This document shows positions 1 through 31,307 of a stretch of DNA of 31,307 nt, piece by piece. This DNA is from a virus. The notes under the pieces were generated by a model, which saw only the letters and a list, made by a program, of their open reading frames with translations, had not been told where the DNA came from and searched no databases. The stretch lies in IMG/VR virus record IMGVR_UViG_3300031602_000019, positions 1 to 31,307 of that record. One strand, 5' to 3'. A program made the translations under genes and the position numbers. Each line of letters begins with the position of its first letter. Within the stretch, counting starts at the first letter, position 1.

Positions 1-151
1 TCTCAGCAATAAAGCCGTTGTCGCCGTACTGGTTAACTTCTTCTGTGTCGATAATGATAGTGGCATCAAGGTACTTGCCCTTTTTACCGCTAAACAATCT
101 ATCTTTATTGATCTTGCTTACGTTTATGGATGTTGAGATTCTAATTTTCAT
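1..151 (-). CDS. Conserved small phage protein, C-terminus cut by window
   Basis: This open frame reads leftward from an ATG at 151 and runs off the window after about 50 codons. It begins MKIRISTSINVSKINKDRLF, followed by a Lys/Gly-rich turn and a beta-rich stretch containing DATIIIDTEEVNQYG. Similar small proteins often sit beside the single-strand annealing or SSB genes of phages, but no biochemical role is known to me. It is the last visible gene of the leftward recombination module and lies 22 bases beyond the stop of the HTH-like gene. A link with recombination or ssDNA handling rests on position alone. Confidence 0.65.
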   Translation of the reverse strand, partial: MKIRISTSINVSKINKDRLFSGKKGKYLDATIIIDTEEVNQYGDNGFIAE

Positions 152-173
152 AATAATTTCCTATTGGTGGTGG

Positions 174-458
174 TTATATAATTAATGGTAATCCTGTTCT
201 TGATTCGTGTGACATTGAGGCGCAGCCTATCCAGTGTGCTGAGTTAGCCCTAACGGTTTCGGCTGCCGACCACCCATCTTCTTGGATAAACCGACATGCC
301 TTATCCTTGCAAATCTTAAGCAAAGTGAATCGAAATATCTGCTCTGCTCTGGCTGTGCTAACCCTGTGCTTCTTGGCTACTGCTGAATATGTTAGCCCTG
401 ACGCAACCTGACAAAATATTGTGTAGTTGCGCTTATGCTTTGTTTTAATCTGCTTCAT
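174..458 (-). CDS. Small HTH-like hypothetical protein
   Basis: A basic 94-residue protein. Residues about 18-45 contain LTYSAVAKKHRVSTARAEQI, which resembles a helix-turn-helix of the sigma-region-4 or resolvase type (alternating small residues, AKKHRVS turn, then a recognition helix). It could therefore be a DNA-binding regulator of the early region, though a pure family assignment is not possible by eye. The ATG at 458 lies two bases from the stop of the ERF gene (461), so the two are probably translated from one message. The C-terminal half contains two cysteines and no motif I recognise. Confidence 0.55.
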   Translation of the reverse strand: MKQIKTKHKRNYTIFCQVASGLTYSAVAKKHRVSTARAEQIFRFTLLKICKDKACRFIQEDGWSAAETVRANSAHWIGCASMSHESRTGLPLII

Positions 459-460
459 AA

Positions 461-1057
461 TTACTCCGCTGCTGTGAAGGTGGCTTTAAGTTTGTCGTAC
501 TTTGCTTTAAGGATTTCTTGGTTGGGCTTGCTCTTATTAAAGTATTTCCAACCCGCAGCAAAATGCATTTCGAGCTTCTGTAAATTCTCCGCCGTGTCCA
601 TCATCTGATTGAAGTCCTGCATCATCTTTTCATCTGGCTGTCGTGGCGCTTTCTTTTCTGGCTCTTTAGTGAGCTTTGTGTAAGAGTCGGTGTCAGCGTC
701 TTTGGTGTCGTCAATAGCAAACATGCCGTTCAATGCATACTTTCTAGCATACGAACTGGTGCTGCCAGTTATTTGTGAGTCATCCATACCTTTCTTGACC
801 AAGGATTCTCGCGCAAATGCTGAGGTCAGATAGAGACTAGACATCTTCTCATCCATAATTATCACCGTTGCTCTTACATACACCCGATCAAGCACCGCAA
901 CCACTTCATCCGTTAGGACTATCGACCAGTTGTACTCCGCCAGTAAAGGTTTGACTGCGTTCAATATGTCTTCGGCTGATCGGTACTTATACCCGCCGAA
1001 CGTGTTGGTTTGCCCTTTCGGTGCATTAAGTTTTTCTTGTATTTTTTGTAATGACAT
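461..1057 (-). CDS. erf: ERF-family single-strand annealing recombinase
   Basis: A 198-residue member of the ERF family of phage single-strand annealing proteins, which pair complementary ssDNA during recombination and genome circularisation or repair. The hallmark GGYKYRSAEDIL lies at residues 21-32, followed by the beta-rich core. A second conserved block, ITGSTSSYARKYALNGMF, lies at about 96-113, with the acidic IDDTKDADTD directly after it. The C-terminal third is charged and probably flexible, as in other ERF proteins. Length is normal for the family. Its neighbours are a NinB/Orf-like protein and two nuclease-like proteins, which supports a recombination cassette. The start ATG at 1057 lies inside a small upstream overlapping frame. 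Confidence 0.93.
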   Translation of the reverse strand: MSLQKIQEKLNAPKGQTNTFGGYKYRSAEDILNAVKPLLAEYNWSIVLTDEVVAVLDRVYVRATVIIMDEKMSSLYLTSAFARESLVKKGMDDSQITGSTSSYARKYALNGMFAIDDTKDADTDSYTKLTKEPEKKAPRQPDEKMMQDFNQMMDTAENLQKLEMHFAAGWKYFNKSKPNQEILKAKYDKLKATFTAAE

Positions 1058-1160
1058 TTCTGATTTCCTCTAGGATTAAAAGTAATTCGGCATGGGCTTT
1101 GCTATGGCGTTCCCACAATTCGTTCAATTCTTGCTGTGCTTGGGCTTCATCGCTATTCAT
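1026..1160 (-). CDS. Small overlapping ORF, 44 aa
   Basis: A short frame beginning MNSDEAQAQQELNELWERHS, predicted to be mostly charged alpha helix (rich in Glu, Leu, Ala). An AGGA-type ribosome-binding site lies about 7-11 bases before the ATG at 1160. Its last 32 bases overlap the start of the ERF gene in another frame, so it may be a translationally coupled leader gene for ERF. It has no recognisable domain. It fills a spot that would otherwise be an unusual 140-base gap in a compact operon. It could be chance, because it is short. Confidence 0.45.
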   Translation of the reverse strand: MNSDEAQAQQELNELWERHSKAHAELLLILEEIRNVITKNTRKT

Positions 1161-1203
1161 TCCTACATCCTAAACTACTTGATGAAATACGTCAAGCGGT
1201 TTA

Positions 1204-1581
1204 TTACTTACTGGTCAGTTTAATTGCTCCAATTATTGTAGTATCTGGCATCGGTGGTAATTTTATAAGACCTGATTCGGCTGCTTCATAAATACTGTCG
1301 AGACATTTTAAGAACAACATAACTTGAGTGCCGTATGCCTTGGTAAATTTTTCGGGGTGATCTGTGACGTTGTTTGGGTGGTTCATTTGTCTTTCATGTA
1401 ACGTGACATGCAATGGCAGAACAAACCAGTGACCTATGTGTACCTTATTATAGACAGCAGACCTACCCACTACATGATGGAGTTGTAACTGATACCTCTC
1501 ACCAGTAATGGGACAGCCAACGAAGCGAATTGCTTTTTGAAACGCCTTCTGGTCAGCGTTAGGGTTCTTACTTGGCTTCAA
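1204..1581 (-). CDS. HNH/Ref-like nuclease protein
   Basis: A 125-residue protein with the pattern LHHVVGR (residues 34-40), then HIGHWFVLPLH (48-58) and a further His at 62. This arrangement resembles the HNH-like fold of phage Ref (RecA-dependent nuclease of P1) and related small HNH proteins in lambdoid nin-like regions. The two adjacent histidines (35, 36) and H58/H62 would be metal or catalytic ligands. The only start that keeps the conserved N-terminus is a TTG at 1581, which overlaps the end of the NinB-like gene by 14 bases. The next ATG would delete the motif. The role inferred is cleavage of recombination intermediates. No activity can be proved by reading. Confidence 0.65.
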   Translation of the reverse strand: MKPSKNPNADQKAFQKAIRFVGCPITGERYQLQLHHVVGRSAVYNKVHIGHWFVLPLHVTLHERQMNHPNNVTDHPEKFTKAYGTQVMLFLKCLDSIYEAAESGLIKLPPMPDTTIIGAIKLTSK

Positions 1582-2026
1582 TATTCTTACTCACTGAGTC
1601 TTTCAGGACAATCCCTGCATTCAATCCCCAGTACATCTGGTACATATCCATGTATTCAGCGAACTCTGCCACTGATAAGTCGCTTGACCTAACTAAATCG
1701 AATACCTTTAATAGACTTAGGTTCTCTGCGTTACCTTTAATATCATCGGAAATCATCTTAGCTCTGGCGTGATGCCTCTCAACACCCAACATATAAGGCA
1801 GTAGAACATCGCGCTTGCTTATGGCGTGTACATAGTTAATTCCTTTGCCTGTTTCTTTTGATACCCGCCTGTTCCTAATCCACATCAATCCATTCTGCGA
1901 TAGGTTTCTATCAGGGTCATACTCTTCCAGCGTTAGGACTAATGGGCTGGTAACATTGATCTCATGTTCCAGTCTATCCAGTACGTTCTTTAGGTCGGCG
2001 TTGGTTTTGATTATATGTTCGGTCAT
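1568..2026 (-). CDS. ninB: NinB / lambda Orf-like recombination mediator
   Basis: A 152-residue protein sharing the layout of lambda Orf (NinB), a recombination mediator that acts with phage annealing proteins and SSB. Visible similarities are an N-terminal strand SPLVLTLEEYDPDRNLSQN followed by LMWIRNR (compare the family's R.L.QN..LW block) and a C-terminal helix VAEFAEYMDMYQMYWG (compare VGEFAELLELI.A). It starts with an ATG at 2026 that overlaps the stop of the upstream nuclease gene as ATGA. Association with ERF and two small nucleases fits a lambda-like annealing system. The middle section is divergent, so the assignment is good but not certain. Confidence 0.7.
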   Translation of the reverse strand: MTEHIIKTNADLKNVLDRLEHEINVTSPLVLTLEEYDPDRNLSQNGLMWIRNRRVSKETGKGINYVHAISKRDVLLPYMLGVERHHARAKMISDDIKGNAENLSLLKVFDLVRSSDLSVAEFAEYMDMYQMYWGLNAGIVLKDSVSKNIEAK

Positions 2027-2295
2027 TCTATTGCTCCAATTATTCGTAGTGCATCGGTTGGTGTAAAAGCAAAGTCATACTGACCTCGCCAGTTTTTATC
2101 TAATTCTTTTTGTGACGGTTCAATCTTGTATGCAACTTCAGGGTTCTTAACCTCTATCAAATAGTTTCTGCCACGAAAACCAACTATAAGATCAACCCAA
2201 TCAGCAGTCTTAACATTAGCACCTACTGTCTTAAGTGCCTTAATTATCTCAGGCTCGTTGTTATCTCTTGTCTTGGCGAATGATCTTCGTTTCAT
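2023..2295 (-). CDS. VRR-NUC / PD-(D/E)xK-type small nuclease
   Basis: A 90-residue protein starting MKRRSFAKTRDNNEPEIIKA. It shows the compact signature of VRR-NUC or Hjc-like nucleases: an N-terminal helix ending in a conserved Glu (E14), D35 in WVDLIVGFRG, the E48-x-K50 pair in YLIEVK, and a Gln in SQKEL at 62. These match the metal-binding residues of PD-(D/E)xK enzymes, which in this group cut branched or structured DNA. I chose the ATG at 2295 because the conserved region begins there. A TTG at 2346 with an AAAGAG upstream would add 17 residues and cannot be excluded. It is the first gene of the leftward module. Confidence 0.72.
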   Translation of the reverse strand: MKRRSFAKTRDNNEPEIIKALKTVGANVKTADWVDLIVGFRGRNYLIEVKNPEVAYKIEPSQKELDKNWRGQYDFAFTPTDALRIIGAIE

Positions 2296-2648
2296 TGCTG
2301 AAATCCGTATGTGAGTTGTTTGGGTGTTACTCCACCAAAGAGACAATTAAGCTCTTTAGTGAAGCACCTTGCATCAATCCTGTAGAGGGTCGCAGCACGG
2401 GACGTATTCAGTTAACTCTTAATACGCTCAACTGGTTATGGAAAGTTAATCCCCATTACCGCATCCAGTTACAAACAGTTTAACAGCGCGGCAAGGCAAA
2501 AAGCCAATATACTCACAGGAAAAACTGCTCACTCTTATGCTTGTGCTTTGGTAATTACCCTTCTAGCACCTTACTGTGATAACCGAACGTATGGACAAGA
2601 CCGATAAATTATTACAGGCAAATAAGGTTCAATGGTGTGTTATGGGAT

Positions 2649-2677
2649 TTGACTTGAGGGAGCGTGGAACTTATACT
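2649..2677 (+). promoter_or_regulatory. Sigma70-type promoter, rightward (upstream)
   Basis: TTGACT at 2649-2654 and TATACT at 2672-2677 are separated by exactly 17 bases. Each hexamer differs from consensus by one base. Predicted start is near 2684. The transcript would run only about 65 nt before meeting the hairpin and T-run at 2718-2750. Confidence 0.55.
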
Positions 2678-2717
2678 CTCTTCAATAGTCATGTTGCCGT
2701 TAACAATATGAACTTAG

Positions 2718-2750
2718 AAAAAGCAAATGGGTGATACCGTTTGCTTTTTT
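2718..2750. terminator. Near-symmetrical intrinsic terminator
   Basis: The arms GCAAA (2723-2727) and TTTGC (2740-2744), with inner GG/CC pairing, form a stem flanked by a run of A on the left (2718-2722) and six T on the right (2745-2750). It can act on the plus strand and, less strongly (five U), on the minus strand. It sits about 15 bases beyond the predicted start of the leftward promoter at 2767-2794 and about 35 bases beyond the start of the promoter at 2649-2677. Confidence 0.7.
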
Positions 2751-2766
2751 GCTTTCTTGCCCGACC

Positions 2767-2794
2767 ATTATAACCAAACATATTGCTTTGTCAA
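2767..2794 (-). promoter_or_regulatory. Consensus sigma70 promoter, leftward
   Basis: On the minus strand, TTGACA (2789-2794) and TATAAT (2767-2772) are both perfect consensus hexamers, 16 bases apart. Predicted start is near 2760. It would drive the recombination module (first gene at 2295). Its -35 box overlaps the left arm of the palindrome at 2790-2804, and it shares DNA with the rightward promoter. The transcript meets a hairpin terminator almost at once. Confidence 0.75.
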
Positions 2795-2811
2795 ATTGTT
2801 TGACTTATAAT
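2783..2811 (+). promoter_or_regulatory. Sigma70-type promoter, rightward
   Basis: TTGCTT (2783-2788) and a perfect TATAAT (2806-2811) are 17 bases apart. Predicted start is about 2817-2820. It lies back to back with, and overlaps, the leftward promoter at 2767-2794. The spacer contains the 15-base palindrome. It would drive the short hairpin RNA and, by read-through, the replication genes from 3016. Confidence 0.7.
2790..2804. promoter_or_regulatory. Candidate operator: perfect palindrome
   Basis: GTCAAA (2790-2795), spacer TTG, TTTGAC (2799-2804) is a perfect 6-base inverted repeat. It fills most of the spacer of the rightward promoter and covers the -35 box of the leftward one. A dimeric repressor or activator bound here would affect both directions at once, as in lambdoid switch regions. 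No regulator gene is recognised in the window. Confidence 0.55.
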
Positions 2812-2817
2812 AGAGTT

Positions 2818-2904
2818 CTGCTCTTCCTTGGTTGGTGAGTGGTCTGTCTAACCTTCGGGTACAGACCAGAGAGAATCCCGCGATTTAATTTGCGGGTTTT
2901 TTTT
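2818..2904 (+). ncRNA. Predicted short leader/small RNA, about 85 nt
   Basis: The transcript predicted from the promoter at 2783-2811 folds into two parts. The first is a hairpin with outer stem 2840-2847 paired to 2861-2868 (core GGTCTGT/ACAGACC), a 3-nt bulge (2848-2850), inner stem ACC/GGT and a C(UUCG)G tetraloop at 2853-2858, an exceptionally stable RNA motif. The second is the intrinsic terminator at 2877-2904. No start codon with a ribosome-binding site is present, so it is probably non-coding. It may be a free small RNA, an attenuator, or a cis antitermination element in the style of the put RNAs of phage HK022 (general two-hairpin design only; no sequence match claimed). Confidence 0.6.
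2877..2904 (+). terminator. Strong intrinsic terminator
   Basis: CCCGC (2877-2881) pairs with GCGGG (2892-2896), extended by one G-U and one A-U pair, with a six-base loop and eight consecutive T at 2897-2904. It stands between the rightward promoter at 2783-2811 and the first replication gene at 3016, so it must be read through, relieved or bypassed for those genes to be expressed. Confidence 0.85.
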
Positions 2905-2954
2905 GCCTAGAATATAATGTTGTACTAGATAATATCCAATAGTTGTAGATTCTC

Positions 2955-2982
2955 TTGACTTCATGTACTTGATGGCATAAGG
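2955..2982 (+). promoter_or_regulatory. Weak promoter candidate before the replication genes
   Basis: TTGACT at 2955-2960 is a good -35 box, but the best -10 candidates are poor (CATAAG at 15 bases, ATAAGG at 16). It might give basal transcription of the genes from 3016 downstream of the terminator at 2877-2904. A confident call is not possible. Confidence 0.25.
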
Positions 2983-3015
2983 TGGGATTCCAACCAACGA
3001 AATAAGGAACTTAAT

Positions 3016-3225
3016 ATGAGTATGTACTACTGCAATATCTGTGACAGGTTACGAGATTCTGATTTTATAGAAACCGTAGAGTTGAAAGGCGAACTGATAT
3101 GCGACTACCATGAGGAGGCGGATGAAATTATAGAGACTGCTGAAGATGATAGGTATGCTAAAAGCATAGAGCAACAGTTGTTCGATAAGTTTGGCATTGA
3201 TGTGGATGAAGAAGAAGATGTTTGA
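3016..3225 (+). CDS. Small acidic protein with a possible zinc site
   Basis: A 69-residue acidic protein, first gene of the rightward unit. C6 and C9 (CNIC) together with C29 and H32 (CDYH) give a C-x2-C-x19-C-x2-H arrangement that could bind zinc. The rest is Glu/Asp-rich helix, ending EEEDV. An AGGAA ribosome-binding site lies about 8 bases before the ATG at 3016. The gene overlaps the helicase start by 8 bases, which implies translational coupling. Its role is unknown. A small zinc-finger regulator or a partner of the helicase are both possible. Confidence 0.7.
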   Translation: MSMYYCNICDRLRDSDFIETVELKGELICDYHEEADEIIETAEDDRYAKSIEQQLFDKFGIDVDEEEDV

Positions 3226-4735
3226 TCTTTGGAAGCCACAACAAGCAGTCTTAGATGCTGCCCGTCTTGCTATATCTGCGGGGTCTAAGCGACCTTTAAT
3301 ACAAATGGCTACGGGTGGTGGTAAGACTGTTATCTTGTCAGAGATTTCCAGACTGGCAATTGAGAAGCACAATAGGGTGACAGTCATTACACCCCGAAGG
3401 AAACTGGTATTCCAGATAGCTAAAACCTTGGCTGCTCACGGCATGAGTTCTGCTGTACTAATGGCTGATGTTAATTATGTACAGGCATCCGTAACAGTGG
3501 CAAGCATAGACACCATTGTTTCACGCTACAAAGAACACGACCTACCTAACGCCAACCTAGTTATCATTGATGAAGCACATCTGTTTATGTCAGAAGAACG
3601 GTTAGCTATTCTCAACAGGTACGCTGACACTGGTGCTATTGTGTTAGGACTAACAGCTACTCCCGCCCTATCCAATGGGTCTGGTCTTGGAATGTTCTTT
3701 GATAGCCTATCGGTATCATGGACAATTGAACAGTTAATACAGGGTGGCTACCTATGCGCCCCGAAATACTACGCTCCCGACAAGCCCGACCTAGCCCTAG
3801 TGAATGTCACAAAGGGGACAGGGGATTACAATCAAATAAAGTTAGGCAAGGCAATGGATCAGCCAAAGTTAATTGGTGGCATCGTGGACAACTGGTTCAA
3901 GATAGCACCTTGGAAGCCTACTGTAGTGTTCTGCACCAACAAGAAACACAGCCGACATGTATGTGAAGAGTTCCTAAAGCGCGGTGTAGCTGCTGAGCAT
4001 TTGGATTCCGATACGCCAGATGATGTACGCGAGGAAGTGTACGCACGAATCGAGTCAGGTGAAACTGTAGTCCTAACGAACGTATACCTAGCCAGTTATG
4101 GATTAGACATACCCAAACTAGAGGTTGCCATCATTGCCCGACCAACCAAGTCAATCGTACTGTATATGCAGACAGTAGGTAGGGTATTGAGAACCTATGA
4201 AGGTAAGAAGTACGGCATAATCATAGATCACTCTGGTTGCGTTGATGAACATGGGTTCGTAGAGAATATATCTGGATGGTCTTTGGATGTTAAGTCTAAG
4301 ATTTCAGAGTCAGTCAAGCAACTCAAGGGTGAGAACGCCGAACCTAAAGAGATAACGTGCGAGAATTGTCTGGCTGTATTCAGTGGGGTGAGAGTCTGCC
4401 CTAGCTGTGGACATGCAATGATACCAACTACTGAGGCTATCCCCTACCACGAAGCAGACCTAGTGGAGATTGAAACTCCCGCATGGCTAGCCAGTAAGCG
4501 ATGGAATAAGCAAACATCATGGTCTGAGAAGATCGAGTTCTTTGCTCAACTACTCAGTCACCAGAGAGATAAGCATTACAAAACAGGGTGGGCTGCTAAC
4601 CAGTACCGTGAACGATCAGGCGTTTGGCCTAACGATAAACGGTTACAGGGCGCACGACCACAAGAACCAACCAAGATTTTAATAGGGTGGCTTAGGTCAC
4701 AGCAAATTAAGTACGCGAACAGGAGAGACAAATGA
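3218..4735 (+). CDS. SF2 DEAH-box helicase, RadD-like
   Basis: A 505-residue superfamily 2 helicase. From the start chosen here, motif I ATGGGKT is at 31-37, motif II DEAH at 118-121, motif III LTATP at 145-149 and motif VI QTVGRVLR at 318-325. A zinc-ribbon pattern (C381, C384, C394, C397) follows the helicase core, an arrangement like E. coli RadD/YejH. It probably remodels DNA at forks or recombination intermediates, or helps open the phage origin. I chose the ATG at 3218 (MFDLWKPQQA) because family proteins begin near here and a GAAGAAG run precedes it. Earlier starts at 3191 (TTG), 3200 and 3206 are possible. The gene ends in an ATGA overlap with the next. Confidence 0.92.
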   Translation: MFDLWKPQQAVLDAARLAISAGSKRPLIQMATGGGKTVILSEISRLAIEKHNRVTVITPRRKLVFQIAKTLAAHGMSSAVLMADVNYVQASVTVASIDTIVSRYKEHDLPNANLVIIDEAHLFMSEERLAILNRYADTGAIVLGLTATPALSNGSGLGMFFDSLSVSWTIEQLIQGGYLCAPKYYAPDKPDLALVNVTKGTGDYNQIKLGKAMDQPKLIGGIVDNWFKIAPWKPTVVFCTNKKHSRHVCEEFLKRGVAAEHLDSDTPDDVREEVYARIESGETVVLTNVYLASYGLDIPKLEVAIIARPTKSIVLYMQTVGRVLRTYEGKKYGIIIDHSGCVDEHGFVENISGWSLDVKSKISESVKQLKGENAEPKEITCENCLAVFSGVRVCPSCGHAMIPTTEAIPYHEADLVEIETPAWLASKRWNKQTSWSEKIEFFAQLLSHQRDKHYKTGWAANQYRERSGVWPNDKRLQGARPQEPTKILIGWLRSQQIKYANRRDK

Positions 4736-4923
4736 ACACAACCAAAGAACTATACGGTGACTCACAAGAACTGGCAGATGTGCTGAGAGAGTTAGCGCCA
4801 GACCATTTCGATAAAGAAGGTCTTAGGTATTACATGCACGAATCAGCATGTCACATCGAGTCACTGTACAGACATGCGCTTAACTTGGAAGCTAAGATTG
4901 TCAAGTTGGGCGGAAAGAAATGA
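4732..4923 (+). CDS. Small hypothetical protein between helicase and primase
   Basis: A 63-residue charged, helical protein with no known domain. It contains LADVLRELAPDHFDKEGLRY and a His-containing helix (HESACHIESLYRHALN). It overlaps the helicase stop (ATGA at 4732) and the primase start (ATGA at 4920), so all three are translated together. This tight coupling suggests that the protein works with helicase or primase, perhaps as a bridging or loading factor, but that is inference from position only. Confidence 0.72.
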   Translation: MNTTKELYGDSQELADVLRELAPDHFDKEGLRYYMHESACHIESLYRHALNLEAKIVKLGGKK

Positions 4924-5900
4924 TTAACGCCGACCAATCAATCAACAGGTGGTTCTCTATCCTACCCTTCTTTGGGGTGGGGCAAGAGTTCCTTACTGGA
5001 AAGAAGTCATCATGCCCTGTGTGTGGTGGGAAGGACAGATTCAGATTCGACAACAAAGAGGGCAGAGGAACTTTCTACTGCAACCAGTGTGGCGCGGGTG
5101 ATGGATACAGACTATTAATGCTCCTAAATAATTGGGAGTTCAAACAAGCAATCAAAGAGGTAGACGAAGTAATGAATACGAATCCAACCAACACGACTAG
5201 ACCCCCATCAAAGACAAACTACTCTAAGAATAAGGAGAAGCTGAACATCGTTTGGGGTAACTCCACAGCCATGCCAATGCTGACCAAAGAGAACTACACT
5301 GAGTATCCCGTGGCAGAATATTTACATGACACAAGGGGCATAGCGTTAGATACAATTAACCTAGCCAAGGGAATACGACAACACTCATCCATGACTTATT
5401 GGGAAGGGCTGAAAGATTGTGGCGAGTTCTGCACAATGATTAACAGGGCTGTAAACCTAGATAAACCAAGCACCCTACACGTCACCTACTTACAGGGTAG
5501 CAAGAAAGCATTTGTAAGCGCACCTAAGAAGTGTCTGCCTAGAACAGAAGTTCCTTTGGTTGGCAGTACCTTGCAGCTATTCCAGTACAACCCGAAGAAG
5601 GGAGTGTTAGGGATAACGGAAGGTGTGGAGAATGCTATGTCAGTGTTCCAAGTCACAGGGATTCCAACGTGGGCAGGTATCAATGCCGACAACTTACTCG
5701 CAGCAAACCTACCAGAGTCTCTGAAGGTGCTACATATCTTTGCGGATAGGGATAAAAGCTACACAGGACAGGCTACAGCGTACACTCTAGCCCGTAAAAT
5801 GGTACGGCAGGGCATCGAGGTGCATGTACACCTTCCGAAGCCTACAGAGGGCGACTGGAACGATCTACTGAGGGTGGGTAAATTAAAGATTAAGGCATAA
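4920..5900 (+). CDS. Zinc-finger/Toprim primase
   Basis: A 326-residue DNA primase. The zinc ribbon lies at 32-57 (C32, C35, C54, C57, in SCPVCGGKDRFRFD and YCNQCGAGDG), as in P4-alpha and T7 gp4-type primases. A Toprim domain follows, with the catalytic Glu E234 in GITEGVENA and the metal-binding D276-x-D278 in IFADRDKS. There is no C-terminal helicase domain, so it is a stand-alone primase that would need the neighbouring SF2 helicase or a host helicase. It makes RNA primers for phage replication. No phage DNA polymerase is visible, so the host replisome may be used. The 3' end overlaps the convergent HNH gene by 11 bases. Confidence 0.9.
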   Translation: MINADQSINRWFSILPFFGVGQEFLTGKKSSCPVCGGKDRFRFDNKEGRGTFYCNQCGAGDGYRLLMLLNNWEFKQAIKEVDEVMNTNPTNTTRPPSKTNYSKNKEKLNIVWGNSTAMPMLTKENYTEYPVAEYLHDTRGIALDTINLAKGIRQHSSMTYWEGLKDCGEFCTMINRAVNLDKPSTLHVTYLQGSKKAFVSAPKKCLPRTEVPLVGSTLQLFQYNPKKGVLGITEGVENAMSVFQVTGIPTWAGINADNLLAANLPESLKVLHIFADRDKSYTGQATAYTLARKMVRQGIEVHVHLPKPTEGDWNDLLRVGKLKIKA

Positions 5901-6426
5901 GGATTCGGTGAAACCCTTTATCAATCAACCAAGCTCTGGCGCTATTCATTCTTATCCCATGTTTATACTTGACTAGAATCTTAGCGTCAGACCAATCCAT
6001 CGCCCACTGTTGGGTCTTAGTTAACTTCAACCCGTAGTCGGCATACATGCTACGGACTATCGCGTTCCTTGTAGGTATGTAGTGGGTGTTCAACGGTAGC
6101 CAGTTCCACAGAGAATTCGATCCCCTGCTACGGTTACTACCCGCTGCCACTGGTATGAGGTTGCGCTCGTCATTAGCAAACTGCTTCATCCTAGTCATAG
6201 CCAAGCTATCCCCAAGAATATATTGCTCTTCAAATCCTGCTCTCCACGCTAGGGATAACGGAACAACGTGTTCTGCGTCCCACTTATCAAGCCTGTTACT
6301 GATTAGTCTGCCATTGTAGTTATCCAGTAGGAGTATATCTCCCTGCCAATGAATGCCCAGTCTGGACAGCATTAGCTTTCGTGCCTTTCTTGAGTTGAAT
6401 CTAAACAACCTTCTATCGTATCTCAT
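5890..6426 (-). CDS. HNH endonuclease (DUF1524-like)
   Basis: A 178-residue protein with the signature WDAEHVVPLSLAW (catalytic H53), FANDERNLIPV (N89) and SNRSRGSNSLWNWLP (N98), then a YIPTRN segment. This is the HNH arrangement seen in DUF1524 and endonuclease I-like proteins (EHVVP...N..NR). It would bind one metal ion and cut DNA. There is no signal peptide, so it acts in the cytoplasm. Possible roles are host DNA degradation, packaging or homing-like activity. It is the last gene of the leftward late operon, starting with an ATGA overlap with the metallophosphatase and converging on the primase. Confidence 0.85.
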   Translation of the reverse strand: MRYDRRLFRFNSRKARKLMLSRLGIHWQGDILLLDNYNGRLISNRLDKWDAEHVVPLSLAWRAGFEEQYILGDSLAMTRMKQFANDERNLIPVAAGSNRSRGSNSLWNWLPLNTHYIPTRNAIVRSMYADYGLKLTKTQQWAMDWSDAKILVKYKHGIRMNSARAWLIDKGFHRILMP

Positions 6427-7589
6427 TGCTCTCTAGGCAAGACCCTTACGCGCTCTACCTCTCCCATTACTTTGTCGTAGGTTATGGCAACCGCACCACG
6501 CTGTGAGATAAACCCGCCCCGTGCTGCATAGGCATCTCGACCCGACAAGGTTTGATGACGCTCAACTATTGCTCCACCATTCTCATGTGAGTCTACTTCT
6601 TTGTGATGATAGTGACCTGTATGGATGTAGGCATAAGTAGCTGCGCCCCACATCGCCCTGTATCTAGGCTCTGAACTGAAGAGTAACGGCAATGCCTTGT
6701 TAGCTTTCTTGTGACCGTGATGGAATCCCAACATAATCTCGCCATGCAAGTAGGCGTAGTACGGCATTGCTGTATCGTCTACCGTCACCCGTGGATTGTT
6801 AGCCATTAATTTCTTAATTGTTTTTCGTAGCCATGCGCTCCCTGCCAGATCGTGATTGCCCTCACAGATGATGACCCTAACATGTTTATGTTTCCCTAAC
6901 AGCTCCTCGATTGCCCAAGCATTCAGGTCTATAGCCAACTCAATCATACGATCAAATCTGGTATCTGCATCTAGTATATGACCGCTTGCAGGAGTTACTG
7001 CATCCAGACCGTCCCAGTGTAGGAAGTCTCCCTGAATGTTTAGTATCCCTAACTCTGAGTCTGGTGACTTATGCACCATATCTTTGATGGCATTCACCAT
7101 GACTTTGGCTGCTATCTTAGTGTCCCAATCATCGCCCGTTTCCTGCTTGTAGGCGTACATCCCCAAGTGAAAATCAGTTAAGGTGTAGAGGGTTGCTAGG
7201 TCGGAGTTTTGTTTGGCGGTTGGTGGTGCTACCTTCGGTGCGGGTTTGTACTTGTAGTCCTCAAGGATGTTAGCTAAGTTCTCTGCTACTCTACCTTCGT
7301 TGGAAGTCTTAACCCATTGTATTTTCGTGTTCCCTTCATCATCGTATAGAGTGCTTGTCCCTTTAACGATGTATCCTTCGGGAGCAGTCTTGTTCATGTC
7401 GTGATCTGGAGAGTAACCTCGCCTTGCTGCGTTGCGCTCTACCCTCCTGATCGTTCTCTGCAATCCCCTTAGATCAATGTTTAAATCTAACGCTGCTTGT
7501 CTGTTAGACTTAGCATCTATACATGCTTGAATAGCCGTGATCTGCGTTTCTGTTTCTGCGTACTCAATTAAAACTAAATAATTACTCAT
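6423..7589 (-). CDS. Calcineurin-like metallophosphatase with N-terminal HTH
   Basis: A 388-residue protein. The C-terminal two thirds has all the hallmarks of a calcineurin-like phosphoesterase: D139-x-H141, GD at 187-188 with H191 and D193, GNHD at 244-247, HHGH at 290-293 and GHYHH at 325-329. These bind two metal ions. Residues about 16-55 look like a helix-turn-helix (SNRQAALDLNIDLRGLQRTI), which suggests DNA binding. Related phage proteins are usually annotated as DNA repair exonuclease or phosphatase. It may process DNA ends or nucleotides. It overlaps the upstream small gene by 8 bases and the HNH gene by ATGA, so the two potential nucleases are co-translated. Confidence 0.85.
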   Translation of the reverse strand: MSNYLVLIEYAETETQITAIQACIDAKSNRQAALDLNIDLRGLQRTIRRVERNAARRGYSPDHDMNKTAPEGYIVKGTSTLYDDEGNTKIQWVKTSNEGRVAENLANILEDYKYKPAPKVAPPTAKQNSDLATLYTLTDFHLGMYAYKQETGDDWDTKIAAKVMVNAIKDMVHKSPDSELGILNIQGDFLHWDGLDAVTPASGHILDADTRFDRMIELAIDLNAWAIEELLGKHKHVRVIICEGNHDLAGSAWLRKTIKKLMANNPRVTVDDTAMPYYAYLHGEIMLGFHHGHKKANKALPLLFSSEPRYRAMWGAATYAYIHTGHYHHKEVDSHENGGAIVERHQTLSGRDAYAARGGFISQRGAVAITYDKVMGEVERVRVLPREQ

Positions 7590-7824
7590 TCATTTGCTCC
7601 CACAACACCGCCTTAAAAGATCGGTTAAGTGTTGCTAATGCGTGGCTACACCCGTCTGGATTGAATAGCCCTAATATAGAAGACTCTGCGTGATGCATCG
7701 CCTTGTGTATGTCGTTATCGGTTAGATGTAATCCTTCGCCATGCATATGCTCGCACCTAATGAAGTGCTGAATTGCAGCTACAATAGCAGGTTCTAATAT
7801 CGCCCTGTATTCTGCCTCGTTCAT
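7582..7824 (-). CDS. Small His-rich hypothetical protein
   Basis: An 80-residue protein with several histidines (IQHFIRCEHMHGEGLHL, then HKAMHHAESS) and two cysteines. No known domain is recognised. The His/Cys pattern might bind metal, but spacing does not match a standard finger. A similar Acb2-sized helical protein is conceivable, but I cannot support that. It sits between the alpha/beta hydrolase (one base away) and the metallophosphatase (8-base overlap), so it is part of the same message. Confidence 0.65.
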   Translation of the reverse strand: MNEAEYRAILEPAIVAAIQHFIRCEHMHGEGLHLTDNDIHKAMHHAESSILGLFNPDGCSHALATLNRSFKAVLWEQMNE

Positions 7825-7825
7825 A

Positions 7826-8389
7826 CTACCCCTTGAGAATCTTATCCGTCAGCTTAAGTATTGGCTCTATACAGGCTTTAAACCAAAACGAATGATCCAT
7901 GCTAAACCATTTAGCGTATCTGTATTTGTAGTTTGAATGACGGTCATCCTCAACACCAGCATACCCAACTCTGGCAGCCTTACCGAATACATGCCAAGGA
8001 ATCTTAGACCCGATCCACACCGCTTTATCTTTGGTGTTTACAAACCAGTGACACTCAGTCATGGAGTCGTTAGGCCAAACAAACTTATCAGATGTTCCAG
8101 CGCCTGAGAATATTATTATCTTCCCGAACTTAGCGCCCTGCTTAACGGCAGACTCAATAACTAACTGACCGTTTGAGTGAGCGATAACATCATCACCCTC
8201 TACATAAATATCATCATGTAATAAGCTTGCACCATCACGGCGCATGTTTGCCTTATTCCAGTAAGACCAGAAGTGCCTCAGCTCATATTGATAATACTTA
8301 ACATCGTGACCAAGTAACTCAAGACGCTTTCCAAAAGCCTCCAGTAATCCGCCGTCTGTTCTGATGCCGTGAACTATGATTATAGCCAT
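7826..8389 (-). CDS. Alpha/beta hydrolase-fold protein
   Basis: A 187-residue protein with an early oxyanion loop VHGIRTDGG (6-14) and a nucleophile elbow AHSNG with S72, the G/A-x-S-x-G motif of lipases and esterases. D121 (VNTKDKAVW) and H166 (SMDHSFW) stand in the expected order for the acid and histidine of the triad. No signal peptide is visible, so it acts in the cytoplasm or reaches the envelope through holin lesions. It directly follows the lysis genes and overlaps the lipoprotein stop as TAATG. A role in membrane lipid or envelope ester cleavage at lysis is plausible (compare LysB of mycobacteriophages, which is unrelated in detail). Substrate unknown. Confidence 0.72.
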   Translation of the reverse strand: MAIIIVHGIRTDGGLLEAFGKRLELLGHDVKYYQYELRHFWSYWNKANMRRDGASLLHDDIYVEGDDVIAHSNGQLVIESAVKQGAKFGKIIIFSGAGTSDKFVWPNDSMTECHWFVNTKDKAVWIGSKIPWHVFGKAARVGYAGVEDDRHSNYKYRYAKWFSMDHSFWFKACIEPILKLTDKILKG

Positions 8390-9324
8390 TATAGAACACT
8401 ATTATCTGAGCCATTGCGCGGCTGATTATTTAAGTCTGCATTGTTTTCTTCAATCAAAGACTGTTGATCTACATTGCTTTGGTTGTTGACTGCACCCCTA
8501 GCTCCAGGATTTAATAACTGAGACCCATCGGCATCTACGAGTGATTGTGCAGTATCGCTAGTATCGGTGTCATAAATACCTCGACCTATGTTGTAGTTAG
8601 TATCTCCGTTAGTGCCGCCTGTAGCAACACCTGACCCACTACCACCCACGCCAGTATCACCACTCAATCCGCCTGAGTTTGAATCAGAGCTAACATTTTG
8701 AGTAGTGCTTATGCTTGCTGTAATATCTCCCGCATTCTCCGCTGCATACTTAACCGTCTTGGAGAAGTTATCGCCATTACGCCGTGCAGTTGATTCGCGC
8801 TCTCTAATACCAAGAGTTATAGCCAAGGGATTAACCACAGCTTGAAGCTTCTTTGTGCCTTCACTAGCGACACTTCTTATAGTTGTGCCGAAAGAACGTG
8901 AAACTATCGACACATCAGATTCGCCTTTGCTTAATCCTGCTATCGTATCACCAAGCATTGATATTACACTCGTATATCGTTGCTCTCTCTGGCACTGTGC
9001 AGCCTCTCGTATGTAGGTATCTTTCGGTGCTGCCTGTAGCTTATCGAATGACTCTGAGCTGAGCGTATAGCATGAAATCTGAACGGCATTACCCGCCTTC
9101 GCTATCTCAAGATCAAGCCTCTTAGATTCAAGCTGAGCCATCGCAACTATTGCTCTCTCTGCGTTGTCACTAATTGCAGCCGCTTGGCTTTGCTTAGTCT
9201 TTAGCTTAACAGAGCCTCCGAATATTCCCTTAGCATTTGGCGCTATGGTCTCAGTCGAATTACCACTGAACATAGAGCAGCCACCTAAAAGCAATACAAG
9301 GGCTAACACCGCAATTGCTTTCAC
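8389..9324 (-). CDS. Lysis-region lipoprotein with low-complexity tail
   Basis: A 311-residue protein with a signal sequence and lipobox: MKAIAVLALVLLLGGC, with lipidated C16 and Ser at +2, which predicts outer-membrane sorting. Residues about 45-125 look helical. Residues about 205-311 are rich in Gly, Ser, Asn, Asp and Thr, with little order. Start is a GTG at 9324 that overlaps the holin stop (GTGA). Phage lipoproteins next to holins are often outer-membrane spanin subunits, but this one is far larger than Rz1, so spanin function is only a possibility. Surface exclusion (superinfection block) is another. Confidence 0.75.
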   Translation of the reverse strand: MKAIAVLALVLLLGGCSMFSGNSTETIAPNAKGIFGGSVKLKTKQSQAAAISDNAERAIVAMAQLESKRLDLEIAKAGNAVQISCYTLSSESFDKLQAAPKDTYIREAAQCQREQRYTSVISMLGDTIAGLSKGESDVSIVSRSFGTTIRSVASEGTKKLQAVVNPLAITLGIRERESTARRNGDNFSKTVKYAAENAGDITASISTTQNVSSDSNSGGLSGDTGVGGSGSGVATGGTNGDTNYNIGRGIYDTDTSDTAQSLVDADGSQLLNPGARGAVNNQSNVDQQSLIEENNADLNNQPRNGSDNSVL

Positions 9325-9536
9325 GCCTTGACTCGATCAGATGTGATCTTCAACAACGTCATAACGCCAACATATAGAGCAGACACTGAAGCCCATACAA
9401 CTTCTAGGTTCTCAACGTATAAATTTAACTCAACGCCAAATGACAAAGCGAGTGTCGCAAGTGTTGCGAATACTGCGCTGGTTGTGTGTCGCTTCCAACC
9501 CTTTTTGATTCCGTCTAATTTTTCTAGTATGTTCAT
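9321..9536 (-). CDS. Holin-like two-helix membrane protein
   Basis: A 71-residue protein with two hydrophobic stretches, about residues 19-37 (TSAVFATLATLALSFGVEL) and 46-62 (VVWASVSALYVGVMTLL), a basic N-terminus (KKGWKRH) and a basic C-terminus. Length, charge and two segments match class II holins, which form the inner-membrane lesions that release endolysin. A clear AAAGGAG ribosome-binding site precedes the ATG at 9536. It lies 28 bases downstream of the M15 peptidase gene, which supports the lysis role. Confidence 0.75.
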   Translation of the reverse strand: MNILEKLDGIKKGWKRHTTSAVFATLATLALSFGVELNLYVENLEVVWASVSALYVGVMTLLKITSDRVKA

Positions 9537-9564
9537 GGGTAACTCCTTTGAGTGAAATGAATGG

Positions 9565-9993
9565 CTATATCTTATTATAATGAGTTTCGCCGTTGATGTG
9601 TAGTGCTAACAAAACGGTATGTTCTAGGTCATCAGACAGGTCTAAATGCACCCACTGACCAAACTCTTGTATCAAAGTATTGAAGCCCACTACCTTCCTG
9701 ATTATCTCTACGGATTCTTTGGGTGTGTAGCCCTTAACTGTGAAGTCAGCAGCCAGACCTTTGACATGCTTTGATGTATCAGACGAGCCTATAGCCCTAT
9801 TCAACTCTAAGCATCTGTATCCACTGGATATATATACAGGAGCGCCAAGAACAAGCCTGACTATCTCCAGAGTATAAGCAATCCTTCTTAGGTTATTAAT
9901 GTCAGATTCACTTGGGGTGTTGTCTATGCCCTCACGATCAGCCGTATCACTCCTAACGAACTCAGATAACTTGAAGTTAGGGCTAAGGTTCAT
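9565..9993 (-). CDS. Peptidase M15 endolysin (D-Ala-D-Ala carboxypeptidase type)
   Basis: A 142-residue M15A peptidase. Zinc ligands are visible as H76 and D83 in SKHVKGLAADF and H116 in WVHLDL, with the conserved SSGYRC at 56-61. The N-terminal NFKLSEFVRSDTA is typical of the family. It cleaves peptide cross-links of peptidoglycan and so breaks the wall. No signal peptide is present, so export depends on the adjacent holin-like protein. I chose the ATG at 9993 over an in-frame TTG at 10038 because the family begins at NLSPNFKLSEF. The gene overlaps the upstream membrane protein by 11 bases. Confidence 0.9.
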   Translation of the reverse strand: MNLSPNFKLSEFVRSDTADREGIDNTPSESDINNLRRIAYTLEIVRLVLGAPVYISSGYRCLELNRAIGSSDTSKHVKGLAADFTVKGYTPKESVEIIRKVVGFNTLIQEFGQWVHLDLSDDLEHTVLLALHINGETHYNKI

Positions 9994-10237
9994 GCTTATT
10001 CTTATCCAGTTTATCTGATAGGTCTTTGATGGCAGCAAGTATCCGATCTACGTCAAGCTCTACATCATCCCGCCTAGCGTATGTCTCAACATTGTACTGT
10101 GCTTGAGCTGTAAACTTAGTTTCTAACGCCGTGATGTCAGAGAATATTATAGCAAGCAAGAACAAGCTGATAGCATTTAGTGATGCCATCGAAACAGCGG
10201 CAACCTTCAGCCCTGCATCTGTGACGTTAAGTGGCAT
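9983..10237 (-). CDS. Small TM/coiled-coil protein (lysis or i-spanin-like)
   Basis: An 84-residue protein with one transmembrane segment at about residues 10-32 (VAAVSMASLNAISLFLLAII) and a charged, probably coiled-coil C-terminal half (VELDVDRILAAIKDLSDKLD). This layout fits an inner-membrane spanin, a pinholin or antiholin, or a membrane anchor for the lysis enzymes. It overlaps the endolysin start by 11 bases and touches the upstream gene as TAATG. Which of these it is cannot be decided by reading. An i-spanin would be expected to pair with the lipoprotein at 8389-9324. Confidence 0.65.
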   Translation of the reverse strand: MPLNVTDAGLKVAAVSMASLNAISLFLLAIIFSDITALETKFTAQAQYNVETYARRDDVELDVDRILAAIKDLSDKLDKNKHEP

Positions 10238-10860
10238 TAGATTGTCAACTCAGTGGCCTTCGCTTCTGCAATAGCTTTCGCCTTAGCCATAACCGCATCA
10301 ATTTCATCTTTGTTGGTGGCTGAATTAATAGCGGTGATCGTATTGTTTTCGATAGCACCAATCCATGCACTAATGATTGACAGCGTACCTCGCTTAGTTC
10401 GCCATAATGCGATTAACTGGTCTACGGTTGTGTACCTATCATCTGCCGAAACTTCTATCTCAACCTTCTGCTTTAGAAGTGGATCAAGATCATTGAAAGC
10501 TACGCCAGAGTCAAGCAAGTTGAGTATGTCAGAGTTGATCTGATAGCCTCCGAGCTTGCCCTTTGCGGCGTTACCAGTAAACTTTGATCTCATGTTTTCA
10601 GCAAACGCCTCTACGGACTTGACCGCCTGCGCTTTCTGAATTGGAAGCATTGCCACCGCGCTATCCTTATCAGCCACAAGTTCGCCGTTTATCAAGCTCT
10701 CAATTAATAATGAGTTTTCAAGCGCCCACGCCTTAATTCCAGAATATTCGCCAATGTAATAAGTTATCCCGTTCGCGCCCATCAATGGTGGAATGTCAAC
10801 GCCTTCTGGTGAGTCAGACACACTTAGGCTTGTTCCGTTTATGGCTGTTAAATTTATCAC
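10237..10860 (-). CDS. Tail-fibre-associated hypothetical protein
   Basis: A 207-residue protein placed directly after the tail fibre. The start is a GTG at 10860 that overlaps the fibre stop (GTGA). It has a strong GGAGG site 8 bases upstream, which lies inside the fibre gene. The first 60 residues are beta-rich with small polar residues. The rest is helical and includes QIALWRTKRG-like and DEIDAVMAKAKAIAEAKA segments. No family is recognised. By position it may be a fibre chaperone or assembly protein, or a minor fibre component. Confidence 0.65.
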   Translation of the reverse strand: MINLTAINGTSLSVSDSPEGVDIPPLMGANGITYYIGEYSGIKAWALENSLLIESLINGELVADKDSAVAMLPIQKAQAVKSVEAFAENMRSKFTGNAAKGKLGGYQINSDILNLLDSGVAFNDLDPLLKQKVEIEVSADDRYTTVDQLIALWRTKRGTLSIISAWIGAIENNTITAINSATNKDEIDAVMAKAKAIAEAKATELTI

Positions 10861-12767
10861 AATGTTTCCTCCCAATGGTAATACCCGTTGTATGTTACTA
10901 AGTTGTTCCCTGCATATAAAATTTTGCCCACCATTTTTACTTTAAAAAGACCTGACGAGTATGCTCTTGAGTTGGCTAAGTGTACCTGCTGCCCTACATA
11001 AGTCAGCCTGTCGAGGTGACTGGTGGCGACATATGAAAGAAGTCTGTAGTGAGTAGTCCAGTAGGAAACCCCATAACCAGAACCCTGATCTACGGTTATT
11101 CTTAGCCAGTATCCCATTGATGTAGTAGACCCAGCATCTGCGTAGCATGAAATGGTAGGTGTTATTATTATCCCCGTATCTGTCCTAGTAAGCGATATGT
11201 CGTGACCCGCAGTAAGATCAACTTCTGAGGTTGATGTTAGAGTCGTGCCATGACCTATCCCAATAATTCCCGATTTAAGTTCTGGTCTAGCTTGCAAAAC
11301 CCCAATATTGGTGGTGTTTGTGGCGATATTGGTGGTATTGGTTGAAGCGTTTGTCACGCCCGTGGCAATGTTAGTCGTGTTCGTTGCAATGTTAGTTACA
11401 TTGGTTGCAACACCCGCTGCGTTAGTCGCAACACCAGACACGTTAGCCGCAACCTCTACTGCTAGTGCTGAGTTCTGGTCGCCACTACCCCAATTAGGAA
11501 ATCCCGCAGGAGTATCTTGGTAAGAATACTTTGGCAGAGTTATGGCTGAGTTAGCCAAAGCTGTTCCTGCATTGTTTAGCAGACTAACAGTTGTATCTGT
11601 GGAGAAAGCTACTGAAGCAACATACCTATACTTAGCCGCAGGGTTTGTTAGCTGTATCTTTGCGCCCACTGGAAACTGTGATGACCGATCTACACCAACA
11701 ATCTTGAAGGTGTTAGCATCTACATATACCCAAGTGTCACTAGATGCAGTCCATCCGTCAGCCGTAGTCGCAGTATCGAGAGCAGCTAAAGCCGAAGCTG
11801 CTGCTGATATTTCAGTAAGGTTATCGGCAACGAATGATATATCAACTCCGTTATCCGCTGTTGCAGTAATGTCGGCAGCGTTAGTTACGGCAGCGTTTAT
11901 ATTTGTGGTGTTACCAGCGACAGAGTTGATGTTAGCACTAATGCCAGCAACCGTGTTTATGTTGGTTGCGTTTGCGACTACTGAATTAATGTTGGTTTCA
12001 TTTCCAGCCGTTGATGTGACGTTAGCAGCAATACCAGCAACGGTGTTTATGTTAGCTTCGTTAGTTACGGCTGAGTTTATGTTGGTTGCGTTAGAAACTG
12101 CTGAATTAATATTAGAAGCATTCGATACTGCCGCATTAATGTTAGTGGCGTTTCCTGCTGTAGCAGTAATATTAGCATTGTTTCCTGCAACTGCTGTGAC
12201 ATCGGCAGAGACACCAGCAACCGTATTAACATTGGCAGCGTTGGCACTAACGGCAGTTACTTCGGGGGCTATACCAGCAACAGTAGTTACGTCAGCAGAC
12301 ACTCCAGCCACTGTATTAACATTGGCTATGTTTGAAGATGTTGTATTAACACTTGCTATATTAGCAGACACAATACCAACAGCATCTCCCTGCATGGCAG
12401 CAATATCTAGGTTGTTAGCCCTAGCAATAAGAACAATCTTATCCAGAGCAGCCTCATGTGACTCGCCTTTAAACTTAGTGAATGGCGGGTAGTCCGTATC
12501 TTGAGTTAATTCAAGTGCTTGGGTAAATGTTATCGCTAACGTATTTAGTGGAGCATCGTTGAACACAACCCAAGATTCTATATTACTAGAACCAAGGGCA
12601 GCCCCAACACCTGTCGATACCGCATATAGACTTTCGTTTACTACCGCCCCATCAACCGTCACAAGGATGTCTGACTTAGACCACCACTTGAATGTTAGCC
12701 CAAACGTAGTCTCTACACCGTCACCAGTATAGGCTGCGGAGATTATTTCATTATTGGAAACGGTCAT
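10857..12767 (-). CDS. Tail fibre protein with tandem repeats
   Basis: A 636-residue fibre. Residues 1-125 resemble the T7 gp17-type N-terminal adaptor that attaches to the tail (AYTGDGVETTFGLTFKWWSK and following strands). Residues 149-318 contain seventeen 10-residue repeats of consensus N-I-N-S/T-A/V-V/A-x-N-x-A/T. Residues 445-486 hold six heptads of the form NIATNTT. The last 140 residues are beta-rich and aromatic, likely the receptor-binding tip. Such Asn/Thr/Val repeats usually form trimeric shafts. Host recognition is the expected job. It lies at the end of the virion gene block, before the lysis genes. Confidence 0.88.
   Translation of the reverse strand: MTVSNNEIISAAYTGDGVETTFGLTFKWWSKSDILVTVDGAVVNESLYAVSTGVGAALGSSNIESWVVFNDAPLNTLAITFTQALELTQDTDYPPFTKFKGESHEAALDKIVLIARANNLDIAAMQGDAVGIVSANIASVNTTSSNIANVNTVAGVSADVTTVAGIAPEVTAVSANAANVNTVAGVSADVTAVAGNNANITATAGNATNINAAVSNASNINSAVSNATNINSAVTNEANINTVAGIAANVTSTAGNETNINSVVANATNINTVAGISANINSVAGNTTNINAAVTNAADITATADNGVDISFVADNLTEISAAASALAALDTATTADGWTASSDTWVYVDANTFKIVGVDRSSQFPVGAKIQLTNPAAKYRYVASVAFSTDTTVSLLNNAGTALANSAITLPKYSYQDTPAGFPNWGSGDQNSALAVEVAANVSGVATNAAGVATNVTNIATNTTNIATGVTNASTNTTNIATNTTNIGVLQARPELKSGIIGIGHGTTLTSTSEVDLTAGHDISLTRTDTGIIITPTISCYADAGSTTSMGYWLRITVDQGSGYGVSYWTTHYRLLSYVATSHLDRLTYVGQQVHLANSRAYSSGLFKVKMVGKILYAGNNLVTYNGYYHWEETL
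11301..11447 (-). repeat. 21-bp tandem repeat encoding NIATNTT heptads
   Basis: Six consecutive heptads (residues 445-486 of the fibre) with consensus N-I-A-T-N-T-T, preceded and followed by partial copies. The period of seven with Ile/Val and Asn at fixed positions fits a short trimeric coiled coil joining the shaft to the tip. Confidence 0.8.
11814..12323 (-). repeat. 30-bp tandem repeat, 17 imperfect copies
   Basis: This stretch encodes the decapeptide repeats of the fibre shaft (residues 149-318). Copies diverge at wobble positions, so the array is old or under selection at the protein level, but short near-identical units such as NINSAVSNAT and NINSAVTNEA are adjacent. Copy number could change by slipped pairing or recombination. 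Confidence 0.85.
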
Positions 12768-12770
12768 GGC

Positions 12771-15700
12771 TTATTTTCCTATTTGTGGTACTTTTTTTTG
12801 TGTGGATCTTCGGTTACGTTGACGAGCTGCACTCTTCTCTTTTAGTTTCTGTTCTTTTGTTCTGCCGCCTTTTCTTGCTGGCGGATCTCGTAGAACGCGA
12901 TCTTTAGGCGGTAAGCTTAACTCATATCTGGCATGAGCGTCCAGTATCTCTACAATGTCAGGATTGTCTTTCAACCAAGATTCCTTACCAAGCTCAATTG
13001 TTTTCGATCTCTGGTCTGTAAGCATTAAATACTTATTAGTGTGACCAGCCTTACGATCTGGTTGATCTTGATAGGTTCTGAATTTATCAATCATGCGCCT
13101 TGACGGTTCTTCATCTAAAACCAAGGCGAACATATCCTCTTCCATCATCGCTCCCACATAAAAAGCGTAGTTTGTGTATGTAGCCTGTGGACTGTCTACT
13201 TCCCAAGTAGGGTCTCCTGCCAATCTCTTTTGGTCAATAATCCTCTTGTCTACAGTATCTAAGCTAATATCAATGGTATATCCATCAGGAATTTCTTCGC
13301 TGACATATCTGTAGCTGATAACAACATCGAGGTCTTCAAGGGCATACTCAAGTTTACGATATTCAGCGTATAACTTTTTAGTATTCGGGGTGCGAGGCTC
13401 ATGCTCTGCTATATGCTCATCTAAATCTATATCGGATAGACCAGACGCGGCAGGGGAATTAGACACAGAGACATGACCTAATGGGTCTACCCTTGGGCTA
13501 AGAGCCGAATTTCCAGCCAGTCTCTCGCCAGTAAACGGATTCATTACTTTGAACATCTCCATGACAACCGATGGGATTACCATGTTTAAATCTTGGAATA
13601 TAAGACTGTAAGTTCGCACGGCTTCATCAATAACCCTAGCTGTCTCGTAGGCTTGATCCGACATCCTAACCATTTTTACTTGCTGACCAAGACCTATCTT
13701 CTGCGCCATCATTGATTCAGTAAACTGAGTTGGGTTCATTACAGACTCAATAAACCCCTCCATGCTCCCATCCCATCCATACTTCTCAACAGAGGTTGCC
13801 CCCGTCATATTTAGAGTTGAGTTTCTTGAAACATTCCCGCCGTCCTGTCTCTGAGCGAAGAACCTAGTACCGCCACTAGCGATAGGGGCTATCCCTCCTA
13901 GAAGATCCACATACATATCGGACGGATCTATCCTATTGCTTAGCATTCCAGATATGGTGCTAAAGCCGCCAGCGGCAGAGTAGTCCGACATTATGCTTCC
14001 AACAACCATAGCTATAGAAGACATTACGGACTTAGCACCTTCCGCATCTCTGGCGAAGAATGCGGCTTCTGTAAGAATAGCAGTTAGCAGGTAGGTGTGA
14101 GCAATAGATCCAATCCTAGCCAAATCAATATTAAAGTACACGCCTGAGAATTCATCGTAATTTTCTTTTTCTGGATCATTATGATAACGAGGAAAGCTCA
14201 TAGTGCCAACAGGATTTCCCATATCTTTCATAAGCTTTTTTTGAGCGTATGTCTTATCTATTCCAGTGTTGACCTTGGAGTACATGATCCTTGATCCATC
14301 CCCAGGAACTTCCTGAATATTCTGGAGCTGATGATATATCTCAAAGCTAAGGAACATCACGCCCATTCCAAACTTGGCTTGAGCCAAGTCTCTGTATGCT
14401 CCGCCCTTATCACTTGCAACTTTGTATCGGTTAAATAGAGGGGCAAGCGCAGAAAACTCAAGCGTTGTCGCTAACATGTTGTCTATTGTTTGAGCAAACA
14501 TAGTCATATAGCGAACCATAGGAATCTGATTGGCTACACGAACCGCTTGCATTGGCAGGGAGTTTGTTCTGTTCTGGAATACAATCATGCGAGCATATTC
14601 TAGCGCCTCATCATGTATTCTTTTTGAGTGATTTCCGTCCTCTCCCATAGCTATATCTCTAGCCCTTCTATTAAACTCAAGGCTGTATGGCTTTAGCTGC
14701 TCTTCATTAACCAATAATCTGTATATCAATCTATTGGCTTCGGCTTGCCTATGGGCTTCCCGATAAACTTGATCGACAGAGGAAATCATCCCACGCGCCC
14801 CTCTAACAAATAGCTTGGCATATAATTCAAATCCAGCATCAATAGCTCCTCCACGAAGGAACATGGGTAGCATTGGTGTTCCTACTGATGGCGCACCAGT
14901 ATCAAAGAATCGAGCATCTGGAACTCCATGAGCAACACCAGAGACAAGATTTCCGCCTACCTTTTCTTGACCATTCCTGAAGCCAACCAGAAATCCCTTG
15001 GCAGCGTTTGTATGGAATTGAGTAAAGATTGAGTTTAGACCGTAATGGTATGCGCGAGCTTCACCCCAGCTTGCGTTATCAGTTTTAGTCTTTTTCGAGA
15101 AGGCGCTCTTGATGCTTCCTAGAACTCCTCCAGCATACGCACCACCAAGATGGGCGGCGGTATTTACGGCAGAACCAATCGCATTGTATTTATGAATAGC
15201 TAGATCCATAAATATATTAGCAACATACATTTCGTACAATCCATCTGTAACATTAGATGCACTGTACTTCTCCGCCATCTTATAGGCAGACTTCAGATCG
15301 CCGCCACTAGCAGCCATGAATGCTATTAATTGCTCTGTACTTCCAATTCCTCCAATCAACCCTTCTTTACGCATAATTCCATCAAGGTGTTCCATGATTC
15401 GCTTCATTTCACCCATTCTAAAATCATCGCTCCCAACTGGGATATTGAATTGATTCAATGTTCTAGCTGCTTCGGCGGCTCTTGATGAGATGCTCTGAGT
15501 CATAGCAAGAAAGTTTGATATTCCTTTTCTGAAGTTATATCTATCTGCGGTAAGAATTTCAGGCAGCTTCATAAGCCTAAGAGCCTCTTCGTAAAGAGCT
15601 TTAGACTGAAGAGATAAGACGATACGTTGGGAATGAACAGTTACGGACATACCCTTTTCACCGTGAGGGGCGATTAACTTCTTGGTTAAAGGATTGTCGG

Positions 15701-16760
15701 ACTCAAGGAGTCTGGCTAGATCCACCGTAGCGTTTCTCGCCTCAATGTTTAGTCTGCGCCAAGCCTTAGCCTTCTTCGTATTTGGGTTTTGGATATAATC
15801 ATGGTTCAAGTCATTGATTGGTGACTTAGGGTCGGCTTTCTCCCCATCGAGCCACTTAACCGCCGTTATCCCTAGCTTCCTTTCAGCTTGCTTGGTGCTT
15901 TCATTCCAAGTAACTGATGTTCTTTCAACTGGCTTTGTTTCCTGAACTCTATCAACAAAATTCAGGAGTATTAAATCTTCTTGAGCTTCTGGTGAAAAGT
16001 CGTCAAGCTGTGGCTTCTGGTTAGAAGGGGACAGCTCTTTTTCCATTCTTCGGAATTCATCAGCAATGGACTTCTCGGATACCTGACCAAGTATGTTGAA
16101 GTTTCTTGCTTCAGTCCTGTTTACATTAACGTCACCATCAAGCGGTTCGTGAGAAAGTATGTCGTCCAACTTATTGTCAGCAAGCATCTCAACCTCAGAA
16201 GCTTGTGGAGTATTCTCAATATTCTTAGCAACAACTTGACCGTTATTTCTTTGGAACGCAGCCTCCCTACCACCCACAGCAGGGTCATCGACTTGAGCTG
16301 TTTCATCTAAAGCTCTTTCAGCATCGACATCATCCAAAGCTTTTTGGGCATCAACGTCAGCTTGTAGTGCCGCTTCTTCCACAGCAACCGTTCCTTTCGA
16401 TACGTTTGGATCAGCCTTTAAGTCTTCAATTACAGCCTGTTCAGGCACAAGCTCTTCAGGCACATCTGTTTTTGCCGCAGTCTGAGGAACAACAACGTCT
16501 TCTGCCTCTGGGGATTCTTGCTTTACAACGGGCTGAGAAGGTTCATCAGCAACTGGCTTCTTATCCTCTTTAACGACAGGCTTCTTATGCTCTCTAGGTA
16601 TAGGTCGATCAGGATCTATCTTTCGGAATTCCTCCATCATTTCCGCATCATCAGCCTTTTGTTCTGCTTTGCTCTTTAGCTTATAATCTCTGGCGGTATT
16701 CTTTACTGCTTTACCGCCTAAAATTTTCAGCTTCTCTGCTATAAGGTCTCTTAGTTTCAT
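12771..16760 (-). CDS. Large internal virion / DNA ejection protein
   Basis: A 1329-residue protein, the largest in the window. Residues about 30-180 are Glu/Ala/Lys/Pro-rich and probably disordered. The middle contains several amphipathic or hydrophobic stretches (for example VNTAAHLGGAYAGGVLGSI and HTYLLTAILTEAAFF). The C-terminus is very basic (KGGRTKEQKLKEKSAARQRN). Position, size and composition match the T7 gp16-like ejection proteins that line the core and form the DNA channel across the envelope. I see no lytic transglycosylase motif, unlike T7 gp16. It overlaps the upstream gene as ATGA and ends 3 bases before the tail fibre gene. Confidence 0.75.
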   Translation of the reverse strand: MKLRDLIAEKLKILGGKAVKNTARDYKLKSKAEQKADDAEMMEEFRKIDPDRPIPREHKKPVVKEDKKPVADEPSQPVVKQESPEAEDVVVPQTAAKTDVPEELVPEQAVIEDLKADPNVSKGTVAVEEAALQADVDAQKALDDVDAERALDETAQVDDPAVGGREAAFQRNNGQVVAKNIENTPQASEVEMLADNKLDDILSHEPLDGDVNVNRTEARNFNILGQVSEKSIADEFRRMEKELSPSNQKPQLDDFSPEAQEDLILLNFVDRVQETKPVERTSVTWNESTKQAERKLGITAVKWLDGEKADPKSPINDLNHDYIQNPNTKKAKAWRRLNIEARNATVDLARLLESDNPLTKKLIAPHGEKGMSVTVHSQRIVLSLQSKALYEEALRLMKLPEILTADRYNFRKGISNFLAMTQSISSRAAEAARTLNQFNIPVGSDDFRMGEMKRIMEHLDGIMRKEGLIGGIGSTEQLIAFMAASGGDLKSAYKMAEKYSASNVTDGLYEMYVANIFMDLAIHKYNAIGSAVNTAAHLGGAYAGGVLGSIKSAFSKKTKTDNASWGEARAYHYGLNSIFTQFHTNAAKGFLVGFRNGQEKVGGNLVSGVAHGVPDARFFDTGAPSVGTPMLPMFLRGGAIDAGFELYAKLFVRGARGMISSVDQVYREAHRQAEANRLIYRLLVNEEQLKPYSLEFNRRARDIAMGEDGNHSKRIHDEALEYARMIVFQNRTNSLPMQAVRVANQIPMVRYMTMFAQTIDNMLATTLEFSALAPLFNRYKVASDKGGAYRDLAQAKFGMGVMFLSFEIYHQLQNIQEVPGDGSRIMYSKVNTGIDKTYAQKKLMKDMGNPVGTMSFPRYHNDPEKENYDEFSGVYFNIDLARIGSIAHTYLLTAILTEAAFFARDAEGAKSVMSSIAMVVGSIMSDYSAAGGFSTISGMLSNRIDPSDMYVDLLGGIAPIASGGTRFFAQRQDGGNVSRNSTLNMTGATSVEKYGWDGSMEGFIESVMNPTQFTESMMAQKIGLGQQVKMVRMSDQAYETARVIDEAVRTYSLIFQDLNMVIPSVVMEMFKVMNPFTGERLAGNSALSPRVDPLGHVSVSNSPAASGLSDIDLDEHIAEHEPRTPNTKKLYAEYRKLEYALEDLDVVISYRYVSEEIPDGYTIDISLDTVDKRIIDQKRLAGDPTWEVDSPQATYTNYAFYVGAMMEEDMFALVLDEEPSRRMIDKFRTYQDQPDRKAGHTNKYLMLTDQRSKTIELGKESWLKDNPDIVEILDAHARYELSLPPKDRVLRDPPARKGGRTKEQKLKEKSAARQRNRRSTQKKVPQIGK

Positions 16761-18970
16761 TGCTGGTCTCCACCAAAGAAGTCAGGCTCATTGCTCAGAC
16801 TCTTATAATTTTTACTATGTTCTAGTGCTTTTTCTTCATTCTCATGCATTTCGTAACCGCCTGTATCCATAGCAAGACGGTAGGCATCTCCAACTTCAAG
16901 CTCTTCAAGCTCACCATCTTCTTCGCGCTGCACAATGGTAGGGAAGGAAACATTATCCATCTGAGCCATCCTGTGCGTAGATACAGTTCCATCCCCGTTG
17001 TCTATGCTTGGGTATTGCGATGGATTCATATAACGATTTACAAAGTTTGGTATTCCCTGTGGAATAGACCTAATCTCAAGGTCTTGGATAATGTCTGGAT
17101 TGAATATCTTGTAACTAGTTGCGTTACCTTCGGAGTCCATACTTGATTCCTTATTATCAATATCAGCTCTTATCGCATCAGACCGCATCATTGCCTTGGC
17201 GCTGTGTCCAAAGTTACGAAGCTTCTTCTGATGTGATGACATATTCTCATCATCTTCAGCCGCAAGAATATCCTTGCTAGCGATGGCTGCTGTAGCCCCT
17301 AATGCAGTAGTAGCCGCAGTTTGATTATTGGAATTACCCCTATCAGAGGATGACTTATAGTTTTCATCGCCTATTGCAGATTGCCCTACGTTAGAGTTTC
17401 TCATTCTTCCTAGAGAATTTTTAATACCAGAAGATAATTGAAGGCTCTCTGGATCTTTAAACACTGAGTCTATAGCTTGTGATGGATTGTCAAACCCTAA
17501 CCAGTCAGCCTTGTCCATAGCGCGTATGAACCGCATCTGGCTGTCTGTGAAGTTCATATCCGCTATTTGCTCAAATAACTCATCCCTGCTTAAATCCTCT
17601 GGCATCTGCCAATTCTTGAGAAGCTCATCATAAGACGAGTTCCCAGACTCAGGGATTGATGTTTGAGGCTCATAGTTTACTAGACCCAAGCTTTCATCAG
17701 ATATAGATTTTTGAGTAAAGGCAACGGTATCAACACCAAGATTTACCATCTCTCTGGCAAATGCCGCTGAGTTAACAACGTCATCAGAACTTAATCTAAA
17801 TTCACCATCGCTGTCTGGACTTCTAAATCCATCACCATGAACTTCAAGTTCCATTTCATCCCACAATGACTGGGGAATATCTAAGGCAGACTCTTCTATC
17901 AACTCGCTTAGGCTTACTCTGCCGCGCTCGATAATAGCCATCCTTTCAGATACAGCCTTAACCTTTCTTACAGTGCCATCTTCATTTAGACTTGCATGTT
18001 CATCCGCAACATTTTGATTGTCTGTGTATATGTTGTTATCACTACCCTCCTTTCCGCCCTTTGGTTCACCGCGAGATAGGTATAAGTCTTGACCGTATTT
18101 TACTACTTTCCCGATAGCCGCGCCGCCAGCCATAAACCCAGCAGGTAATAATGCGCCAGCAATAGTACCGTTAGTCTTTGCTTGCTCATACGCAACTCTG
18201 TTGAACTTCATAGACTCTGTATTTGGCGCATGAGCTGTGGCTGCCATGTTTAAGTGTTGGTCTTGGTAGTTTACGCCAGCACCATAGATCCGACCCTCAA
18301 CAGCTCCAAGTGTAGATGCACCAGCCATACGAAGGGCTAACGCTTTCTTGCTTTGACTTTCAGATACCCGCTTTGCCTGTGACCTTAGCATTGCTCGAAA
18401 ACCAACTCCAGCACCTTTACCTAAAGCAGCCCTAACAACAAGACTGCCACCAAAAAGAGTAGTGGGGGATAGTAACGCCATTCCAGTAGCTCTACCGAAT
18501 TGCTTTACTTCAGCCCAGCCGTGATTCTCAAAAGAAAGGTCTGGGGTCATCTCATACATATTATCTACATTAGCCCAAGCAACAACCAATCTAGGGTTTG
18601 CGCTCTTTAGCCGTAGATAATTAAGACCCATCCTGACATCGTTATGACGAGACCAATTAACATCGGTTATAGCCCATCTAGCAATAGCCTCTGGGTCATC
18701 AAGCATCTCGCTTTGAATTTTTAGAAGCTCCGTATGTTCGCGTGGAGTGCCTTTGACTCTAGCAATGTTAGCCTTTACGGTTTCTTCATACATTATTGAA
18801 GCTTGCTCCCTAAAGTAATCTGATGCGATAAGGTCTTCTTCCGTCATTACAGGGGGATCTTTTGCCGCCCAGAAGTCCTGAGTCGGTCTTACTGGAGTAT
18901 CAAAATCACCTTCAACGCGAGGATTTATATACTTCTCCTCCATTAAAACTAGTAGATCACCATCTCTCAT
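16757..18970 (-). CDS. Internal virion / DNA ejection protein
   Basis: A 737-residue protein. Gly/Ala-rich hydrophobic segments lie at about 160-200 and 265-290 (TIAGALLPAGFMAGGAAIG), suited to membrane insertion. A C-terminal block of the type PSIDNGDGTVSTHRMAQ, then VSFPTIVQ and a Glu-rich NYKS end, is a conserved module I associate with phage virion proteins. I start at the ATG at 18970, not 18985, because it overlaps the upstream stop as ATGA and has GGAGG just upstream. Its role is probably with the 1329-residue protein in carrying DNA through the envelope. Confidence 0.72.
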   Translation of the reverse strand: MRDGDLLVLMEEKYINPRVEGDFDTPVRPTQDFWAAKDPPVMTEEDLIASDYFREQASIMYEETVKANIARVKGTPREHTELLKIQSEMLDDPEAIARWAITDVNWSRHNDVRMGLNYLRLKSANPRLVVAWANVDNMYEMTPDLSFENHGWAEVKQFGRATGMALLSPTTLFGGSLVVRAALGKGAGVGFRAMLRSQAKRVSESQSKKALALRMAGASTLGAVEGRIYGAGVNYQDQHLNMAATAHAPNTESMKFNRVAYEQAKTNGTIAGALLPAGFMAGGAAIGKVVKYGQDLYLSRGEPKGGKEGSDNNIYTDNQNVADEHASLNEDGTVRKVKAVSERMAIIERGRVSLSELIEESALDIPQSLWDEMELEVHGDGFRSPDSDGEFRLSSDDVVNSAAFAREMVNLGVDTVAFTQKSISDESLGLVNYEPQTSIPESGNSSYDELLKNWQMPEDLSRDELFEQIADMNFTDSQMRFIRAMDKADWLGFDNPSQAIDSVFKDPESLQLSSGIKNSLGRMRNSNVGQSAIGDENYKSSSDRGNSNNQTAATTALGATAAIASKDILAAEDDENMSSHQKKLRNFGHSAKAMMRSDAIRADIDNKESSMDSEGNATSYKIFNPDIIQDLEIRSIPQGIPNFVNRYMNPSQYPSIDNGDGTVSTHRMAQMDNVSFPTIVQREEDGELEELEVGDAYRLAMDTGGYEMHENEEKALEHSKNYKSLSNEPDFFGGDQQ

Positions 18971-20865
18971 CCTGCTCCTCCCCATTTTACGGTCGGTTTA
19001 TTAGTTTCTGTAGCCTTTATGTCATTAGGGTAGACTTCTTTCATCATTATAAAGATATAGGCAACAGACTCAACCACTTTAAGCTGTCTGTCTACTTTGT
19101 TTTTTGCAGCCGTCCAATCACTTTTAATGTCAGGTCTGAGGCTTGCATGAACATTTGTTTTATTATATTCGGCAGCAAAGTTATCAGCCTCTGCTGTAGT
19201 GCCAAGCCTGTCGTTTGATGCATAGTTGCTGGCGAAATTTCTACCTTTATCTAGGATAGACTTCTTTGCTTTCATCTCTCGAATAATTACTTTCCAATCT
19301 GTATCCATTCCGTTGTCACCGACACCATCAATATCGGCAACATCACTAGTCATTGCTTGGCTGCTATAAAGAAAATCTCTCATATGCTTTTCATATACCT
19401 TTGCTTCTCTTTTGATAGTACCGTCAAGAAGACCTGCGGTAGTCTCCGCAATTACAGACTCAGCTCTCTCCCTAATCATAAGGAACTGCTTTATTTGTTC
19501 TTGGCTGTAGGCTTCGCTAGCCATCATTTTGTTTATTGCATTTTCCCCTATATCAAATCCACCGCCTAGTGTTTTAGCCCATGCAGTAACCACAACCAGA
19601 GATGCTGCGACCTGCTTAGTTGGAATCGTTTCAAGGAAATCATTAATTAATCCTACATCATATTGTGTATTATTATTACCAACATAGTCCAATAGAGTTA
19701 CAGCCATCTCGTCAAAGCTACCAAGTTCGCCTTGTTTGGCTCTCCTTATTAAGGCATCCATCTCATTGACCTTTACCATCTTCTGCATCGCAGTAGGCTC
19801 TTTACCAGATCCTCTGTTGTTTGCGAATCTGTCCGTAATCTTCACCGCTCTTTTCCCGCCATATTTTGCAACGAGATTATCCATATCCCAATTCCCCGAC
19901 AGACCATCTTGTATGTAATTCTCAAGCTGCCTCGCTTCCGTAATCTCTTTATTGTCCTTCATCATCGAAACTAGGTCGGCTTTATATGCATCGCGCTCAT
20001 CTTCAGGAACTAAAGAGTAAATGGCGCTGTCAATTGCCTCAGCCGCAGCACTTGAAGCCTCGATAAAGTTAGGGTTTCCAACGTATGATCTTGCGGTTTT
20101 AATCAGAGCTTCAATTCCGTTAGTTTGAACGCTGATATACCCCTTATCTCTTATACCCTCTAAATCAAAGTCAGGAGTAAACTGCTCTCCATTAAATGTC
20201 TTTGACTTCATTCTCTCAACAGCGTCATCAACCTGCTTGTTGCTGGTGGCTTCGTCTATGATCTTTTGGTCGGCTACATTAAGACTTGCTCTAGCAGAAG
20301 CAATAGCATTATCTACATACTTTTTTTGCTCAAGCGATGATGCGACAGAGGCTTTTTCAAGATATGCGGCTTCAGCTACTGGATAGTGCTTTGAGTCTTC
20401 GTTAGCCTCTTTGAATGCGGCAAAGTCATCTTTAAATTTCTGTTGTATATTCTCAACGCCTTTATCTATGTCGAGTATGACCTTCTTATCCTTAACGCTC
20501 CACTGATTAGTCCCACCAAAAACTGAATCTGCTTGAGATGTGGCTGCAAATGCAGAGCCAGCGTTAATTCCTACAGTCGCTGCTGAAGACTCTTCTACGG
20601 AAGTCTTGTCAGCTTGACTTTTTTTAATACTAGTTGTTGCATAATTTGCTACGCTCTGAATAACAGCTTTAGCCACTATATCACCAACGTATGTTTTATT
20701 GCTGAGTCGCTCGCGCTCGCGTTGCTCTACTTCAGATCCAGTTTTTTGAGCCTTAAAATCCTGCTCAACGAATCTAAGTGGCTCTGAGTTTCTTGCTTGA
20801 GGAGCAGTAACGGCAGCCTTAGCGACTGAGGTACTTCTATAATTAGTCCATGCATCAATTTTCAT
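18967..20865 (-). CDS. Internal virion protein (T7 gp15-like position)
   Basis: A 632-residue, helix-rich protein with many charged Ala/Glu/Lys repeats and few hydrophobic stretches, in the position of T7 gp15. The start at 20865 (MKIDAWTNYRSTSV) is preferred over an upstream ATG at 20898, because AGAGGAAA lies just before it and the upstream gene's stop is one base away (TAAAATG). The protein is probably stored in the capsid core and released with the DNA. I find no catalytic motif. The assignment rests on order and composition more than on sequence similarity. Confidence 0.68.
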   Translation of the reverse strand: MKIDAWTNYRSTSVAKAAVTAPQARNSEPLRFVEQDFKAQKTGSEVEQRERERLSNKTYVGDIVAKAVIQSVANYATTSIKKSQADKTSVEESSAATVGINAGSAFAATSQADSVFGGTNQWSVKDKKVILDIDKGVENIQQKFKDDFAAFKEANEDSKHYPVAEAAYLEKASVASSLEQKKYVDNAIASARASLNVADQKIIDEATSNKQVDDAVERMKSKTFNGEQFTPDFDLEGIRDKGYISVQTNGIEALIKTARSYVGNPNFIEASSAAAEAIDSAIYSLVPEDERDAYKADLVSMMKDNKEITEARQLENYIQDGLSGNWDMDNLVAKYGGKRAVKITDRFANNRGSGKEPTAMQKMVKVNEMDALIRRAKQGELGSFDEMAVTLLDYVGNNNTQYDVGLINDFLETIPTKQVAASLVVVTAWAKTLGGGFDIGENAINKMMASEAYSQEQIKQFLMIRERAESVIAETTAGLLDGTIKREAKVYEKHMRDFLYSSQAMTSDVADIDGVGDNGMDTDWKVIIREMKAKKSILDKGRNFASNYASNDRLGTTAEADNFAAEYNKTNVHASLRPDIKSDWTAAKNKVDRQLKVVESVAYIFIMMKEVYPNDIKATETNKPTVKWGGAG

Positions 20866-20866
20866 T

Positions 20867-21559
20867 TTATTTTCCTCTACTACCGCTAGTTCCGCCATGC
20901 CCCTTTGGCGTTCCTAAAGCTTCGTATCTCTGCAATCCGCTAAGGTTGTTAGTTGCGTTAGCAAGAAGTTGTTCAGCCTCCGCTAGAGCAACCATATTTG
21001 CAAACTCAGCATTAAGCCTAGCAACCTCCGCAGCCATCTCAGACTCCATTGTGACCAATTTTGCTCTTTCTGTTTCTGTAGACCACAGACCAAGTATCTG
21101 TTGCTCAGCCAGATTGTCCATGTACTTACGGTCAAGAGCAGCTTCATTCATTTCAGCAAGCTTTACCGCCTTAGCTGAACCAGATCCAACACTAATGTTT
21201 GATGAAGAATAGCCAATTCGTATATTACCAACCAGCTCTACTTCTTCGTTAATATGTCTTCGTGTATCTTCTGTTTTTTGGGTGTTAAGTAACTTTACGT
21301 TTCTGTCGCGAGCATTTCTTATGTTTGAAGAGTTGATAGCCCCAATCGCTAATATCTGGTCAGCAGTAAATCCAGCAAGATTAGACCTTAGAATATTATT
21401 ATCCTGAGTCATCGCCAGCTCACCGCGAGCATTGAACATACTCTGCCTGTTTCCAGCCAATTCAGCAGCCCTACTTATCTTTCTGTTCCTTCTGCTCGAT
21501 ATTCCAGAAGTAGCAACACTACTGAATACGCCAACTGCCAAACTAGCCCAAAACGCCAT
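20867..21559 (-). CDS. Internal virion protein (T7 gp14-like)
   Basis: A 230-residue protein with a short hydrophobic N-terminus (AFWASLAVGVFSSVATSGI), then long helices with many Ala, Asn and Arg, ending in a Gly/Ser tail (GHGGTSGSRGK). T7 gp14, a small core protein that inserts in the outer membrane, has a similar build and lies in the same order before the two larger core proteins. Start ATG at 21559 touches the cupin gene stop (TAATG). Confidence 0.7.
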   Translation of the reverse strand: MAFWASLAVGVFSSVATSGISSRRNRKISRAAELAGNRQSMFNARGELAMTQDNNILRSNLAGFTADQILAIGAINSSNIRNARDRNVKLLNTQKTEDTRRHINEEVELVGNIRIGYSSSNISVGSGSAKAVKLAEMNEAALDRKYMDNLAEQQILGLWSTETERAKLVTMESEMAAEVARLNAEFANMVALAEAEQLLANATNNLSGLQRYEALGTPKGHGGTSGSRGK

Positions 21560-21972
21560 TAGGTTATCCTCTCTAGCGGATCGCCAGTGCTTAAAGCTAT
21601 TATAGGCATATGGGTAAGAATATTCTCAATCTCTTCATTATCAAGGCTTTCGTCTGCACCGTGAGCATTTAGCAATATAGAGTCTTCAAGGGCAGCTATT
21701 GTTCTCTGAGTTCCTTTGAGGCTCTCCATTACATAGGGTGCGTGGTATATAGTATTTTCACCATACTCGTCTGTAATAGAAATCTTACCAGAAACAACAA
21801 CAAAAACATGATTTGTATCGTGCGTCTTTCCTATGAATCCGAATCCTGCGGGGACTGTCATAGTCCTAACGTAGACACCATCACCGCGCCAGTGCTGAGC
21901 TTCTAACTCTATAGCATCATCGCTGGTGTCTATATGCTCTTTAAACTTCTGTAAGTTTTCTGCATGGCTCAT
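21559..21972 (-). CDS. Cupin-fold protein in the tail gene block
   Basis: A 137-residue protein with a cupin-like core: VYVRTMTVPAGFGFIGKTH, then HVFVVVSGKISITDEYGE, then a late strand ILLNAHGADES. His residues at the end of motif 1 and in the NHVFVV strand could bind metal. Similar small cupin proteins occur near tail or core genes of some podoviruses, and their role is unknown. It may be a structural minor protein (capsid decoration or tail) or a chaperone. ATGA overlap with the nozzle gene ties its expression to the virion genes. Confidence 0.75.
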   Translation of the reverse strand: MSHAENLQKFKEHIDTSDDAIELEAQHWRGDGVYVRTMTVPAGFGFIGKTHDTNHVFVVVSGKISITDEYGENTIYHAPYVMESLKGTQRTIAALEDSILLNAHGADESLDNEEIENILTHMPIIALSTGDPLERIT

Positions 21973-24404
21973 TGTGTAGTTCCTATATTGGTTACACCCA
22001 ATACTGCTGCCAATTGAAGCCTGAATGGATATGGCTGCGTTATGTTAACGTGTAAGTCTCTTGAGTACCCTTTGGAGTATCCTAGAAGCTTACCATCAAT
22101 AGGTGTTTCAAGATTGCCCATAAGCGTTGATGTGCTTCTACCGTCAGTCGGCTTGCCATTTATCATAGGCGGCTGAGAGTCGATAACATCTAACCATACT
22201 TTCGGGTGTCGTTTCTTTTCAGCGTACTGAGAACCTTCAGTCAAGTAATCCAAGTCTGAAGGTGTTATCGCTTGAGTGAATGGTATACCCCACTCAATGA
22301 ATCTTGAGGGGGTGTCCATTGTATATACTGTTCCAGTCAGCCTTCCTGTTAGGACTAACTCATCGTAAGTGCCATAGAAGTCTATCGCTCCGTCACCCAT
22401 AATGCATAGGTTAACCTGACTCTCACCATTGACGGCGTATCTGCTTGATAGTCCACCTACAAGGCTACTTCCATCTAGGTCGATAGATGCTATTGGGCTG
22501 CCAGACTCTTGGAATAACTTATGATCCATAGTGGAGCTTTTGTTTGTTAGCTCTAAGCTTGTATGGTTCGTGACAGTTCCTGCTCCGTCCACGAAGGTAC
22601 GGCTTGTAGTCATGTAAAGTCTGTCATAGTCGGCATCACGAAGACTCGCTATACTTAGAACCTCGCAAGACATAGGATGCTTAGACCAACCAACCTTATT
22701 AGGGTCAATGGCTGGGTCGTACACGCATGAATAAATAGTCCCGTCTGATAGCCTTACCCAAAATATGCTATCTGGAATCTCAGTAAAGGCAAGCTCAACT
22801 ATTCTATAATCATGGAATAAATGCTCCGCCAGCCAAGCAAGGTCTACGCTTATCCATTTCTGGCGATTAGATGTGAAGTCACTTCTAAATGCTCTTATTT
22901 CGTGTCCTGATGCGGTCACATGAACAAGGGAGTCACCAACCTTCATTGGCTGTATGTGCTGAGAACCGTAGCTGCTGACCTGACTAAACATTGGTGGGTT
23001 CATGTTTGATATGTAATTATCAACGTAAGCCACCCACTCGCCCCCAGTAGTTCCGATAAATAGTCCTTCACCGCCAACAACCCATTGAATGTGGTTTTGG
23101 TCTGTTGCTGCAATATCAAATGTTAACCCTGAGTCTTCAGGACGAGTAATGACAATACTCATTACGTCTGAATAATCTGGATGTAATGCTGGCTTTGCAG
23201 GGGCGGGGTTTGGTTGAGATAGTGGGAATTCAATGCTTAAAAAAGCCCCCTTATAGCTTCTAAGGAATCTCTTGATACAGAATCCGTCAGCACCAAAACC
23301 AGTATAGGAGTTGGGGTTTATGTCTTCTCCAGTGGCAGAGGATAGATTTTTGTGTATCATGTAATCGCCAAGCCCTAGTCCAGTAAGTCCCTCAACGATA
23401 TTTCCACTGGAATCTAGTGGCGGGTCTAATTGAATACCACCCCTAAACACTTGTAGTAGCTTTAGGTCTACTAAACTGCCCTGAACGTGCATGTAGTTAA
23501 TAACGCCTGTTGGCATGGGATCAACTGTTGGATAAGTCCATTCAGGAGATACGGTCTCAAAGTCATCTTCGTGAGAACTCCAGAAACCCTTATCTATCTT
23601 AGTCAGATCGTCTGTTCTTGTGAAGACTAGACGGTGTGTGGCATGAGTCATCCCGCCAAATACTAGGCGCTGCTGATAGTATCCAACAGTTCTTGGGTAT
23701 CCTAACTTCTTTCCTTGAGCTGTAACAGCATCCCTAATTCTTAATCCATCCCCCCACTCCGACCCATACGTTCCGAGAAAGGTAAAGCCCCACTTAATAG
23801 TAGCGCTGTTGGGGACGTTGTATCGGATCAACTTCATTGGAGGGTAGTGGCTATGAACCATTACGATCATGTCTTTTATTTGGACGAAATGCACATCCTG
23901 AATTTCTGAATGGGCATAAGGTACTGGTGTATCTGGGAAGTCACTTACATTCTCGTTGATGCCAATATCCGCGATAGCTTGTCTTTCAAAGGTCTCTGGA
24001 TTATTTAGATTCTTATCTGAAGAATCATAGACGCTGATTCTTGATGTATGTGGCGATCCTACATAGTCGGCGTTATCGCTGAAAACAACAATATAAGCTT
24101 GATCTACATTCACTGAGAATGGAATTATCCTTATAGGAGTGTTGTCACGCTGAAACCCTGAAATAGAGGCTGCTCCATATAGGTAGCTTCCAGAAATATC
24201 AGTTACAAGCTGACCAGCAGCACTTGATATATCAGAACCAATAAAGTCAGTTCCGTGTCTACCTGCCGCGATGCCGTGCGATTCTGCGTGCATATTCTCA
24301 AGCTTCTTACATCCAGTAGCTACTTGAGGTAGAGCCGATTGCGCTCTCATTCTAGGCGTTACTTCGCCAAAACTAAAGTTACTCTGTATTGGCTTAATGA
24401 CCAT
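21969..24404 (-). CDS. Tail tubular protein B / nozzle
   Basis: An 811-residue protein with the hallmark N-terminus of T7 gp12-like nozzle proteins: NFSFGEVTPRMRAQ, then ATGCKKLENM and AAGRHGTDFIG (the SFGE..P.....GC...EN......R.GT pattern). The rest is beta-rich with many aromatic strands, as expected for propeller-type nozzles such as T7 gp12 and P22 gp10. It forms the lower tail tube and contacts fibres. It lies two bases after the adapter gene, and the pair is conserved in podoviruses. Confidence 0.9.
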   Translation of the reverse strand: MVIKPIQSNFSFGEVTPRMRAQSALPQVATGCKKLENMHAESHGIAAGRHGTDFIGSDISSAAGQLVTDISGSYLYGAASISGFQRDNTPIRIIPFSVNVDQAYIVVFSDNADYVGSPHTSRISVYDSSDKNLNNPETFERQAIADIGINENVSDFPDTPVPYAHSEIQDVHFVQIKDMIVMVHSHYPPMKLIRYNVPNSATIKWGFTFLGTYGSEWGDGLRIRDAVTAQGKKLGYPRTVGYYQQRLVFGGMTHATHRLVFTRTDDLTKIDKGFWSSHEDDFETVSPEWTYPTVDPMPTGVINYMHVQGSLVDLKLLQVFRGGIQLDPPLDSSGNIVEGLTGLGLGDYMIHKNLSSATGEDINPNSYTGFGADGFCIKRFLRSYKGAFLSIEFPLSQPNPAPAKPALHPDYSDVMSIVITRPEDSGLTFDIAATDQNHIQWVVGGEGLFIGTTGGEWVAYVDNYISNMNPPMFSQVSSYGSQHIQPMKVGDSLVHVTASGHEIRAFRSDFTSNRQKWISVDLAWLAEHLFHDYRIVELAFTEIPDSIFWVRLSDGTIYSCVYDPAIDPNKVGWSKHPMSCEVLSIASLRDADYDRLYMTTSRTFVDGAGTVTNHTSLELTNKSSTMDHKLFQESGSPIASIDLDGSSLVGGLSSRYAVNGESQVNLCIMGDGAIDFYGTYDELVLTGRLTGTVYTMDTPSRFIEWGIPFTQAITPSDLDYLTEGSQYAEKKRHPKVWLDVIDSQPPMINGKPTDGRSTSTLMGNLETPIDGKLLGYSKGYSRDLHVNITQPYPFRLQLAAVLGVTNIGTTQ

Positions 24405-24406
24405 GA

Positions 24407-25018
24407 CTAGCTCACATTACTTTCTTGGCTAAGCCCGATTCCATAGAAACCTCTACGAAGATCACGCCCATCATCAACACCAAGGTTTTGTATGCCTTGC
24501 TCAAGATCGTTAGAGCTAATGGCAAACTGTATGGCTTGACCGTACATCTCCCTAGCTTCGTTCTTTAGTTGTCGATCACCAGTAACAGACAAAGCAATCT
24601 TGGATGCCAAGTAATAAACAAAGGCTTCCTCAAAGGCTGGACTGAAGTATTGCTCACCTACATCTTCTATGTACTCACAGGAGAATGTGGCTGCATCAGT
24701 TCTTATCTCGTCTTTAAAACGCTGCCAAGGCTGATCGTCATTATCCACACGGAGCATCTTCAAACATGCTGACGGGTAGATGAACACATGAGGCCATTTA
24801 GGGTCAAGCGTTAGGGGTAATGTTAGGGGGGTTACTTCTGTTAAAGTCTGTCTCTTTGTTGCAAACCACCAGTTGTGGTGCATCAAGAGATACTTTTTAG
24901 ATAATTCGTACTGAAGGTTTATGGTTTCAGCAGGGGTAGTCTCATCAGTGAAACTAATTATCGAGGATTCACCAAGATAAGATAAAGCCATGTTAGCGAT
25001 GTCTACTTTTGATGACAT
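24407..25018 (-). CDS. Tail tubular protein A / head-tail adapter
   Basis: A 203-residue protein of the T7 gp11-like adapter family. Conserved features are IANMALSYLGE near the start, ETINLQYELSKKYLLMHHNWWFATKRQTL at about 31-59 (parts of the family pattern L......LL..H.W.FA..R) and an AFEEAFVYYLASKIAL helix later. It forms the ring between portal and nozzle. An AAAGAGG ribosome-binding site precedes the ATG at 25018. It is the first gene after the capsid terminator, so it must be reached by read-through or by an unseen promoter. Confidence 0.88.
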   Translation of the reverse strand: MSSKVDIANMALSYLGESSIISFTDETTPAETINLQYELSKKYLLMHHNWWFATKRQTLTEVTPLTLPLTLDPKWPHVFIYPSACLKMLRVDNDDQPWQRFKDEIRTDAATFSCEYIEDVGEQYFSPAFEEAFVYYLASKIALSVTGDRQLKNEAREMYGQAIQFAISSNDLEQGIQNLGVDDGRDLRRGFYGIGLSQESNVS

Positions 25019-25031
25019 ATTATACCTCTTT

Positions 25032-25062
25032 AAAAAAGGGGCTAAAGATTATCCTTAGCCCC
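25032..25062 (-). terminator. Intrinsic terminator after the capsid gene
   Basis: On the minus strand the arms GGGGCTAA and TTAGCCCC (25055-25062 and 25038-25045) form a perfect 8-bp stem with a 9-base loop, followed by six T (25037-25032). It lies 34 bases beyond the capsid stop and just before the adapter gene. It would strongly cut back transcription of downstream tail genes relative to capsid. Confidence 0.85.
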
Positions 25063-25095
25063 ATATAAGCCCTTTGGAGAGGGGTAAACCTGACG

Positions 25096-25992
25096 TTACG
25101 CTACGGTAAGAATCTCGATAACCTTCTCTTCTTCTAGTCGTACTGCACCAGCTACGAATTCAAAGTAGACCTGATCTGAGTAAGATAGATCGAAGCGTTC
25201 GCTTACACGAGCCATCATATCTTCACCAATCGCTAGACCAACTGCTGATTCGCAGTATACCAAGCCAACAGTATCAGCAGATCGAGTTTCAAGTCGCTCT
25301 GTGCGAATGAAGTTCAAGCCTAGATAAGTGTTGATTTCGCCATTAACAAGAGCTTTTACGCTGTTGTAGTCTGAGCTAGTGATTTCGGTAACTGCAAGTA
25401 ATTCATGCAATTGCTTAGAAGTTACTAGGCAATACATTTTCTCGTAGTCTTCGTCAACATCTGAACTAAGTAGTTGCTCTTTAGCTGCAAGCAATTTACC
25501 AAGGTTCATAGTTGTGTTACCACCAATTGTGTTAGCGATAATATTCGTGGACGGCAATGAAGCTGTACCAAGAGTATAATCACCACCTGCTGGATTGGTA
25601 GTCGGAACTTTAGTCACCGCATCTGCTGAGAGAGCAGCGATAATCAAGTCATCCCACTGGCGACCCATTGCCATCGCGCCATTCACTGAATACTTACCAG
25701 TGATGTCGATTAGAGTGCGAATGTCATCACCACGATCAATCAAGGATGCCCACTGATACTCAGTTAAGCCGACCTGTCTACGATCATGTGGAACTTCAAT
25801 GTTTGGGGTAGTCGCGTTGCGACCAGATTTAACTACAGCAGAGGTAGTACCGATTCGCTCAAAGTTGTGAACAGAAGCATTAACTACTTCAGAAACTACT
25901 GTAGGACGAAGGCGTGAACCACGTTGTTGTGCCAAATGAATTACGTTGCGTTTATACGCCTCAACGTGTGCGTTTTGAACTGAGATAGCCAT
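25096..25992 (-). CDS. Major capsid protein
   Basis: A 298-residue protein, probably of the HK97-like fold in the podovirus group that includes phage BPP-1-type capsids (Phage_capsid_2-like). Visible markers are VEAYKRNVIHLAQQRGSRLR near the N-terminus, RRQVGLTEYQWASLIDRGDD, a MGRQWDDLIIAAL helix, and QVYFEFVAGAVRLEEEKV at the end. It follows the scaffold gene. It has its own candidate promoter (26119-26147) and terminator (25032-25062), consistent with the need for several hundred copies per virion. Ribosome-binding site AGGAG lies about 12 bases before the ATG. Confidence 0.87.
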   Translation of the reverse strand: MAISVQNAHVEAYKRNVIHLAQQRGSRLRPTVVSEVVNASVHNFERIGTTSAVVKSGRNATTPNIEVPHDRRQVGLTEYQWASLIDRGDDIRTLIDITGKYSVNGAMAMGRQWDDLIIAALSADAVTKVPTTNPAGGDYTLGTASLPSTNIIANTIGGNTTMNLGKLLAAKEQLLSSDVDEDYEKMYCLVTSKQLHELLAVTEITSSDYNSVKALVNGEINTYLGLNFIRTERLETRSADTVGLVYCESAVGLAIGEDMMARVSERFDLSYSDQVYFEFVAGAVRLEEEKVIEILTVA

Positions 25993-26014
25993 TAGAGGAC
26001 TCCTATCAAATAAA

Positions 26015-26118
26015 GTTTATTAAAAAGTTTTATTCGGTTAGGAATCCCTAAGTGGGGCTAATCCTGCATTTCTTTGGTCTGCTAGACCAACAGGGCTTAA
26101 TGCGTATCTGTTAGCCCT
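26015..26118 (-). promoter_or_regulatory. Structured leader of the capsid transcript
   Basis: Between the capsid promoter and its start codon there are three inverted repeats. One is AGGGCT/AGCCCT (26092-26097 with 26113-26118), which overlaps the predicted start site and may be an operator. Another is a 7-bp stem with a 3-base loop, TTGGTCT/AGACCAA (26074-26080 with 26084-26090). The third is a weaker TTAG/CTAA plus CCC/GGG hairpin (26038-26061). The last two would fold in the RNA and could protect its 5' end. Confidence 0.5.
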
Positions 26119-26147
26119 AATGTAGCCTTAATCAAGAACTGTGTCAA
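26119..26147 (-). promoter_or_regulatory. Sigma70-type promoter for the capsid gene
   Basis: On the minus strand a perfect TTGACA (26142-26147) is 17 bases from TACATT (26119-26124, four of six matches). The -35 box includes the stop codon of the scaffold gene. Predicted start is near 26112, about 120 bases before the capsid ATG. Confidence 0.55.
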
Positions 26148-26935
26148 CCCCCATCCAGCTCTTCGTAGTATTTAAGCACTGTATCTACTCTGCGAGAATG
26201 ATCTGGATGACTCTTAATGTGAAATGGATCAGATTGGTTAGCCATAACGGAAGCAATCTTTTCATTGATTTCATCCTTAGACCCGCCGTAAGTAGCGGTT
26301 TCGTTCTCGCCACGGGTTAGCTTCTTAGCCACCATAGTTTTATTGAGAGCATAGCCTAACTTGATGATGTCAGCGTTGTTGGTAAGACCACTCTTCTCAA
26401 GCATAGACATAAGTTCATCGCCACCATGATCGCGCAAGACCTTAGTTGCTAACTTAGCCCGACCCTCAAAGGTTTCGCCCCACTCATTCTTTAGTGCATC
26501 CAGCCCTACCAAAGTCTCTTCAGCATTCAGGTCTGCAAATGATGTGGTCTTCTCAGTGATGAGTTCGTTGATACGTCTAGCTTGACCGCTATTCAGGTTT
26601 AACCCATGAAGAGTATTGGCTAGTTCTTCGTTCTCCATCTCATAACCAGACGCGCTCTCTGGAACACCTAGCTTTGGATAGAGCTTCTTCCATCCCTCAA
26701 CATCGTCAGCGGCAGGGATACGCGCAACACCCTCGACACCTTCAAGCTTTGAGTAGAACTTATCTCGCTCTTCATCGCCAGCTTCAGCGTTAGGCATAAG
26801 GATAGACCGTGACATAGTTGCCCGATTATCCGTGTACCGTTTGACAAATGTTTCCAAGGTATCAGACCCCTTAACATCCCCGTGTGCTGCCATTTCTGCT
26901 GGCAACCCCTCACTCCAATGCTTATCTTCAGACAT
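26144..26935 (-). CDS. Scaffolding protein
   Basis: A 263-residue acidic, helix-rich protein just before the major capsid gene. Features common to podovirus scaffolds are the N-terminal WSEGLPAEMAAHG with ETFVKRYTDNRATM, then RIPAADDVEGWKKLYPKLGVPES and a charged C-terminal helix (HSRRVDTVLKYYEELDGG), the usual site of coat binding. It directs procapsid assembly and leaves before or during packaging. It overlaps the upstream small gene by 8 bases. Confidence 0.85.
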   Translation of the reverse strand: MSEDKHWSEGLPAEMAAHGDVKGSDTLETFVKRYTDNRATMSRSILMPNAEAGDEERDKFYSKLEGVEGVARIPAADDVEGWKKLYPKLGVPESASGYEMENEELANTLHGLNLNSGQARRINELITEKTTSFADLNAEETLVGLDALKNEWGETFEGRAKLATKVLRDHGGDELMSMLEKSGLTNNADIIKLGYALNKTMVAKKLTRGENETATYGGSKDEINEKIASVMANQSDPFHIKSHPDHSRRVDTVLKYYEELDGG

Positions 26936-27179
26936 TCTTTATCTCTCTATATAAATTAATTAAATGTATTAACATGCCACGCTCACCTTCAACGCGCATT
27001 GCTTGATCGCCATTAGGACTAACAGTTTGATGAAACAGATAGTCCTGCTGGAGTGCTTCAAGAAGTTCCTCAAAGGGTAGATACCCCTCAAGTTTCTTCA
27101 TTGCTATTGCTACCGACCCTGAAAGGAGTTCTTCCTCATAGTCAGCTTCGGATTTAGCTCGTTGGTTCTTGTCCTTCAT
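26928..27179 (-). CDS. Small hypothetical protein between portal and scaffold
   Basis: An 83-residue charged, helical protein (LLSGSVAIAMKKLEGYLPFE, then a helix ending LIHLINLYREIKNV). It starts at 27179, overlapping the portal C-terminus by 26 bases, and ends inside the scaffold start. Small proteins in this slot are common in podovirus head modules, but no function is known to me. It may assist portal or scaffold assembly. Confidence 0.72.
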   Translation of the reverse strand: MKDKNQRAKSEADYEEELLSGSVAIAMKKLEGYLPFEELLEALQQDYLFHQTVSPNGDQAMRVEGERGMLIHLINLYREIKNV

Positions 27180-28773
27180 CTTCTTCCACCCCGTTTACAC
27201 CTTTAAGAACGCGCTCTTGTTCTTGCTGCTGTTGTTGTTGTTGTTGCATTGCTTCTTGCTGTTGCTGTATTTCAGCATCGAAGGTTTCTTTATCCTTCCA
27301 TACCAAGGTAGGTACACCCAATCCATCAGCCAGGATTGATCCTGCTTGGTGTTCGTCTAATGCCATTACTACGTTAGGCTTCATCTGAGCCATCTGCATT
27401 ACCCACTGACTGAACTGCATAGTAGCTTCTACTTCGGCTGCTCGTTGCGACTTAGCTAATGGGGATAGATACTCAACTGTAATGTCTGACTCAGTTGCAC
27501 TCTGAGGTAGGTCGGGGAAAGCACCGCCATCGAGCATAATTCTGAATACCCGATTAATGAGTGGCTGTAACTTCTCGGTCTTAATTCTACCGAATGTTGC
27601 CCCTAACAATCTCTGCATCAGGTCATAACGGATACGAACCTCATACGCTGTGTCGTGGTTTCTGTCAGGAAGGATAAGCTCTTGCTCATGGAACGAGGAC
27701 TTGATCCCATCTCGGAGTTCTTCAGCCTTAACCATTGTGTTCTGGAAGCTGAATGGCTCGTCAATGTTGTTGATAGCGTTAGGTCGGTTAACAATAGTAA
27801 CTCCGTTAACACCCCTGTTCAGCTTTCCGTTCATCAGAGTACCAGCAACAATCTCTTTCGCTGGCAGTATGTTCTTTTCCCAAGCACCCAATTCAAGACG
27901 CTTAACCTCATTCATAGTGATGATGTCAGGTAGTGCTGTCATGGCTGGCGACCAACCGTAAACGTCACCAGTGATCTTATCCCATCGAGATACAAGCATT
28001 GGTAGTTCGGGAGCATAGCTCTCTTCCATCAACTGCATTTCGTTCTTATAGATTAGGGTGATCTTATACTTGCCCTGCTCTCTGTCAGCCGTACTATGTA
28101 GAGTGGTAGGCTCGATAGCTTCAACAAAAGATATTGGAGTCGATATTTTCTTCTCCATCTTATCTCTGAAGTCTGCGATTATTTCCCTAGAGATGTTTTC
28201 ATCGCCATGATATTTATTCAGCGCGGCTTCTGGAGACATCTTTACTTCACGGTAAATTCTGTCTGGTGTTCCGTCAGCGCCTTCATCAAACACAAAGGTT
28301 GTTAGGTGGTGATCTCTGAAGATCAATCTTTGGAATATACCATCATCACTCTCGTCCTCAACAGAAAGACCAGACGTACCAAAGGCAACCATACCCTGTA
28401 TGTCTTGACCTATCTGAACTAGAAAGTTTGAGTCTTCAAAGGCTGCTAGCATTGAGTCTGTGACTTGCTCTAACCAAGAACTCCACTCGTCCGACTGATT
28501 ATCTTTACCTCGTAGCTTTAAGCCAAACCACTTGCCAGTGAAGATAGCGCCGATGATTGAGGTGGACAGTAGCCTTGCAGACCTAACAGCAGTAGCATCA
28601 AATATCTGATTGCTTCTGGTCATGTCACCCTTGACTCGTTTGGTTATGAAGTCGCTATGGTTAGGGATAACGAATTGAGAAATGTATTCCCAGTAGGTTT
28701 CCCAGTTCTTTCTGGATGTCTTTAGCCGCTTCTGTTCGCTACATATTCTGATTGCTTCTTTATCGTAATTCAT
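27154..28773 (-). CDS. Portal (head-tail connector) protein
   Basis: A 539-residue portal of the T7-like head-to-tail connecting family. It shows an N-terminal RKNWETYWEYISQFVIPNH, then RSARLLSTSIIGAIFTGKWFGL, a core GWSPAMTALPDIITMNEVKR and ATFGRIKTEKLQPLINRVFR, all in normal order. It forms the dodecameric ring through which DNA is packaged and ejected. The C-terminus carries a glutamine-rich stretch with up to eight consecutive Gln (27214-27268) followed by an acidic tail. That stretch is unusual and probably disordered. It lies 3 bases after the proline-rich gene. Confidence 0.92.
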   Translation of the reverse strand: MNYDKEAIRICSEQKRLKTSRKNWETYWEYISQFVIPNHSDFITKRVKGDMTRSNQIFDATAVRSARLLSTSIIGAIFTGKWFGLKLRGKDNQSDEWSSWLEQVTDSMLAAFEDSNFLVQIGQDIQGMVAFGTSGLSVEDESDDGIFQRLIFRDHHLTTFVFDEGADGTPDRIYREVKMSPEAALNKYHGDENISREIIADFRDKMEKKISTPISFVEAIEPTTLHSTADREQGKYKITLIYKNEMQLMEESYAPELPMLVSRWDKITGDVYGWSPAMTALPDIITMNEVKRLELGAWEKNILPAKEIVAGTLMNGKLNRGVNGVTIVNRPNAINNIDEPFSFQNTMVKAEELRDGIKSSFHEQELILPDRNHDTAYEVRIRYDLMQRLLGATFGRIKTEKLQPLINRVFRIMLDGGAFPDLPQSATESDITVEYLSPLAKSQRAAEVEATMQFSQWVMQMAQMKPNVVMALDEHQAGSILADGLGVPTLVWKDKETFDAEIQQQQEAMQQQQQQQQEQERVLKGVNGVEEDEGQEPTS

Positions 28774-28776
28774 AAT

Positions 28777-29502
28777 TTATCCTGTGTAGTCTGATGCCCA
28801 GACCCAATTTGTTATACCAGCTCGTCTTGCAGATTCTGGAGTTGCGTAACGCCGACCTGTTGCGGGGTCTACTACCTCGTCTTCAGGGGTTGTGTCCCTA
28901 ATAGTTAGAGTCGTATCAATCTCATCGTTCGTGTCTTCATCTTGAGAAGGCGGTGGATTTGACTCATCTTCTGGCGTTTCAGGATCGTCTTCATGCTCTT
29001 CATCATCAATAACATCATTGCTGGGTGGAGTTTGATCTGGGTCGTCATTAACTGGCGGCGGCGGTGAAATCTCTGGCGGCTCTGGATCAAGCGGCGGATC
29101 AACGATGTCAGGCGGCGGCGCTGTTGGCGGGGGTGGCGCTGCTGGTGGAGGTGGCGCTACTACTGGCGGAGGCGGCGCTTCTTGGTGAATTGCAAAGCCG
29201 TGCTGCACATCAATCGCATTTCTTAATCCTTCATCACCACTGTTCCATGCGTTAACATAGTTGTCATACCAGTATCGAGCATCTCCACTATTACGAGCAG
29301 TAGTGTCTATATTACCATTACCCCTGTCGAAAGCCATCTGACGCTGCCAAGTCTCCCAAGTAACAGCAGAACCTCCGCCCCAGTTATCTACATTACCTGA
29401 AGGTGCAGGTGGTGGAGTTCCCCCTGATGGAGGTGGAGGTGGAGTCCCGCCCGTTGGTGGAGGCGGGGGAGCGTTTGGTTTGTCGTTAGGGTCTTTAGGC
29501 AT
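28777..29502 (-). CDS. Proline-rich low-complexity protein
   Basis: A 241-residue protein with PPPPPTGGTPPPPPSGGTPP near the N-terminus, a short folded-looking segment at about 40-105 (VTWETWQRQMAFDRG, ARYWYDNYVNAWNSG), a second Pro-rich region, a long acidic Asp/Glu/Pro region, and a C-terminal ATGRRYATPESARRAGITNW. No catalytic motif is seen. It sits between terminase (1-base overlap, TGATG) and portal, a slot where phages may carry a head protein or decoration factor. Pro-rich rods can act as flexible linkers on the capsid. Function unknown. A GTG at 29505 could be used instead of the ATG. Confidence 0.75.
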   Translation of the reverse strand: MPKDPNDKPNAPPPPPTGGTPPPPPSGGTPPPAPSGNVDNWGGGSAVTWETWQRQMAFDRGNGNIDTTARNSGDARYWYDNYVNAWNSGDEGLRNAIDVQHGFAIHQEAPPPPVVAPPPPAAPPPPTAPPPDIVDPPLDPEPPEISPPPPVNDDPDQTPPSNDVIDDEEHEDDPETPEDESNPPPSQDEDTNDEIDTTLTIRDTTPEDEVVDPATGRRYATPESARRAGITNWVWASDYTG

Positions 29503-31070
29503 CACATACTCGTTGTAACAATAATTTCTTCGTTAACTCTAAATGGAATGTGCTGTGCAAATGTTAGCGCACACGCATCCCCCTCGTCTGGAGAGAACCC
29601 AAGCTCCTTCTTAATCTGGTCTTTAGGCAGTAAAAGCAAACGATGGTTCAAATCTCGCTTGTATAGGCTACCACAAAGGTCGGTTTGTAAGCTATCCGAA
29701 TCAGGTATTTGTACGGGAGTATTCTCATCATTTAGCCATAAAGCCATTCTACCCCACATTTCTGCCCTTTTATTCCCATATTTCACGTCATTATCCGCTG
29801 TAGAGCCGAATGCAATCGGTATCACATTTGGGTATCCCTTGTCGTGGAGTGCGTCACAAATGTCTGATCCACCACCAGAGTCAATGAATGTAATGGTCGG
29901 TCTGTGCTTCTCGATAAACTGTAGGCACTTTGATAATTTCTGTCCAAGAGTGTTCACATCTGATCCAGAATAAGAAACTACCTCGATAATCTCTCTGCCT
30001 TTACGGGCTGCCAAGGAAAATCTATCTCCCCCCTCAACACCGAATGACGGGTCAATGCCGACTGTGACATGCCCACGCGCATCTATGTCCTGTTTCCTAG
30101 CTCGCATACACCACAGAGGATCAATCAGACCCCCTCCAGCAGACGATTGGAACGCTTCGGTAGGATTCATAGGGTATTCTTGCTTGAAGCGGTTAAGGCC
30201 ATCTGTGCCGTCCGACTCCATAGACTTGATCTTGATTCTCCGCCAATGAATTTGATCTAGTGTTAGCTCTGTGTGTTCTACACCAGAAAGATCGGTGTAA
30301 GGTCGGAACAATTCCTGTAGTTCCATCTCTGATTCTTCTGGTTCAAAGTCTAGCGGAGCTAATTTTTGATATTCACTCTGCCAATACCACGGAACGAACA
30401 CGGGAATGAAGTCTGTCTCTCCCTTTTCTGCTAGAACCCACTGTTTGTGGAAGTAATTACCCATTCCACGGGCTGTAGACTCGTACCAAATCTCTGTATT
30501 ACGAGCATCTGGAACGGTTTGCATCAATCCTACGGCTAAATCCCCTGCGTTTTCCCACAAAGCCACCTCAGAACCGTGCAAATATTGATTCGTGGAGCTT
30601 ACACCAGTGTTTTTATTGCCAGCAGTACCAACACGATACTCTGAATCGAGCTTATCAAAGCGAATGTAGTTGAGGGATGCGCCAGAAGTAGACGGTTTAA
30701 TGAGTTCATTGCAATGTTCATGGTATCTCGATGTCATACCAAGGAGATTCTTCGTTGCTTCCCCTTCGTGAGTTAAGATAAACGCCCTTTTCCCTATGGC
30801 GTGGGTGATTTTCCAGTAGAAACGACCCTGAATGTAGGTGGACATGCCCTGTTGCCGACCTTTTAGCACGATAATCCGCACATATCCTACGTCATTCATC
30901 TGCTTTTCAGCGATATTATGGACATAAAGTTGGGCTTGGTTCATCTCAAGCGGTTGTATACCGTCAGACTTGGTACGAATTTTTAAATTGACCTGTGCGT
31001 AATACACAAAGTTAGTCCTAAGTAGCTCCCTAAGTTCTAATTCCAGCTCTTCGTTGCTTTGTTTAGGCAT
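29502..31070 (-). CDS. terL: Terminase large subunit
   Basis: A 522-residue packaging ATPase and nuclease. The Walker A-type loop is GRQQGMST (71-78), Walker B is SEVALWEN (167-174, with E173 probably catalytic), and the coupling motif lies near 195-202 (IWYESTARG). The nuclease domain carries the acidic residues D340 (VGIDPSFG), D397 (FIDSGG) and D495/D498 (SPDEGDACALTF). It cuts concatemers and pumps DNA through the portal. Order terminase, portal, scaffold, capsid is normal for podoviruses. The ATG at 31070 lies just after the stop of the small HTH-like gene. Confidence 0.93.
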   Translation of the reverse strand: MPKQSNEELELELRELLRTNFVYYAQVNLKIRTKSDGIQPLEMNQAQLYVHNIAEKQMNDVGYVRIIVLKGRQQGMSTYIQGRFYWKITHAIGKRAFILTHEGEATKNLLGMTSRYHEHCNELIKPSTSGASLNYIRFDKLDSEYRVGTAGNKNTGVSSTNQYLHGSEVALWENAGDLAVGLMQTVPDARNTEIWYESTARGMGNYFHKQWVLAEKGETDFIPVFVPWYWQSEYQKLAPLDFEPEESEMELQELFRPYTDLSGVEHTELTLDQIHWRRIKIKSMESDGTDGLNRFKQEYPMNPTEAFQSSAGGGLIDPLWCMRARKQDIDARGHVTVGIDPSFGVEGGDRFSLAARKGREIIEVVSYSGSDVNTLGQKLSKCLQFIEKHRPTITFIDSGGGSDICDALHDKGYPNVIPIAFGSTADNDVKYGNKRAEMWGRMALWLNDENTPVQIPDSDSLQTDLCGSLYKRDLNHRLLLLPKDQIKKELGFSPDEGDACALTFAQHIPFRVNEEIIVTTSM

Positions 31071-31071
31071 A

Positions 31072-31257
31072 TTATCCTTGATCTTCTGTGGTTTTCTGCA
31101 TTATTGCTGCTCCATAAGCCAAACATTTGAATTTTTTCATATTATTTTTGAATAACCAGTTCAGGCTGCTTAGGGATGTGCCTGATATTTCGCTTAATTC
31201 TTTCAGTGAGTCTAGCCCACAAGACTTTGCGAGGCTACTTGGGGTCGAATCTGTCAT
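31072..31257 (-). CDS. Small HTH-like protein before terminase
   Basis: A 61-residue protein with LKELSEISGTSLSSLNWLFK at about 18-37, a helix-turn-helix-like pattern found in small prophage proteins (type LKELSEMTGKS..TL.NWFK). I use the ATG at 31257 with an AGAG site upstream, and not the TTG at 31260. It overlaps the end of the upstream gene by 23 bases and stops one base before terminase. It could bind the packaging site as a very small terminase partner, or be a regulator. The size is below that of normal small terminases. Confidence 0.62.
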   Translation of the reverse strand: MTDSTPSSLAKSCGLDSLKELSEISGTSLSSLNWLFKNNMKKFKCLAYGAAIMQKTTEDQG

Positions 31258-31307
31258 CAAATTGCTCTTTTATTTCTTCTATTGTCTGGATTGCCGCCTT
31301 ATACCCT
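31235..31307 (-). CDS. C-terminus of an upstream gene, cut by window end
   Basis: Only the last 23 codons are visible, reading GYKAAIQTIEEIKEQFDDRF then DPK and a TAG stop at 31235-31237. The segment is helical and charged. The frame overlaps the next gene by 23 bases in another frame, a tight spacing typical of this operon, which supports a real gene. Its place just upstream of the packaging genes would suit a small terminase, but too little is visible to say. Confidence 0.5.
   Translation of the reverse strand, partial: GYKAAIQTIEEIKEQFDDRFDPK

Follow-up and report, generated by a model that had tools for sequence, protein, structure and literature searches.

A promoter followed at once by stem-loops and a strong terminator, just ahead of a phage replication operon, raises the question of whether the short transcript serves the operon behind it or acts as an RNA of its own. 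The locus lies in a window of 31,307 bases, which is the whole stretch of DNA analysed and an entire IMG/VR virus record. The window belongs to a tailed phage whose structural block occupies 8.4-31 kb of the window, on the minus strand, and an Erf-type annealing protein is found among the leftward genes preceding the replication operon. The region was compared to that of a relative, IMGVR_UViG_3300047666_000645 (29,989 bases; L001, L214+L215; hereafter g3), which was found by a helicase search and whose helicase is 81% identical. The features of the window discussed below are these:

2767..2794, minus strand: leftward promoter that diverges from P1 and overlaps it, with the perfect consensus TTGACA-16-TATAAT
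2783..2811, plus strand: promoter P1 of the small RNA, TTGCTT (2783-2788), 17 nt, TATAAT (2806-2811)
2819..2839, plus strand: conserved box TGCTCTTCCTTGGTTGGTGAG, a 5' stem-loop with exposed loop UUGGUU, the proposed seed
2820..2904, plus strand: predicted small RNA of about 85 nt with three stem-loops, its transcription being a prediction
2840..2868, plus strand: hairpin 2, with a CUA bulge and a C(UUCG)G loop; the hairpin is retained in g3, its sequence is not
2877..2904, plus strand: intrinsic terminator, CCCGCGA-TTTAAT-TTGCGGG and T8, near-identical in g3
2955..2983, plus strand: promoter P2, which serves the replication operon and lies 3' of the terminator, TTGACT-17-TAAGGT
2990..3009, plus strand: proposed target in the operon leader, CCAACCAA plus the Shine-Dalgarno AAGGAA, complementary to the box
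3016-5900, plus strand: replication operon, with a small gene, a DEAD/ResIII helicase and a TOPRIM primase
3016..3225, plus strand: operon gene 1, 69 aa, without a Pfam family
3218-4735, plus strand: helicase gene, second in the replication operon
4920-5900, plus strand: primase gene, after the helicase in the replication operon

A sequence-only reading of this DNA had proposed a small RNA or an antitermination leader with a UUCG-loop hairpin. The promoter, the hairpin and the T8 terminator that it described are all present at the positions it gave them, and so is the stem of 8 plus 3 base pairs with a 3-nt bulge: the hairpin at 2840-2868 has 8 bp, including the terminal pair U2840-A2868, then the CUA bulge, ACC/GGU and the UUCG loop. 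The terminator consists of a 7-bp stem (2877-2896) with T8 at 2897-2904. Promoter, short RNA and intrinsic terminator make up a discrete transcription unit by prediction, which is kept in g3; the only feature seen that bears on dependence on Hfq or ProQ is the T8 tail 3' of the terminator stem. The hairpin alone has a folding energy of -11.0 kcal/mol, equalled in 9 of 2000 shuffles (it is more stable than 99.5% of them), and the RNA 2813-2904 folds at -35.1 as compared to -22.3 ± 3.2 in shuffles (z -4.0, 0/200 as good). When the terminator is left out, the stability of the remaining 63-nt leader is ordinary with respect to shuffles (z -0.6). Since this leader is not unusually stable, the case depends on conservation in g3.

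The intergenic regions of the two phages, about 670 bases, can be aligned. Both diverging promoters, the box TGCTCTYCCTTGGTTGGTRAG, the terminator with T8GCCTA and the promoter behind it are kept in both. The g3 counterparts are TTGCAT-17-TAAAAT for P1, TTGACA-18-TATACT for the leftward promoter and, at the same place, TTGACA-17-TAAGAT for P2 (joint pattern TTGACW-17-TAAGRT). The box consensus of both phages is UGCUCUYCCUUGGUUGGURAG, the g3 box being one base shorter. The small RNA has a 96-nt counterpart in g3 (L214:5016-5111, minus strand), and both RNAs are predicted to form three stem-loops, with the first loop, UUGGUU, 99-100% unpaired (100% in the window). Hairpin 2 differs between window and g3 in sequence and in length, and the UUCG hairpin, to which the earlier reading gave its headline, is the least conserved part of the unit. 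In g3 another gene stands in first place after P2; the P2 leader still has CCAACC and a Shine-Dalgarno. As a second conserved promoter comes after the terminator, the replication operon needs no read-through, and the earlier argument, which left the locus only the choice between a free RNA and attenuation of the operon, overlooks this promoter.

Other elements were seen around the unit. A tandem second promoter-terminator unit lies at 2649-2752 of the window (TTGACT-17-TATACT, terminator 2717-2750); its RNA would be about 70 nt, with one hairpin and the terminator, and g3 has the same layout in a different sequence. It was rejected as a second leader-pairing RNA: no complementarity to window leaders was found, and there was a weak hint with the g3 structural leaders (12/300). 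At 2790-2804, between the two diverging promoters and overlapping them, the window has a perfect palindrome, GTCAAATTGTTTGAC, which is not palindromic in g3 and is a possible operator. The motif CCAATAGTTGYA stands just 5' of P2 (2936-2946) and also in L227 and at L214:14626 and 14677; it is repeated upstream of terL in both phages and may be a regulator or replication site. A non-coding block at about 2488-2569 of the window (GCGGCAAGG..CCAATATACTCACA..TCACTCTTATGCTTG..TTACCCTTCTA) is strongly conserved with g3 and is perhaps an origin.

The box is complementary to gene leaders of its own phage. In both phages the P2 leader opposes CCAACCAA or ACCAACC to UUGGUUGG or GGUUGGU of the box, and its Shine-Dalgarno is also opposed by UUCC or UCCU of the box. 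The window box variant GGUUGGUGAG corresponds to the leader complement CTCACCAACC, as compared to CTTACCAACC for g3. Two other g3 leaders, on the opposite strand and just 5' of start codons, carry GCTTACCAACCAA, a perfect 13-nt complement of UUGGUUGGUAAGC. ACCAAC or CCAACC precedes several g3 non-structural genes (at 1578, 4938, 6790, 8989, 10547, 11553, 13351 and 13706); the motif adjoins the Shine-Dalgarno, and in most leaders its distance from the start codon is 19-25 nt. The g3 leader 12908, without ACCAACC, pairs through AACCAAGGAGC in another register (-19.1). The order of the segments fits antiparallel pairing: in the RNA the anti-Shine-Dalgarno precedes the anti-tag, and in the mRNA the tag precedes the Shine-Dalgarno. 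Four g3 leaders resemble related intergenic modules, so that the target sites are not all independent.

This complementarity was compared to shuffled seeds, to other stretches of the genome and to structural genes. Over 30 g3 leaders the mean duplex energy of the g3 box 20-mer was -14.3 kcal/mol, as compared to -9.6 (sd 0.8) for shuffled seeds; it was equalled by none of 300 shuffled seeds and by one of 984 20-mers sampled from the genome. Masking the Shine-Dalgarno leaves the box extreme, yet 6 of 1622 genome 18-mers score equally. In a sliding scan of both strands of the intergenic region against non-structural leaders, the highest score in both phages falls to the box, on the correct strand; against structural leaders the box is absent from the best scorers. 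Watson-Crick runs of at least 9 nt occur in 5 of the 22 g3 non-structural leaders (two of these runs are of 13 nt), where 0.054 were expected and 0/2000 shuffles did as well, and in none of the eight structural ones. ACCAACC was counted in 7 of 30 leaders of g3, as compared to 0.18 in shuffles; the gene starts of this set were assigned manually, on the basis of open reading frames and Shine-Dalgarno sites, once the motif had been noticed, and therefore the motif counts are not blind. In an automatic g3 gene set it was found in 4 of 39 leaders, still among the top 7-mers, and in ten terL relatives without the box in 2 of 577.

In the window the signal is smaller. The mean energy of the window box is better than that of 294 of 300 shuffles, the net pairing energy is modest (-9.2 kcal/mol), and runs of 8 nt or longer occur in 2 of 13 leaders, which 20 of 2000 shuffles match; one of these two leaders lies inside the last coding part of the preceding gene. 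Counts of runs tolerating G-U pairs were not above chance in the window. The accessible seed is thus complementary to ribosome-binding regions beyond chance, strongly in g3 and weakly in the window. The window evidence is weaker because the record lacks the arm that holds most g3 targets. The record appears to be truncated: a 4-kb contig (G001, L227), with a terL identical to that of the window, continues into sequence resembling the end of a gene sited in the g3 arm of about 6.6 kb, an arm that the window does not have. The window alone is insufficient as proof, and the case is carried mostly by g3.

These data suggest that the locus probably encodes a base-pairing small RNA with which the phage would block translation of its own early and replication genes. 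Host RNA polymerase would start at P1 (about 2818-2820) and stop at the T8 terminator, releasing a free transcript of about 85 nt. The 5' stem-loop of this RNA would display UUGGUU, and the loop with the flanking CUUCC/GGU would pair with leaders of early, non-structural phage mRNAs in which ACCAACC is followed by the Shine-Dalgarno, including the replication-operon mRNA starting at P2 just downstream. Such pairing would cover or abut the ribosome-binding site and lower translation, so that replication and early functions would be damped, probably as the phage enters later stages. The demonstrated basis is the sequence, the conserved architecture, the complementarity and the associated statistics; RNA synthesis, pairing in the cell, the repressive sign, the timing and a possible contribution of Hfq are what we infer. 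Repression is proposed because the ribosome-binding site would be occluded; the effect may instead be activation. More tentatively, we propose that this one RNA may co-regulate many early and replication operons through the leader tag ACCAACC beside the Shine-Dalgarno, with the anti-tag in its hexaloop, in a system equivalent to a phage repressor regulon but made of RNA alone. If this is true, a single RNA provides a compact, protein-free timing of viral gene expression, of a kind that is easily sought elsewhere, as an anti-tag RNA with tagged leaders, and easily tested with reporter fusions.

The main rival reading treats ACCAACC/GGTTGGT as DNA bound, close to start sites, by a transcription regulator of the phage or the host, with the box as the same site reversed below P1 and the terminator unit as an insulated early transcript; this reading takes first place among the rivals because the motif trails a -10-like hexamer by 6-9 nt in several g3 leaders. 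With P2 and 13706 of g3 the motif begins at just this distance past the -10 hexamer, several leaders have ACCAACC where transcription may start, and the 13-mer GCTTACCAACCAA is found in two promoter-proximal leaders of g3 and, reversed, in the box. Nevertheless, we consider a DNA site unlikely, given that the complement extends into the anti-Shine-Dalgarno stretch in the order required for RNA pairing, that leader 1578 bears the motif where no promoter was seen, that leader 12908 pairs without the motif, which a DNA motif does not predict, and that exposure of the loop is kept in both phages. Less probable still is a cis-acting attenuator, in which transcripts from P1 occasionally pass the terminator and the replication operon is tuned by folding of the 5' stem-loop onto its leader downstream. 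Box and complementary leader do lie on one strand about 145-165 nt apart in both phages, but P2 gives the operon its own transcript, g3 also has complementary leaders in front of further operons and on the opposite strand, and the terminator is without a visible antiterminator partner.

The small-RNA half of the earlier proposal is supported, as the unit of promoter, box, hairpin and terminator is kept in g3 and its box complements phage gene leaders. The antitermination half is not: two stem-loops directly after an early promoter and ahead of a terminator recall an RNA-only site acting like HK022 put, but the terminator is kept almost letter for letter, hairpin 2 is unrelated between window and g3, and the operon has a promoter of its own behind the terminator, so that such a site is very improbable here. 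The put RNAs are about 70 nt long, with two stem-loops near an early promoter, and act in cis on RNA polymerase, suppressing terminators (PMC9378689). The candidate shares the stem-loops near an early promoter and lacks sequence similarity to put: with putL and putR taken from NC_002166 via their mutual similarity, scores were 12-14 as compared to shuffle means of 13.7-14.1, and 48 vs. 15.6 in the putL-putR control. It is equally improbable that an ordinary early promoter and terminator acquired complementarity as a by-product of A/C-rich leaders, since, although only two genomes are involved, the window signal is modest and control phage G015 has ACCAAC in four leaders without the box, the g3 shuffle, genome k-mer and structural-gene controls all argue against it.

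Several known phage RNAs are comparable to the proposed base-pairing RNA. The P4 CI RNA is likewise a small phage RNA that pairs with the adjacent replication-operon leader; it differs in being processed from the leader itself and in working through transcription termination. Compared with this leader-processed type, to which c4 also belongs, our unit sits upstream of the operon, yet ends at a terminator of its own, and a separate promoter serves the operon. The phage antisense RNAs already known include c4, sar, OOP, VpdS and PreS, and the classical ones mostly target one mRNA (PMC12197685). The 77-nt c4 RNA of phages P1/P7 controls immunity through a single target, ant mRNA, whose translation it blocks; the candidate resembles it in having complementary segments in loops and in its predicted pairing around the ribosome-binding site of phage mRNA (PMC12197685). 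Unlike c4, it has its own promoter and terminator, several operons share the leader motif, and there is no known sequence relation. P22 sar and lambda OOP are antisense RNAs of 68-77 nt acting on the phage mRNAs ant and cII, respectively, and, like OOP, the candidate adjoins replication genes (PMC12197685); whereas these two have one described target each, its predicted pairing is short, divided between two segments and directed at genes in other regions of the genome. VpdS of VP882, a quorum-sensing temperate vibriophage, is trans-acting and Hfq-bound and affects phage and host mRNAs (PMC12197685). The candidate would also be a trans-acting phage small RNA; unlike those of VpdS, the targets found here are phage leaders. 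The novelty would lie in a single RNA directed at a tag that several operons of one phage have in common; the openly accessible literature was searched, and an earlier description is possible.

The unit was found in two phages only, the window and g3. In viral contigs, the exact pattern of box plus T-run gave 78 stretches, with no further convincing example on inspection, and a stricter terminator pattern gave g3 plus three unrelated stretches and nothing else. No example came from a scan of genome contigs for the box pattern, and no close relative beyond g3 and its near twin G009 from queries with the helicase, primase and arm proteins. Among named phages the element has no DNA match, the best terL relatives differing in the early region. 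No Rfam family reached its gathering score in the window; hits were sub-threshold only.

Two minor observations concern g3. A tRNA-Met gene is present upstream of terL (L214:14702-14779); none was found in the window. Four g3 intergenic regions (L214:10560-13430, minus strand) contain hairpins, such as GGTGGCA-TTGGTAACAG-TGCCACC, GTAGCA-TTCTATTGAG-TGCTAC and GGGCA-TTCTAGCGAG-TGTCC, whose arms differ from one another while remaining self-complementary and whose core is shared; standing about 20 nt ahead of ACCAACC-type leaders, they may represent an RNA element or an activator site.
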